A stretch of DNA of 49,877 nucleotides from IMG/VR virus record IMGVR_UViG_3300022538_000866, positions 1-49,877 of that record, one strand, 5' to 3'. The stretch is from a virus. The position numbers and the translations under genes are program-made. Positions 1 through 49,877 of the stretch are shown here, piece after piece (positions within the stretch are counted from its first letter, which is position 1; every line of letters starts with the position of its first letter). The notes under the pieces were generated by a model. That model saw only the letters and a list, made by a program, of their open reading frames with translations. It had not been told where the DNA came from and ran no database searches.

Positions 1-1
1 A

Positions 2-148
2 AAGCTTATCGCCTATGTAGAGGACAGAGTAAATACCCATCCTGACTTGTGGGAACAGCAAGGCACTGATCGTATAGCCTGGGCAATAGAGACTATTGAA
101 ACCGGAGTGAAAAATACCGTTAATCAATCCTTTGCTTATAGATGTTAA
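2..148 (+). CDS. C-terminal part of an unrecognised protein (cut by window edge)
   Basis: An open frame enters from the left edge (first full codon at base 2) and runs 48 codons to a TAA. The residues are protein-like, with charged helical text (YVEDRVNTHPDLWEQQ) and no hydrophobic segment. No start is visible. The final gene of the window (49824 onward) is similar in style and would read into this one if the sequence were circular, but the two are one base out of frame as written. Function unknown. Confidence 0.55.
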   Translation, partial: KLIAYVEDRVNTHPDLWEQQGTDRIAWAIETIETGVKNTVNQSFAYRC

Positions 149-192
149 TCTCTATCTTGCCTATCTGTAAAGGTAGGTAAGGGTAGGGATTA
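146..192 (+). other. Imperfect hairpin between two small genes
   Basis: TAATC at 146-150 pairs with GATTA at 188-192, and the interior (TTGCCTA against TAGGTAA) adds further pairs. It follows the stop of the preceding gene and has no U-tract, so it looks more like an RNA processing or stability hairpin than a terminator. The next ribosome-binding site (tggagg, 211-216) lies downstream of it. Confidence 0.35.
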
Positions 193-221
193 AACCATTA
201 ACCTATAACCTGGAGGCAGTT

Positions 222-677
222 ATGGTAAAATTAGGCAAATATAACTGATGCCCCACCCTATCACTACCAAATGGCCGCTATCAATTTAGTTTCGGTCTGG
301 CAAAAGCCCGCCTAATAGTCAAGCATTACGATGACATTTTAGAATTTGTCCACGGCCAGACTTTAGATCCCACGCCGATTGACGTCCCATTTATAGTACC
401 GGTAGAATATAAACCTGAGAAGAGATCCCTGGCTCAATGGATAGTTCATAGTGGTGGGGTAAAGGAGAGTACTCTCCCGGGAGAGATGAGGGATCTCATT
501 ACCGGGGAGCAAGGCAAAAGGGCGAAGGGCATTCCGCCAGGATTTTTGAACAACGAGAGAGGCCGAGGCCTAGATGAGATAGTAGACGAGGCCAATAGTG
601 ATAACTGGCAGATTAGGGATGAAAGTCATTTGCTCGAAATGTTAGAGGCCGAGCAAAGGGAGGCATATAGCTTATGA
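222..677 (+). pseudogene. Hypothetical gene with an in-frame UGA at codon 9
   Basis: An ATG at 222 has a good Shine-Dalgarno (GGAGG, 212-216). It opens a frame that meets TGA at 246-248 after eight codons, then stays open for another 142 codons to TAG at 675-677. The text after the stop is protein-like (LPNGRYQFSFGLAKARLIV, then a charged tail EMLEAEQREAYSL). The only later in-frame ATG is at 486, which would lose the better half. The stop could be a nonsense mutation (a Trp codon TGG would fit), a read-through site or a sequencing error. The 3' end overlaps the next gene's ATG. Function unknown. Confidence 0.5.
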
Positions 678-988
678 CAAAATCACTATGTGATGAATGT
701 GACGGGGTTATTGAAGTATTAGAATCAGTTGTACAGTGGAGTGCATGGGGAAGAGGTTTTGGTCATATGGCTTGGCAAAAAGTTGAGCATCCTCTTTATT
801 TATGTGAAGAGTGCGAAGTAAATAACTGGGAAGTTTGCAACAAATGTGGTGCCCTTATTGAGAGTTACTGGTATGGACATGGATATCTACCAAAAGATTA
901 TGATGGTGACACTCTTTGTCCAGAATGTGCAGAGAAAGCAGGTTATAAACGAACTGTAGGCATAGGAAGTCCATATAAAAATGATTAA
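674..988 (+). CDS. Zinc-ribbon protein with four CxxC knuckles
   Basis: 104 residues. Cysteine pairs are visible as CDEC near residue 6, CEEC near 44, CNKC near 54 and CPEC near 82. Together they can form two treble-clef or zinc-ribbon sites. The ATG overlaps the stop of the preceding frame (ATGA), indicating translational coupling. Such proteins are common in phage early operons, where they bind host proteins or nucleic acid; the specific target is unknown. Confidence 0.75.
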   Translation: MTKSLCDECDGVIEVLESVVQWSAWGRGFGHMAWQKVEHPLYLCEECEVNNWEVCNKCGALIESYWYGHGYLPKDYDGDTLCPECAEKAGYKRTVGIGSPYKND

Positions 989-1012
989 ATATTTTAAGAA
1001 GAGGATTTAAAA

Positions 1013-1192
1013 ATGAAACAACAAAAATTTAATCTCAGAGAACATTTGCAACTTATTCCTTCAGAGCCACCACCTAAAAAGAGGGCTAGGAAGGGCAAAA
1101 AGGCAACCTGGCCGAACGATAAGGTCAAGGGTAATACCGGAGGCTTGCAGTTAGAGTTATGGGCTCATAAAGGGCAGCAGATGAATATTTAA
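1013..1192 (+). CDS. Small basic hypothetical protein
   Basis: 59 residues starting at ATG 1013 after GAGGAT; ends TAA at 1190-1192. The middle is rich in Lys/Arg and Pro (EPPPKKRARKGKKATW), which suggests nucleic-acid binding. It is followed by a clean hairpin, GGGAGC (1203-1208) with GCTCCC (1217-1222), just before the next gene's Shine-Dalgarno. No family recognised. Confidence 0.6.
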   Translation: MKQQKFNLREHLQLIPSEPPPKKRARKGKKATWPNDKVKGNTGGLQLELWAHKGQQMNI

Positions 1193-1239
1193 CCCTTTAA
1201 CCGGGAGCTTGCAAGGGCTCCCATAAGGAGGTAAAAAAC

Positions 1240-1485
1240 ATGACATTTACACTTATGGCTTTAACAAGAGCAGCACTTATTCAAGATATAACCAGAACTA
1301 AAAAAAGACTTGCTGGCAATTGGAAGCGCAATGGAGCCTATGAAAACTTTGGCCAAAAAGAAGTCAGAGACTTACAAGATAAGTATGACTATCTAAGTCT
1401 CAAATGGGGCAGTCCAGAGCAAAGACAACAAGCTCAAATAATAGATAATTTTACTAATTGGTGCATGGAGTATTGTGGTCATTAA
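1240..1485 (+). CDS. Small hypothetical protein
   Basis: 81 residues, ATG preceded by AAGGAGG at good spacing. The protein is helical and charged (ITRTKKRLAGNW, EVRDLQDKYDYLSLKWG) with a Cys/His-containing end (WCMEYCGH). No transmembrane segment. It sits in a run of rightward small genes, each with its own strong ribosome-binding site. Function unknown. Confidence 0.65.
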   Translation: MTFTLMALTRAALIQDITRTKKRLAGNWKRNGAYENFGQKEVRDLQDKYDYLSLKWGSPEQRQQAQIIDNFTNWCMEYCGH

Positions 1486-1551
1486 CCTTCACCCTGCCCC
1501 TCCAGGGGGTAGGTATGAGGGCTAAATTATAACCTTAAACGGAGGTAACAA

Positions 1552-1920
1552 ATGAAAATTATTTTATGCCTTATTATCATCCTCATCCCTATCTCAGTAT
1601 CGGCAAACGATAATTGGGATACTCTGGATAAAACTCTTCTTGGAACCCTAATCATTTCACACACAATAGATTGTTTCCAGACTCAATACATTTTCGACAA
1701 TCCTAACCACCGTGAGCTTAATCGAGTCATAAGAGATGGGGTAGATAGATATGGCAAAGGATTTATTCCCGCTTATTTTATCGCTACTACCTTGGTTAGT
1801 GCTCTTATAGCAGATTGGTTGCCATCTGATTATAGGAAAGCATGGTTGGGGATCTGGGTAGGAGCCTCAGTTAATACAATTACTAGAAACTATATGTTAG
1901 GTGTAGGATTGAAGTTTTAG
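1552..1920 (+). CDS. Membrane protein with N-terminal signal
   Basis: 122 residues. A hydrophobic N-terminus (residues 1-19, ending SVSAND) reads as a signal peptide or anchor. A second hydrophobic stretch lies near residues 76-92 (PAYFIATTLVSALIADWL) and a third near 100-112. ATG preceded by GGAGG. The family was not recognised. It could act at the host membrane, for example in superinfection exclusion, but nothing in the sequence proves this. Confidence 0.7.
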   Translation: MKIILCLIIILIPISVSANDNWDTLDKTLLGTLIISHTIDCFQTQYIFDNPNHRELNRVIRDGVDRYGKGFIPAYFIATTLVSALIADWLPSDYRKAWLGIWVGASVNTITRNYMLGVGLKF

Positions 1921-1933
1921 ATAGGAGTCCACT

Positions 1934-2257
1934 ATGACGACACTAAGAAATCTATGTAACATCCCCAAAAACAAATATCTCCTCATGGAGATGTTTGAGA
2001 ATGGCAAAAAGGTTGCCGAACAAGGCATTTCCAATATGACTTGTCGGGAGCTAAAATGGATGATCGAATATCAAGAGGATTTGGGGAGGGCATGGAGCTA
2101 CAAAACGGTAGAATACCCCTACGCCGAATTTGTAGGAATGCAAGAAGATGTTGGAGATAGGCCGGCAATACCCATTTATAATATCATCGGCGGGCCTAAG
2201 CATGGGAGTACAGTATCAAAACAGACATTGATTAAGCTTGATATTGAGATTCCTTAA
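1934..2257 (+). CDS. Hypothetical protein
   Basis: 107 residues, ATG preceded by TAGGAG. Soluble; mixed helix and strand (MTCRELKWMIEYQEDLGRAW). It is the last gene of the rightward block and converges on the leftward replication module. The ORF on the opposite strand inside it is a shadow. No known domain recognised. Confidence 0.65.
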   Translation: MTTLRNLCNIPKNKYLLMEMFENGKKVAEQGISNMTCRELKWMIEYQEDLGRAWSYKTVEYPYAEFVGMQEDVGDRPAIPIYNIIGGPKHGSTVSKQTLIKLDIEIP

Positions 2258-2344
2258 CCATCCATCACCCCTTCACAAGCAAGAAAGGGCTCCACAATCC
2301 AATCTTCCAGGTAAAGGGCAAGGAAGAATTGGTACATGGTTAAG
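2253..2344. other. Inverted repeat spanning the convergent gene junction
   Basis: CTTAACCAT (2253-2261) is perfectly complementary to ATGGTTAAG (2336-2344). Inside, CCAAT/TTCC at about 2299-2308 pairs imperfectly with GGAAGAATTGG at 2322-2332. The structure fills the gap between the convergent genes ending at 2257 and 2362. It may act as a bidirectional transcription barrier. The flanks CTTAAC and GTTAAG resemble attC core sites, but the interior does not fold like a typical attC. Confidence 0.45.
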
Positions 2345-2361
2345 AATACTATTCTCATTTT

Positions 2362-2655
2362 TTAAATATCCTTTCTTTTCTTTATCATAAACAAAACAGA
2401 TTCAGCACTCTCAATCTCAAGATCCGCCAGTTTAATGAATTCATGAAATATCTTCCTACCAATTTCACTTATACCAGGTAATTTCTTCACACAATCTATT
2501 TTTAACTCCTCATAATAGGTTATTATTTTTTCTATTCCTTTAATAGTTTTAGCCTCCCAGGGAATTTCCCAAACAACAGGATGATATGTGTTGATATCTA
2601 ACTCAAGTCCGCTTAATGCTCTATCAGCCTGCTCTTTTATCATCTCATTATTCAT
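2362..2655 (-). CDS. Hypothetical protein, replication operon
   Basis: 97 residues, leftward, last gene of the repO operon. Its start overlaps the end of the DnaB-like ATPase gene by 8 bp, so the two are probably coupled. All-helical and charged, no motif recognised. By position it could be a helicase partner or loader, as lambda P is to O, but there is no sequence support for that. Confidence 0.65.
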   Translation of the reverse strand: MNNEMIKEQADRALSGLELDINTYHPVVWEIPWEAKTIKGIEKIITYYEELKIDCVKKLPGISEIGRKIFHEFIKLADLEIESAESVLFMIKKRKDI

Positions 2656-3427
2656 CCGCAGCCTCCCTTAATACTTTATCAATCTTTACAATGGGTATTT
2701 TCTTCTCGAGTACTCCTGTCCTCCTTGAATAGCATACCTTCAGCCATGCATGATTTTCGCTTGCCTTTACTCTCCATAATATCAGGCCGGTATCACTCTC
2801 CTGGCTGATGAAAGAACTATCCCTGATATTTGTGTGATCTGGCTCGTGATCTAAGGGTATCTTCTGGAAATGACAGAGAATAAAAATCACAATATTCAGC
2901 TCCAATGCTAATGTTTTAAGCCACCTGATTATCTGGCCTATCTGGATGCTTGCATTTCTGGATTGAGCCATGTCGAATAGAAAATGTAGGTGATCTATAA
3001 ACACAACTTGGATGCTGTGCTTAACTATGGCCTCAAGTATCCTTTCTTGTAGCCAGTCCAGAGCATAAGGTTTAAGTTTTTTAGGCAGTAGAAAAAAAGG
3101 AATCTCATCGAATCGATTAAGGAATTGTCTGGGAGTGAGCTCATAGGAGAACCAAAGGGATCTAACATCCTGTTGCTCGAAGTTCACTGTCAGCGTTTGG
3201 CCTAATAATGTCTTACCCCCTTTTGTAGGTCCGGAGATAGCTATTACCTCACCTGGTTCAAAGCCTTTTATTGCCAGATCAAGAGACGGAATTTTGGAAT
3301 CGAAGGTTTTCAGGATCGGCTCTTTCCTGATAATATCCTGCATATCATGGCTGGTTATTATCTCATCATCACCCTTATAGTCCATTAAGTTAGAAATCTT
3401 CTTCATCAAATCTTTTAGGTTTTGCAT
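2648..3427 (-). CDS. DnaB-like/RecA-fold replicative ATPase
   Basis: 259 residues. A Walker A motif GPTKGGKT lies near residue 66 and a Walker B VVFIDHLHFLF near 141. Downstream is a sensor-like ILCHFQK, and then RDSSFISQESD and ILWR, as in the C-terminal domain of DnaB-family helicases. It is shorter than full DnaB (about 450 residues) and lacks the usual N-terminal primase-binding domain. It overlaps the repO end by 38 bp and probably unwinds or loads at the phage origin. The alternative is a RecA/KaiC-like regulator. Confidence 0.75.
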   Translation of the reverse strand: MQNLKDLMKKISNLMDYKGDDEIITSHDMQDIIRKEPILKTFDSKIPSLDLAIKGFEPGEVIAISGPTKGGKTLLGQTLTVNFEQQDVRSLWFSYELTPRQFLNRFDEIPFFLLPKKLKPYALDWLQERILEAIVKHSIQVVFIDHLHFLFDMAQSRNASIQIGQIIRWLKTLALELNIVIFILCHFQKIPLDHEPDHTNIRDSSFISQESDTGLILWRVKASENHAWLKVCYSRRTGVLEKKIPIVKIDKVLREAADE

Positions 3428-4091
3428 CGGCGGTCTCCATTTTAAGAGAAAGTTGATCGAATTGTTTTCTTAACTTAGATGTGGACAGAATATTGTTTTG
3501 CCAAAACTCATCTTGTTGACACCAATTGATTACTTTCTTAATCTCTTCTGGGTTTATTTCCCTTTTTAACAACTTGTTAATATCTATAGCCCATTTCTGA
3601 ATGTCTGGTCTCTCAAGAGAAGGTCTTCTTTTAAGGATTAGATTCAAGAGAAGTTTACTCGTCTCTATCTCAAAAGAGTTCTCACTATAGTCTTTTTCTT
3701 TCTTTCTTTTGAGTGCGCCTTTTTGGGCGACACTTTTGTCGCCTTTTTGGGCGACAGGCGCCTTTTTGGGCGACAGCTTCCAAGTTTCAAAATTCTTATT
3801 AAATCCATAACTTATGATACCATCTGTCGCCTTTTTGGGCGACACCTTTTTTAATATATTTTTACTAATTAACTTCTTTATAATTAAATGACATTTTCTT
3901 CTATCAATGCCTGTAGCCGCTGCGAATTGACTAATAGGGATCATATCTATTTTTTTCTTCCATCCCCAAGTTTTACGGAAGACTGTCCAAATAATTTGCC
4001 ATTCTTGGCCAGAGATTCTTGAAGATGAGAATTTATCAACAAGTTCCGTTGCTATTTGAAGGTATCCATCTTCACATTGGGGAGAGGCCAA
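3390..4091 (-). CDS. Replication initiator, phage RepO N-terminal family
   Basis: 233 residues. The N-terminal 90 residues match the winged-helix domain of lambda-O-like initiators (GYLQIATELVDKF, WQIIWTVFRKTWGWKKK, ISQFAAATGIDRRKCHLIIKKLI). The start is taken as TTG (4089-4091) because GGAAGG lies 8 bases upstream and no in-frame ATG is near. The middle of the gene carries four iterons, which give SPKKA in one frame and VAQKG in another. Known for the family: the protein binds iterons inside its own gene and recruits a helicase, here probably the next gene. Confidence 0.85.
   Translation of the reverse strand: MASPQCEDGYLQIATELVDKFSSSRISGQEWQIIWTVFRKTWGWKKKIDMIPISQFAAATGIDRRKCHLIIKKLISKNILKKVSPKKATDGIISYGFNKNFETWKLSPKKAPVAQKGDKSVAQKGALKRKKEKDYSENSFEIETSKLLLNLILKRRPSLERPDIQKWAIDINKLLKREINPEEIKKVINWCQQDEFWQNNILSTSKLRKQFDQLSLKMETADAKPKRFDEEDF
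3716..3844. repeat. Four iterons inside repO: candidate replication origin
   Basis: The 17-mer CGCCTTTTTGGGCGACA occurs exactly at 3716-3732, 3740-3756, 3759-3775 and 3828-3844. Copies 2 and 4 extend to the dyad GTCGCC-N6-GGCGAC. Two copies are translated in one frame and two in another, so selection acts on the DNA, not the peptide. AT-rich DNA lies between copies 3 and 4 (3782-3820) and beyond copy 4 (3845-3890), which would suit duplex opening. The layout parallels lambda ori inside gene O. Confidence 0.8.
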
Positions 4092-4112
4092 AAGTCAATC
4101 CTTCCAATAAAA

Positions 4113-4184
4113 AACCACTTAGACTGCTTTCGGCACACAAGTGAACCGCCTCGGTTGTCGCCAATCCGAGGTATCTAAGTGGTT
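4113..4184 (-). ncRNA. Three-way-junction leader RNA upstream of repO
   Basis: On the minus strand AACCACTTAGA (4174-4184) pairs perfectly with TCTAAGTGGTT (4113-4123). Between them are two hairpins. The first is CCTCGG-A-TTG closed by the GNRA tetraloop GCGA with CAA-CCGAGG (4149-4171). The second is CGG-TT-CAC closed by TTGT with GTG-CCG. A run of T residues follows directly and then the repO Shine-Dalgarno. It could be an attenuator, a translational switch or a ligand-sensing leader. No known riboswitch class was recognised. Confidence 0.6.
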
Positions 4185-4229
4185 ATATGAATGCAATTAA
4201 TTAACACCTGTGTATAAAAGCTTACCCCC

Positions 4230-4258
4230 ACCATACCCCCCACTTTCCCCCCTGTCAA
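4230..4258 (-). promoter_or_regulatory. Sigma-70 promoter for the repO operon
   Basis: Minus-strand TTGACA (4253-4258), a 17-bp spacer and TATGGT (4230-4235). The predicted transcript begins near 4223 and has a leader of about 130 nt that contains the three-way-junction element before repO. It fires divergently from the promoter at 4277-4305, with 18 bp between the two -35 boxes, so the two could interfere or share an operator. Confidence 0.7.
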
Positions 4259-4276
4259 TATTTATTTTAAAAAAGC

Positions 4277-4305
4277 TTGACTTTCTCAAGAAAGGGATTT
4301 ATAAT
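4277..4305 (+). promoter_or_regulatory. Consensus sigma-70 promoter for the CRISPR-repeat RNA
   Basis: TTGACT (4277-4282), exactly 17 bp, then TATAAT (4300-4305). This is the strongest-looking promoter in the window. Transcription would begin at about 4312, nine bases before the CRISPR repeat. No ORF of useful length follows before the terminator at 4412-4444, so the product is an RNA. Confidence 0.8.
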
Positions 4306-4320
4306 CCCTGTAAATCGTCA

Positions 4321-4350
4321 GTCGCCTCCATGCGGGGCGTGGATTGAAAC
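4321..4350 (+). CRISPR. Single type I-C CRISPR repeat unit
   Basis: The 30-nt unit begins GTCGCC and ends GCGTGGATTGAAAC, the hallmark of subtype I-C repeats, which are usually 32 nt. CGCCTC (4323-4328) pairs with GGGGCG (4334-4339) with one G-U, giving the usual I-C hairpin followed by the 5'-handle sequence (GGATTGAAAC). Relative to the usual repeat the upper stem and loop are shortened by about two bases. It is solitary: no other copy was seen in the window. Confidence 0.85.
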
Positions 4351-4411
4351 AAACATTAACTGAAATAGAGGTTCTCATGACTAAGCGTTAAGTTTAAAGT
4401 CCTTACCATTT

Positions 4412-4444
4412 AAACCCCGGTCTGATAACAGATCGGGGTTTTTT
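4412..4444 (+). terminator. Intrinsic terminator of the CRISPR-repeat RNA
   Basis: AAACCCCG (4412-4419) and GTCTG (4420-4424), loop ATAA, then CAGAT (4429-4433) and CGGGGTTT (4434-4441). This is a 13-bp stem with one G-U, followed by more T. It lies immediately after the leftward endolysin gene (stop at 4446), so it may also end leftward transcripts. Confidence 0.9.
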
Positions 4445-4445
4445 A

Positions 4446-5396
4446 TTATTTCCCTCTCTCCATCATCTCATAGAAAATACGCATCACCTTGAGCGTATAT
4501 ACTCTATCTTTACCGTCTGCCCCAGCATTATAGCGCCTTAGCGCATCATACGGACTGTTTCCCCTCTTCAGTAGCTTGATAGCGCATTTCATTCCGGCAT
4601 AATGAGAGGTCATCAGAGTCTTCTCAATGGCAGGAAGATCTTTTTTTTGGAATCCCATGACGATCCGGAAAGTCTCAGGCTTTTGCTGATATATGCCACG
4701 TTCGCCATGTTTTCCACGGACAAAACGGCCGTGAGATTCAGTACCTATTATGGCCATGAGCAGAATCGCAGTTTTCCTATGTGCAATCCAGGGCTCATCC
4801 CTGAAAAAATGCAGTGGCATCATTTCGGCATAATCGTAAATCTCTTCTGCTATTATGAGCCGTTCCATGTTAGCCATATCAGTTATAATTTTATTTAGCT
4901 TAAGTTGTGCCATTCTATAGTCATATTGGCAGCCCAAATTGCCGGTCGCTAGACAGTGTCTATGAAGATGTAGATCGTCAGAAAATAGCTTCACGTCGTT
5001 TTCAATTTCTCTATGACCTTTAAACTCCTTATTTGGAAATTTCAGATTCGCCATTCTGAAAATCTCTTCATCCAAAAGACGTAAAGTGTTTTCCCGGTAT
5101 CTTGATATACGATCCTCTGTCCACTGAGATTCCAGCCTTATCATTTGTCCTGGCCTGATAAGGACATAGGGGATCCCCTTTCTCCATTCCACTTTGAGCT
5201 CATTCCACTCTGCCAGATCCTGCCATTTGCGCCAGCTCCCCAATTCCTTTTGTGCTATCTTACTTAGGGTGTCGCCCTTTTGGACGGTATGGAAGGTGGA
5301 GGGGAAGACATCGGGCGGGAAGATGCATAGCGATATTATAAAGAGCAATAGCAGGATACACCAGACTGTATATGGGATTGTCTCGTTGATTTTCAC
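4446..5396 (-). CDS. Endolysin: membrane anchor, LysM and lytic transglycosylase
   Basis: 316 residues from a GTG start (5394-5396) that overlaps the previous stop. Residues 8-28 form a hydrophobic signal-anchor. A LysM domain follows at about 36-86 (HTVQKGDTLSKIAQKELG). The C-terminal third is an SLT-type domain with catalytic Glu in GTESHG, the GERGIYQQKPETF loop and RYNAG. Known: such enzymes cleave the MurNAc-GlcNAc bond. The signal-anchor suggests export without a large holin. A second peptidoglycan enzyme lies at 47686-47982. Confidence 0.88.
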   Translation of the reverse strand: MKINETIPYTVWCILLLLFIISLCIFPPDVFPSTFHTVQKGDTLSKIAQKELGSWRKWQDLAEWNELKVEWRKGIPYVLIRPGQMIRLESQWTEDRISRYRENTLRLLDEEIFRMANLKFPNKEFKGHREIENDVKLFSDDLHLHRHCLATGNLGCQYDYRMAQLKLNKIITDMANMERLIIAEEIYDYAEMMPLHFFRDEPWIAHRKTAILLMAIIGTESHGRFVRGKHGERGIYQQKPETFRIVMGFQKKDLPAIEKTLMTSHYAGMKCAIKLLKRGNSPYDALRRYNAGADGKDRVYTLKVMRIFYEMMERGK

Positions 5397-5764
5397 TGTT
5401 TGTCTCCTTTTAATGGTTTCATTTCATTAATACTTTTGTTGCATATTTTTACCCCTTCCTCACATAAATTGACAAACTTATCATGTGTTTCTGTTGGGGA
5501 TGTATCAGCCTGTTTGTTATGCCTCATTCCCCATAATATATCTCTGAGCCTGTATATTTCTTTTTTAGTCATGGTAGCTCCTGTTGGTGGTCTGTTTGTA
5601 ATCTCATCTATTTGCTGAGATCCATATCGTTTTTCAGCCTCAGCCTCCGCAAGCCGCCGGTCACTCTGCCATATGGTAAAATCGGTACTGTGATATTCCC
5701 ACCATGCGGCTCCGGCAACAAAGGCTCTGCGTAGGTCATTTTGAGGCCATGTTCCTTCCCGCAT
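5393..5764 (-). CDS. Hypothetical phage protein
   Basis: 123 residues. Its N-terminus (LRRAFVAGAAWWEYHS, WQSDRRLAEAEAEKRYG) resembles short phage proteins found next to lysis or methylation genes; no function is established. The C-terminal half is a charged helix with no membrane segment. The TGA overlaps the GTG of the endolysin (GTGA), so the two are translationally coupled. Confidence 0.65.
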   Translation of the reverse strand: MREGTWPQNDLRRAFVAGAAWWEYHSTDFTIWQSDRRLAEAEAEKRYGSQQIDEITNRPPTGATMTKKEIYRLRDILWGMRHNKQADTSPTETHDKFVNLCEEGVKICNKSINEMKPLKGDKQ

Positions 5765-5774
5765 TTCAGCTCCT

Positions 5775-5999
5775 TTAACTTATGCCAGGTGAATCTTTAC
5801 AAATCTCAATTGCCAAACGGGCTTCTTTGTGATCCGCTGACATCGTTGCACCTTCAAGGTTTACTCCTTTTGGCAGCCCGATAAATTGAAATTGCTTGCC
5901 ACATATCTGACACCATATCTGGATATCGGCTTGGTAGTATTTACCATCATCAATTCGATTGATTTCGGTTTCAGCATGAAAGGCATCGTGTTTGCACAT
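5775..5999 (-). CDS. Small protein with a CxxC zinc knuckle
   Basis: 74 residues. WCQICGKQFQF gives one CxxC, and Cys2, His4 and His8 near the N-terminus (MCKHDAFH) could complete a zinc site. GLPKG is typical of short phage proteins of this kind. It lies ten bases upstream of the next gene in a leftward operon. Function unknown. Confidence 0.65.
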   Translation of the reverse strand: MCKHDAFHAETEINRIDDGKYYQADIQIWCQICGKQFQFIGLPKGVNLEGATMSADHKEARLAIEICKDSPGIS

Positions 6000-6207
6000 T
6001 TAATCACCTAAATTGCTGGTTAAAAGTTAGGCTGGGTTAAACTCCGATTTTCTCTCCCAGCCCGTGAAAGGAGGCTCCAGCCCTGCAAAATTATTTTACA
6101 TTCGGCGCATTGCTGGAAAGCTCGTAAATGCACTAAGGCTCGTGAGCACACCGTTAGTCATGAGCCAGTTATGAAAGCCGAATAACCACAGCAGGCGAGT
6201 TATTTCT
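6000..6207. other. Gene-free structured interval
   Basis: 208 bp without a credible gene. GGCTGGG (6031-6037) pairs with CCCAGCC (6056-6062), and AATAAC (6181-6186) with GTTATT (6199-6204), each flanking short loops. Several TAAC and GTTA cores occur (for example ccGTTAGtc at about 6151), which recall degraded attC sites, but no R''/R' pair with a matching arm could be assigned. No promoter recognised. Confidence 0.3.
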
Positions 6208-6468
6208 CTAAGCCCTTCTTATAGTGGATCTTTCTGTTTCATCACAATCTGCCGCATCTGCTTCAGCCCCTGTTTCAGGTTGTGGACCTAATTTTGAATA
6301 TTCATCTTCAACACTCTTGGGATTTTCAAGATACTCGTTTAAATAACTAAGCAGTTCTACTCTACTGTTCGCCACAAATGTCCCGCAACCTACCTTCACA
6401 ATAAATCCTTTATTTTGAGAAGGAATAATGTGAATTTCATATTTAATAATTCGACCTATTTCTAACAT
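6208..6468 (-). CDS. Small hypothetical protein
   Basis: 86 residues, ATG preceded by GGAGGTGAT. The first 60 residues read as a small alpha/beta fold (IIKYEIHIIPSQNKGFIVKVGCGTFVANS). The C-terminal 30 are acidic and low-complexity (EAEADAADCDETERST). Such text is common in phage early genes of unknown role. Confidence 0.65.
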   Translation of the reverse strand: MLEIGRIIKYEIHIIPSQNKGFIVKVGCGTFVANSRVELLSYLNEYLENPKSVEDEYSKLGPQPETGAEADAADCDETERSTIRRA

Positions 6469-6505
6469 TTATATCACCTCCTTTCATATGGATTAGGAGA
6501 AGAAG

Positions 6506-6691
6506 CTATTTCTCCCGAAACACTTCTATCCGAATCTTTACGATCCGGTCCTTGTCCTCGATGGCTCCATATGCTTTTTGAAATGTCTTATAAAGGCCAC
6601 GAAATGAATTTCTGATATTGCCTCTTATAATGCTCCATACCCCAGGTCCATTTCTCTTGATTAAGAGCACGTTTCTTGCTTTAAATTTCAT
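6506..6691 (-). CDS. Small basic hypothetical protein
   Basis: 61 residues, ATG preceded by AAGGAG. Basic, with predicted strands and one helix (RNVLLIKRNGPGVWSIIRG). No motif recognised. Part of the leftward chain of small genes 7380-6208. Confidence 0.55.
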   Translation of the reverse strand: MKFKARNVLLIKRNGPGVWSIIRGNIRNSFRGLYKTFQKAYGAIEDKDRIVKIRIEVFREK

Positions 6692-6730
6692 GATTTCTCC
6701 TTGTTAGATGTTAATATTTACTTTACCAAC

Positions 6731-6892
6731 TTAGAAGTATTTATTTCCATATTGTTTTTCCAGTAGCAATTGAAATGCCTCATCCCCCATATCCAGGGGG
6801 TGTCGTCTGCGGGCTCTCGCATCACAAATTTTCTTTATAAGCGCCGCGATTGCCACGGCTATGGCGGTAATGATTAAAACTGTATAATTCAT
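6731..6892 (-). CDS. Single-span membrane microprotein
   Basis: 53 residues from ATG at 6892, preceded by GAGGAGG; that Shine-Dalgarno overlaps the end of the upstream gene. Residues 2-20 (NYTVLIITAIAVAIAALIK) form one transmembrane helix, followed by a basic segment (KKICDARARRRH) and a soluble tail. The topology suits a holin-like or inner-membrane accessory peptide. No family recognised. Confidence 0.7.
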   Translation of the reverse strand: MNYTVLIITAIAVAIAALIKKICDARARRRHPLDMGDEAFQLLLEKQYGNKYF

Positions 6893-6893
6893 C

Positions 6894-7139
6894 TTATGCC
6901 TCCTCATTTAAAGACTTCGGTTTAGTATTTATCGGAACCCACCAACATTCGTGACCCCAAAGTATATTTCCATCATCAAGTTTAATTCGTACAAATCCAT
7001 TTTCATCTTTCTTAGCAAAGCCCTCTTTACCAATATGGAGTTTGCTGATTTCAGGAGTAGTGAGGGTAAAATCTTTCCCTCCCATTGTCCTTTTTAATCC
7101 TGTCACATCAACTATCTTACATCTAACTGGATATTTCAT
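6894..7139 (-). CDS. Small hypothetical protein
   Basis: 81 residues, ATG preceded by GGGAGG. The text suggests a small beta-barrel (YPVRCKIVDVTGLKR, FVRIKLDDGNILWGHECWWVP). It is closely spaced with its neighbours. No known domain recognised. Confidence 0.65.
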   Translation of the reverse strand: MKYPVRCKIVDVTGLKRTMGGKDFTLTTPEISKLHIGKEGFAKKDENGFVRIKLDDGNILWGHECWWVPINTKPKSLNEEA

Positions 7140-7155
7140 TTGAACCTCCCTGCAT

Positions 7156-7380
7156 TTAAAGACTATCTAACCATTCCCTACCACGCACATATACCTTATC
7201 ATATCTAGGAGGTGTGAAAGGCTTCTTAGTTTTTGCTATTACCGTACCTTCTCCCTTTAAAGCATCCTCGACATCTTGTAAAATCCGCCTACAATAAATG
7301 TTGAAGTCTCTATTCATGCAAAAATCCCGAATATTTTCTAATGCCTTTCTGTAGCGCCTTTCTAATGCTGTTTCACTCAT
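7156..7380 (-). CDS. Small helical protein, paralogue of the 16851 gene
   Basis: 74 residues. The segment RRYRKALENIRDFCMN with RRILQDVEDALKGE matches KYYREALSNILDYASE with ETIEKMALDALHGK in the cassette gene at 16851. The family is short phage-associated helical proteins of unknown role. Its Shine-Dalgarno (AAAGGAG) lies inside the degraded attC-like sequence left of the zinc-ribbon cassette at 7423. Confidence 0.65.
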   Translation of the reverse strand: MSETALERRYRKALENIRDFCMNRDFNIYCRRILQDVEDALKGEGTVIAKTKKPFTPPRYDKVYVRGREWLDSL

Positions 7381-7383
7381 AAT

Positions 7384-7432
7384 TCTCCTTTACCGTTTCC
7401 TGCGGTCAGGTTGAGCGGCTTGTTAGCCAGAA
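7384..7432 (-). other. Truncated attC-like site of the zinc-ribbon cassette
   Basis: On the minus strand TTCTGGCTAAC (7422-7432) is an R'' core. It is an exact complement of the cassette's first bases GTTAGCCAGAA (7644-7654). It continues CAAGCCGCTCAACCTGACCG, which is classic left-arm text of attC sites, but the right arm and a clean GTTRRRY are missing (only GGTAAAGG remains). The site is therefore degraded at its downstream end. Confidence 0.6.
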
Positions 7433-7635
7433 TATTTCCGTTTTCTACAACTTTGGCATATATTGGTATACCTCCAATCCGTCAGCAAAGCAGGCTTTTG
7501 TCCATTTTGATAACATTGGCAATAGATCTCTTTCTCCATTATTTGAGCAAGTTTTTGAATGGCTTTCTCTTTACATTCAGGACAAAACAAATCATTACCA
7601 TTAAAACATTGACCACATTTTTTACATTTAGACAT
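7423..7635 (-). CDS. Zinc-ribbon protein carried in an integron-like cassette
   Basis: 70 residues. Three CxxC units (CKKC, CPEC, CQSC) plus Cys10 are visible, enough for two zinc sites. The TAA stop (7423-7425) is part of the attC-like R'' core. The rightward ORF over the same bases is a shadow with no motifs. Function unknown; cassette-borne genes are usually accessory. Confidence 0.7.
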   Translation of the reverse strand: MSKCKKCGQCFNGNDLFCPECKEKAIQKLAQIMEKEIYCQCYQNGQKPALLTDWRYTNICQSCRKRKYSG

Positions 7636-7647
7636 GATGTTTTTTCT

Positions 7648-7780
7648 GGCTAACGATTAGATAAACTGCGTGAGATAGCGGAACCTGTAGGTTGAGGTAC
7701 GGGTAAGGATTACAGAGTACCAGGCCAACCCCGCATTATGGCACAGGATATCTCACGTCAGCTTTATTTGCTTGTTAGGA
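7648..7780 (-). other. Long attC-like recombination site (about 133 bp)
   Basis: Minus strand: R'' core ending at 7774 (AATCCTCCTAAC) and R' GTTAGCC (7648-7654). The arms are imperfect complements with extrahelical bases: AAGCAAATAAAGCTGACGTGAGATA on one side is matched by TATCTCACGCAGTTTATC on the other. The size and arrangement resemble the long attC sites of Vibrio-type cassette arrays. Confidence 0.65.
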
Positions 7781-7921
7781 GGATTCAAGATCCTCTCTAG
7801 CAGCATCGAGTTTACATTCAATATCTGTAGATAACTTTTCAAGCAATTCAATATAGTCATCAAGTGATATTCCCATAACTCTTTCATCTAACAGTTTAAT
7901 TATTTCATCATGTATAGTCAT
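7775..7921 (-). CDS. Small acidic helical protein in an integron-like cassette
   Basis: 48 residues from ATG at 7921, preceded by TTAGGAGGATT, so the cassette start supplies the Shine-Dalgarno. A longer frame upstream (to 8056) overlaps the resolvase gene and is rejected. Helical and acidic (DEIIKLLDERVMGISLDDY, IELLEKLSTDIECK). The stop lies in the attC R'' core. Function unknown. Confidence 0.7.
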   Translation of the reverse strand: MTIHDEIIKLLDERVMGISLDDYIELLEKLSTDIECKLDAAREDLESS

Positions 7922-7928
7922 ATTTAAA

Positions 7929-7985
7929 AATCCTCCTAACAGTAGGATAAGCTGCGCGCTACCTAAACCAATAGGTCTGCGCACA
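7929..7985 (-). other. Partial attC-like arm at the cassette entry
   Basis: Just before the G/TTAGGAG boundary, the minus strand has TGCGC-AG-ACCT (about 7970-7982) pairing with AGGT-A-GCGCGCA around a short loop. This is the asymmetric pairing with unpaired bases seen in attC. No R'' core is left, because the resolvase gene ends at 7987. It may mark where the cassettes entered. Confidence 0.4.
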
Positions 7986-7986
7986 A

Positions 7987-8478
7987 TTACTTCAGCTCCC
8001 TCCCCTGAAACTCCAGATGATCCCAATGGGCTACTGCGAGCCCGAAGGCTTGCCATAAATGGCTCTTCAGGCTATAAGTTATAGGGTTAGGATTTTTCTT
8101 GGTCCCTGGCGCTCCGAAGCGTGCTAAGAGCACGTCCCTGACGGCCTTATCTGCTCGCTTCGATGGCATCTGTCCTGTCAGCGCAAGGGTAACTTTGTAT
8201 CTCGGCACAAACTCTTTTTGTCCCTTCCATGCATGATAAAACTGGCCAGCCCATAATAGGGTATCAACTATTGCTGTGCCTCCATTTGTGATGTGCACCA
8301 TGCGCTCCACGGCAAGGATAATATCCTCTGCTATGCTCGCTACATCGCAATAATCGCCAATAAGGATATCAAGTAGCTCCTCGTTGGGGTGGGTCCCTTT
8401 GTTGAGGATTTCTTTTCCATTCCAATGAACGAAGCTACTGTGTTCGCTGCCCGGATCTAGGCCTATGACACTTTTCAT
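7987..8478 (-). CDS. RuvC-like Holliday-junction resolvase
   Basis: 163 residues. Acidic motifs of the RNase H fold are in place: VIGLDPGSEHSSF (Asp8), ILAVERM (Glu near 57) and the C-terminal HLWQAFGLAVAHWDH (Asp). The length suits RuvC-type enzymes. It would resolve branched DNA before packaging. The ATG overlaps the end of the methyltransferase remnant (ATGA). Confidence 0.8.
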   Translation of the reverse strand: MKSVIGLDPGSEHSSFVHWNGKEILNKGTHPNEELLDILIGDYCDVASIAEDIILAVERMVHITNGGTAIVDTLLWAGQFYHAWKGQKEFVPRYKVTLALTGQMPSKRADKAVRDVLLARFGAPGTKKNPNPITYSLKSHLWQAFGLAVAHWDHLEFQGRELK

Positions 8479-8788
8479 ATCAACCTCTCCTGTGCCAACT
8501 TTTTCAAAGGCATCTTAAGATATTCTGCTTTTAAGTCTATACCTATGGCTTTTCTGCCTAATTTCTTTGCTACTATGAGGGCCCTGCCGGAACCTGAGAA
8601 AGGGTCGAGGACGGTGCAGGATCCCAATCATCCCATACCTGCGGCTCAAGGCCATAATCCCGAAGCCCCCAATATGGAGGGCTTGTTACGGTACAATGCA
8701 CCGATTCAGCAGGCATTTCTCGCAACACATCAAGGATATGGCCTTGAAACTCGGTTATTTGAGAATCTTCATAAAAAGGTTTAATCAC
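8475..8788 (-). pseudogene. Remnant of a DNA methyltransferase with internal deletion and frameshift
   Basis: From GTG at 8788 the frame gives ITEFQGHILDVLREMPAES and motif IV TSPPYWGLRDYG, then YGLEPQVWDDWD. A shifted frame then gives VLDPFSGSGRALIVAKKLG (motif I) and AIGIDLKAEYL to the TGA at 8475. In intact beta-class N6-A/N4-C enzymes well over 100 residues separate these motifs. Here they are almost fused, with the junction at about 8615-8630 and a change of frame. The gene is therefore non-functional, unless it has been annotated across an assembly gap. Confidence 0.75.
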
Positions 8789-8789
8789 C

Positions 8790-8969
8790 TTATCTATTCC
8801 TTCTCTTACTCGCCTCAGTCATCTTCTTCTTTTTCTTGCGCTTTTGCCGGTGCCTCACCTCTGTCTTGGTAGGTCTTTCTATCAGCTTTCTCCGCTCTTC
8901 ATTTCTATGAAGGGAATCCAGAAGATCCTCCATATCCATCTCTTTAGCAACTCGTTTTAATTCATCCAT
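8790..8969 (-). CDS. Small basic protein with acidic N-terminus
   Basis: 59 residues from ATG 8969 after AAGGGAC. The N-terminal half is helical and acidic (ELKRVAKEMDMEDLLDSL). The C-terminal half is strongly basic with a Lys run (RQKRKKKKKM), probably nucleic-acid binding. It ends just before the GTG of the methyltransferase remnant. Confidence 0.6.
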   Translation of the reverse strand: MDELKRVAKEMDMEDLLDSLHRNEERRKLIERPTKTEVRHRQKRKKKKKMTEASKRRNR

Positions 8970-8974
8970 GTCCC

Positions 8975-9463
8975 TTACCCACTCAAGAACCTCTCCCTTT
9001 CTCTTTTATCTAACCTTCTTGCTATAGAAGCAAACAAGGGCCAGACAGGTGGATAAGCCTCCCGGTATGGTGCCATCAACTTAACACAACAATAGCTGTT
9101 TTTATCGACTTCTATTAGTCCAGCCTCTTGTGGAATTTCCTCAGTTTTGACTAAATCTGGTGGGGTTACAAAAAAGAATTGATTGCTGAAAAATAGAGCT
9201 GGCTGACGTTTCAATGGTCTTTTAATCTCTTCAAAGAAATCCGCCCGTGTCCTTTTTATTTCATAGGCTATTTTGTGCCAGCTTTTCGTAGGAAAGCAGT
9301 TTATTGCAAAAATATCTATGGTCTGTCCTGCAATACGACCATAACCGGTCCCTAACCTGAGTTCAAAAATAACAGCCCATTCGCCACTTTTGTTTGGCTT
9401 GTCGCGGTGCATGGCCCAAATTGCCCTTTTATAATGTTCATCGTAGGCGGTAAATATGGTCAT
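8975..9463 (-). CDS. PD-(D/E)XK-like nuclease (MmcB-type)
   Basis: 162 residues. The core is QTIDIFAINCFPTKSWHK, then YEIKRTRADFFEEI (Asp, then Glu-X-Lys), followed by KRPLKRQPALFF and VTPPDLVK. This is the arrangement of MmcB/DUF-type restriction-fold endonucleases common in phages. An upstream Glu (FELRLGTG) completes the site. It probably takes part in DNA repair or processing. Confidence 0.75.
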   Translation of the reverse strand: MTIFTAYDEHYKRAIWAMHRDKPNKSGEWAVIFELRLGTGYGRIAGQTIDIFAINCFPTKSWHKIAYEIKRTRADFFEEIKRPLKRQPALFFSNQFFFVTPPDLVKTEEIPQEAGLIEVDKNSYCCVKLMAPYREAYPPVWPLFASIARRLDKRERERFLSG

Positions 9464-9469
9464 GTCCTT

Positions 9470-9676
9470 TCACCTAAAATACTTCTTTTGAGATTTAATC
9501 AGTTCTGAGTGCTGTGCAAATATATTGCTAAAATTCCCCTCAATATATCTCTTTAAAATGACTCTTGTTTTGCATTTGGGGCAGTGCATCAGTATTTCCC
9601 AGTGTGTAACTGCTTTGATGTCCAGGGTTGTAGAGCAATCTTTAGCGGGGCACAAAAGCCAGTCCTTGAGTTTCAT
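9470..9676 (-). CDS. Zinc-ribbon protein
   Basis: 68 residues with LCPAKDC near residue 8 and HCPKCKTR near residue 32, one four-Cys zinc site. The C-terminus is basic. It overlaps the end of the upstream gene by 35 bp. No more specific role seen. Confidence 0.65.
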   Translation of the reverse strand: MKLKDWLLCPAKDCSTTLDIKAVTHWEILMHCPKCKTRVILKRYIEGNFSNIFAQHSELIKSQKKYFR

Positions 9677-9989
9677 AACGCCTCATTACGTTTGCAAAGG
9701 TTTTTGGCTCCAAGTAGATTATCTTGATCGGTTTGCTCAGGGCAAAGGCCATACCAAAATCGAAAATAGTTCCCATAGACCGCTGATCCCAGAAGATGTC
9801 TACCCTATCTGCCCACTCGATAAGAGATCTGTTATGCTCGCAGATGCCGAGCTCGTCTAATTCATGGTCATCAAAAGCTGGTATTTCTACCTTATGACCT
9901 TCTCTGATAAGTCCAGACCTATGGCGAATAATTCTGTCTCGATATTGTGTGCTTCCAATAATGGTGACTTTGATTTTCTTAACCTCCAT
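9642..9989 (-). CDS. Nucleoside 2-deoxyribosyltransferase-like protein
   Basis: 115 residues. The start (KVTIIGSTQYRDRI) and the block IEWADRVDIFWDQRSMGT followed by FDFGMAFALSKPI are the Rossmann-like pattern of the NDT/DUF4406 family. In these, a conserved acidic residue sits in a GT-x3-G-x-A loop. It is shorter than catalytic NDTs and may be a nucleotide-binding relative. Such genes are frequent in phages for nucleotide salvage. Confidence 0.65.
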   Translation of the reverse strand: MEVKKIKVTIIGSTQYRDRIIRHRSGLIREGHKVEIPAFDDHELDELGICEHNRSLIEWADRVDIFWDQRSMGTIFDFGMAFALSKPIKIIYLEPKTFANVMRRYETQGLAFVPR

Positions 9990-9990
9990 T

Positions 9991-10182
9991 TTACTCTAAA
10001 AGATCCTTGGATTCATAGTTTAGTAGAATCCCTATCTGATCCAGTTTAGGAAAGGGGCATGTCCTCCTATTCAGAAGAGTATAAAGACCTTGCCTGGTCA
10101 TGTTTAACTCCTTGGCGAGCCTGTATTTTGACCACCCTCTTCTTTCAAGCTCTTTTATTATTTTTTCGCTATTGATTTTCAT
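9991..10182 (-). CDS. XRE-family repressor (helix-turn-helix)
   Basis: 63 residues, almost entirely one HTH: WSKYRLAKELNMTRQGLYTLLNR. There is no dimerisation or cleavage domain, so it is Cro-like in size. It is transcribed divergently from the gene at 10315 across a two-promoter intergenic region, the usual layout of an immunity or early-gene switch. Confidence 0.8.
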   Translation of the reverse strand: MKINSEKIIKELERRGWSKYRLAKELNMTRQGLYTLLNRRTCPFPKLDQIGILLNYESKDLLE

Positions 10183-10192
10183 GATTATCTAT

Positions 10193-10220
10193 TCTATATT
10201 AAAAAATATCGAGATGTCAA
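10193..10220 (-). promoter_or_regulatory. Promoter for the XRE repressor
   Basis: Minus strand TTGACA (10215-10220), 16 bp, TATAGA (10193-10198). It is back to back with the rightward promoter. The two -35 regions form mirrored ATGTCAA (10214-10220) and TTGACAT (10250-10256), which may also serve as operator half-sites. Confidence 0.65.
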
Positions 10221-10249
10221 CTTTTTTTTATTTTATAGTAATTTTTTTC

Positions 10250-10278
10250 TTGACATTCCCATTCAACTGCGCTATGCT
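10250..10278 (+). promoter_or_regulatory. Early rightward promoter
   Basis: TTGACA (10250-10255), 17-bp spacer, TATGCT (10273-10278). It lies 36 bp before the ATG at 10315 and would read into the recombination operon up to 17.7 kb. The long poly-T and AT tract upstream (10221-10249) could act as an UP element. Confidence 0.75.
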
Positions 10279-10314
10279 GACTCAAAATCAATCATCGAAT
10301 CAAAAGGAGTAATT

Positions 10315-10458
10315 ATGAACAAAATCACATCAAGTATTTCCAGACTCAAGAAGACAGGCAAAGCCAGATTTAATGAGTCTGTCAAAATATCCAAAGAAGA
10401 GAAAGCTCGGCATTTGCATCCCAGGCGCTTACGAAAAGGTATAGAGGATAACAAGTAA
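10315..10458 (+). CDS. Small basic protein, first gene of the early operon
   Basis: 47 residues, ATG preceded by AAAAGGAG. Basic and helical (SRLKKTGKARFNESVKIS, ARHLHPRRLRKGIEDNK). Its position opposite an XRE repressor is that of Cro or antirepressor genes, but no HTH is obvious. Too short for family assignment. Confidence 0.65.
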   Translation: MNKITSSISRLKKTGKARFNESVKISKEEKARHLHPRRLRKGIEDNK

Positions 10459-10637
10459 GATTTCACGGCCACTCTCTCACCCTGGCCTGGATCACTCTGT
10501 ACCTGTGGAAATGAGAGGGCCAAACGCCTACCCGCTCTCAACTGACCAATAGCGGACCCCCTGGGAAAGCTTAAAAGGTCTGAGAGCCGATGGTGTGAGG
10601 AAAGAAAGTATTTATCAACATTAAATAAGGAGATCTT
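10459..10637 (+). other. Structured interval with two interchangeable hairpins
   Basis: No gene. CTCTCA (10474-10479) pairs with TGAGAG (10512-10517), and GCTCTCA (10534-10540) with TGAGAGC (10581-10587). The second stem extends through GACC/GGTC. Since both stems use the same bases, the arms can swap partners and give alternative folds. It ends in GAGGAAAGAAAG.ATTTATCAAC, text repeated before the gene at 11217. Confidence 0.45.
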
Positions 10638-10919
10638 ATGGAATCATCAGACTGGGCAGAAGATACACCATCAGGCAAGACATTAGGCAATGTAAGACAA
10701 GAGTGCAAACCTGATTATGAGGGAATGATAAATGAATTAAAGACAAAGCTTAGGTATACTCGTATTTTCTACGGTGCATGTGAGGAGTTTATACTGCATG
10801 GGCCTAATGTCCTAAACAAAAAGCATCTAAAGGATCTCATAGGACACCTGCATATCGAGGTAAAGCAAACAGAGATAGCCTTAGACCAGTTAATGGAAAA
10901 AGCTGAAAAAGAGTCTTAA
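10638..10919 (+). CDS. Hypothetical helical protein
   Basis: 93 residues, ATG preceded by AAGGAG. Helical with a likely coiled-coil end (LHIEVKQTEIALDQLMEKAEKES). No known domain recognised. It is flanked on both sides by structured non-coding DNA. Confidence 0.6.
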   Translation: MESSDWAEDTPSGKTLGNVRQECKPDYEGMINELKTKLRYTRIFYGACEEFILHGPNVLNKKHLKDLIGHLHIEVKQTEIALDQLMEKAEKES

Positions 10920-10982
10920 TACCGCAGAAGTAGGGTGAAAGTCCTGTCTGCTGGTTATTGAGAAAAGTGCCAATTAATATAT

Positions 10983-11156
10983 GCTGGCAGTGGTACGGGG
11001 GGGGAAACGTGCCTGCGTTGAGTGGCATTGACGCAAAAATCTGAGTAGACGAGAGTCGAAAGGGACAGATAGAGGGGGATGATATCTCTATTTGTGAAGA
11101 AACTATAATAGCCAATTATATGATTTACCCTATCGGTGAAAAACCGATCTGCCAGC
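10983..11156 (+). ncRNA. Structured segment closed by GCTGGCAG/CTGCCAGC
   Basis: The 297-bp gap between genes 10919 and 11217 is rich in hairpins. GCTGGCAG (10983-10990) and CTGCCAGC (11149-11156) form a perfect 8-bp closing stem. Inside are ATCGGT/ACCGAT (11132-11148), ATAGAG/CTCTAT and GCGT/ACGC. The same 8-bp pair closes the segment 17296-17417, and a 7-bp version closes a tight hairpin at about 11773. No ORF fits. Possibly a recurring RNA element. Confidence 0.45.
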
Positions 11157-11216
11157 TCCCTATTTGATGGTGAGAGGAAAGAAAGGATTTATCAACCTTA
11201 AAAGAGAGGATAAAAC

Positions 11217-11444
11217 ATGGATGAAGAAAAACTGTACATTAGCTCGAAGCTATATCGAGGCATCCCGATGAATGAGCATACATTTCTCGCAGAGGTTAAG
11301 CGAGAAAATGTACCGCTAAACCATGATAACCGCGAAGGCTACATGGTAACATATCCTGATGGGTATGTGTCCTGGTCTCCGAAGGAAGCCTTTGAAATCG
11401 CCAACCGGGAAGTGACTGAGGCTGAAAAAGATCTCGTCTGGTAG
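11217..11444 (+). CDS. Hypothetical protein, DUF-type phage early protein
   Basis: 75 residues, ATG preceded by GAGAGGAT. The text YLISSKLY..GIPMNEHTF and REGYMVTYPDGYVSWSPKEAFE is of a type often annotated as a small phage protein next to recombination genes. No biochemical role is known. The leftward ORF over it is a shadow. Confidence 0.7.
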   Translation: MDEEKLYISSKLYRGIPMNEHTFLAEVKRENVPLNHDNREGYMVTYPDGYVSWSPKEAFEIANREVTEAEKDLVW

Positions 11445-11447
11445 AAG

Positions 11448-11541
11448 TTAGGTGGCAAGAGGGAGGTTTCAAAAGCCTATGCGTAGGCAAAGCATGGGAT
11501 ACAGCCGGATGATATGTGGGAGGTGCCGGTGAGCCACCTAA
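11448..11541 (+). other. Structured segment closed by TTAGGTGGC/GCCACCTAA
   Basis: A perfect 9-bp stem (11448-11456 with 11533-11541) encloses a hairpin GCCTA-TGCG-TAGGC and further pairing. It fills the gap between genes 11444 and 11569. It starts with GTTAGG, like a cassette boundary, but there is no coding sequence inside and no AAC core at the far end (CCTAAAAC), so it is not called an attC. Confidence 0.4.
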
Positions 11542-11568
11542 AACCCAAATAACTATGGATGGTGTTAT

Positions 11569-11748
11569 ATGAAAGTACAACTTGAAATGGGTGTATGGCT
11601 TGCAGATGGCGATGGTGATCCGCCTCGAACATTAATCGAAGAAAATTCCAAGGAGTTTAACAGCGAAAAGGAGGCGCTTGTGGCCCTGGCTAAGGCAAGG
11701 GAATATAGCCCATTTAAGAATGCAGTATTGCAAGAAGATTTATTTTGA
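11569..11748 (+). CDS. Small hypothetical protein
   Basis: 59 residues from ATG 11569. Acidic N-terminal half with GVWLADGDGDPPRTLIEE, helical C-terminus (SEKEALVALAKAREYSP). The Shine-Dalgarno is weak (GGATGG). No family recognised. Codon use matches its neighbours. Confidence 0.55.
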   Translation: MKVQLEMGVWLADGDGDPPRTLIEENSKEFNSEKEALVALAKAREYSPFKNAVLQEDLF

Positions 11749-12079
11749 GGCTAATAGGAGGTTGCTGGCACCTGCCAGCAATTAAATATCTGAGGGGTTA
11801 AACGACAAGACGACAGCGGGAGGTAGAGTCTCAGTAGGCCTTGGGGGCCACCTTCCAAAAAGGAGGCCAAAGGTTCCTCTCATCGAAATCCCGCAGAGGT
11901 TCCCGTGCTGCAATAATGCCGGGTGTCAATACCGCAGAGGGGTGAAATCCCCCTCACCTTTTAAGCGAGCCGTTGAAAGACAAGGGTCGGGGAGCCAACA
12001 AAAGAGGTAAGCTGCATAGCTAATGGAAAGCGCAGTATAGGTGCCAGGAGGTTGGTGGCTCGCTTTTAAATTATTTGTT
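11749..12079 (+). other. Long structured gap before the 12080 gene
   Basis: About 330 bp without a convincing gene. TTGCTGGC-ACCT-GCCAGCAA (about 11773-11792) is a perfect hairpin. GAGGGG-TGAAA-TCCCC follows at about 11935-11951. AAGCGAGCC (11963-11971) pairs with GGCTCGCTT (12057-12065) across 103 nt. The phrase AATACCGCAGA occurs here and at about 10918. A GTG frame from 12041 overlaps the last stem and is not preferred as the gene start. Confidence 0.4.
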
Positions 12080-12604
12080 ATGCGTAAAGAACCTAAATGG
12101 ATAATCGGTCAAGATGGAGAATTAGAATTATATGAATTATACCGACGGCATTATTCCAGCTGGAAAAATCCAAGGCCGAAGATTCGCCAACTTGTTGGTC
12201 CTGGACAGCATATTATTCTGACTCTCCCAGATCGATCAGCCCTCTTTGTATGGAGAAAATTTATAGATGACAGTGGACAAGAAGGAATCAACTGTGCCGT
12301 GTTTAGAAACGAATCAGAATATCTCTCATCTGACCTTATCCGAGAGGCTGACGCCATTGCTGATTTCTGCTGGTCTGGTGAGAGGCACTACACTTACATT
12401 CGGGCGGAGGTTATTAAATCAAGGAATCCAGGCTGGTGTTTTATATGCGCCGGATGGAAACGCTGTGGATATACTAAGGCAGGTTTGCATGTTTTAGAGC
12501 GCATAACAAGCAAATCCAATATCTGTGGCACTTGTGATGGATCAGGGGAGATCCCCTGTCCGGATGGTTTCGCAATTTGCCGAGAATGTTGGGGCCGCCG
12601 GTAG
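12080..12604 (+). CDS. Phage early protein with C-terminal CxxCxGxG zinc motif
   Basis: 174 residues from ATG 12080; a GTG frame could extend to 12041. The block HIILTLPDRSALFVWRKF, then GINCAVFRNESEYLSSDLIR and NPGWCFICAGWKRCGYTK, is a conserved phage/bacterial family of unknown function. The end, CGTCDGSGEIPC..GFAICRECWG, is a DnaJ-type zinc knuckle. The nested leftward ORFs are shadows. Confidence 0.75.
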   Translation: MRKEPKWIIGQDGELELYELYRRHYSSWKNPRPKIRQLVGPGQHIILTLPDRSALFVWRKFIDDSGQEGINCAVFRNESEYLSSDLIREADAIADFCWSGERHYTYIRAEVIKSRNPGWCFICAGWKRCGYTKAGLHVLERITSKSNICGTCDGSGEIPCPDGFAICRECWGRR

Positions 12605-12616
12605 GGGGATGATATT

Positions 12617-12811
12617 ATGATCTGTTGGTATTGCATCGAAAAATTCCTGGCTACCAAAGAGACAATAAAATGCAAAATCGACGGGCGAATCATCCCGAGG
12701 GATCTTTTATTGAGCAAAAGAACCTATAATGATTGTCCTGTGGAGCCAAAAGTAGAGGGAAAGGAGGCACTATGCCTAAAGAAAAGAAAGAGACAGTCAA
12801 CCAAGAATTAA
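12617..12811 (+). CDS. Small Cys-containing protein
   Basis: 64 residues beginning MICWYCIEKF, one CxxC, and a second Cys pair spread later. It overlaps the start of the coiled-coil gene by 40 bp. The basic C-terminal tail (KKRKRQSTKN) comes from that overlap. Moderate support; the overlap makes the true end uncertain. Confidence 0.5.
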   Translation: MICWYCIEKFLATKETIKCKIDGRIIPRDLLLSKRTYNDCPVEPKVEGKEALCLKKRKRQSTKN

Positions 12812-13869
12812 CAATAATAAATAATCCAAGTAAGGCCATCACTCTCTACAAAATCACTCCTGCGGAAATAGCAGAGCGACTAAAGGCATATGATAGCCTG
12901 AAGGTGGTCGAGGGGGACCCCAAGTCCTATAAGGAAGTTAGGTCGGTTTTGACGGCCCTGGTGCGTACAAGGACTGGGGTCGAGGAAAGACGGCTAGTAT
13001 TGGGAAGGAATTATCGAGGATTGGTTGAGAAATCGATTTCGAATATCAATAAAGCTGCCGAAATGCTTGCTAATCCTATGGCTCCCTATGAAGAACGATT
13101 TAAATCTGAACTTAAAACCGAAGATGCCCGCTTGGATGGAATTAAGGCGGAAAAGATCCACCTGGAAGAAGAGAGAAAAGAGAATATCAGAGCAGAGATC
13201 TTCAAAATACAAGAATCGGCCATGCCTACTGTCCTTGGTGTGATGATTCTGGAACATCTACGGGAACTATCCACCAGCCTTGAGGACATGGAGATTACAG
13301 TAGAAGAATATCAGGAATTTACGGACGAAGCCACAAAAGTCTTGGATGACTCTTACAATGCTGTGCAAGATGCCATAACCGCCCGAATCAAGCTCAACAA
13401 TGAAGAGGCAAGGCGCAGGGCAGAGGCTGAGCGTTTGGCGAAGATTCAATTAAAGCAGGAGGCGGATCAGGTCGTTATCGATAAGGCCAACCTGAAGATA
13501 AGATTGGCCCAGAAGAAAATTGATGATGACAAGGCTGAGCTGGCTGCTGAGAAGCAAGCGGAAGCGGATAGGAAGGAAAGGGAGAAATTTGAGAAAGAAG
13601 CCACAAAGAAGGCCGAGGCCACCGCCGCTCAAAAGGTCGTAGACGATGCTTTAAAGAAAGAGGCGAAGAAAAAGGCTGATGAGGCGGAGAAGGCCCGGGA
13701 AGAAGCGCTAAAACCTGACCGAAGCAAAATGGAAGACTTTGCCAATTACCTACAAGAAAATATCCCATACCCAGAGCTTCAACTGGATGAGTTTAGAGAC
13801 CTGCTTAAATCAGTCAGGACACAAATCTATGACATAGGAAATGAGATTTTGGAAGCCTTATCAGGCTGA
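12772..13869 (+). CDS. Coiled-coil protein of the RecE/RecT operon (DUF1351-like)
   Basis: 365 residues. The start at ATG 12772 is chosen because AAAGGAGG lies 8 bases upstream; an earlier start at 12733 lacks one. Residues 40-110 have the pattern of DUF1351-type proteins found beside phage annealing proteins (TRTGVEERRLVLGRNYRG). Residues 210-330 are a long Ala/Lys/Glu coiled coil. It probably supports recombination or replication. Several nested ORFs are low-complexity shadows. Confidence 0.75.
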   Translation: MPKEKKETVNQELTIINNPSKAITLYKITPAEIAERLKAYDSLKVVEGDPKSYKEVRSVLTALVRTRTGVEERRLVLGRNYRGLVEKSISNINKAAEMLANPMAPYEERFKSELKTEDARLDGIKAEKIHLEEERKENIRAEIFKIQESAMPTVLGVMILEHLRELSTSLEDMEITVEEYQEFTDEATKVLDDSYNAVQDAITARIKLNNEEARRRAEAERLAKIQLKQEADQVVIDKANLKIRLAQKKIDDDKAELAAEKQAEADRKEREKFEKEATKKAEATAAQKVVDDALKKEAKKKADEAEKAREEALKPDRSKMEDFANYLQENIPYPELQLDEFRDLLKSVRTQIYDIGNEILEALSG

Positions 13870-13877
13870 GGCATTAA

Positions 13878-14069
13878 CGAAAAAGAGCTTTTTACGCCTG
13901 TGGTCATGCATCATGGAGAAAATGTTGGATATGTGGCAAATATGATGATCCTAATAATCTTTATATACGCAGTTACAGGCCTAAAGGGGGCTGTGTTTAT
14001 CATAGACAGTGTAAAAGCAACTATCAAAGCGCAGGCAGAGAAATTATAAAGAATGCTCAGGAGTTATAA
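13878..14069 (+). pseudogene. Zinc-finger gene lacking a start codon
   Basis: A frame from 13878 to the TAA at 14067-14069 has clean zinc-ligand text: ACGHASWRKCWICGKYDDP and GGCVYHRQCKSNYQ. It has no ATG, GTG or TTG. The preceding frame reads NEKELFTP and would join it if one base were restored near 13900, so a one-base deletion seems likely. Its stop overlaps the next gene (TAATG). Recoding cannot be excluded. Confidence 0.45.
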
Positions 14070-14272
14070 TGAAAATCAAATTAGTCTTTGACGACTGGCT
14101 GGAGGAAGGAAAAACCATTTATCACACGCTTAAAGGTGTCGATTTGGCAATGAGTGATTTTCATGGTGGCTCAACCTTTCAGGGCACCATCAAGCTCAAT
14201 ATCGACCAGGAGAAAGAATTACAAGATGCCCTGAAAAAGGGGTATCGGCCTGTTTTTTGGGTGACGCAATAA
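14069..14272 (+). CDS. Small hypothetical protein
   Basis: 67 residues. MKIKLVFDDWLEEGKTIY, then GSTFQGTIKLNIDQEKEL: an alpha/beta protein often seen between annealing and exonuclease genes in phages, function unknown. Preceded by CAGGAG and overlapping the previous stop. Confidence 0.7.
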   Translation: MKIKLVFDDWLEEGKTIYHTLKGVDLAMSDFHGGSTFQGTIKLNIDQEKELQDALKKGYRPVFWVTQ

Positions 14273-14292
14273 ACATTAATTGGAGGTAACTA

Positions 14293-15150
14293 ATGTCAGA
14301 AGAAATCAAGCCAGGATTTTACAGACAATCACTATGGAACTATATAAACGGCCCTGGAATTAATCGCTCGTCTCTCCATGAGATATTGCGATCTGCCGGG
14401 CATATGCAATACAAACAGGAAAACCCTACCGGCACTAAACCTCTCCGTGTTGGAGATGGTGAACATGCCGCAGTGCTGGAACCCGAGCGTTTTGAGAAGG
14501 AATATATTGTATTGCCGCAGGACTGCAAACCCGGGACGAAAGAAAATCCCAATAAAGGTATGGGAACTCGGAAAGCAGCATTTGAAGAAGCGGCAGAGGC
14601 AAAGGGCCAGACAATCCTTGATCCTGCCGAGGTCCAGAATATCCGAGAGATGGCCGGTGTCATCCATGCCGATCAGAATGCTATGGATCTGCTATGTGAT
14701 GGAGAAGCGGAAATATCGGGATATTTCGTAGATCCTGAATATGGTATCCTGGTCAAAATCCGCTTGGATTATATTAACAAAGCCCAGCCAGTAATAATCG
14801 ATCTCAAGAGTTGTAGAGATGCCCGCAAATTCCCTTTTCGAGCATCGGCCTTTACTCATGGATATGACTTGCAAGCGTATATGGGGCTTTACGGTGTAAC
14901 ACAGATTACAGGGGAGGCACATAGCGAGTTTAAGTTCATCGCTATAGAATCGGAGGGCTATCATGGCCTAAAGATCTATCGGGCCGATGATGAAATGCTG
15001 GCCACCGGCTATAAAAAATACCATGAGTCCATGACGCTCTATAAGGATTGCCTGGGGAAAGATGAGTGGCATGGATATAGCTCGGAGTGCGAGGATCTTG
15101 GTTCGCCTGACTATGCTAAAGAGAGGGTAGATATGGTTATTTGGGATTAA
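14293..15150 (+). CDS. RecE/ExoVIII-like PD-(D/E)XK exonuclease
   Basis: 285 residues, ATG preceded by GGAGG. The text SSLHEILRSAGHMQY, LRVGDGEHAAVLEPE, GILVKIRLDYI and VIIDLKSCRDAR (Asp, then Asp-X-Lys) with HGYDLQAYMGLYG is the C-terminal nuclease domain of RecE (PDDEXK_12). It resects double-stranded ends 5' to 3' and hands single strands to RecT, encoded at 15556. Only the nuclease domain is present, as usual in phages. Confidence 0.88.
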   Translation: MSEEIKPGFYRQSLWNYINGPGINRSSLHEILRSAGHMQYKQENPTGTKPLRVGDGEHAAVLEPERFEKEYIVLPQDCKPGTKENPNKGMGTRKAAFEEAAEAKGQTILDPAEVQNIREMAGVIHADQNAMDLLCDGEAEISGYFVDPEYGILVKIRLDYINKAQPVIIDLKSCRDARKFPFRASAFTHGYDLQAYMGLYGVTQITGEAHSEFKFIAIESEGYHGLKIYRADDEMLATGYKKYHESMTLYKDCLGKDEWHGYSSECEDLGSPDYAKERVDMVIWD

Positions 15151-15158
15151 AGGTATTT

Positions 15159-15347
15159 ATGGAAAAAGATCGAACCTGTTTTAACTGCAAGCATTTCCAT
15201 TTGTGTTATCTACGCAGAATGATAGAGAATGCCATGAGAATTGCAAACATCAATATAGATGGCGATGCTGCACCTTGCAAATATTTAGATATTTTTGAGA
15301 CATTAGGGAAAATGTGCCTTGATTATAACTTTAAAGAGGAAATTTAA
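15159..15347 (+). CDS. Cys-rich small protein
   Basis: 62 residues from ATG 15159 (an upstream TTG at 15141 overlaps recE and is not preferred). CFNCKHFHLCYLRR looks like a small zinc or metal knuckle; similar CxxCxxxxxC text occurs in phage proteins beside RecT. Function unknown. Confidence 0.65.
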   Translation: MEKDRTCFNCKHFHLCYLRRMIENAMRIANINIDGDAAPCKYLDIFETLGKMCLDYNFKEEI

Positions 15348-15349
15348 TC

Positions 15350-15541
15350 ATGATTAAATGCGCCTGTGGAGACAAGAATTGTAAAGCTGTTATTCGATTT
15401 GATGTAGTATCCAAAGCAATTATGGTTGAAGGTAATGAAACTGGACACAATGATCAACTTTTATATCTATCGCCAAATACGATTGTTGAATTTATTCACG
15501 AACTTAAAAGAATGTTAGGTTACATAGTAGATAACAATTAA
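15350..15541 (+). CDS. Small Cys-rich protein
   Basis: 63 residues. MIKCACGDKNCKAVIRFD has the CxC/CxxxxC pattern of a short zinc site, followed by an alpha/beta body (LLYLSPNTIVEFIHELKRML). It is two bases after the previous stop and sits in the recombination operon. Function unknown. Confidence 0.65.
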   Translation: MIKCACGDKNCKAVIRFDVVSKAIMVEGNETGHNDQLLYLSPNTIVEFIHELKRMLGYIVDNN

Positions 15542-15555
15542 AATAGGAGTTTCAA

Positions 15556-16797
15556 ATGGAAGCAAAAAAAGAAAAAATACAAGAAGAAAAACTACCGGCA
15601 GAAGTAAGAGCAGATTTGTTATCAAATGAGACATCGGTCTTTTTTAATGTGGCAATGTTTGAGCAAGCGCAACGAGTAGCTACAATGTTCGCTAACTCAA
15701 CAATGATTCCGCAGCATTTCCAAAATAATGTCGGCAACTGTATGATTGGGCTAAACTATGCCATGAGGTTGCAGGCAGATCCTTTTATGGTAATGCAATG
15801 CCTTCATATCGTGCATGGCAACCCAGGGATTGAAGGGAAGCTGGTCGAAGCCATTATTAATCAGAGTGCAAAATATTCACAGCCATTGGAATATGAATGG
15901 CTGGACCCCGAGGATAAAATCACAGAAAGAAGAAAGGTCCTGAAAGCCGCCGTCCCTAGTGAATATGGATGTCAGGCTTTTATAATTGAGGCAAAAAGTG
16001 GGAAAAGAGTAACGGGTCCCAAGATTACTTGGCAACTTGTGAAAGATAATGGATGGTATGATAAAAAAGGGCCAGATGGCACGGTACCATCAAACAAGTG
16101 GCGCACCATGTCGGAAATGATGTTCTATTACCGCTGCGCTTCATGGTTTTCCAACAAGAACTGTCCTGAACTTAAACTCGGCATGCATACGGTTGAAGAG
16201 CTTCAAGACATAACCGAAATGAGGAAAATGCCAGATGGGTCATATAAGGTGAAAGAATCGGTTGCCGATACGCTCAAAGGGAAAGGCACACAGCCTGCGG
16301 GGAAAGATATTTATGAAACCAAGGATGTCGAGACTTCTGATAAAACAGAGAAAAAGGCTGAAGAGACATCTACCACAGATGAGGCCCCGCCCTACAAAAA
16401 CCTCACCAAATTAAAGTTCAACAAATGGATGAAAGATAATGCGGACAAAATCCTTGTCATGTCTCAGGAGGATAAAGACGCAATCCGGGCAGAGTTTCAG
16501 AAGCACTTCGCAGACCGACCATATCCACTGGATGAGGTGCTGGAGAAAGAGGATGAGTCTGCTAATGATAAACCGGAAGAAACTAAACTATCTGATATGG
16601 AAGCACAACAAATCGTAGATGCCAAAATTCTCCATTATGTTACCGGATCAGAAACCGATGATATGGGGGTGGTTTTAGTGCCTTGCTCACATAGAGATGA
16701 AACGCTGATCAAATACACAATGTGTAATGAGTGCATATATCAAGTCCGGGAGAAATGTATCACATGGAAGGAGTATGATAGTCAGGTTGGGGAGTAG
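15556..16797 (+). CDS. RecT-family single-strand annealing protein
   Basis: 413 residues. The core is FEQAQRVATMFANSTMIPQHFQ, NCMIGLNYAMRLQADPFMVMQ, YEWLDPEDK and MSEMMFYYRCASWFSN, the RecT fold. The C-terminal 150 residues are an acidic linker and a Cys/His-bearing end (CSHRDETLIKYTMCNECIYQVREKC), longer than most RecT proteins. It pairs with the exonuclease at 14293 for annealing-based recombination and replication. Confidence 0.88.
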   Translation: MEAKKEKIQEEKLPAEVRADLLSNETSVFFNVAMFEQAQRVATMFANSTMIPQHFQNNVGNCMIGLNYAMRLQADPFMVMQCLHIVHGNPGIEGKLVEAIINQSAKYSQPLEYEWLDPEDKITERRKVLKAAVPSEYGCQAFIIEAKSGKRVTGPKITWQLVKDNGWYDKKGPDGTVPSNKWRTMSEMMFYYRCASWFSNKNCPELKLGMHTVEELQDITEMRKMPDGSYKVKESVADTLKGKGTQPAGKDIYETKDVETSDKTEKKAEETSTTDEAPPYKNLTKLKFNKWMKDNADKILVMSQEDKDAIRAEFQKHFADRPYPLDEVLEKEDESANDKPEETKLSDMEAQQIVDAKILHYVTGSETDDMGVVLVPCSHRDETLIKYTMCNECIYQVREKCITWKEYDSQVGE

Positions 16798-16850
16798 TTT
16801 GTTTAGTTTTTTATGTCTATCTATTGTTAGATTTTTTTGAGGTTTAAGTA

Positions 16851-17087
16851 ATGTTAGAAAAATATTACAGAGAAGCTCTCAGCAATATCCTAGACTATGC
16901 TTCTGAACGAAAAGAATGCAGTCTTTATCTTGAAACTATTGAAAAAATGGCTTTGGATGCTTTGCATGGAAAAAATCTAACCAGTCAATGCAGCCGACCG
17001 GGTAATAGCCGGCCCGATTTAGTTTGTCCAGAATGTAGAAAATTGCCAAATCAGTGTGATTGTCCATTGCGGGCACCCGGCGGCTGA
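16851..17087 (+). CDS. Cassette gene 1: small helical protein, paralogue of the 7156 gene
   Basis: The frame is 78 residues, but only about the first 45 (KYYREALSNILDYASE to ALDALHGK) resemble the paralogue at 7156-7380. From about 16975 it reads through the attC site, giving Cys/Pro-rich text. That may be a natural fused tail or simply the absence of a stop. ATG at 16851 follows TTGAGG. Confidence 0.65.
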   Translation: MLEKYYREALSNILDYASERKECSLYLETIEKMALDALHGKNLTSQCSRPGNSRPDLVCPECRKLPNQCDCPLRAPGG

Positions 17088-17101
17088 TTGCTACGTTAGA
17101 T
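16975..17101 (+). other. attC-like site 1 (about 127 bp)
   Basis: R'' ATCTAAC (16975-16981) and R' GTTAGAT (17095-17101). The arms are imperfect complements with extrahelical bases: CAGTCAATGCAGCCGACCGGG near the left end against CCCGGCGGCTGATTGCTAC near the right. The centre also pairs GGGTAATAGCCGGCCC internally. Length and shape suit a long attC. Confidence 0.65.
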
Positions 17102-17119
17102 TGAAAGGAGGCGATAACA

Positions 17120-17281
17120 ATGGCAAGAACTGAAGCATACCAAGCCGGAAGAGAGGCTGCTGCTAGCGGCAAAGGTGGAAATCCGTGGGGTGGTTCTTCT
17201 GATCATAAAAGATGGAATGATTATGAAAAGGGAAAGGAAGATCAAACACAGAAAGATACGGAAAAAAAAGCGAATGATTAG
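17120..17281 (+). CDS. Cassette gene 2: small Gly-rich hypothetical protein
   Basis: 53 residues, ATG preceded by AAAGGAGG. MARTEAYQAGREAAASG then NPWGG and a charged tail (YEKGKEDQTQKDTEKK). This matches a family of short bacterial/phage proteins related to Gam/Rmf-like YxxGxxA text (ribosome modulation factor-like), but the match is weak. Function unknown. Confidence 0.65.
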   Translation: MARTEAYQAGREAAASGKGGNPWGGSSDHKRWNDYEKGKEDQTQKDTEKKAND

Positions 17282-17295
17282 TTTTCATTGAAAAA

Positions 17296-17417
17296 GCTGG
17301 CAGAGTTGTCATGGTAGACATATACAAGGGCTGTTTGTATCTCAAGTTCCAGCAGCTAATAGATTGTAGTTTATGACTATTTGACCTTGAGCGCAGGTTT
17401 AAACCCTGTCTGCCAGC
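17296..17417 (+). ncRNA. Structured 3' segment of cassette 2
   Basis: GCTGGCAG (17296-17303) and CTGCCAGC (17410-17417) close a 122-nt segment. Inside are ATACAA/TTGTAT around GGGCTGT and the palindrome AGGTTTAAACCCT. The closing stem is identical to that of the segment at 10983-11156. It directly abuts the attC R'' core, so it travels with the cassette. Confidence 0.45.
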
Positions 17418-17418
17418 A

Positions 17419-17474
17419 ATCTAACAAGTCGCTGGACCTGACGCTCGGAAGCGCAGGTCAGCTTGACGTTAGAT
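17419..17474 (+). other. attC-like site 2 (56 bp, canonical size)
   Basis: R'' ATCTAAC (17419-17425) and R' GTTAGAT (17468-17474). The central stem is GACCTG-A-CGC with GCG-CAGGTC around TCGGAA, with an extrahelical A on one arm. The flank AAGTCGCTG against CAGCTTGAC is the usual L''/L' arrangement. This is the clearest attC site in the window. Confidence 0.8.
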
Positions 17475-17478
17475 TGCT

Positions 17479-17658
17479 ATGAATAAGCAAAATTGTCATA
17501 ATTGCAAAAACGCTTACCCGAATTATCTTGGATATGACCAGGGGCCATGCTCTATCTTTGAAGAAATGCCTAATGACGAAGATTGGGAAACTTTGGATGT
17601 GTTTAAAACTGGGTGCAAATATTGGGAATCTAACAAGCGGGTGAACTTGACGCCCTGA
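17479..17658 (+). CDS. Cassette gene 3: Cys-rich small protein
   Basis: 59 residues. NCHNCKNAYPNYLGYDQG then PCSIFEEM and GCKYWE give a four-Cys metal site, similar to the gene at 15159. ATG lies only ten bases after the recombination point, with no Shine-Dalgarno in the cassette, so it may rely on upstream translation. The reading frame ends inside attC site 3. Confidence 0.7.
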   Translation: MNKQNCHNCKNAYPNYLGYDQGPCSIFEEMPNDEDWETLDVFKTGCKYWESNKRVNLTP

Positions 17659-17686
17659 TCGGGCGCAAGTTACCCATCCGTTAGAA
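17628..17686 (+). other. attC-like site 3 (59 bp)
   Basis: R'' ATCTAAC (17628-17634) and R' GTTAGAA (17680-17686). The stem AACTTG-A-CGCCC pairs with GGGCG-CAAGTT around TGATC, with AAGCGGGTG opposite CCCATCC. An extrahelical A is again present on one arm. It is the last attC; the late genes begin at 17707. Confidence 0.75.
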
Positions 17687-17706
17687 ATATCATTCTCTAG
17701 GATTAA

Positions 17707-17865
17707 TTATTGACCTTTTTCCTTTTTTGATGATAATTTCTTTATAGCCATACCGATAATATCAACAGCGATATCATCGTAAGGCCATGGCGTAATCTTA
17801 ACAATCTTTTCAGCCACGAAAAAACCCAATAAAATCCATTCCCAATTTGCGAAGATCCATTCCAT
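17707..17865 (-). CDS. Single-span membrane protein, holin-like
   Basis: 52 residues from ATG 17865 after GGAGG. One transmembrane helix (residues 8-23, NWEWILLGFFVAEKIV), then an amphipathic segment ending in a Lys-rich tail (KKLSSKKEKGQ). Small proteins of this layout sit at the end of late operons in many phages and are usually called holins; that is an inference from layout alone. Confidence 0.65.
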   Translation of the reverse strand: MEWIFANWEWILLGFFVAEKIVKITPWPYDDIAVDIIGMAIKKLSSKKEKGQ

Positions 17866-17880
17866 TTTTAATCCTCCAAT

Positions 17881-18369
17881 TTAAAGGTTAGTTTCTGTCA
17901 TCTTCGCCTTATATGCCTCTATGACCTCAGCCGTGTGAATCTTCTTAGCCACTGCTTTTGACATCACATCGGCACTAGAAGGATCATCCCCTGGCATTAT
18001 CCAACTTCGATGGTATTTTTTTGAGACTTCTTTTTCTTCATCAAAGATTCTGGTTATCCTTCGGACTGCTATCTTGCCATCTTCTTCAGGAATTCTATCA
18101 TATTTTATTATTTCCTCAAGACCAACCCCAGTGGGTTCTTGTTTCTCAGCATCAAAGTCAGCCAGCACCTTCTTATCAGTAATCGCCGCAACTATATCCT
18201 TACTTTTATCATCCCATCCTTCCATATTGTTTACATCAGCAGGTGTCATGGGGTCGCCATACTTCTCGTCTATGACTTTCCCATCCTTGATATATTCAGT
18301 CACAATCCTTACCTGGATGTTACCATTCTCTGTAACTGAATGATGAAATTTATTGATTTTTGCTATCAT
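17881..18369 (-). CDS. Hypothetical protein with an internal duplication
   Basis: 162 residues from ATG 18369 (GGAGGCGAG upstream). Two halves share a pattern: NGNIQVRIVTEYIKDGKVI..KYGDPMTPAD and DGKIAVRRITRIFDEEKEV..KYHRSWIMPGD, each followed by a helical AAIT/AVAKK segment. It lies next to the tail-fibre gene and may be a fibre chaperone or accessory. The longer frame to 18426 overlaps the fibre gene and is not preferred. Confidence 0.65.
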   Translation of the reverse strand: MIAKINKFHHSVTENGNIQVRIVTEYIKDGKVIDEKYGDPMTPADVNNMEGWDDKSKDIVAAITDKKVLADFDAEKQEPTGVGLEEIIKYDRIPEEDGKIAVRRITRIFDEEKEVSKKYHRSWIMPGDDPSSADVMSKAVAKKIHTAEVIEAYKAKMTETNL

Positions 18370-18382
18370 GTCTCGCCTCCTT

Positions 18383-18988
18383 TTATATGAAATATGTGCC
18401 TGTGACATACATGCACCCTGTACCAAATTCGGCCACTGTCACATAATCGACAACCGTCCCGCTTGTAACTTCGGCAATTTTAAAATATTCTCCGCCAGCG
18501 GCCTGTATTTCTATTACTGGAGTACCATTGAACGTAACATTATGTAAATAGACTGGTCCTGTTTGATCATACGCTGCTGCTATAGTTCCAACCGGGAAAG
18601 GCAAATCACGGAAAAAGGCATCATTAGCGCCTGTCATCCCGCCAACCCCAGCTATTTCCATCACAATAATAAAATGTACACACTTGCCAATCTTGACATA
18701 TTTTCCTGCATGAACAGTATAAGTTGCCTCGTTTCCACCTCCAGAGGCATCAAACATGCCAAGCGTGAAACCTCCCTCCTCATAATCATCCAGTGTGTTT
18801 GGGTCTGCGCTTGGAACGGCTGTGGCGGGAAAGGCTATTTGGCCGCCTGTGAGATCGATGGTAGGGATAGTAGCTTGCCCTGTAAAGGTGGGTGAATCTA
18901 TTAAATAGGGTTCTAATTCCTTAACCAACCTTTCAAGCCAAACGTCTAAGTGCAGGATATCTGTTTTGGGGGGATAGTATAGTTTCAT
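18383..18988 (-). CDS. Tail fibre or receptor-binding protein fragment
   Basis: 201 residues. Near the N-terminus TFTGQATIPTIDLTGGQIAFPA, then DPNTLDDYEEGGFTLGMFDA, is the 'LDDYEEGTW' text typical of fibre C-terminal domains. The rest is beta-rich and ends with GTYFI. There is no chaperone domain. It overlaps the ejection-protein gene by 4 bp. Confidence 0.7.
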   Translation of the reverse strand: MKLYYPPKTDILHLDVWLERLVKELEPYLIDSPTFTGQATIPTIDLTGGQIAFPATAVPSADPNTLDDYEEGGFTLGMFDASGGGNEATYTVHAGKYVKIGKCVHFIIVMEIAGVGGMTGANDAFFRDLPFPVGTIAAAYDQTGPVYLHNVTFNGTPVIEIQAAGGEYFKIAEVTSGTVVDYVTVAEFGTGCMYVTGTYFI

Positions 18989-21255
18989 AATCTTCCTATT
19001 CCCTCTATGCCCTTAATGCCTTTTGCTTTTCTTCTGCGTGGCCCATATGTTTGCAAACCAACACCGAATACACCCAGACCTGCAAGGGGTATTAATTCCG
19101 GATCTTCTTTAGCAAGATCATATATATCTTGTATTACCATCGGCGTAAATCTTTTGGCTATTTCTTCAGATACTTTAACTTCCTTACCCCCAATTTCCTT
19201 TTCTCCCAGCATCGTTTTAACGAAAGAAAGTACCGGAGCAAATTTCGATTCAAGGAACCTTCCCCCGATTTCCCAACGAGTTAATGGCCGATACCCCTCC
19301 CCGAGAGTTATAACTTTACCCGTTGTTGAGCTAACATATTCCCCTGAAAGTATCTGTCCCGCAGCTCTCATATACTGCTGAAACCCTCCCAGTATATCAA
19401 TCCTGGTATTACCTATTTTAATTTTAAGAAAATCGGCACTTCTGGGGTCTGTACCAACATCTGCACCTCCAAGCTTTGCCAGCCCTAAGACTGTTGTTGT
19501 CATTCCCGTAAGGACAAACAATGATTTTAAAGCCTCTTTTCTTACAAAAGGGCTTGCATTAATATAATATGCAGGATTGAGTAAAGTAAGACGAGCTGCC
19601 ATTAAACGGGGGGAAAATAAAGCAGAGTTTAACATAACGGCAGATTTCTCTAAACCTCCTAATGAGCCCCTTCCTGATGCTGCATTGACGAATTTTGCTA
19701 TTTCGGTACTTAAATCTATATTTTTTGAAGCATTGAGTCCAAGTTTATCAGCTTGCCTAATCAAATCCTCAAACACATCTGCTCTTAGCTTATTAAGAAA
19801 TCCTACATAGGCCCTGCTGGATGCCCTAACACCTCGTCCTATACCTGGTATTTTTTCAGCCCATGAGGACATGAAGATTTCTTCCCTCAGGCCTATTTCT
19901 TGACCTAATTCAGTTAAGGCAAGTTTGCTTTCCCGCATCAAATTATAAGTAGGTTTTTGCTTTATTGATTCTTGCAGGGCTGCAAAACTTTTTTCACTTC
20001 CAAATAACTTGAACATTCTTTTAAAGCTGGAGAAAAATCGCTTGGGATGACTTATAAGCATAAGCCCTTGTCTGAAAGGTGCTGACAAGTCAAAAGAAGA
20101 CATCAAAGCCCGTGGTATATTCAATGCTTCAGCAGTGCCCTTCTTGACTTTTTGCCAAGTGGTTCTTTTTTTCAATAATGTTTTAATAAAGTCAGGTGGG
20201 AAAACCTTACGCAGCATTGCTAATTGGCTATCAGTAGGTAGCACTCCGCCTTGTGCCCCTACGAGCCTTGCTAAACCTTCCCCCGCTGTAATTTCGTCCC
20301 ATCCTTCAACCGCAGGAGATTCATGGACCAATTCAAACAAATCATCAATATCTTGCTGAGTTACTTTAGTCCGTATTGATTCATATTCTACTTTTGGCAG
20401 TTCCCCTTTCAATTTGCTCTTTTGTATAATAAAACCTTTTTCTCCTTTTACTTTTACTGCCATTGCTTTTTCTATTCGCTTACCCCGCTCTATAGAGTAT
20501 AATGTTTCTTGCATTTTACGTTTGGATGCTGCTTCTTTTATTGCAGTACCGATTCTTGCGATGGCAGGAGCGGCCCTACTAATTTTAGCCGCCTGTGCTG
20601 TAGCAGCTTCAGCCATTATTTCTCTTCCAAACTTTTCAGCCGCAGCCTTAACCATAGTTTTTTCTAACTGCTTTGCTGATAGCGCCTTGACTCCAGCCTT
20701 TAGACCAGCACCAGGGATATCACTTACTCCACCTGTAAGCCAAGCCGCCCCTTTTTTGATGGCTACTTTACCTATACCAAGTAGACCCGCTCCGGTACGG
20801 GCTGCTCCATATCCTCCCGCTACTGTAGCGGCCAATGCTGCCCCTGTAGGCTCTTCGAAATAGCCCATACGAGTGGTAGGTGCTCTTTTAGCAATTTCAG
20901 GGAATTGTTTAGAAAGACGGTCAAAACCTTGTTGGAGAGCTTTTAAATCTTGATCTTTTTCATATTTTCCCCATAAATACTTTATTGCTTCTCCTGCTTC
21001 TCCTTTAGGTCTTTCCCATTGTTGTGGTTTTAGTTTTTCAGGATCATAAGTGATATGACCAGCTGTAGCATAATCAATGATTTTTTCTACAGGGCTTGGA
21101 CCAAAACCGCCAGAAGCGCCGCCATGTCTTTTATCGAATTCTTCTGGACTGAGAATAGCAGTTTTACCAATCTTCTTATCAAATTCTCCTGGTGAAAGGA
21201 TTGTAGCTTTGGTTTTATGTTTGTCATCAAATTCTTCGGGAGACAATACTTTCAT
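18985..21255 (-). CDS. Large internal virion (ejection) protein
   Basis: 756 residues. The N-terminus has three copies of the motif ILSPEEFDKK-G (LSPEEFDDKHKTK, LSPGEFDKKIGK, LSPEEFDKRHGG). A Gly/Ala-rich hydrophobic stretch lies near 140-180 (AALAATVAGGYGAART). From about 380 on, LSAPFRQGLMLISHPKRFF, ASGRGSLGGLEKSAVMLN and LFSPRLMAARLTLLNP are typical of LPD38-type ejection proteins of podoviruses. It probably enters the cell with the DNA. Plus-strand ORFs here are shadows. Confidence 0.75.
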   Translation of the reverse strand: MKVLSPEEFDDKHKTKATILSPGEFDKKIGKTAILSPEEFDKRHGGASGGFGPSPVEKIIDYATAGHITYDPEKLKPQQWERPKGEAGEAIKYLWGKYEKDQDLKALQQGFDRLSKQFPEIAKRAPTTRMGYFEEPTGAALAATVAGGYGAARTGAGLLGIGKVAIKKGAAWLTGGVSDIPGAGLKAGVKALSAKQLEKTMVKAAAEKFGREIMAEAATAQAAKISRAAPAIARIGTAIKEAASKRKMQETLYSIERGKRIEKAMAVKVKGEKGFIIQKSKLKGELPKVEYESIRTKVTQQDIDDLFELVHESPAVEGWDEITAGEGLARLVGAQGGVLPTDSQLAMLRKVFPPDFIKTLLKKRTTWQKVKKGTAEALNIPRALMSSFDLSAPFRQGLMLISHPKRFFSSFKRMFKLFGSEKSFAALQESIKQKPTYNLMRESKLALTELGQEIGLREEIFMSSWAEKIPGIGRGVRASSRAYVGFLNKLRADVFEDLIRQADKLGLNASKNIDLSTEIAKFVNAASGRGSLGGLEKSAVMLNSALFSPRLMAARLTLLNPAYYINASPFVRKEALKSLFVLTGMTTTVLGLAKLGGADVGTDPRSADFLKIKIGNTRIDILGGFQQYMRAAGQILSGEYVSSTTGKVITLGEGYRPLTRWEIGGRFLESKFAPVLSFVKTMLGEKEIGGKEVKVSEEIAKRFTPMVIQDIYDLAKEDPELIPLAGLGVFGVGLQTYGPRRRKAKGIKGIEGIGRL

Positions 21256-22268
21256 TTAAGTACCCCAATTTCCTTGAGGACTTGCTCAACTGTCATTCCT
21301 GTCTTATTTGCTTTATTTTGTACTTTTGCCGGCGTCCATTCTGCGGCAATTGCTTCTTGTGGCAGTTTTATGATTTTCGTTCTATTATCGAAACTTGTGC
21401 TATCCCAGTAAGCTACTTCATTCTGGGTATTCATATTATTGAATTGAGGGCCTTCGGCCCCATAAATAGCTTTATCCTGTCTACCTTTTGTGAGGATTAG
21501 CCTTTTTCCCCCTACGGTTATCGCTTTTCCAATTTTAAGTTTCTCCATGCCGATATTAATTTGGGATGCCCCCGCCGTTGCCATAGTTTTTTTCCATTCT
21601 GTAAAACTATCCTTATAGCCTTGTTCTTTGGCATATTCATATTGTTCAATCAAAGCCTGTTTTTTTCCTGCCCCTGTAATTGTAAGATCGTATTCTTTTA
21701 TTCTTTGGCCTTCTGGAGTAAAAGCAGGATAAAATACATCACCCTTACTGTTTATTACAGGTTTGCCATGTTTAATTTGAGGATAAAATTCTTTAAGTCC
21801 ACCATCTTTTGTTGGTTTAAATAGTTTGCCATCCTTCCTTAGTAATCCATGTTGTTCGTATATAATTCTGTCCATATTAAATGTTTCGGGTGGGATATAG
21901 CCAGCCTGATTTCCATATTTCCAAATTGTGCCACCTTTTTCCAATTTTTCTAATTTCAGGGTAGGTCTTGTGAGTTTTGTACCCGTTCTTTTAAAAGTCA
22001 AATCTGCTTTTGTTGAGGGCTGCCCACCATATCCTCGCAATCCCATTTCTTCCGGTTGATATTCCGTCCAACCTTCAGATAGTAATTTTTGTGACAATTG
22101 CTCTTCTTTTGCAAATTGACCCGTTTCAAATTCTTCCTCAAATTTTTCCTTTCCTAACTTATGCTGAAAGTAATACCCCATCATACTCATCAAGAATTGT
22201 GGCATCTGTCTTTGAAAAGGACTTTCATATGGCCTTGGTCTAAATTGGGCCGGGATATTGGTAATCAT
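21252..22268 (-). CDS. Internal virion protein, unassigned
   Basis: 338 residues. An N-terminal helix (FLMSMMGYYFQHKLGKEKFEEEF) is followed by mixed text with RTGTKLTRPTLKLEKLEKGG and IEQYEYAKEQGYKDSFTEWKKT. Its place between the ejection protein and the Pro/Gln-rich protein suggests a DNA-ejection or core protein. It overlaps the next gene by 4 bp. No family recognised with certainty. Confidence 0.6.
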   Translation of the reverse strand: MITNIPAQFRPRPYESPFQRQMPQFLMSMMGYYFQHKLGKEKFEEEFETGQFAKEEQLSQKLLSEGWTEYQPEEMGLRGYGGQPSTKADLTFKRTGTKLTRPTLKLEKLEKGGTIWKYGNQAGYIPPETFNMDRIIYEQHGLLRKDGKLFKPTKDGGLKEFYPQIKHGKPVINSKGDVFYPAFTPEGQRIKEYDLTITGAGKKQALIEQYEYAKEQGYKDSFTEWKKTMATAGASQINIGMEKLKIGKAITVGGKRLILTKGRQDKAIYGAEGPQFNNMNTQNEVAYWDSTSFDNRTKIIKLPQEAIAAEWTPAKVQNKANKTGMTVEQVLKEIGVLK

Positions 22269-22290
22269 ATCTATCTCCGTTTTAAATTAT

Positions 22291-23457
22291 CTACCCACCT
22301 GTCCCACCTGGGTAATACTGCTGCCCTGTGGCTGGATCAATGCTTGGCTGTTGTGTTTCACCAGGGTAGCCTCCCGCAGCAGGGTAGCCTCCCGCAGCAG
22401 CAGGCGCAGGCGTTTCTCCAGGAAAATATATATCTGCGCTACTTGTGATTGCTTCAGGCATCATATCAGGCAACATTGCTTGCATCATCTGATAAGGCAT
22501 CATCTCTCCTTGCCATGCTTGCTGTTGTTGCAACATAGCTGCCTGATCTGCGGCTCCTTGAGCTTGCAGAGTTGATTGTGCGCCATATCCGGCCGCTTGC
22601 TGAGATGCCCCATATTGCTGTCTTTGTTTCTCCAACAATCCGGGCGCCATCATTCCCCATCCAGTCATTGCCATTGAAGGTGCGGCTTTTTGCATATACT
22701 GACCCATAACATCTGCTGCTGCGCCTGAAGGGCCTGCTCGCTGAGCGCCATAAGCACCTCTGCCTTGTAATTGCTGGCCCATCATTTCCATTCCACGCAT
22801 ATAGGGCTCTTCTATCCCTGCCCTCACGTTCGGATCAAGGCCAGCATACCAACCGGCAGTAGGTGCAGGCGCTTGCCCTATAGCAGCCGGATCAAATGTT
22901 TGCCCTGGCTGTGTAACGGCAGCTCCGGGAGTCGGCAAAGGTATTGGATCTAACCATTGGTCCCCTGGAGGGACTACAGGTCCGCCTTGTTGCCTCGGCG
23001 TCAATGGCATTGTTGGCCGCATTCCTGGCTGCATCCCTGGTTGCATACCTGGCTGCATCCCTGGCGTTACCGGCCCTCTTTGTTGCCCCGGTGTCAATGG
23101 TATAACTTGCCCACGTTGCTCCGGCACGAATACCTCCGGCCCTGCTTCTCCGACAAGATAAGGTGCCTGACCTACGGGGCCACCATATTGTCTGCTTTCC
23201 GGTGGCTTCTCAAATGCTGCTATATCCGTTTGCCCTGCAAGATTTGCCGCCGTTGGAATAGTGCCGGCCTGAGCGCCGTACATACCACCCATCATCGGAG
23301 CCATCCAGTTATACATCTGGCGCTGCGTCGGATTCCAGGCATATCTGAGATAAGTGGGAAGAGGTTGGCTTAACTCTTTTTGTAATCGTTGATTTTGCCG
23401 ATCTGAATACATTTGATATAATAGTGCCGCTCCACCTACGGCTGCTGCATATCCCAT
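22291..23457 (-). CDS. Pro/Gly/Gln-rich virion protein
   Basis: 388 residues. It has a short hydrophobic start (GYAAAVGGAALLYQMYSD). The motif YLVGEAGPEVFVP, near residue 102, is shared with tape-measure and internal proteins of many phages. Four PGMQ/PGMR units form a collagen-like stretch (about 134-150), and AAGGYP is repeated near the end. The DNA carries a tandem 18-bp repeat at about 22361-22396. Likely a minor virion or ejection component. Confidence 0.65.
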   Translation of the reverse strand: MGYAAAVGGAALLYQMYSDRQNQRLQKELSQPLPTYLRYAWNPTQRQMYNWMAPMMGGMYGAQAGTIPTAANLAGQTDIAAFEKPPESRQYGGPVGQAPYLVGEAGPEVFVPEQRGQVIPLTPGQQRGPVTPGMQPGMQPGMQPGMRPTMPLTPRQQGGPVVPPGDQWLDPIPLPTPGAAVTQPGQTFDPAAIGQAPAPTAGWYAGLDPNVRAGIEEPYMRGMEMMGQQLQGRGAYGAQRAGPSGAAADVMGQYMQKAAPSMAMTGWGMMAPGLLEKQRQQYGASQQAAGYGAQSTLQAQGAADQAAMLQQQQAWQGEMMPYQMMQAMLPDMMPEAITSSADIYFPGETPAPAAAGGYPAAGGYPGETQQPSIDPATGQQYYPGGTGG

Positions 23458-23458
23458 T

Positions 23459-23956
23459 TTAATCTCCTTCCGATTTCTTCACATACTTTCGTTTATAATT
23501 ACTTCCTATTCTCCTTTTTCCGATATGGATATATTCACTTTTCAATGTCTCAAGCCCAAAAGGTTCCAATCTTTCTCGAAGATGAATCCCCAATTTCTTA
23601 TTCTGAGAATGAAACATGAAATATTTGAGATTATTCTTTTTTAAAAAATCTGGAAAAGCCTCATAAAGTTTCTGAACTAACTCCTCATCCTTCTCTTTCA
23701 TAAAGATAAAGTTACGAATGCCAGTGGAATAATACGGGGGCCCTGCCAGTTGAAAACAAGTAAACCCGATTGGTTTCTCATCCTTTATTGCCGCCCATAA
23801 TTCTATAGTTCCATACATGAAATAACTCATAATGCTATGCGCTGACATATTCGGTTCTTTTAAAATATCGGAAAATTCCACAATTAAGGGCCACATAGAC
23901 TGCTGGAGATAATCTAAGTTATTCACAAGTGCAATTTCTCTTTTAACTTCTTCCAT
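23459..23956 (-). CDS. GNAT-like acetyltransferase-fold protein
   Basis: 165 residues. WAAIKDEKPIGFTCFQL and GIRNFIFMKEKDEELV are laid out like the central strands of a GNAT fold, with LEPFGLETLKSEYIHI near the end. The canonical acetyl-CoA loop is not clear. Phages carry such genes between fibre and nozzle genes; the role is unknown. Confidence 0.6.
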   Translation of the reverse strand: MEEVKREIALVNNLDYLQQSMWPLIVEFSDILKEPNMSAHSIMSYFMYGTIELWAAIKDEKPIGFTCFQLAGPPYYSTGIRNFIFMKEKDEELVQKLYEAFPDFLKKNNLKYFMFHSQNKKLGIHLRERLEPFGLETLKSEYIHIGKRRIGSNYKRKYVKKSEGD

Positions 23957-23967
23957 ATTTCAATCCA

Positions 23968-25542
23968 TTAATAATTCCCCTGCATCTGAAATCCGATTCT
24001 TATCTCATTTATACTATATGGCTCATTTTTCAGATCGGTGCCCCATTTAATCTGATTCAGTCTCGCCGTCTCATCCATATAGATAACTGCATCATCAGGA
24101 TTATTCATGCTCACCGAACCTACTGATTTCCATGAAGCTCCTTTAACCTCACCGGGGGTATCCCCCCCACGCCAATAAAGATCGATATTGGCTGCCTGTT
24201 TTTGTGCTATCCCGAACCATACTTCCAGGATCCTTTTCATTCTTGTCTTATCCGGCAAAGGTAGAATAGGCTCTATCCTGTAAGATTCCCAGTTTGCAGC
24301 ATCATCCCCCTCGGATACGGAGGCATAAAGATGACCATTATTCCCATCCATGACAAGTTTGGAAATTTCAGATGTATAATAACTCCAGAAATCAGCAGGC
24401 CAGGCATCATCTGTTAATATTGCAAGATCCTCCCATGTCATGTCTGCCCAATATCGCCATGTATTCAAGCATCTGACAACTTTATTCTCATGTCGCCATT
24501 GGCCCGTATTTCTGTTGAAAAAGATTATTTTAGATGGGTTGGTGTCATTATCGACCGGAATATTCCAGGCAAGTTCATTGGTGAATGGTATCCAGGTACT
24601 TGTTATCAGATTATTGTAAGCAGTAGGAATACGAGATATCATACCATCATAAGGTTCAGAGATTACAAGCGGTTCTCTTGTGCCATCGAACTTACAGAAG
24701 CCTTTCTGTTGATCAAAGAAATAAAGGAATGTGCCATCACTTACAATGCAAGAATGATTTACACTACCCCAGCCTTTTAATACTTGTAGGAGGCTAAAAA
24801 CGGGACTCTGAGCACTATAATAGTCCATCCTATATATGTCAGTCTCACCAAAGATAAAGGCTGCATTGTGGCCTAATACATGACCCCCTGTGATAGAATC
24901 TCCCTCTTTGTATAACTGATTTGCTGCCGGGAACTCTGTGACGGCCAGGGCGTCTGTATATCTTATGTCTATGTCAGGATTTGTTTGTTGAGTATTATAG
25001 AGACCTATTATTCTGTTGGTAAAATTCAGAAGGTATTTAGGCTGAAACTCATCACCTGTATCTATTAGTTTTGTTAAAGCCGTATCATCATGATCACATT
25101 TATAAGGTGTATGTTCTCCATTATCTGCAAACACCATATGAGCGCCATACTGGATAATGGAATATAGATCTATGGCATTCAGAGCGAATGTGATTGAGGT
25201 TGAATCGGTTATTAGAACCGGATCTCGACTGGCATCGTATCTGTAAACCTGGCCGCTATCGAAAATGAATTGCTTTCTATTTGTGCCATCCCATAATTCA
25301 TGTAGGCCCAGACATACCGAGCCAGTAACAGTTTCACATGAGGTGGCAGTATTACTCCACTGCGCCCTGCCGTAAGCCTTACAGCAAGAATCCTTTTCTC
25401 TTTCCAGGTCAAAGTTCTGGCCTCCAGTATCATGACAGGCCCAGACTTTACCCTCCGGATCTAAAGGCTGCATAAGAGTAATGCTGTCTATTGCACAGTT
25501 ATTTTTTGTGCCTAATATGGGTTTTAAAGTTAGATAGTTCAT
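23968..25542 (-). CDS. Tail nozzle protein (P22 gp10-like)
   Basis: 524 residues, beta-rich. NAIDSITLMQPLDPEGKVWAC-type start, FIFDSGQVYRYDASR, LLNFTNRIIGLYNTQQ, HVLGHNAAFIFGETDIY, GWGSVNHSCIVSDGTFLYFF and WNIPVDN are typical blades of podoviral tail nozzle/needle-base proteins. It follows the adaptor and LamG genes as in other short-tailed phages. Would form the hexameric nozzle. Confidence 0.75.
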   Translation of the reverse strand: MNYLTLKPILGTKNNCAIDSITLMQPLDPEGKVWACHDTGGQNFDLEREKDSCCKAYGRAQWSNTATSCETVTGSVCLGLHELWDGTNRKQFIFDSGQVYRYDASRDPVLITDSTSITFALNAIDLYSIIQYGAHMVFADNGEHTPYKCDHDDTALTKLIDTGDEFQPKYLLNFTNRIIGLYNTQQTNPDIDIRYTDALAVTEFPAANQLYKEGDSITGGHVLGHNAAFIFGETDIYRMDYYSAQSPVFSLLQVLKGWGSVNHSCIVSDGTFLYFFDQQKGFCKFDGTREPLVISEPYDGMISRIPTAYNNLITSTWIPFTNELAWNIPVDNDTNPSKIIFFNRNTGQWRHENKVVRCLNTWRYWADMTWEDLAILTDDAWPADFWSYYTSEISKLVMDGNNGHLYASVSEGDDAANWESYRIEPILPLPDKTRMKRILEVWFGIAQKQAANIDLYWRGGDTPGEVKGASWKSVGSVSMNNPDDAVIYMDETARLNQIKWGTDLKNEPYSINEIRIGFQMQGNY

Positions 25543-26280
25543 TTAACGCCATGATGTATAAGGTAAACATGGTACTGTGATTTTATCAGTAAGGCCGACA
25601 ACGGGAGCCGCATTAAATACATTTGCTTTTACAATTCTTATTTCATCCAAATGACCGGCAAAACACTGTTCGTGAATGGGACTTAGATTACCTATATAAA
25701 GGGAACCAGCAAATGTATATACAGAGGCTTGTGATACATATTGAAATTGAACTCCATCTTTATAAAGACCATGTTTATTGCCTACTTTACATAGAGCTAT
25801 ATGATGCCAGTTTGTATCTGTAATTTCGCCTCCAGAGATCTCTATAAGATAATTCCCTTCACTTATTACTGTCAACCGAATACCAACGGCATCAGTATGC
25901 CTTAACTGCCACCTATTGGATGCATCTTCATATTGACTTATATAAGATTCTGTTCCTAAATGATTTGCATGCTTCACCCACAAATCCGCTGTCCAATTAG
26001 TTGAAATATCCCAATCCGCATGGTCATCTATATCGAGCCAGTCTAGAGAACCATCCAGCAATAATGAAGAACCAAAGAATTTACTCTGGTCTGTGTCTAA
26101 CTGGGCGTTACCGTTAAAGTTAATAGTATGCCCTGTTCCCCCTGAATCGCTGGTCGCCGTTGCTGCGTCCGCTCCATCGAAGTGAAGAAGAAGTGCGGGT
26201 TTTTGATTTAGAATATGGTTCCATACATGAGGTGTAACCATGTTCCCCCCGCTTATAAGCGTATGAATTGCTCTACTCAT
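25543..26280 (-). CDS. LamG/concanavalin-like lectin domain protein
   Basis: 245 residues. ALLLHFDGADAATATSDSGG, GSSLLLDGSLDWLDIDD, WTADLWVKHA and NWHHIALCKVGNKHGLYKDG are the recurring elements of the LamG sandwich. Such domains in tail operons bind cell-surface glycans. It is 1 bp from the nozzle gene. Confidence 0.8.
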   Translation of the reverse strand: MSRAIHTLISGGNMVTPHVWNHILNQKPALLLHFDGADAATATSDSGGTGHTINFNGNAQLDTDQSKFFGSSLLLDGSLDWLDIDDHADWDISTNWTADLWVKHANHLGTESYISQYEDASNRWQLRHTDAVGIRLTVISEGNYLIEISGGEITDTNWHHIALCKVGNKHGLYKDGVQFQYVSQASVYTFAGSLYIGNLSPIHEQCFAGHLDEIRIVKANVFNAAPVVGLTDKITVPCLPYTSWR

Positions 26281-26891
26281 TACCAGCTCGTCTCTATTGC
26301 AGTTGCAATGGTATATTGAATAAGAATACCTATCAATTTTGCATCTTCAGCCATAGTATCTGATCCACTGGGAGGATTTCGATAGATAACAAAATGAATC
26401 ATATGACCTGCCAAGGGACTCCCTGCGATAGTCACAGCGGGTGTGGCAGATGTAATATGCATCTTGCCTACTGCTGTTACTGCATCCGTTACCTCTTGGG
26501 GTGTACCAAGACCCGTATCTATGTTATCAGCTTCAGTCAATGATAATCCCCGAATGCCCCATACAACACCATCATCTGCACTTGCTCCCGTTGCTGCATC
26601 CCAGTAGAATTTAGCTTTAATTGTGCCTCCATCCCAATTAAGAGGCATTGTAATATTGACTGTGCCAATTTCCGCAACGGTGCCATCAAAACTCAGGTAT
26701 TCCACCATAATGTTATTCGTGGTATATTCTTCTTGTTTTGCCTCTGGCCCACTAGTCACTTGCTGCACCATAGCGCCTGCCGGAACCCATATTTTAGGAT
26801 AAGGCCCCAAGCAAGCCAGATTTTCTTCAACATCGGGAATGTCATTCGATATCTGATTCGCCATTGCCGGGATGTCCGCATTCCAAACCAT
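26280..26891 (-). CDS. Virion protein of the tail region, beta-rich
   Basis: 203 residues. KIWVPAGAMVQQVTSGPEA, TVNITMPLNWDGGTIKAKFYW and AGHMIHFVIYRNPPSG read as a beta-sandwich found in fibre-associated proteins. A one-base overlap links it to the LamG gene. Function inferred from position. Confidence 0.65.
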   Translation of the reverse strand: MVWNADIPAMANQISNDIPDVEENLACLGPYPKIWVPAGAMVQQVTSGPEAKQEEYTTNNIMVEYLSFDGTVAEIGTVNITMPLNWDGGTIKAKFYWDAATGASADDGVVWGIRGLSLTEADNIDTGLGTPQEVTDAVTAVGKMHITSATPAVTIAGSPLAGHMIHFVIYRNPPSGSDTMAEDAKLIGILIQYTIATAIETSW

Positions 26892-26893
26892 AA

Positions 26894-27646
26894 TTATCTC
26901 CCTTGCTGATAAGTTCTCGCTCCTATTTCTTCAAAACAACTTATTGCTCTAAAGCCTATATTCTTCCATTTCCTTCTTGCATCTGCCCTGCGACTTCTGC
27001 CGACTCTATCGTTCCACTTGCCCTTGTACCATTTTGCTTTATTCCAGTCCTCCAGGGATTCAGCGGCTTCGGATAAGGCATAATCGCAACATCCGAACCG
27101 TTCTATCTCAGGTAGAAAAGAAAAGTCTGTAGGGGTGTTATCATCACCGGATCGGTCATATTGGATTTCAAGTCTGATACCTGCGCTTACAGGTGGAGAA
27201 ATCCATAACTCTCTGCCCTTGATGGTTGCCACTATCGGCTCATCATCCCCCTCCTCATCCATATCGGGATATTTCAGATCAAAGATATGGTTAGGCCATA
27301 TCTTGATATTTCTGTCATTGTTCTGGTCCAGTAAAACTACATGGCCACCAGCATAATCAGGGGGTAGAGCTATTCTGTAATCTCCGGCAGTCAGCGTAGC
27401 GTAGGCAAATCTACGGGCGAAGGAGAAGGATTTAACTTGCATAAGCTCTTCTTTTGCCCTGACAAGCCATCTCTGGACAGAGGCAAGCGCAGGGGAAGAG
27501 GAAGTAGATAAGGTGCCTCTTTTAAGCTTGCTTTCAACCTCAGTTACCATGTCAGTGACAGTATTGAGAGTGCCTGCTGTGAAGGCTACTACGGTATCCT
27601 CTGCCCATGACTGATCTAAGCCAGTTGTGTCATCTGTTATCGACAT
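26894..27646 (-). CDS. Head-to-tail adaptor (P22 gp4-like/tail tubular A)
   Basis: 250 residues. The block LASVQRWLVRAKEELMQVKSFSF, RIALPPDYAGGHV, ELWISPPVSAG and IERFGCCDYALSEAAESLEDW has the organisation of podoviral adaptor proteins that sit under the portal. It opens the tail block after a terminator. Confidence 0.75.
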   Translation of the reverse strand: MSITDDTTGLDQSWAEDTVVAFTAGTLNTVTDMVTEVESKLKRGTLSTSSSPALASVQRWLVRAKEELMQVKSFSFARRFAYATLTAGDYRIALPPDYAGGHVVLLDQNNDRNIKIWPNHIFDLKYPDMDEEGDDEPIVATIKGRELWISPPVSAGIRLEIQYDRSGDDNTPTDFSFLPEIERFGCCDYALSEAAESLEDWNKAKWYKGKWNDRVGRSRRADARRKWKNIGFRAISCFEEIGARTYQQGR

Positions 27647-27660
27647 CTTGTCTCCTAATA

Positions 27661-27693
27661 AAAAAGCCCTACACTGGAATACCAGTGAGGGCT
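27661..27693 (-). terminator. Leftward intrinsic terminator
   Basis: AGCCCT-A-CACTGG, loop AATA, CCAGTG-AGGGCT, followed on the minus strand by T residues (27661-27665). It separates the gene ending at 27728 from the tail block, so the tail genes may need read-through or their own promoter. Confidence 0.85.
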
Positions 27694-27727
27694 ATGCGTG
27701 ACTGGCAAGAATAAATTTCTTTTCTTT

Positions 27728-28531
27728 TTACTTTGCTATAAGTACCTCAAAGTAAGTAATATCATTCAGATCAATCCCTGTCTCCAGATCTGCCCAGGAT
27801 TGTGTTGTGCCGCCTTTGGTGCTCATTATCAACACACCATCGGCTCCTACATTGGTTACTTCTTCGAGGACAAGATTGTCGAGCCAGATGATATCGTTGT
27901 CTGTGTCCATCCCACTCATTCTGATTTTCTCTTCTGTTACTGTTGTGGCTACAAAGTAAATAGTTTTACCAGTAAAGTCTGTCTCAGTAACAGATACATT
28001 AGGACCTGTACCAGTATTAGTCTGAACAACGAAAGTAACGACCCCAGCATCCACTTTAGCATCAAATGTTAGTTTGTATAATTTTCCAACCGTAAGATCT
28101 GAAGATAAATCGGTTGCATCCTTTAATATAAGATATGCACCATTGGTATTATCTCCCCAAGTAATCTTCAAAGTATTAGCATCATTCGCAATCGTATTGG
28201 TTCCATATGCCACCCAACTATAAGTTCCAGCAGTGAATATTCCCGCTCCAGCATCGAATAAATCACCCCCTGTCGCCTCCGCATCATCCGCCACATCTAT
28301 ATAGCCCTTTGCAGCAACCCGCCAGAGGTGATCGAACAACCAAAGCATATAATCATTGCCAGCAGAGGCATAAAGAGCCGCTAAATCGACACCTGCTACC
28401 CGGAAACGGGCATTACCGGCGTTGAAGCAAGCTCCGGCATTCGTAGGCCAAAAGGTAGCGCCGGTCTCATCATCTATCAGACCCCAGGCTTTGCCTATGC
28501 AAGTATTTAGGTTAAGTTTTGATTCAAGCAC
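27728..28531 (-). CDS. Jelly-roll virion protein, probable carbohydrate-binding
   Basis: 267 residues from GTG 28531, coupled to the previous gene by an 8-bp overlap. DAGAGIFTAGTYSWVAYGTNT, TVGKLYKLTFDAKV and NDIIWLDNLVLEEV have the pattern of CBM4/9-type jelly rolls. Likely decorates the virion or tail. Confidence 0.65.
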   Translation of the reverse strand: MLESKLNLNTCIGKAWGLIDDETGATFWPTNAGACFNAGNARFRVAGVDLAALYASAGNDYMLWLFDHLWRVAAKGYIDVADDAEATGGDLFDAGAGIFTAGTYSWVAYGTNTIANDANTLKITWGDNTNGAYLILKDATDLSSDLTVGKLYKLTFDAKVDAGVVTFVVQTNTGTGPNVSVTETDFTGKTIYFVATTVTEEKIRMSGMDTDNDIIWLDNLVLEEVTNVGADGVLIMSTKGGTTQSWADLETGIDLNDITYFEVLIAK

Positions 28532-28679
28532 TCTGGGCCGCCTTCATCTTCTCTACAAGTTTATCAAAAACAGCAGTTACATCATCTGCTATCAAGGCTT
28601 TGCTCTCAGTTGCTGCCTGTTTTTCTGCTATCTCCTTTGCCAGATGCATAAGTCCATGCAGGATTTTGTCATCGATCAT
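28524..28679 (-). CDS. Small helical protein
   Basis: 51 residues from ATG 28679 (Shine-Dalgarno AGGAG). Helical, charged (MHLAKEIAEKQAATESK, VFDKLVEKMKAAQSA). It overlaps the next gene's GTG start. Could be a chaperone or linker for the neighbouring virion protein. Confidence 0.65.
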   Translation of the reverse strand: MIDDKILHGLMHLAKEIAEKQAATESKALIADDVTAVFDKLVEKMKAAQSA

Positions 28680-28705
28680 CGTTTTTCTCCTTCTTGGTTA
28701 TTCGA

Positions 28706-29005
28706 TTAATCTATCACCACATAGCATACACCGCCATTCAACGCAGTAATGGTGAGGCCATCGAAAGGAACACCCGGATAGCCGAATACAACGCCCAGAT
28801 CGTCTCCTATGAATGATGCCCTTTTCCCTATGATTCTCATTCCGGTCTGTGAGCTCAGAAGAAAGTCATCGTCAGTCGCTATGTCCTTGCCAGACGTCTC
28901 ATCTGCCACCCAGAAGATAGCGATAACTCGTACCATTCTTGTCATCAGCGCAGCCCCTTCGACATCTGAGTAAAGAACATTTCCAGTAAGTGTGGTTGTT
29001 GCCAT
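28706..29005 (-). CDS. Small virion-associated beta protein
   Basis: 99 residues starting MATTTLTGNVLYSDVEG. Strand-rich (MVRVIAIFWVADETSGKD, GMRIIGKRASFIGDDLG). Late-operon position next to two similar-sized proteins suggests head decoration. Not a match to a known family by eye. Confidence 0.6.
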   Translation of the reverse strand: MATTTLTGNVLYSDVEGAALMTRMVRVIAIFWVADETSGKDIATDDDFLLSSQTGMRIIGKRASFIGDDLGVVFGYPGVPFDGLTITALNGGVCYVVID

Positions 29006-29021
29006 TTTAAGGTTCTCCTGT

Positions 29022-29186
29022 TTAGTTTAGAGTTTTTTTCATCCTTTTCTCTATCTTTGTTGAAATACCAAAGGCCAGACCGCCTGCGGTAATACAGACA
29101 AAGCCTATATCTGCGCCATAATAAATTTCAATGACAATGCCAACAGCGACTATAACAACGCAAAACGTCTGAAGGATTGTTTTCAT
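29022..29186 (-). CDS. Two-span membrane microprotein
   Basis: 54 residues from ATG 29186. Hydrophobic helices at 3-20 (TILQTFCVVIVAVGIVIE) and 27-42 (IGFVCITAGGLAFGIS), with a basic tail (KIEKRMKKTLN). This topology is that of a class II holin. No lysis gene is adjacent, so the role is an inference. Confidence 0.6.
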   Translation of the reverse strand: MKTILQTFCVVIVAVGIVIEIYYGADIGFVCITAGGLAFGISTKIEKRMKKTLN

Positions 29187-29192
29187 TCCTAT

Positions 29193-29471
29193 TTACCAAC
29201 CGATAACGCCGATTATACAAGCATCGGCAGTAGTATCCACACCGGAGATTGTTATTCCTGTAGAAGCGGCCCCATATTTGAGTACCTGGCCGGCTGTTGA
29301 TCCTGCGCTAAGGGTTTGTTTTTTCGGACAAATCCAAGAGGCTTCAATCCAAGTTAATCCCAGTGAAGCGGCAGTAATGGCATTGGTATCGACAGCAAGA
29401 TCACATTCATACATGATTAATTTCTTGCCGCCTATATCGGCCTTGAATCGCTCAGTTAATGTAACGGCCAT
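29193..29471 (-). CDS. Virion protein, tandem copy A
   Basis: 92 residues. It starts MAVTLTERFKADIGGKK and shares most of its sequence with the next gene upstream (KLIMYECDLA, KYGAASTGITISGVD). Short secreted-style beta text. Adjacent to head genes; probably a decoration protein. Confidence 0.65.
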   Translation of the reverse strand: MAVTLTERFKADIGGKKLIMYECDLAVDTNAITAASLGLTWIEASWICPKKQTLSAGSTAGQVLKYGAASTGITISGVDTTADACIIGVIGW

Positions 29472-29502
29472 GATAAATTCTCCTTATAATCTAAAGTTTA
29501 TA

Positions 29503-29787
29503 CTACCAACCGATGACACAAAGCATAACCTTATTATCTGTACTATCCGCATCAACACCGCTTATGGTTATGCCTGTAGAAGCCGCGCCATATTTCAGCA
29601 CCATACCGGTTACCGCGCCTGCGGTCAAAGTCTCCTTCATCGGTGATATCCAGGAAGATTCGATATAGGTCAATTCCAAGGAAGCGGCAGTTATTGCGTT
29701 CGTCTGGGCTGCCAAAGTACATTCATACATGATTAACTGTTTACCGCCTATATCTGTCTTAAATCGCTCTGTAAGGCTTATAGCCAT
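29503..29787 (-). CDS. Virion protein, tandem copy B
   Basis: 94 residues, paralogue of the 29193 gene (MAISLTERFKTDIGGKQ, LKYGAASTGITISGVD). The two genes are 31 bp apart and diverge mainly in the middle, which suggests an old tandem duplication. Both have strong ribosome-binding sites (GGAGAATT). Confidence 0.65.
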   Translation of the reverse strand: MAISLTERFKTDIGGKQLIMYECTLAAQTNAITAASLELTYIESSWISPMKETLTAGAVTGMVLKYGAASTGITISGVDADSTDNKVMLCVIGW

Positions 29788-29798
29788 GATAATTCTCC

Positions 29799-30716
29799 TT
29801 ACAATTTGAATTTAATGCTACTCGTTGTGTCCAGATTCTTTTCCGGATCTCTATTGGAATATAGCAAAGGTGATTCCTGTTCTATATTTAACTGATCGCA
29901 TAAATCGCATGGTAGCCCCTTGAGATCGCCCTTTTCGTGTTTTCCTCTGAATTCACTATAGGCTTTACCCTTTAGGATTCCCTCTAAGGTCTGCTCATGA
30001 GCATCCCCAAGTATCACTTCGCTATCAGTTAAGAAGCAACACGGTATCACCGTCCCATCCCATTGTATCTGAAGTGGCCCGGAAAACGGACGTTTACATG
30101 ATTCCTTTCTTTTCTCTGTCTTTTTCCGATAATTTTTAACATTACACCAGTTATGAGATTTCCATAGTTCGATATAGTCTACCCCCGCTAAAGTCCACAT
30201 CTCGAAATGATCCATCTCATCATCATTTACTGGTATAGCCGTTACCGATATTTTGCAATCGGGAACTATTTTATCTCTGAGAAGAATAGTTGAGAAGAGA
30301 TTAGTCATAACATTATCAAACCTCAGGCCCTTATGGATCTTTTCATAATTATCATACAGGCCATGAATACTGAACCGGATGTGGTCTAATCCTGCTACAA
30401 ACAGATCATACATTCTTTCCCATGTGCAAATACTGCCGTTTGTTGTGATGAAAGTATCTAAACCGTAATATTCACAACCCTCAATTTTTTCAGCTAATCC
30501 ATCATCCAGGAGTGGCTCCCCAAACCCAAATACTGAGATTGTTGTGGCTCCCAAACCCTTTGCCTGGTCAACTAATTCTGAAAATAATTCATATGGCATC
30601 GTACCTTTTGGTCTGGTCATCTTGTCATGGGCGCACATAGTACATGAGGCATTGCACCGATTTGTATTCTCTATCCTAATCTCTGGATTAATTAGTTTGC
30701 CTTTAGAGTCCAACAT
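29799..30716 (-). CDS. Radical SAM/SPASM-domain enzyme
   Basis: 305 residues. The iron-sulfur motif is CNASCTMC near residue 19. FGFGEPLLDD and FITTNGSICT follow as in the SAM-binding core. The C-terminus has IPCCFL and LPCDLCDQL, the cysteines of a SPASM domain. Such enzymes modify peptides, sugars or lipids. Next to a sulfotransferase and two methyltransferases, it probably takes part in surface or virion modification. Confidence 0.85.
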   Translation of the reverse strand: MLDSKGKLINPEIRIENTNRCNASCTMCAHDKMTRPKGTMPYELFSELVDQAKGLGATTISVFGFGEPLLDDGLAEKIEGCEYYGLDTFITTNGSICTWERMYDLFVAGLDHIRFSIHGLYDNYEKIHKGLRFDNVMTNLFSTILLRDKIVPDCKISVTAIPVNDDEMDHFEMWTLAGVDYIELWKSHNWCNVKNYRKKTEKRKESCKRPFSGPLQIQWDGTVIPCCFLTDSEVILGDAHEQTLEGILKGKAYSEFRGKHEKGDLKGLPCDLCDQLNIEQESPLLYSNRDPEKNLDTTSSIKFKL

Positions 30717-31410
30717 TTCTACCCACCCATACCTCTTTTATATTGACAGGAGACATATCTATTTGCCCCCCGATAAACTCTGATAGTTTATCACCTATCT
30801 CTTTCGTCTTATTCAGAATATCCTCTAACCATATCTCGATGTAATTAACTGTAGGCAATACCTTTGCAAGTTCCTTTTCATATCTTCTGGCTACCTTTAA
30901 AGATTCATTAGTTGTAAATCCTCGAAATATCTCTGATCCATGTAATTCGATTTTATGTCTCACTTCTGATTTTGCTCTTTCTAATGGCTCCCGCCTTGTC
31001 CAGATCCATTTTGCATTCTTAAATATACCAAAATTCTCAATCCATCGTTTATAAGCATAAATTCCCATAGGATCTTTTAGTATTTCTATATTTGATTCAT
31101 GAAAATATTCTATTGTTCTCGCCATTCTGCATAAAATCTTACTGCTTATTGGATTATTTTTTCGCAATCCCATAATTATTCCTATAGCATTAGGATGAAT
31201 TTTATAAGAACGAACAACACCTCTCTCTACAGAAATCTCAGCATTCATCATTCCCCATGTTGTATTTTCTAGTATCTCTTGACGAGACCTTTTATCCTCT
31301 AAATCCAGCAAAGGGAATAAATTATGATCTCTGGCATTGTAACCACTCTTTATCAGGCATTCCATGATTACGGATGTCCCAGTTCTACCAATGCCACATA
31401 CAACAATCAT
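30703..31410 (-). CDS. Sulfotransferase-like protein
   Basis: 235 residues. The P-loop-like GIGRTGTSVI at residue 6 is the PAPS 5'-phosphosulfate loop. IWTRREPLERAKSEVRHK holds the 3'-phosphate-binding Arg/Ser region. Sulfotransferases in phages are rare and usually modify cell-surface or virion glycans. It overlaps the radical SAM gene by 14 bp. Confidence 0.8.
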   Translation of the reverse strand: MIVVCGIGRTGTSVIMECLIKSGYNARDHNLFPLLDLEDKRSRQEILENTTWGMMNAEISVERGVVRSYKIHPNAIGIIMGLRKNNPISSKILCRMARTIEYFHESNIEILKDPMGIYAYKRWIENFGIFKNAKWIWTRREPLERAKSEVRHKIELHGSEIFRGFTTNESLKVARRYEKELAKVLPTVNYIEIWLEDILNKTKEIGDKLSEFIGGQIDMSPVNIKEVWVGRNVGL

Positions 31411-32018
31411 TTAACTCTTCCATTCCTTAACCAATAAGGCCTATCATCATTCTCAGGATGCTTCATAACCATGGTCAGCCCTGCATCGATAGCAGAATAA
31501 GGGAATGAGAGGACATCTATGTTTGGATTCTGTTCTAATTCCTGTCTCGCTTTATACACATCATGGGCCATATTTTTAGTGAGATAATGCTCCTGACATG
31601 GAAATGTGTCGTGGAGGAACATAACTCCACCCATTACCAGTATGCTTAGAAAGAATTCCGCTTCCTTTTTTACAACCTCATAGTCATGCTGGCCATCAAT
31701 GAAAACTATTGCCGGTATATCCTGAAATTGTTTTATAAAAGCCTCTGATTTACCGATAAAGCAAATGTGATCTTTAAATAATTTATCTTGGAAGCTTCCG
31801 AATATCCCGCCCATAACAAGATCACAGCTATACAACTTGACTTTTTCCCGTTTAGCATGTTCAGCAAACATCAGACTTGAGGCTCCCATTCCTATCTCGA
31901 CAATCGGGCCTTTGCGATATTTTAAGACAACTTGTGTTATGGCACTCATTATGCTCCATTCTTCTGTGGCAGTGCCTAATTCGATTTTTCCTTTGCTTGT
32001 CTGAAACCATATTGCCAT
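31407..32018 (-). CDS. SAM-dependent methyltransferase (methyltransferase-24-like)
   Basis: 203 residues. VEIGMGASSLMFAEHAKR is motif I, FIDGQHDYEVVKKEAEFF motif IV, and VMFLHDTFP the following strand. The fold matches the class of O-methyltransferase and cephalosporin hydroxylase-like proteins. The ATGA overlap couples it to the sulfotransferase. Confidence 0.78.
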   Translation of the reverse strand: MAIWFQTSKGKIELGTATEEWSIMSAITQVVLKYRKGPIVEIGMGASSLMFAEHAKREKVKLYSCDLVMGGIFGSFQDKLFKDHICFIGKSEAFIKQFQDIPAIVFIDGQHDYEVVKKEAEFFLSILVMGGVMFLHDTFPCQEHYLTKNMAHDVYKARQELEQNPNIDVLSFPYSAIDAGLTMVMKHPENDDRPYWLRNGRVK

Positions 32019-32019
32019 G

Positions 32020-32814
32020 CTATTTACCTGAACATAATGCCATTATTCGTGATAAGTTTCTCCTCGAGTATTTCTTGCGTCTTATTGTCCATGCATTAAA
32101 TCCGGCCTCTCTTAAAACTCTATCTAATGTCGAGGCATTGAAAAACCAAAGATGTACAGAATTAAATTCGTCATTGTTTTGGGACAGGTAATCAAATTCA
32201 ACCACATCCGGGACTTCCACAAAAAGAGTCCCTTTCTCTGTTAGATCATGTTGCTTTATATTCTTGAGAAAACTTATCGGGTCCTGCACATGCTCAAGAA
32301 CATGAACAAGTGTAATCAGATCGAAAGACCGCTCATCCGGCAACCAATTTCTCACATCCGGATAGAAACCCTGGATACTTGTCATCCCAAGTTTATTTAT
32401 GAATTCTGCCGATTGCTGATCCGGCTCGACACAATAAATCTGATCGACATAATGCCTCATTGCATGGGGGAAAACCCCTAATCCGCTACCTATATCCAAC
32501 ATTGATTTAGGGCGATCTAAGAATTGGGTTAACCACATCACCCTTTGTTTGTTTTCGGATTCCGGAAAGTCTATATTGTTAATCCGCTCGAATTCCTCTT
32601 TTACGGTTGTCTTTCTCATTTGATGATTACGGTATTTCAAATAGATCTGCTTTCGATCCTTTTCCGTCATTTGATTCTCTTGCCACATAAATTCACAAGA
32701 TGGGCATTCATACCAATCTCTCGGATTACCATTATTGATAAGTCTTTGATATCTATCTGATAACATCCTAAGACTATCAATCCGAAATTCCGATTTACAA
32801 AGATAACACCTCAT
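32020..32814 (-). CDS. Class I methyltransferase with N-terminal zinc knuckle
   Basis: 264 residues. CYLCKSEF and WYECPSCEFMW form a zinc-ribbon (residues 3-45). The SAM domain follows: MLDIGSGLGVFPHAMR (motif I), CVEPDQQSAEFINK, LITLVHVLEHVQDP (motif IV-like) and VEVPDVVEFDY. This organisation is frequent in sugar and lipid-linked glycan methyltransferases. Same operon as the radical SAM enzyme. Confidence 0.8.
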   Translation of the reverse strand: MRCYLCKSEFRIDSLRMLSDRYQRLINNGNPRDWYECPSCEFMWQENQMTEKDRKQIYLKYRNHQMRKTTVKEEFERINNIDFPESENKQRVMWLTQFLDRPKSMLDIGSGLGVFPHAMRHYVDQIYCVEPDQQSAEFINKLGMTSIQGFYPDVRNWLPDERSFDLITLVHVLEHVQDPISFLKNIKQHDLTEKGTLFVEVPDVVEFDYLSQNNDEFNSVHLWFFNASTLDRVLREAGFNAWTIRRKKYSRRNLSRIMALCSGK

Positions 32815-33050
32815 GGATCTACCGGCCTCCCAAGTGGAGCTGTCTGCATTGCAATCGCTCCTCTATGAATCATAACACCCGTTTTCTTGAAATTATGCCC
32901 CCGCGCCCTTTTCATCTCTACTTCATATTTCGCCTTTTGGATCTTGAAAGTGCATTTAGTACAGCAACGATAATCATTGACAGGAGCTATCAGCGGATCT
33001 CCGCACATGAGACAAAGACCCTTATCCAATCTTTCTTGTGATGTTGTCAT
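32811..33050 (-). CDS. Zinc-ribbon protein
   Basis: 79 residues. CLMCGDPLIAP and CCTKCTFK give a four-Cys zinc site; a basic stretch follows (KYEVEMKRARGHNFKKTG). Linked to the methyltransferase gene by a 4-bp overlap. Confidence 0.65.
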   Translation of the reverse strand: MTTSQERLDKGLCLMCGDPLIAPVNDYRCCTKCTFKIQKAKYEVEMKRARGHNFKKTGVMIHRGAIAMQTAPLGRPVDP

Positions 33051-33283
33051 CGTTCTACTGGAAACTTATCTCTGATTATCCCAAACGAAGTCGGTATAAA
33101 TGGAGAAAATATGTCTCTGCCTTCTCCGATCTTGGTGCCGAATGGTTCGAGTACATGCTTATTGTACTTATCCTGAGTCCGCGGCAAGTTACCTTGTTTT
33201 AATTCGCAACTGCGACAATATCCTGACTTGGTTGCAGCCCGGTTGCATATTTTGCACCTGTAGGGGTTTCCACGTTTTGCCAT
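33047..33283 (-). CDS. Zinc-ribbon protein overlapping the DUF115 gene
   Basis: 78 residues. YRCKICNRAATKSGYCRSC is a compact four-Cys zinc ribbon. The first 85 bases lie in another frame within the 3' end of the 33199-34431 gene. The zinc pattern makes it a real gene despite the overlap. Confidence 0.65.
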   Translation of the reverse strand: MAKRGNPYRCKICNRAATKSGYCRSCELKQGNLPRTQDKYNKHVLEPFGTKIGEGRDIFSPFIPTSFGIIRDKFPVER

Positions 33284-34431
33284 CTCATTGAATCCTTTAT
33301 TTTTATAAAATCATCGGTTGCATCTTTTAACATCGATGTATGGTAAAATTTACATACCTCATCGAACATATACCAATTTTCTGCTTTCTTGAGAGATTCC
33401 TCATCTAACTCCCTCGCCATTGTTCCCAGAATTCCCCCCTCACTGCAATTGTAATAGTGAAAGGAGACAGGATTATTAAGTTGACCGAGCAAGGTAGATT
33501 CAAGCCATATCTTATAAACCCATAACTGGCCGGATGTCCCTGCTAAGTCCAATTCAACATCATACTTACACCGCTCATTCGGAATCCAGAGATTTTTTTT
33601 CTTCATTTTAAAACTGGCCCATACCTTCTCTATTGCCGCTTCATCCCTTCCCGTTCCTGTCTTTGGTGCATTGGTTGAATAATCACCATCGGCATAATAA
33701 AGTTTCCGGCGTTCATCGGCAGAGGGAATATTCGGAAAACAGAGATCATTTCCTACTGCCATAAATACTGTTGATTGAAATTTCACAATGCTGATCATCC
33801 AGGCAGCATTTAATGTATTTCCTCCCAGCTCCAGTTTATGATGATAAGGATTTTTTCTTATCTCTTTCTGAAATACATCACACAATTTGGGTTCACTGCT
33901 GGCATAAAAGAGTATTTCCCTTTTCTGTTTTGACCATTCTCCTAATACCTTCGGAGAGCAATGCAGTCCGGTTATGAGAACTGTATTTTGGCCCTCTGGC
34001 GGTATGTCCTCATTCAATTGCCGATATGTAACATCAGAGGCATCAACGAGCATTACAAAATCAGGAATTATGCCTATCTTTAGCAACGGTTTGAACTGAT
34101 GATTAGAAGCGATTATGACAAAATCTCTATGTGGCCATTCTTTGACTCCATCTCTATCGACAATCTCTTTTAAAACATCGCAATTTTTATTGAATGAGCC
34201 TCCGGCACCAACACCGATAGTCGCTTTGTTTCTGCCTATACCGATACAACTATTGAGCGGTTTATGTTTTTTCCAGAGTTTATGATTAGTCTTGATATTC
34301 TTTCCCCATAGAGGGCCCAATAAGCCTCTTGTGCTATTCGATATACCTGTCACATAATCATAACTTGACTTTCCTATGATCCCGTGTAAGTGCTCTTGCT
34401 CTTCGTAAGGCTTGGCCTGGCCTTTTTCCAT
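33199..34431 (-). CDS. DUF115/MptE-like glycosyltransferase-like protein
   Basis: 410 residues. RDFVIIASNHQFKPLLKIGIIPDFVMLVDA is the recurring core of the DUF115 (motility-associated glycosyltransferase or 6-hydroxymethylpterin kinase-like) family. KRREILFYASS and GGNTLNAAWMISI complete the Rossmann part. DUF115 members in cell-surface operons are linked to sialic or other sugar transfer. Starts with ATG 34431. Confidence 0.7.
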   Translation of the reverse strand: MEKGQAKPYEEQEHLHGIIGKSSYDYVTGISNSTRGLLGPLWGKNIKTNHKLWKKHKPLNSCIGIGRNKATIGVGAGGSFNKNCDVLKEIVDRDGVKEWPHRDFVIIASNHQFKPLLKIGIIPDFVMLVDASDVTYRQLNEDIPPEGQNTVLITGLHCSPKVLGEWSKQKREILFYASSEPKLCDVFQKEIRKNPYHHKLELGGNTLNAAWMISIVKFQSTVFMAVGNDLCFPNIPSADERRKLYYADGDYSTNAPKTGTGRDEAAIEKVWASFKMKKKNLWIPNERCKYDVELDLAGTSGQLWVYKIWLESTLLGQLNNPVSFHYYNCSEGGILGTMARELDEESLKKAENWYMFDEVCKFYHTSMLKDATDDFIKIKDSMRWQNVETPTGAKYATGLQPSQDIVAVAN

Positions 34432-34442
34432 ATTTTGAATAG

Positions 34443-34467
34443 CAGGCCTGTAAATTCTACAGGCCTG
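34443..34467 (-). other. Perfect hairpin after the capsid gene
   Basis: CAGGCCTGTA (34443-34452) pairs with TACAGGCCTG (34458-34467), loop AATTC. There is no T-run downstream in either direction. It probably stabilises the capsid mRNA or acts as a processing site, or a weak terminator that limits expression of the downstream genes. Confidence 0.55.
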
Positions 34468-34486
34468 GCTTGGTTAAATTGTTATA

Positions 34487-35716
34487 TTACTGAAGTACAG
34501 TAAACATGCCATGTTGGCGCAGATTCCATCCCTGCATCTTCATAGAGAATTCACTCAGAATCTGCCAATCCTCGAAGTCACCCATCTTGCCGAGTTTCTC
34601 CATGATTGCTTTTCTTCCCCTTTTCGCATGCAAGGAAATCTTATCGGTATCGAGAACAAAGGCAAGGTTTGTCGGGACATGGCGCATTGGCACGATATCC
34701 ACCTCGATATTAGCCTCAGACATCCAGGAAGTAATTACTCCACCTCCTACTCTATCATTCGGTCTCATCCGAATCCGATTGACATCCCAGCGGGTAATCT
34801 TTGCACACTGATTCTTGTCTCCGAAGAAAGTCAGACGATCAGCACCATATTCCCACAACGCTGAAACCATTGTGTTGAGTTTCGTGTTGGTGAGAGTATA
34901 AGTGGAGGTGTCTATATGGGTTCCGCTTTGACTGAGTAAAAATCCCAGGCAACCATTGATAAGACCTGCAATAACACTCGTCTTTGCTTTGTAAATGCTA
35001 TATAGTGCCGCTCTTTCACGATCTCGCTGCAACTCCTTCATACGCATCAAGATCTGATGTCTGTCCTCACGTCCGACTGCGTACATATCCGTTGCCCGCA
35101 TTGATCCGGTAATCTGGACATCCTGACGTAGAATAGTGAAGTTGTTAGAGCAGACGACCCTCTGGCGTGGCATGGGGACATTAGGAATAGAACCTTCGTT
35201 TGCGAACGCCCCGAGCACATAAACCATGTGGTCAGATACCATCGACACAGGAGTGCCTTCTATCCATGAAACAAATATGGTGGTTCCGGTTCCTGCCGCA
35301 GCCGTTGTACTGGTTACGACAGCAAGCATATGAGAAGCCGTGATAGAACTAAAGGTATAAAGAACCGAGCCTTGTTTCACCTGGTGCAAAGTTTGACTTG
35401 CAGACAATCCGTCAATGCTTGTGACTGCAAAACTGAGCTGGGCACTTTGAGTACTGGTTATGACTTTTAAATATCCAGGGCCAAGATCTTCCGAAATCCA
35501 TTCGATTGAGTTTCCTCCCGACTCCGGTCCCCATGAAATTGAGTTAATAAAAGGAGTATCCGACTGTGCTAAAAGATCCAACTGCTCAGATACATCCCTC
35601 CTTTCGGTTCCGGTAACGATACCGAAAGGCACATCACCTACGATATCCCTGGAATAATAACCTCTCCCTAAACTCTGGGCCTCGGTCATCAACCAGGTAC
35701 TGGCTGTAGTGGCCAT
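34487..35716 (-). CDS. Major capsid protein (SU10/DUF5309 type)
   Basis: 409 residues. SEQLDLLAQSDTPFINSI with later REDRHQILMRMKELQRDRERAAL, ITSWMSEANIEVDIVPMRHV and AKRGRKAIMEKLGKMGDFEDWQI are the characteristic blocks of the DUF5309 capsid family. It follows the scaffold gene as expected. The plus-strand ORFs over it are shadows. Confidence 0.85.
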   Translation of the reverse strand: MATTASTWLMTEAQSLGRGYYSRDIVGDVPFGIVTGTERRDVSEQLDLLAQSDTPFINSISWGPESGGNSIEWISEDLGPGYLKVITSTQSAQLSFAVTSIDGLSASQTLHQVKQGSVLYTFSSITASHMLAVVTSTTAAAGTGTTIFVSWIEGTPVSMVSDHMVYVLGAFANEGSIPNVPMPRQRVVCSNNFTILRQDVQITGSMRATDMYAVGREDRHQILMRMKELQRDRERAALYSIYKAKTSVIAGLINGCLGFLLSQSGTHIDTSTYTLTNTKLNTMVSALWEYGADRLTFFGDKNQCAKITRWDVNRIRMRPNDRVGGGVITSWMSEANIEVDIVPMRHVPTNLAFVLDTDKISLHAKRGRKAIMEKLGKMGDFEDWQILSEFSMKMQGWNLRQHGMFTVLQ

Positions 35717-35730
35717 AATTTATTCCTCTC

Positions 35731-36576
35731 TTATTTTTGCTCAGGGCCTGCCGGCGATTCAAAGAGAGTGTCAATAACAGCTAATTCATCTTCATATTTC
35801 ATTCGCTCCCCAGCAATTACATTACCATCCTGAGTGAATTTGGGTCTTCCCTTATCCCTCAAAGCCTGAAGTTTTGCTTTATATTCCGGGGAACTTGGAG
35901 TTTCAGTTATAAGATTCGTGGACACTCTTTCCCCAACCTCAACGTGAGGTGGGAGAGGCTTGCCTTTGCCCTGGAGTTGTTTAATTGTATCTGCTGCCTT
36001 CTGCATATTGCCTTTGAGATATTCTCTCACAGTATCATTGTATTCTTTGTAAGGGTTAAGAAGACCTTGCTGGACTTTGAATCCAAAGTTGGGATCTTTC
36101 ATCTTTTCCTCCCAAACCTCTTTCACCAGACCATAATCCGGGTCATTCTGGATTGCATTCCACATATTCAAACTCATTTGTTGAGATTGTTTATATGCAT
36201 TAGCTTGTTTTTTCTCTCTCTTATCCAGAACATCTTCCATTTTACGGCCGATTATATTATCCAGATCGGTTTCTTCCTGTCCAAAAGTTCCTTCTGATAC
36301 TGGTGTTTGTATTTGCTGATTGGCCACCATTGCCTTGAGTTCTGCGATCTCAGATCTTGCAGTTCCCAATTGATTAGCAAGATTGCCCGCTTCCCGGCTT
36401 GCGATAAGCTTACCATCAAGTTCGCCTACAGTGCTCACTCCGGCTTTTTCTAATTCGATTAAAAGTGCTGCTGTCTCATCTTCTGTCTTGACTTCCGATT
36501 TTACTTTTTTTGTTTCCGCTGGTTTCTCCTCCACTATTGTCGGAGTCTCCTCGGTCACTTTTATTTCCTCAGCCAT
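35731..36576 (-). CDS. Scaffolding protein
   Basis: 281 residues. Acidic, low-complexity N-terminus (VEEKPAETKKVKSEVKTEDE), helical middle with SEIAELKAMVANQQIQT, and a basic C-terminus. Typical of capsid scaffolds and placed between portal and capsid genes. Confidence 0.78.
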   Translation of the reverse strand: MAEEIKVTEETPTIVEEKPAETKKVKSEVKTEDETAALLIELEKAGVSTVGELDGKLIASREAGNLANQLGTARSEIAELKAMVANQQIQTPVSEGTFGQEETDLDNIIGRKMEDVLDKREKKQANAYKQSQQMSLNMWNAIQNDPDYGLVKEVWEEKMKDPNFGFKVQQGLLNPYKEYNDTVREYLKGNMQKAADTIKQLQGKGKPLPPHVEVGERVSTNLITETPSSPEYKAKLQALRDKGRPKFTQDGNVIAGERMKYEDELAVIDTLFESPAGPEQK

Positions 36577-36899
36577 TATTTTTGCTCCTTCTTTAAATAT
36601 TTAATTGCATTTTGCCATTTACTTTTTTTCTCTATCCATTTTAGAGGATCTAAGAGAAACATAAGTATTTGGTCTATGTTGTAATATGTCCTCTGAACTA
36701 TATCCTTCTCCTTAATATCAAGAGTTGTAAATTGCTTGGAAAACATATTCATTTGCATTATTCCTTTAATTATCAGTAGCATCTGTTTATAAAATTTCCA
36801 TTGATGAGATTTTATCGCTAATTGAAAGTTGTTTATTTCTCTCTGAAATTCTGGATCAGTCTGATAAAAATGTACGAATTGGGTTAGTAAACTCTTCAT
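36576..36899 (-). CDS. Hypothetical protein between portal and scaffold
   Basis: 107 residues, helical (MQMNMFSKQFTTLDIKEKD, DQILMFLLDPLKWIEKKS). Overlaps the portal stop by 4 bp and the scaffold ATG by 1 bp. Could be a head assembly factor. Confidence 0.65.
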   Translation of the reverse strand: MKSLLTQFVHFYQTDPEFQREINNFQLAIKSHQWKFYKQMLLIIKGIMQMNMFSKQFTTLDIKEKDIVQRTYYNIDQILMFLLDPLKWIEKKSKWQNAIKYLKKEQK

Positions 36900-38851
36900 G
36901 ATTCCGGACTCATTTCATTTTTTATGGCCTCAAGTGCCATGTCATATCCAAATTGCTGACCTGCCAGTTCTTGATCTTCTTGAAAATCCTTGTCACTTAA
37001 TCTAAGTTTTCCGCCTGATTTCACTTGCTCTAATTGTTGCTTGCCACGCCTTTCAGCTTCTTCCATTTGCATAGCGGCCCTTTGCTGTTGGGCCATTTCC
37101 TGCTGGAATTGTTGCGGAGATTTCAGGAGAAGATCAGCTTCCCGGATATCCATTAATTCCATCATAGTTTTGATGTACTGATACTGATTAATCCAGGGAT
37201 TGTTTACCCACTGTTGGGACATCTGAATTAGATTCTGCGCCCTGAAGTGTTTACCGAGGGCCGGTTCCATTGCCGTATATCTTGCAGCAAAATCAAAATC
37301 GGGATGAATATCATCACCGAATAACTGCCCGAAACTCTGACCTTCTTTCTCAGTAACCCGATATTCAAAACCGCTGGGTAGATGAAAAGTATTTAATATC
37401 ATCATATATTTCAATAAAGGCCTTATCCCTAAGTAATCATTTGACATGAGCATGAGTTTTGCCCTGGCCTCACCCATACTTTGGATGGAATGCACTACAC
37501 CTACTCGTTCTTGTCTCTGCGGTGTCTGCCCCATGTTATAACTATACATTCCCGTGATATCCTGAATTGCATTCTCATAGAAATTCTCTTGTTCTAAAAA
37601 TAGATTAGAATGCATATCATTGATTGGAAGTGGCTCTACTTCGCCTGCATGGGCCGGTATAATGCCGAATGGTTTCCATACGAGGGCAGCTGGATCAATA
37701 TCGGAATCAGGATCGACCCTAATCATTTGGTTGACCATCATCATTACATTCTGGATACGGAGATTGGCCAATGTGTTTATCTGGTCTTGTATGCCTTTGG
37801 TTAGTCTAATCAACCCTAAATCCCAATATATCTCAGGATGCATATAGCAACCGATATCGAACAATGGTCTTACGCCATAAGTATTACGCTGAAGAGAGAG
37901 AATGGTTTTGTAATTGCCGATATGGACAATAACCTCTTCTTCCATGCCTTTTATCTGAACGCCTGATCCGACTTCATAAGGAGCACTGTCAAGAATGAGT
38001 TTGGTATAGCATTCGAGTACATCTACTTCGGGCGCTCTATGTTCATCCTCAATCTGATCGACTGTCAGACCTCCTTCAATTTCTAATCCTTTTACAAATG
38101 CCTCGTCTGAATCCTGTGGTCTCTGGCTTGCCCCGCCTGCCGAATGCCATCCAAGATCCTTGATATTTTTATATATTCCTTTATCTTCCATCTTTTTCAA
38201 CTCATCTACGCTTCTCTTATAGACAAGGAATACAGCAGGCATCTTTTGAATCGACTTATATTCAGGATCAGGGAGAAATAACTTGTTATGCAGGATCTCG
38301 ACATAAGGCCCATCATAAATCGTCTGCATTTCCTGATTGATATAATCGATAATATCCATGCCCTGAAAATTCCCAAATCGGTCGAAATTGGGCTTAGGCA
38401 AGGATATGCGTCTGGGCGCTATCCTTTCTTCTTTTTTCCAATAAACTTTAGCAATACCTTTTCCAAAGGTAAGAGCATTAAAAAACCATTTGATCATCGT
38501 CAGGTATGAACCACCCTGCATATCGACATCATTCAGGCTTTCAAGTTGAAAATTCAGAACACCTTCGATTCCTTTTGCTCTGTTCAGGTCCACCTTTTTA
38601 CGTGGCTTAACTGAGACGATATTACCGGATTGATAAAGTTGATCCATGAATCGGGACAGGATTGTGTAGATTATGGGTATCAGACGGGGGAAGGTATGAT
38701 TATAAGCCAGGGGGTATGATTCCCTATTTCTAAAACTTAGATAGGATTCTAAGTCCTCATCATAGTTTGTTCTGTTATATTGATTCTTGTCCCAATTGTG
38801 CTTGTATCGGGCCATTAGGGTTCGGAAGATTTTTTGTTCTTTCTGATTCAC
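36896..38851 (-). CDS. Portal protein (podovirus type)
   Basis: 651 residues. WFFNALTFGKGIAKVYWKKE, AEVEPLPIND-type and ERVGVVHSIQSMGEARAKLML are typical of large podoviral portals; the C-terminal helix is Gln/Glu-rich (QFQQEMAQQQRAAMQ). It would form the dodecameric entry for DNA. Confidence 0.82.
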   Translation of the reverse strand: MNQKEQKIFRTLMARYKHNWDKNQYNRTNYDEDLESYLSFRNRESYPLAYNHTFPRLIPIIYTILSRFMDQLYQSGNIVSVKPRKKVDLNRAKGIEGVLNFQLESLNDVDMQGGSYLTMIKWFFNALTFGKGIAKVYWKKEERIAPRRISLPKPNFDRFGNFQGMDIIDYINQEMQTIYDGPYVEILHNKLFLPDPEYKSIQKMPAVFLVYKRSVDELKKMEDKGIYKNIKDLGWHSAGGASQRPQDSDEAFVKGLEIEGGLTVDQIEDEHRAPEVDVLECYTKLILDSAPYEVGSGVQIKGMEEEVIVHIGNYKTILSLQRNTYGVRPLFDIGCYMHPEIYWDLGLIRLTKGIQDQINTLANLRIQNVMMMVNQMIRVDPDSDIDPAALVWKPFGIIPAHAGEVEPLPINDMHSNLFLEQENFYENAIQDITGMYSYNMGQTPQRQERVGVVHSIQSMGEARAKLMLMSNDYLGIRPLLKYMMILNTFHLPSGFEYRVTEKEGQSFGQLFGDDIHPDFDFAARYTAMEPALGKHFRAQNLIQMSQQWVNNPWINQYQYIKTMMELMDIREADLLLKSPQQFQQEMAQQQRAAMQMEEAERRGKQQLEQVKSGGKLRLSDKDFQEDQELAGQQFGYDMALEAIKNEMSPES

Positions 38852-39177
38852 AGTGTTGACCCCAGTTCTCTACGATCAATATCCGATTCATCGTATTCAA
38901 TATACATTTCTTCGATCATCTCCGAATCTTCATAAACTCTGAATTCGTGCCAGATAAGAGGTCCAACTGTAAATTCCTGTCCTGGCCCTAAAATAACCTC
39001 ATCAAATTCTGTCCTAATTCCTACTTTGCCACTAAGGACAACAAAGATATTCGACTTAGCTTTATGGGAATGAAAACTACATCGTGTCCTCGCTTTAAGT
39101 TTAAGATAACTGACAGCATGGGTGGAATCCTGCCTTATCAGCCATCTTTCACCCCAAATTTTTGATGTTCTTTCCAT
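38848..39177 (-). CDS. Cupin (sugar isomerase-like)
   Basis: 109 residues. RCSFHSHKAKSNIFVVLSGKV then GPGQEFTVGPLIWHEFRV hold the two cupin metal motifs (His-x-His, later His). The fold is like the C-terminal half of mannose-1-P guanylyltransferase/mannose-6-P isomerases, which make GDP-mannose, the precursor for the GDP-fucose enzyme at 41273. Coupled to the portal gene by overlap. Confidence 0.75.
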   Translation of the reverse strand: MERTSKIWGERWLIRQDSTHAVSYLKLKARTRCSFHSHKAKSNIFVVLSGKVGIRTEFDEVILGPGQEFTVGPLIWHEFRVYEDSEMIEEMYIEYDESDIDRRELGSTL

Positions 39178-39392
39178 TATTTCTTCTTTTTCTTTTTTCT
39201 TAATCTTTGCAAAATGCGCAAGTCTCGCGAAGTAGCTGCCCCGGGGTTGTCAGCAATCTTATTGCGCAAAAGGGTACGCAATGCGCTTTCACCACGATCA
39301 CCAAAAAAAAGTTTGTTTATCCTCTTTTGTTCTTTCACTTCTTTCTTTGTCCAAGTCCCAAAAAGACCTTTTTTCTTTTTCTTTACTGGCAT
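39177..39392 (-). CDS. Lys-rich small protein
   Basis: 71 residues. MPVKKKKKGLFG and a C-terminal RLRKKKKKK are strongly basic; the middle is helical (ESALRTLLRNKIADN). Such proteins may bind DNA in the head. First gene after the promoter at 39560-39588. Confidence 0.65.
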   Translation of the reverse strand: MPVKKKKKGLFGTWTKKEVKEQKRINKLFFGDRGESALRTLLRNKIADNPGAATSRDLRILQRLRKKKKKK

Positions 39393-39450
39393 TATTTCTT
39401 CCTCTTTTTGTGGGTGCCTTTTTTTGTTAACGGCATACTTCCTCCAAATA

Positions 39451-39485
39451 AAAAAGGCCCCACCAGATTTCTCCAGTGAGGCCTT
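39451..39485 (-). terminator. Leftward intrinsic terminator
   Basis: AAGGCC...CAC and GTG...GGCCTT stem (39454-39485) with a loop of about ten, followed on the minus strand by T residues (39451-39455). It separates the sugar-gene block (39664-42199) from the portal block. Confidence 0.7.
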
Positions 39486-39559
39486 ACCTATCTGAGCCCT
39501 ATCTCGGGCTTATAGTTCAGCGTGACTGATTAATACTCTAAATTTTAGTCGATTTACTC

Positions 39560-39588
39560 CTTATATCCTGTTTTTAGATATTTGTCAA
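39560..39588 (-). promoter_or_regulatory. Leftward sigma-70-type promoter for the head genes
   Basis: Minus strand TTGACA (39583-39588), 17-bp spacer, TATAAG (39560-39565). It lies upstream of the terminator 39451-39485, so transcripts must pass that terminator, or the promoter is used with an antitermination factor. Confidence 0.6.
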
Positions 39589-39663
39589 TTAAAGCAACAA
39601 ATTGTTTCAGTGATCGTAAAAATATCTTTAAGATTCTGGAATCTATGATTATTTTGACTTCCA

Positions 39664-39888
39664 TTATCCCTTTATCTCGTTAACATCTGCTTCCCAATTT
39701 AATTTCCCGAAATGTTCACACATCCTATGGGCATAAGCTGACGGGAATTTATTATCAGGTATAAGTACAGAAAAACGCGGTACAGATTGCCAAGGAAACT
39801 TATAAATCATTATTTCCTCATCTTTGTCCAGTAACGGATGTGGACATTTTTTTATTATTTCTGGTTTCATCTTGTAATTCTCCAGCAA
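39664..39888 (-). CDS. Small hypothetical protein
   Basis: 74 residues. ENYKMKPEIIKKCPHPLLDKDEEIMIY and FGKLNWEADVNEIKG are soluble and mixed; one Cys near each end. It overlaps the glycosyltransferase-like gene by 22 bp and may help it, but no motif shows this. Confidence 0.55.
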   Translation of the reverse strand: MLENYKMKPEIIKKCPHPLLDKDEEIMIYKFPWQSVPRFSVLIPDNKFPSAYAHRMCEHFGKLNWEADVNEIKG

Positions 39889-40736
39889 TCCTCAGAATAA
39901 CCCGCGTCTTTGTATCCTTGAAGCTCAGTTTTAAGTTTACCTAAAAAGTATTGCACAATCGGATCTTGCATTATCTTTTTATTCTTTTTCTTAAAATGCT
40001 TCAGTACCTTAGCAAATTCATTGGTATTATGCACTCTATAATCTAAATAATCAGCACTTCTCCAGATCCGGGGATCTCCTATATGAAATGTCAGATGTGC
40101 CTCTGTAAACATTTTACACCTTTCTGCATAAAAAGCCATACTTGTTGCAAGGGTGGTTTCCTGCCAGGGTATGCCCATGCAGACATTACCGATTCTATAT
40201 GCAGGATATATTTTTCTGGGAAATACAAAACAATCGCATCCGCCATGAGGGGAGCCGATTTCAGCATACATTATAGGAATGTCCTCGATATCCTTATACT
40301 CGCCTGGAATCACTCTTCTGTTGATAATGAAGGCATCATGGCCTCTATCTATGAGTTTGTTGACTGCAAGGTAAAATTGAGGCATCAGGCAAATGTCGGA
40401 GTTAGTTTGAATGAAATAATCTGCATCGGAGGCCTCATAGAGATTGTTGAGTATATCCCTGACAAGGGGTAAGTCACGTTCAATTTTGAATTTTTTGCCA
40501 AGATCTAAAACAGAGCGTTCTAAGTCTTTCCATGTTTTTGTGAAACCTGCTGGCAATATCTCCTGATCATCAGGATAAATAGTAGCATAAAGATCAACCT
40601 GAAAATCACCTTTCATCAAATCTTCAGCAAATTGTTTAGCAATTCGTATAGTTTGCCACACAATAGGCTGGGCCGTTTTCAGATCGGATGTCTCGGGAGC
40701 GGTGAAAGGATTTATGATATGGGCAAATTTGCGCAT
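39867..40736 (-). CDS. Glycosyltransferase-like protein (GT-A layout)
   Basis: 289 residues. DADYFIQTNSDICLMPQFYLA has an Asn-Ser-Asp at the position of a GT-A metal DXD. GIPWQETTLATSMAFYAERC and HLTFHIGDPRIWRS resemble the acceptor side of such enzymes. It lacks a clear nucleotide-binding start, so the donor cannot be stated. Confidence 0.6.
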   Translation of the reverse strand: MRKFAHIINPFTAPETSDLKTAQPIVWQTIRIAKQFAEDLMKGDFQVDLYATIYPDDQEILPAGFTKTWKDLERSVLDLGKKFKIERDLPLVRDILNNLYEASDADYFIQTNSDICLMPQFYLAVNKLIDRGHDAFIINRRVIPGEYKDIEDIPIMYAEIGSPHGGCDCFVFPRKIYPAYRIGNVCMGIPWQETTLATSMAFYAERCKMFTEAHLTFHIGDPRIWRSADYLDYRVHNTNEFAKVLKHFKKKNKKIMQDPIVQYFLGKLKTELQGYKDAGYSEDCWRITR

Positions 40737-41269
40737 AATTCCTTCTTTTGATTTGGAGTTAAAAACATATGATATTTGTTTAATATTTTGATAGAATGAA
40801 AAATTAAATCTTCGACAAATTGTCCTGCAGGATGATTACTTACCCAAAGTTCCAGATTTTCTGGTTCATTATCATCCCTTACACCATTTTTATGATGAAC
40901 AGTTTCATTTTTAGTCAAAGGTCTTCCTAATCTTTTGGACATTACTAAAATATGTTCTGCAACATAACCCTTTTTCCATGCATTGGGATGATCCGGATTT
41001 TTAATATATTGATACCCATTGATTTTCGTTTTTCCACCGCGCCATCCTGGTGGATTATTGAAACATCTTTTGCTCGCAAGTTCTTTTCTTAAACATCCAC
41101 ATGATAATGTACTTCCCTTTCTTAAATGGTATCCTAAAATTAGTTTTTGAGTTCCGCATATACATTGACATTTCCAATAGACATATCTATCTTTTCTTTT
41201 GTTGGACAATTCAAGCACTGTCAATTTTCCAAAAACCTGTCCCTTTAAATCTATAACTTTCCCCTTCAT
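40712..41269 (-). CDS. HNH homing endonuclease
   Basis: 185 residues. A zinc or AP2-like N-terminus (CQCICGTQKLILGYHLRK, TLSCGCLRKE) is followed by VHHKNGVRDDNEPENLELW, the HNH core. It sits between the glycosyltransferase-like and GDP-fucose synthase genes and overlaps the former by 25 bp. Homing endonucleases spread by targeting alleles without them. Confidence 0.8.
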   Translation of the reverse strand: MKGKVIDLKGQVFGKLTVLELSNKRKDRYVYWKCQCICGTQKLILGYHLRKGSTLSCGCLRKELASKRCFNNPPGWRGGKTKINGYQYIKNPDHPNAWKKGYVAEHILVMSKRLGRPLTKNETVHHKNGVRDDNEPENLELWVSNHPAGQFVEDLIFHSIKILNKYHMFLTPNQKKELCANLPIS

Positions 41270-41272
41270 GTA

Positions 41273-42199
41273 TTATTTCTCCTTGTACCATCGACAAGTC
41301 TCTATTAAACCTTGTGATAAAGATGTTTTTGCTTGCCAACCTAATTTATTAATGTGAGATATATTTAAAAGTTTCGATTTAACACCGTGTGGAGATAAAA
41401 GATCCCATTCTATTGATTGTTTCCGCCCTATAATATCTATAATTAATTGAGCAAGTTCCTTAATTGATATTTCTATGCCTATTCCTATATTAAGAGTACC
41501 ATCTTGTAGATCAACATAATCTAAATTTTCCATCACCCAAATTGCTCCTTCAGCAAAATCATCGACATATAAGAATTCCCGTTTTGCGGTTCCGTTTCCC
41601 CAGACTTTTATTATATTCTCTTCTTTCTGTTCAAAGCATTTCCTTATAAGTGCAGGTATAACATGACTTTTTTTTTTATTAAAATTATCCCATTTGCCAT
41701 ACAAATTAGGAGGAATTAAAGACAAAAAATTACATCCATATTGCCTGAGATAAGACCTGCAAAGCTCGATACCAGCTAATTTAGCAATGGCATAAGACCA
41801 GTTCTCATCCGTCTTTCCATCGCCAAGTTGCTCTTCTTTATAAGGTTGAGGGCCATCTACAGGATAAATGCAAGAACTCCCAAGGAAGAGGAGTTTTTTG
41901 ACTTTGTATGCGTGGCAGGCATTGATGACATTGGTCTGAATCAGAAGGTTATCGGAGAGCAATTCAGTAGGATGAGTGATTGATTCCAGAACACCCCCGA
42001 CACGGGCAGCAGCTAAAAATACATATTCAGGTTGATAAGAAGAAAAAAGCCAATCAACCATTGGCGCGGATATTAGATCGACTTCCTGATGTGTTTTGAG
42101 AATGAGATTATCATATCCTTTATTTTGCAAATTTCGCAAAATAGCAGATCCGGCCAGACCAGTATGACCAGCTATGTATATCTTTGAGTTTTTATTCAT
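41273..42199 (-). CDS. fcl: GDP-L-fucose synthase
   Basis: 308 residues. The N-terminal Rossmann motif is IYIAGHTGLAGSAILRNLQ. LFLGSSCIYP and YAIAKLAGIELC (the YxxxK catalytic pair) follow, then PPNLYGKWDNF and VIPALIRKC, all diagnostic of GDP-4-keto-6-deoxymannose epimerase/reductase. GDP-fucose made here may be used by the glycosyltransferase-like gene to modify virion or host glycans. Confidence 0.88.
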   Translation of the reverse strand: MNKNSKIYIAGHTGLAGSAILRNLQNKGYDNLILKTHQEVDLISAPMVDWLFSSYQPEYVFLAAARVGGVLESITHPTELLSDNLLIQTNVINACHAYKVKKLLFLGSSCIYPVDGPQPYKEEQLGDGKTDENWSYAIAKLAGIELCRSYLRQYGCNFLSLIPPNLYGKWDNFNKKKSHVIPALIRKCFEQKEENIIKVWGNGTAKREFLYVDDFAEGAIWVMENLDYVDLQDGTLNIGIGIEISIKELAQLIIDIIGRKQSIEWDLLSPHGVKSKLLNISHINKLGWQAKTSLSQGLIETCRWYKEK

Positions 42200-42271
42200 T
42201 CAAAAGTTCTCCAGGATCTAATCGTAACAATGGATATTCCCCGGGATCGCATCGCAGCATCGGATTATCTT

Positions 42272-42394
42272 CTATTTGTGCTTCTCCAGATGTTCCTTCA
42301 GCACCTCTTTCATTGCCAATACATCCTTCTCAAGTTGTTTAACATGCTTGATGATGGCGTTTAGTTTCTGATTTAATTCGGCTGTACCGGCCAT
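42272..42394 (-). CDS. Small coiled-coil protein
   Basis: 40 residues. LNAIIKHVKQLEKDVLAM and EVLKEHLEKHK form one continuous amphipathic helix. It is 1 bp from the upstream gene. A second short frame, overlapping its end and the start of the next gene, contains two copies of a DPGE-LL motif (about 42206-42265); both peptides could be made. Confidence 0.55.
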   Translation of the reverse strand: MAGTAELNQKLNAIIKHVKQLEKDVLAMKEVLKEHLEKHK

Positions 42395-42631
42395 TTACCT
42401 ATCCTTATGAAATTTCAGTTTCGTCCGTTTGCCCCTCGTTTTCACGGTATCTGTCTTGATATAGACCTCATCGGTTACTTTCTCCACAAATGCACATCCC
42501 ATGCTACTTCTTAGTAGCTTTATGATTATCCCATCCATATGCTGATCCCTTTCCGGAATTGCAGGATAGTATTCTACATTTATGCACATCGTTGCTTTGG
42601 GGGGAAGTTTAACTTGTTTTAATCTTGCCAT
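42395..42631 (-). CDS. Small hypothetical protein
   Basis: 78 residues. LPPKATMCINVEYYPAIPER and GCAFVEKVTDEVYIK read as a small beta-rich domain with a basic tail (KTRGKRTKLKFHKDR). Late operon, no family recognised. Confidence 0.6.
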   Translation of the reverse strand: MARLKQVKLPPKATMCINVEYYPAIPERDQHMDGIIIKLLRSSMGCAFVEKVTDEVYIKTDTVKTRGKRTKLKFHKDR

Positions 42632-42660
42632 TTGTAATCCTCCGGTTTTTATTAAAATGA

Positions 42661-42912
42661 TTATCGATGTTTAGGTGTAATACGTTTTGATGTTAAAGAA
42701 CCGGGGCCACCTATCTTAGCTTTACTTTCATTTTTAGCTACAAGGCGCTGCTCATCAAATGTAAATTCCAATATTACTGGATTTCCATATTCATCTTTAC
42801 CTAATTTCTCTAAGAGGACTCTTCTACATCCATATTGATATTCTGTAATTGCTGTGGCGACTCCTTCGATTCCTGTGCAGTTATCTTTATATTTTTTACT
42901 TAATTCGATCAT
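42661..42912 (-). CDS. Small hypothetical protein
   Basis: 83 residues. ELSKKYKDNCTGIEGVATAITEYQYGCRRV is a short domain often found near phage head genes, and FEFTFDEQRLVAKNES follows. Strong ribosome-binding site (GGAGGAT). Function unknown. Confidence 0.65.
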   Translation of the reverse strand: MIELSKKYKDNCTGIEGVATAITEYQYGCRRVLLEKLGKDEYGNPVILEFTFDEQRLVAKNESKAKIGGPGSLTSKRITPKHR

Positions 42913-42958
42913 TTATTGATCCTCCGTTTTGTAAGTAAGAATTTATTATTAATTTCCA

Positions 42959-43108
42959 TCATACCTTCTTTTTCTTCTTGCGTTTCTTATGGGTCCCTGT
43001 TATTGTACCCTTACTTTGAGAAGCATAGAATACTTGTTCACCTTTCTCTTTGCCATATTGCTTTATCATGGCACGTTTGATTTTAGCGCCTTTGGGTGTA
43101 AGAGGCAT
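42959..43108 (-). CDS. Basic microprotein
   Basis: 49 residues from ATG 43108. MPLTPKGAKIKRAMIKQYGKEKGEQVFYASQ then a Lys/Arg tail (HKKRKKKKKV). This text is common in phage and prophage genomes next to terminase genes; it may bind DNA. Ends with TGA at 42959. Confidence 0.65.
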   Translation of the reverse strand: MPLTPKGAKIKRAMIKQYGKEKGEQVFYASQSKGTITGTHKKRKKKKKV

Positions 43109-43143
43109 CTAAACTCTCCTCCTTAGTTGAGTATATGGGGTTA

Positions 43144-43335
43144 TTATACATATTCAAAACTACTATCATCAAAGAATTTTCCGGGATATTCAAATAGGGA
43201 TATTCTTGTACACCAAAAATAAATCTCTTTTATTTTTATGCTGTAAATATGCCCTTTATGTAAAAGTTTTCTTGGGTCTTCATTGATTGCCCAATTAAGA
43301 CGAAAATCTGTTTTCCCTACATACTTTACTTTCAT
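43144..43335 (-). CDS. Small hypothetical protein
   Basis: 63 residues. MKVKYVGKTDFRLNWAINEDPRKL and HIYSIKIKEIYFW are beta-rich. It starts one base after the terminase stop. Function unknown. Confidence 0.6.
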   Translation of the reverse strand: MKVKYVGKTDFRLNWAINEDPRKLLHKGHIYSIKIKEIYFWCTRISLFEYPGKFFDDSSFEYV

Positions 43336-44817
43336 CTAAACCCTTCTCCCCAGATCTATAATATGTCTTTTAGGTTTTGTAGATTTAAAACTCTGTAAAG
43401 GCCATTTCTTCATTTTATCCTTATCTCTATACTTAGCACCCACCTCCTGCAGAATATATCTCACGCAGATAGGAAAGTCAGACCATTTAGTATCCGGTGT
43501 GGCCAGGTTCTTGTTTTCGCTGCGCTTCCAGTAGTGATTACCCATGGCATGCCTGAGATGTTTACAGTTCTCTCTCACAAACAACCGTGGGTGATTCTTA
43601 CAGTTGCCCTTCAGATAGTCATTTACTATGCCGATACCCACATCCGGATCCCTATTTTTCCCCTCAGTAGTAATTATGCCATTTTTCCTAAACTCATCCC
43701 AGGCGTTAAATCCTTTGTCTATACCCTTATATTTGTTTTTGGCACTGGGATCCTGCCATCTCCTGAACTTGCGCTTCATGTGCGGCCATCCCTCGATCTG
43801 AAAGAACATCTCTGCCAGTTCCGGGATTTCTTTATTCTCAGCTATTGCGGGATCGAGCTCATCGAATATCGTGATATCTCCATCGCTATCTATCCATCCC
43901 CAGACAGCAGCGCAGGGTTTGGAGGGATGCCAGTCAAAGGCCATAACCCATTCGACATCCCAATAATCAGGGGTGTTGATATCCATAGGTACGATATGGC
44001 CTTCTATCTTCTCCGGATTCCAGTATCTATCTTCCCAGGGATAGTGAATTATCTTGCCCCAGGAGGGGTATTCGCCAAAAATCTGAACTCTTATCTGTTC
44101 CGGGGTCTTTCCTTTACTCCATTGCTTTATGAACCAGTCGTCGATAGCAGGATTATCCGCCATACATGCCTTAAAAACATCGATATTAGGATCTTCCAGC
44201 TCTGCCTCGACCACTTGCTCTTTCGTCCAGGTAGGGCCTTTGCCTTCTTCATATGGCGGGGTAAGTGCGCCTAAGATTTTACCCCTATTCTTGGCATTTC
44301 TTAACCCTCGATAATTCTCATCCCATACCCTCTGGCCTGACTCCTCATCCATACCCAGAATATCGTGCTCTGTCCCTCTTTCGAGCTTCCATCCCTGAAC
44401 CTCTGTTACCCAGACCATTTTACTGCCGTTCTTTAAATCTATTCCCGGATGTTCTTTGCTGAATCCTGCCTTTATTTGACTTTTAGGTAAAAGAGGTCCT
44501 AATTCGTCTATAACCTCTCCATGATGTACTACTTTTTGTGGTTCTAACAGTTTTATGAGAGCTACCTCCTTCACGTTATCGAAAGAAGGAACTAAGATCC
44601 TGGCCGTGAGAGGCGGTGTGGCAAATTGTTTGGGATGTGTCCCAAGAAGATAATTCACGATATTCCAATAGAAAAGGATACTCTTTCCGGTGCCATTCGC
44701 TGATATAAACCACCTCTGAAAAGCTTCCGATAGGATAAACTTTAATTGCTGCTTATAGAAGTATTGGCCCCAACTGTGTACTGCCGGCAACCAATCCTTG
44801 GGAATCTCCTTAGACAT
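43336..44817 (-). CDS. Terminase large subunit
   Basis: 493 residues from ATG 44817 (GGAGTG upstream; a longer frame to 44865 runs into the terminator). Walker A is ISANGTGKSILFYW near residue 38, the Walker B region HDILGMDEESG, and the nuclease Asp in WVMAFDWHPSKPCAAVW and later IFDELDPA. It packages DNA together with the small subunit (48795). Several plus-strand ORFs are shadows. Confidence 0.88.
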   Translation of the reverse strand: MSKEIPKDWLPAVHSWGQYFYKQQLKFILSEAFQRWFISANGTGKSILFYWNIVNYLLGTHPKQFATPPLTARILVPSFDNVKEVALIKLLEPQKVVHHGEVIDELGPLLPKSQIKAGFSKEHPGIDLKNGSKMVWVTEVQGWKLERGTEHDILGMDEESGQRVWDENYRGLRNAKNRGKILGALTPPYEEGKGPTWTKEQVVEAELEDPNIDVFKACMADNPAIDDWFIKQWSKGKTPEQIRVQIFGEYPSWGKIIHYPWEDRYWNPEKIEGHIVPMDINTPDYWDVEWVMAFDWHPSKPCAAVWGWIDSDGDITIFDELDPAIAENKEIPELAEMFFQIEGWPHMKRKFRRWQDPSAKNKYKGIDKGFNAWDEFRKNGIITTEGKNRDPDVGIGIVNDYLKGNCKNHPRLFVRENCKHLRHAMGNHYWKRSENKNLATPDTKWSDFPICVRYILQEVGAKYRDKDKMKKWPLQSFKSTKPKRHIIDLGRRV

Positions 44818-44835
44818 TTTCACTCCATATCTAAC

Positions 44836-44874
44836 AAAAAAGGCAATATGATGGTGTGGCACCACACTGCCTTT
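44836..44874 (-). terminator. Leftward terminator before the large terminase gene
   Basis: AAAGGCA with TGCCTTT, with an inner GTGTGG-CA-CCACAC and an 8-nt asymmetric bulge, followed on the minus strand by a T-run (44835-44840). It lies between the RAMP-like gene (and array 1) and terL, so array 1 may tune read-through into terL. Confidence 0.7.
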
Positions 44875-44894
44875 CGTATTAGTTATGAGAATTT

Positions 44895-44944
44895 AATTCA
44901 AATCAACTCAACTCAGCATAACCCAAATCAACAAAACCTAAATC
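44895..44944 (-). repeat. Pentamer array 1 (10 units)
   Basis: Ten consecutive 5-bp units beginning at 44895 read, on the plus strand, AANNY in nine of ten (the fifth is AGCAT). It starts just past the terminator at 44874 and overlaps the last two codons of the RAMP-like gene. On the transcript (minus strand) each unit reads RNNUU. The units are not identical, so this is a periodic site ladder rather than a simple tandem repeat. Confidence 0.75.
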
Positions 44945-45465
44945 ACCTCATACTCCACAACTTCAAACCTACCATTCCCGTGATTCCTTCTCCCCCCGAT
45001 ACCGCAATAAGCTCCGGCATTCTCAAGGGCCTCTTTGATAAATGAAGATTCAAAGAAATCAGGGAATGTCATTTCAAATTTCAGACTCCAATCGCCTTTG
45101 ATGAAAGCCTGGATATTCCACCTCATCTTACCTTGATCGACCATGGTATGAAATTTATCTGTCTGAATATCATCCAGATTCATTTCCGGCTCGAAGAATA
45201 TATCTTCTGGCTTCACCCATAAGGCCGATAAGACAAGATTCTTGGCTCTCGTCTTGGATCTTTCTATCTTCATATTCATGGTGTCGATGGCATTCAGGAT
45301 AGTACCCTTTATCTGCCTGGCCGGAATATGAAGATGCCCGTTACAATACACCCGATTCATAGCCACTTTCATCTCTTGCGCCTCCCCTTTAGGGGTCTTA
45401 TCCTGTGTGGGACGTGAAAAGAAGTAGGGGGCTATACCTTTAATCTCTGCTTTTACTTTGTACAT
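44938..45465 (-). CDS. RAMP-superfamily-like protein
   Basis: 175 residues, ATG preceded by AAAGGAG. YKVKAEIKGIAPYFFSRP is an N-terminal strand-turn. LHIPARQIKGTILNAI recalls the 'IPGSSLKGALR' segment of Cas7/Cmr/Csm RAMPs, and GIGGRRNHGNGRFEVVEYE is a RAMP glycine-rich loop. Phages have related proteins of unknown function in late operons. It is flanked on both sides by the ten-unit pentamer arrays. RNA binding is an inference from the fold-like motifs. Confidence 0.65.
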   Translation of the reverse strand: MYKVKAEIKGIAPYFFSRPTQDKTPKGEAQEMKVAMNRVYCNGHLHIPARQIKGTILNAIDTMNMKIERSKTRAKNLVLSALWVKPEDIFFEPEMNLDDIQTDKFHTMVDQGKMRWNIQAFIKGDWSLKFEMTFPDFFESSFIKEALENAGAYCGIGGRRNHGNGRFEVVEYEVI

Positions 45466-45494
45466 GATGTTTCTCCTTTAATTTATTTTAGATT

Positions 45495-45544
45495 AACGCA
45501 ACGTAAACCAACTGAAACCAACTCAAAGCAACACAACAAAACAT
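45495..45544 (-). repeat. Pentamer array 2 (10 units), upstream of the RAMP-like gene
   Basis: Ten of ten units start with AA on the plus strand (for example AACGC, AACGT, AAACC); eight end in a pyrimidine. On the minus strand it lies about 15 bases upstream of the Shine-Dalgarno (45473-45479) of the RAMP-like gene, in its 5' leader. Confidence 0.85.
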
Positions 45545-45568
45545 TCTCTTGCGCAAAGGAAAGTCTTT

Positions 45569-45618
45569 AATTTAATATAACGTAAGCCAATCTAACTCAA
45601 GCAAAGGTAATGCAACGC
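45569..45618 (-). repeat. Pentamer array 3 (10 units)
   Basis: Ten of ten units start with AA; nine end in a pyrimidine. It begins right after the stop codon of the 45620-45880 gene and is 24 bp from array 2, so a transcript would carry twenty units in two blocks. The first three units (AATTT AATAT AACG) match array 4, which suggests copying. Confidence 0.85.
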
Positions 45619-45619
45619 A

Positions 45620-45880
45620 TCACTTCTTCTTATCAGGCAATAAATTCTGCTCTTTTACAAGCTTTTTGATTTCTTCTCTATCCTTGGCAATCCATTTGAC
45701 TATCTTCAGGTTAATGGCCTTATTTTGGCCTGTACTGCCGAGGTGCTTTTGGTGTTGTTGGATATTGAACTGATTGAGTTTTACCCGTTCCGGCCCAAGG
45801 TCTTTATCTTTCCTCATCAGATCATTAAATTCTTGGGCACTGGCTTTGGCATTGTCCTCTAATAGTTCTCCTAAATCCAT
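45620..45880 (-). CDS. Small charged protein between pentamer arrays
   Basis: 86 residues, ATG preceded by AAGGAG. Charged, helical, mostly disordered-looking (LLEDNAKASAQEFNDLMRKDK, NLKIVKWIAKDREEIKKLV). No motif. It lies between arrays 4 and 3, with its own stop codon at the array edge. May be functionally linked to the RAMP-like gene. Confidence 0.6.
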   Translation of the reverse strand: MDLGELLEDNAKASAQEFNDLMRKDKDLGPERVKLNQFNIQQHQKHLGSTGQNKAINLKIVKWIAKDREEIKKLVKEQNLLPDKKK

Positions 45881-45903
45881 GGTATTCTCCTTTATGTTAG
45901 TTT

Positions 45904-45953
45904 AATTTAATATAACGCAACTCAACTTAACAGAAATTAAAATAACGTAACCT
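45904..45953 (-). repeat. Pentamer array 4 (10 units)
   Basis: Ten of ten units start with AA; nine end in a pyrimidine. It lies in the 5' leader of the 45620 gene, about 12 bases from its Shine-Dalgarno. With arrays 1-3 this makes 40 units, of which 39 begin AA and 35 end in C or T. Confidence 0.85.
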
Positions 45954-45966
45954 ATATCATAAGCTC

Positions 45967-46116
45967 TCACCTCCCTACGCTTAGAACATAAAATGGTTTT
46001 AGCTCATCATTGCTAAAATAGGGCCAGCATCGCTTCTCCCACTTATAGGCAAGTCTAAACAAATAATGTGCAAGCCAGAAAAGGAATCCGCAGATTAAAC
46101 AAAATAGGTGTTTCAT
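45967..46116 (-). CDS. Membrane-anchored small protein
   Basis: 49 residues from ATG 46116. One hydrophobic helix (residues 2-20, KHLFCLICGFLFWLAHYLF) followed by a basic, aromatic segment (RLAYKWEKRCWPYF). A membrane role, for example lysis accessory, is possible. Coupled to the neighbour by GAGAGCTTATG. Confidence 0.6.
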   Translation of the reverse strand: MKHLFCLICGFLFWLAHYLFRLAYKWEKRCWPYFSNDELKPFYVLSVGR

Positions 46117-46122
46117 AAGCTC

Positions 46123-46284
46123 TCACCCCTCTTTCTCCTTATCTTTAAATTTCTTTTCCCAATATCCTTCACGTTTACGTATTGCCTGCATTGTAAGCAC
46201 TATTCCCTTATGAAAACCCTCGATGGCTTCGATTAATAGCGCTACCTGCTGTTCTAAATGATGGATTCTGTGTTCTGTACTCAT
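46123..46284 (-). CDS. Small coiled-coil protein
   Basis: 53 residues from ATG 46284. IHHLEQQVALLIEAIEGFHKGIV then a basic tail (IRKREGYWEKKFKDKE). One long amphipathic helix. Function unknown. Confidence 0.6.
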   Translation of the reverse strand: MSTEHRIHHLEQQVALLIEAIEGFHKGIVLTMQAIRKREGYWEKKFKDKEKEG

Positions 46285-46302
46285 CACTAAAACTCCACCT
46301 CC

Positions 46303-46581
46303 CTAAATTTTAATATGCTTTCGACAACCCGGACAAATCGCTTCTTTATGAACCAGAAAATCATAATTGCGAAGTTCCGATTTCTTTAAAGTTTCACGCA
46401 AAGAATATTTTACTTTTTCTAATCTTTCGGCATAAGCTTTATTTTCTTCCGTCCGATATAAAGCAACACTAAGTTCATGTATTTCATTATCCATTTTTAG
46501 AACTTCATCTTTTAATGTTTGATATTTTAAAAAAAGAAGTCCAACCTCATTTAAATCATTTTGAGATATTCCTTGATACAT
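46303..46581 (-). CDS. Helical protein with C-terminal zinc knuckle
   Basis: 92 residues. VGLLFLKYQTLKDEVLKMDN and NKAYAERLEKVKYSLRETL form a coiled coil; ICPGCRKHIKI at the end provides CxxC and a His. Overlaps the gene upstream by 26 bp. Looks like a small regulatory or structural protein. Confidence 0.6.
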   Translation of the reverse strand: MYQGISQNDLNEVGLLFLKYQTLKDEVLKMDNEIHELSVALYRTEENKAYAERLEKVKYSLRETLKKSELRNYDFLVHKEAICPGCRKHIKI

Positions 46582-46753
46582 CTTTTATCTCCTTCTCTTT
46601 TAATATACCCTTATTTTTATAGATATCGATTAAGAATTCAAGAAGCTTCTTATCTGGTGTAATCACAATACAAATAGCTTCTATCAGCCATTCTCGTGTA
46701 ACATCTAATTCTTTAGCAGCTTTATCTAGTTTTGCTGTGGTTTCAGGGGTCAT
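46556..46753 (-). CDS. Small helical protein
   Basis: 65 residues. TPETTAKLDKAAKELDVTREWLIEAIC resembles the ribbon-helix-helix or Arc-like start of many small phage proteins (TxxxLDxxAxxLxVTRxxLI). It may be a transcriptional regulator. The ATG overlaps the neighbouring stop. Confidence 0.6.
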   Translation of the reverse strand: MTPETTAKLDKAAKELDVTREWLIEAICIVITPDKKLLEFLIDIYKNKGILKEKEIKDVSRNISK

Positions 46754-46754
46754 T

Positions 46755-46952
46755 CTAAAACTCCACCTCCCCCGGATTAGAGTCTATAAATGCATGCTTG
46801 AGCCAGTAGAGGATGGCGCAGTTCTCGAAAGAGCAACCTTTGAAGCCGGTTGACATACAGAGAGTGGGAATATCGGCGGCGGTATTTGCAGGCTTTTGAA
46901 CAACCCAGGGACACCCCCCCTTCCACTTCTCGAAGTCTTTAGATAGGGCCAT
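46755..46952 (-). CDS. Small Cys-rich protein
   Basis: 65 residues. CPWVVQKPANTA, then TLCMSTGFKGCSFENCAILYWLKH, holds four Cys in a pattern seen in small phage proteins (possibly a metal site). It overlaps the lipoprotein gene by 14 bp. Confidence 0.6.
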   Translation of the reverse strand: MALSKDFEKWKGGCPWVVQKPANTAADIPTLCMSTGFKGCSFENCAILYWLKHAFIDSNPGEVEF

Positions 46953-47235
46953 CGGGGTTTACCTCCTTCAATAATTGTTTGTCAGGTGATTTCTCTATCT
47001 TTTCTCTCTTCTCTCTAAAGTCCTCTAACGTTGACCAGTATTTATCTTTGTCGGCTTCATTAAAGAAATCTTTTTTGACCTGGACAATAATAGGCCCCAT
47101 AGGTGTCATGATAAAAGATACAATATCTTCCGAAGGACAAGGAGGATAGGGCGGGCATGCGGCACAGGAGATGAGAAAGAAAAGGATGAAAAACATAAAA
47201 CAAATAAATCCTGTACAGACTAATAATCGTTTCAT
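46939..47235 (-). CDS. Lipoprotein (spanin-like candidate)
   Basis: 98 residues. A signal peptide with a lipobox-like end (FFILFFLISCAAC) and a Pro-rich start (PPYPPCPSED), then charged text. Small outer-membrane lipoproteins in lysis regions act as o-spanins, but the partner is not clear here. The class assignment is tentative. Confidence 0.6.
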   Translation of the reverse strand: MKRLLVCTGFICFMFFILFFLISCAACPPYPPCPSEDIVSFIMTPMGPIIVQVKKDFFNEADKDKYWSTLEDFREKREKIEKSPDKQLLKEVNPDGPI

Positions 47236-47248
47236 TTTATTTTACCTT

Positions 47249-47458
47249 TTACTTATATTTATCTATTGTTTCTTTCAAAATTGTCTTTGCCATTTCAAAA
47301 AGTTGATCGTAATGAGAAAGTAGATCCTCTGGATGTAAGATTCTTCTATAGGAATGTTCAATACCATTGACAGTGAGTTTTATTCTTAACTCTTTTTCTG
47401 GTCTATTGCAAAGATAAAGGGGTGTTATTGATAACTTAAAAAATTCAATCTCATGCAT
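47249..47458 (-). CDS. Small hypothetical protein
   Basis: 69 residues. PLYLCNRPEKELRIKLTVNGI and HPEDLLSHYDQLFEMAKTIL: strand-rich start and helical end. No motif recognised. Confidence 0.55.
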   Translation of the reverse strand: MHEIEFFKLSITPLYLCNRPEKELRIKLTVNGIEHSYRRILHPEDLLSHYDQLFEMAKTILKETIDKYK

Positions 47459-47467
47459 TTTATGCCT

Positions 47468-47689
47468 TTAATTAAGGTTAATTACATGATTTAAAGGAAT
47501 TGTTCCTGTAAATTCATCGTATCTGTAGGTATAGAAATTGAGAAATTTGGTAACAAAACAGTGGTTTGTGGTGAGATAAGAGAGTGCAGGAGGTATGTTA
47601 ATTTTTAGTGCTGTCATTTTGTTTACAACAGGAATAGACATAGCATAATCTAAGAAATGGGGAATGTCAAGGGAAAAGTTTATTTTCAT
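47468..47689 (-). CDS. Small hypothetical protein
   Basis: 73 residues. Hydrophobic segments around LDYAMSIPVVNKMTAL and FVTKFLNFYTY. It overlaps the M15 peptidase end by 4 bp and is probably its operon mate. Confidence 0.5.
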   Translation of the reverse strand: MKINFSLDIPHFLDYAMSIPVVNKMTALKINIPPALSYLTTNHCFVTKFLNFYTYRYDEFTGTIPLNHVINLN

Positions 47690-47982
47690 TCCCCAAAGCT
47701 ATAGTGATTTCCATCTGGATTCTTGAAACGACCTCCCCAGGTCCCTCCGATAGACTTCCAAAATTCCCCAAGCGGTTGATGAGCCTTGGTTGATCTGAGA
47801 AATTTGCCATTTTTAAACGCATTAAGGTCAATAGCAAGGCGTTTGTAATGAAATGATCCTTTTTTGTGACCATCTTTGGCCCAGGCATCCCCCAGGGTAA
47901 CTTCGTAACCCTTCTCATAGGCAAACAGGATGAGTAAAGGAAGTATTTTGGCGAATTGAGATTGTCTTTGACGTAGCGTCAT
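47686..47982 (-). CDS. Peptidoglycan endopeptidase (M15/DUF882-like)
   Basis: 98 residues. GSFHYKRLAIDLNAF carries the His and Asp zinc ligands, and WGGRFKNPDGNHYSF the third His and catalytic loop of the M15 carboxypeptidase fold. It is small for the family, as in many phage endolysins. It would cleave stem peptides and complement the transglycosylase at 4446. Confidence 0.8.
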   Translation of the reverse strand: MTLRQRQSQFAKILPLLILFAYEKGYEVTLGDAWAKDGHKKGSFHYKRLAIDLNAFKNGKFLRSTKAHQPLGEFWKSIGGTWGGRFKNPDGNHYSFGE

Positions 47983-47994
47983 GATTTCCTCCTT

Positions 47995-48198
47995 TTAAAA
48001 TTCTCTCGTTTTAGAAAATTGTTCAGTTCCGGCAGAATATCCAACTCTACAATTGTAGCAAAATACACAGCCAACATAAGTGCCGTCTGCATTGAGATGG
48101 ACCTTGACTGGAGTTCTACAATTAAAGCAAGGAATTTCTGTATGGCGAAATTGTTTGGGAATTTCTCTTGGTGTATATTTGGCTTGTTGTTGGTTCAT
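47995..48198 (-). CDS. Zinc-ribbon protein
   Basis: 67 residues. IPCFNCRTPVKVHLN and GCVFCYNCRVGYS give a four-Cys zinc ribbon. Basic N-terminus. Function unknown; late-operon position. Confidence 0.65.
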   Translation of the reverse strand: MNQQQAKYTPREIPKQFRHTEIPCFNCRTPVKVHLNADGTYVGCVFCYNCRVGYSAGTEQFSKTREF

Positions 48199-48258
48199 GT
48201 AAAAGGCCGAAAATTATATGGGTTATGATACGGTTTTAAAATAAGGAATAAATGAAAT

Positions 48259-48588
48259 TTAATTATTTATATTCGCTTGTTGAGAAATATATTCATTTTG
48301 AGTATGACAGCGTTTTTTGGAATTACAAATACCACATATCCATTGTGTATTTTTATCATACACTGGATCTTGTTTGGGGTTTTTAATATCGAGAGTAATA
48401 TCACGAAGTTCTTTATAAGGATTATGACATAATGGACAATGACTTTGATATTCACGTCTAATATCACAACACATGCGGAAAGTAGCCCAACCAAAGGCTG
48501 TCCTTAATAAAGAGGACTTGATATTTAACATGCGGGCATGTTTGGTTCTCGTATCGGTAGCTTTTTGGATATAAATATCCTGGGGCAT
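48259..48588 (-). CDS. HNH-like zinc protein
   Basis: 109 residues. RMCCDIRREYQSHCPLCHNPYKELRDI and WICGICNSKKR give two zinc-ligand pairs around a short linker, like the endonuclease VII/HNH group. Catalytic His is uncertain. Starts with ATG 48588. Confidence 0.55.
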   Translation of the reverse strand: MPQDIYIQKATDTRTKHARMLNIKSSLLRTAFGWATFRMCCDIRREYQSHCPLCHNPYKELRDITLDIKNPKQDPVYDKNTQWICGICNSKKRCHTQNEYISQQANINN

Positions 48589-48794
48589 AAAAACCTCTGA
48601 ATTCTCTATGAGCTAATATATAGTATATAAAGCAATACCCACCCCCACGGTGCCGGGGGCCTCCATGAAAGTAATTCTTTATTTCTCACCACACTTGCTA
48701 ACTCATTGATATTACTACATGTCAATTTGTAACTACCTGACATCGTTGAATATCCAAGACGTGTGTCTGATAAAGGCTATTATGTAACCTTACC
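48589..48794. other. Gene-free interval
   Basis: About 205 bp without a credible gene. CCCCC..GTGCC..GGGGG (about 48643-48659) can form a GC-rich hairpin. No good promoter was recognised. It separates the HNH-like gene from the terminase small subunit. Confidence 0.3.
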
Positions 48795-49280
48795 CTATTC
48801 ATCGGGTTCCAGCTCACCTAACCTCTGAGTGATGGTGCTTAATTGATTGGATTGCAGGATGTTAAGGGTATCAATGTGGATAGTGTCAATGCGTGGCTGA
48901 GCCTCATCTGGCCTACCTAATCCATACTTAGCAGCTATATCAATTGCTTTAAGAGGTGGTTTAACTGCTTTTAGGTAGGTTTTAAGTCCCTTAGCAGCTT
49001 GTGGCAGCATCTGAGCGAACTTTAACTTCCCTTTCTCCTGTAATTGAGTAGTCTTTTCCTGCATTGCTGAACTACTCTGAAGACGATGGTTTAAATAAGC
49101 AGGATCTTTTACAAGCCCTAAGTCCTTCATTTCTCTACCAATTGCATGATTACTTCTATTTGGGTGCAATGCAACCAATTCAAGTGCCTTTAATTCGTTT
49201 TCAGTAAACTTTTTAACTTTAACTGGCTTTTTCTTGCCTGTTTTGCTTGCTTTACCTGCTTTTGCTTTTGTTTTACTCAT
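48795..49280 (-). CDS. Terminase small subunit (probable)
   Basis: 161 residues from ATG 49280 (a TTG frame begins 6 bases earlier). The N-terminus is very basic (KTKAKAGKASKTGKKKPVKVKK), followed by an HTH-like NELKALELVALHPNRSNHAIGREMKDLG and a helical core ending in acidic GELEPDE. This is the layout of small terminase subunits that form rings on the packaging site. It is the first gene of the leftward packaging block. Confidence 0.7.
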   Translation of the reverse strand: MSKTKAKAGKASKTGKKKPVKVKKFTENELKALELVALHPNRSNHAIGREMKDLGLVKDPAYLNHRLQSSSAMQEKTTQLQEKGKLKFAQMLPQAAKGLKTYLKAVKPPLKAIDIAAKYGLGRPDEAQPRIDTIHIDTLNILQSNQLSTITQRLGELEPDE

Positions 49281-49356
49281 AACCAACTACCTACTAACTT
49301 ATAACACCCGACAAGCTTTTGCCTTGTAATCAGCATTCCTTCTTAGGTTGTTAAAG

Positions 49357-49383
49357 AGTATAGTGGTTTATTTTGGCTGTCAA
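49357..49383 (-). promoter_or_regulatory. Leftward promoter for the packaging block
   Basis: Minus strand TTGACA (49378-49383), 15-bp spacer, TATACT (49357-49362). A 17-bp alternative ends in TACTCT. The transcript would start near 49350 and carry a leader of about 70 nt to the small terminase gene. Confidence 0.5.
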
Positions 49384-49436
49384 GCTTAAAATGCACTTAT
49401 CTGGATTTTAGGACAATTTTTATGGGTTAAGAGATA

Positions 49437-49520
49437 AACTATAACATTTTGTCATAGTTGATATCTGTTACAATTTCGTAACAAATGGATATTAAGTATC
49501 CACCCTTGGGGTATCCACCC
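49437..49520. promoter_or_regulatory. Operator cluster: two palindromes and a rep decamer
   Basis: CTATAACA..TGTCATAG (about 49439-49457) and TGTTAC-AATTTC-GTAACA (49466-49483) are two dyads. GTATCCACCC is repeated at 49496-49505 and 49511-49520. They lie about 160-240 bp upstream of the sigma-54 promoter, where activator sites are normally found. The minus-strand ORF over this region is a shadow. Confidence 0.55.
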
Positions 49521-49650
49521 TTTGCCCTTATCAGACATGGCTTTGCCGGTTTTATCATCCAAAATGGATAGAAATCTAACTGGATACTGCCACAATGTGG
49601 TACAAGCGCAAATATAGGCCAAGTATGGATTTAAGGCATTTATGGAAATA

Positions 49651-49666
49651 TGGCACAAGGCTTGCA
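49651..49666 (+). promoter_or_regulatory. Sigma-54 promoter
   Basis: TGGCACAAGGCTTGCA matches the -24/-12 consensus TGGCAC-N5-TTGCW. The key GG (49652-49653) and GC (49664-49665) are ten bases apart. A start near 49677 would give a leader of about 43 nt to the ATG at 49720. It is the only such site seen in the window. Confidence 0.75.
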
Positions 49667-49719
49667 TAATAAGATTATGACTTTGGACACAGACCAAAAC
49701 ATTTAACTGGGGGGACATT

Positions 49720-49800
49720 ATGAAATTGCTTATCACTTGGTTTACTTTATTCCTTGTCATGTTTCTTTTATGTACTGCTTATTTGGCTATCAGTTGTTAA
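49720..49800 (+). CDS. 26-residue membrane peptide
   Basis: MKLLITWFTLFLVMFLLC then TAYLAISC: a single hydrophobic helix and two Cys. ATG preceded by GGGGGG in the sequence TTTAACTGGGGGG. Small membrane peptides of this kind are frequent in the first rightward transcript of phages; role unknown. Confidence 0.5.
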   Translation: MKLLITWFTLFLVMFLLCTAYLAISC

Positions 49801-49823
49801 CAATTTAACTGGGAGGCAAGAAG

Positions 49824-49877
49824 ATGAAAACAGAACAATTTGGTTACATGGTGGGAAATGGCAATAAATCAGTAGAC
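49824..49877 (+). CDS. N-terminal part of an unrecognised protein (cut by window edge)
   Basis: ATG 49824 after GGGAGGC starts MKTEQFGYMVGNGNKSVD, then the window ends. The leader ATTTAACTGGGAGG repeats the one before the preceding peptide. It may continue with the frame at the left edge if the genome is circular, but a one-base shift would be needed. Confidence 0.5.
   Translation, partial: MKTEQFGYMVGNGNKSVD

Follow-up and report, generated by a model that had tools for sequence, protein, structure and literature searches.

The virus record IMGVR_UViG_3300022538_000866 (49,877 nt, analysed over its full length and referred to below as the window) encodes a portal, a major head protein, an O-like initiator, a DnaB-like helicase and RecT, and harbours a single type I-C CRISPR repeat in an intergenic region. 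The question raised by this locus is what such a lone repeat may do in a phage. A preliminary description, made from the sequence alone, had proposed that it opens a short transcription unit specifying an RNA anti-CRISPR (Racr).

Organization of the repeat unit

The unit is headed by a sigma-70-like promoter on the plus strand (4277–4305), in which the -35 box TTGACT (4277–4282) and the -10 box TATAAT (4300–4305) are separated by a 17-nt spacer. With 11/12 consensus matches, it is near-consensus, and ranked best of 12 promoter-like sites in a scan of positions 2000–7000, a region in which the total of such sites was not above that of shuffled sequence. Two palindromes on the same strand, CTTTCTCAAGAAAG (4281–4294) and GGGATTTATAATCCC (4294–4308), lie across the promoter and are possible operators, judging from their sequence. 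The 30-nt repeat GTCGCCTCCATGCGGGGCGTGGATTGAAAC (4321–4350, plus strand), identified by sequence and pattern search, follows immediately downstream. Since it starts 15 nt past the -10 box, transcription is expected to begin ~8 nt ahead of it (4312–4313), and with its end set by the terminator the predicted small RNA would comprise ~130 nt (4312–4444), in agreement with the 133-nt RNA opening with one I-C repeat that had been described.

The repeat consists of a hairpin with 6 bp and a 5-nt loop (4321–4339) and a predicted 5' handle of 11 nt, UGGAUUGAAAC (4340–4350). It is followed by a unique tail of 61 nt (4351–4411, 31% G+C) and an intrinsic terminator (4412–4444), whose 13-pair stem AAACCCCGGTCTG/ATAA/CAGATCGGGGTTT with its T-run (stem part 4412–4441) ranked best of four in the scan of 2000–7000 and thus bore out the strong terminator noted earlier. 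All these elements are on the plus strand. Within the tail, AGAGG, which resembles a ribosome site, and an ORF of four codons (ATG ACT AAG CGT TAA) were observed at 4366–4392, probably by chance.

The motif GTGGATTGAAAC occurs once in the 49,877-nt record. No second or degenerate repeat was detected, the best candidate within 400 nt on either side reaching 14/30, under the top of the shuffles; the statement that there is no array therefore stood, as judged on one 50-kb linear virus record. The same was true of the cas genes: no recognised I-C cas gene was found in the record, and a RAMP-fold protein encoded 40 kb off is Vipr-like by weak matches. Near the repeat, no acr or aca gene was recognised, and the small ORFs nearby had no Pfam or PADLOC match. 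Searches with the exact repeat gave 0 matches in both genome_contigs and viral_contigs. A short-stem I-C pattern, by contrast with its reversed-tail control (1 stretch), retrieved 76 stretches from viral_contigs, which excludes a chance origin of the motif.

The immediate neighbours of the unit are the genes for the O-like initiator (3390–4091) and a LysM protein. For the latter (LysM/endolysin-like), no relatives were found, and those of the initiator were only distant. No phage relative with a conserved copy of the repeat was found; a sister contig does not span the repeat region. The hairpins CGCCTTTTTGGGCG and GTCGCCTTTTTGGGCGAC recur at 3716–3844 in the initiator gene, resembling the origin iterons within lambda O. 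A divergent promoter (TTGACA, 17 nt, TATGGT; 4258–4230, minus strand) serves the replication operon, and the leader behind it (4190–4110, minus strand) is strongly structured, with nested hairpins and a T-run, and is possibly an attenuator. An Rfam search of the whole window, including the leader region (4110–4258, minus strand), returned no match.

Related repeats in bacterial arrays

Bacterial genomes searched with a flexible repeat pattern contained I-C arrays with repeats of 31–33 nt and a few 30-nt variants, as well as GTCGCCTCCCATGCGGGGGCGTGGATTGAAAC in a MAG titled Desulfopila aestuarii. The class of this MAG was chosen for further searching on the basis of that lead; I-C repeats were present in 84 of its 258 genomes, with spacers of 33–36 nt in the arrays. 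Relative to this choice, the closest array was that of G117, a complete genome (single 3.98-Mb contig) with nine copies of GTCGCCCTCCATGCGGGGGCGTGGATTGAAAC adjoining a complete I-C operon of cas3, cas5d, cas8c, cas7, cas4, cas1 and cas2, in this order (gene names assigned by reading the ORFs). The phage repeat corresponds to GTCGCCCTCCATGCGGGGGCGTGGATTGAAAC with one C and the G opposite it missing, so that a stem of 7 bp is reduced to 6 bp, while the loop, the wobble pair and the handle are the same in both. The preliminary description had placed a deficit of about two bases in the loop; the loop is in fact unchanged, and it is the stem that lacks one C-G pair.

The search of bacterial I-C arrays, which had been put forward as a means of naming the host, thus yielded a closest relative but stopped short of its purpose. 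There was no spacer match between the phage and G117 or any of the 258 class genomes, and the DNA shared with these genomes consisted, apart from the repeats, only of conserved coding genes and short matches. G117 is therefore not proven to be the host, also because the class was searched only after the Desulfopila lead. Three class genomes were seen to carry a lone I-C repeat between cas3 and cas5d, ~100 nt ahead of the cas5d start (L132, 694–726; L133, 674–706; L162, 1501–1529, reverse strand); one of the three repeats is short-stemmed (29 nt). A lone repeat in this position is a possible candidate site at which Cas5d may cut its own mRNA.

For the isolated phage repeat, folding predicted the canonical hairpin at -8.8 kcal/mol and an alternative in which the handle is paired at -9.0 kcal/mol; the G117 repeat is predicted to favour the canonical form (-12.1 kcal/mol). 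With the native leader included, the predicted fold again paired part of the handle. For the whole RNA, the folding energy was ordinary (z = -0.05). The idea that a UCA before the repeat blocks the handle by pairing with its UGA was rejected, as this pairing is absent from several other viral units in a by-eye comparison. The shorter stem thus makes the fold more ambiguous. The altered processing suspected earlier finds no support in the minimum for recognition and cleavage by Cas5d, a 3-bp stem with a tetraloop, as given in a review (PMC7064716, citing Nam et al. 2012).

Short-stemmed repeats in viruses

Repeats of at most 30 nt were rare among the I-C repeats of 251 class genomes (only seven cases), compared with ~2,070 of all lengths in 258 genomes (the sum of the per-genome counts). 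The distinct short-stem cases in viruses numbered 72, and 62 of them had no other repeat within 1 kb. Stems of 5–7 pairs and loops of 3–7 nt were present in 46 of these 62 solitary cases. The 46 units lay inside a long ORF in 41% (19/46), compared with 86% for random positions of the same contigs, and in 35% a terminator followed at a distance of up to 160 nt, compared with 7% at random positions; some of the 46 may be without function. At stem pairs 6 and 7, several combinations occur among them (C-G, U-A, A-U, G-C and G-U), such that complementarity is held while the letters change, in a set picked for stems of at least 5 pairs, which favours apparent pair conservation. The outer three pairs were set by the search pattern and are thus no evidence for conserved pairing. 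A promoter-anchored scan of viruses gave solitary units of 27–33 nt, of which about half did not exceed 30 nt. A shortened stem seems to recur among viruses. One viral contig (L034, from ~5069, reverse strand) was seen to contain a mini-array downstream of a consensus promoter; its three repeats of I-C type (first 23 nt) differ greatly in their stems.

Measured against the Cas5d minimum as reported in that review, the short viral repeats look like minimal Cas5d substrates, which suggests that viruses retain what Cas5d requires and drop the remainder of the repeat. No description of a shortened viral stem was found in the literature cited here, and the word 'shorter' is absent from the text of the paper on Racrs (PMC10651486). 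The Racr finder used there demanded that candidates score high in similarity to known repeats, so that short-stem units may have gone unseen. We tentatively propose, with slightly less than even confidence, that the solitary I-C repeats of viruses are a class of compact decoys, widespread and with stems that have shrunk toward the minimal Cas5d substrate with their pairing kept, and that they tend to escape searches based on full-repeat similarity. As RNA anti-CRISPRs are recognised mainly through such similarity, many would have been overlooked if viruses systematically shorten stems. The short forms would then be natural minimal substrates for studying RNA decoys of type I-C, a very common subtype, and shortening could uncouple binding from productive crRNP assembly or block recombination with host arrays.

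Interpretation of the repeat unit

The repeat unit is probably a Racr of subtype I-C that would act as a decoy for a host type I-C system, by analogy with RacrIF1 and RacrIC1 (PMC10651486). It is virus-borne, solitary, intergenic, placed behind a promoter, terminated and near-identical to an I-C array repeat, so that every sequence hallmark of the class named in the preliminary description was found. RacrIC1, from a Bifidobacterium pseudocatenulatum prophage, is a lone I-C repeat RNA that shields a phage from type I-C (PMC10651486). Like the unit described here, it mimics the hairpin and handle of a host repeat, and it is transcribed, as the phage unit is predicted to be. However, it lies 11 nt downstream of acrIC5 and shares one bicistronic RNA with this gene, whereas the phage unit comes with a promoter and a terminator of its own, and no acr gene was recognised beside it. 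In this respect the phage unit resembles RacrIF1 of type I-F, a stand-alone intergenic repeat in a Thiocystis prophage that is expressed as a small RNA from its own promoter and engages the repeat-processing protein and Cas7, forming aberrant complexes (PMC10651486). RacrIF1 is processed by Cas6f, with the upstream stem-loop product being inhibitory; in subtype I-C, to which the phage unit belongs, the processing enzyme is Cas5d rather than Cas6f, and the useful product may therefore differ. By this analogy, the phage unit most likely adds a short-stemmed member to the known RNA anti-CRISPR family, in which one I-C example (RacrIC1) has been tested.

We infer a course of events in which the host, the timing, transcription, binding and cutting by Cas5d and sequestration are all assigned by this reasoning. 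The strong promoter would fire during infection and give rise to the ~130-nt RNA, whose 5' end would mimic the host I-C repeat and, as for the known Racrs, might occupy Cas5d. After cleavage, the handle and the unmatched 61-nt tail would gather Cas7 and possibly Cas8, and with a tail devoid of a target this would produce dead effector complexes and starve the real crRNAs. Given the alternative fold, a decoy that is bound but uncut is also conceivable.

Other readings give the tail a role as a guide, and a check of the 3' unique part (4351–4411) for protospacer matches had been suggested. The tail was compared with 50,697 phage records and 72,556 plasmid records, which gave only short partial matches (E ~0.5–10) and no coherent target, and with the 258 class genomes, in which no match was convincing; within the phage itself, no self-target rose above the shuffles. 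This bears directly on the idea that the unit is a minimal crRNA of one repeat and one spacer, which would turn the host Cascade on rival phages or plasmids. Such an RNA has precedents in viral mini-arrays, which, like the record studied here, combine CRISPR repeats with an absence of cas genes (PMC11656645), and I-C processing could in principle yield a 5' handle from an upstream repeat alone. However, the mini-arrays place one or two spacers, mostly directed against related viruses, between repeats, whereas a second repeat is missing from this record, and a tail of 61 nt contrasts with class spacers of 33–36 nt. With no convincing target in these collections either, we regard a minimal crRNA as quite unlikely.

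A guide might instead address the host's own DNA, as do CreR and CreA, whose single crRNA-like units engage the host Cascade in a manner that the phage unit would match in outline; CreR RNAs repress cas promoters (PMC12737573). In this scenario, Cascade would take the RNA with its handle and tail to a partly complementary promoter, for instance that of the host cas genes, and repress it. The 9 nt that open the tail (AAACATTAA) do recur ~180 nt upstream of G117 cas3, but a seed match of at least 9 nt was obtained in 4/40 shuffles over the same locus, and the tail matches the site at only 16/35 positions. The site is moreover preceded by TGA and not by the I-C PAM, TTC. CreR and CreA require partial promoter complementarity (PMC12737573), and no such complementarity with a PAM was found in the window or the G117 cas3 region. 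The phage itself offers no target and G117 is not an established host, and a CreR/CreA-like guide is accordingly unlikely. The unit could also be a functionless relic, that is, a piece of host array or cas operon gained by recombination. Bacterial genomes do hold lone and degenerate I-C repeats, and a lone one stands ahead of cas5d in three class genomes, yet the phage repeat is equipped with its own near-consensus promoter and a terminator within a compact phage genome, it has lost exactly one base pair, unlike in random decay, and short-stem solitary repeats recur in many unrelated viruses. Retention of promoter, terminator and a paired stem would be unexpected in a relic, and we consider this origin very unlikely. 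For the Racr reading, the unit constitutes a clean test case, since promoter, repeat and terminator are contained in ~170 nt and a full-length counterpart differs by one base pair.

A Vipr-like locus elsewhere in the phage

A second locus, unrelated to the repeat unit, was noted on the minus strand at 44,890–45,950. It encodes a protein of 175 aa (44938–45465) with a weak match to the RAMP family PF03787 (E = 0.001, under the curated cut-off), whose best solved relative is Vipr of phage SUSP1, also with a weak match (E = 0.09). Structure prediction of this protein without an alignment was poor, and the only relative of the locus found was a near-identical sister contig. The protein is flanked on the same strand by three runs in which TT recurs exactly every 5 nt, ten times in each (45495–45541, 45569–45615 and 45904–45950), and an imperfect TT run (~44890–44935); block-shuffled windows gave one run of at least 7 units in 20 tries. 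Two of the runs have (G/T)TT as their constant part and one has NTT; ATTAAATTAAA stands at the end of two. In the VIPR systems of a 2026 preprint (PMC13142463), a RAMP protein is likewise combined with pentanucleotide-repeat RNAs, the guide RNAs consisting of GGY/NN repeats and then a tail, whereas the code in the phage is (G/T)TT/NN. As the preprint admits 'a related consensus' in some VIPR types, the locus is probably, as far as its sequence indicates, a new VIPR member with a divergent code.
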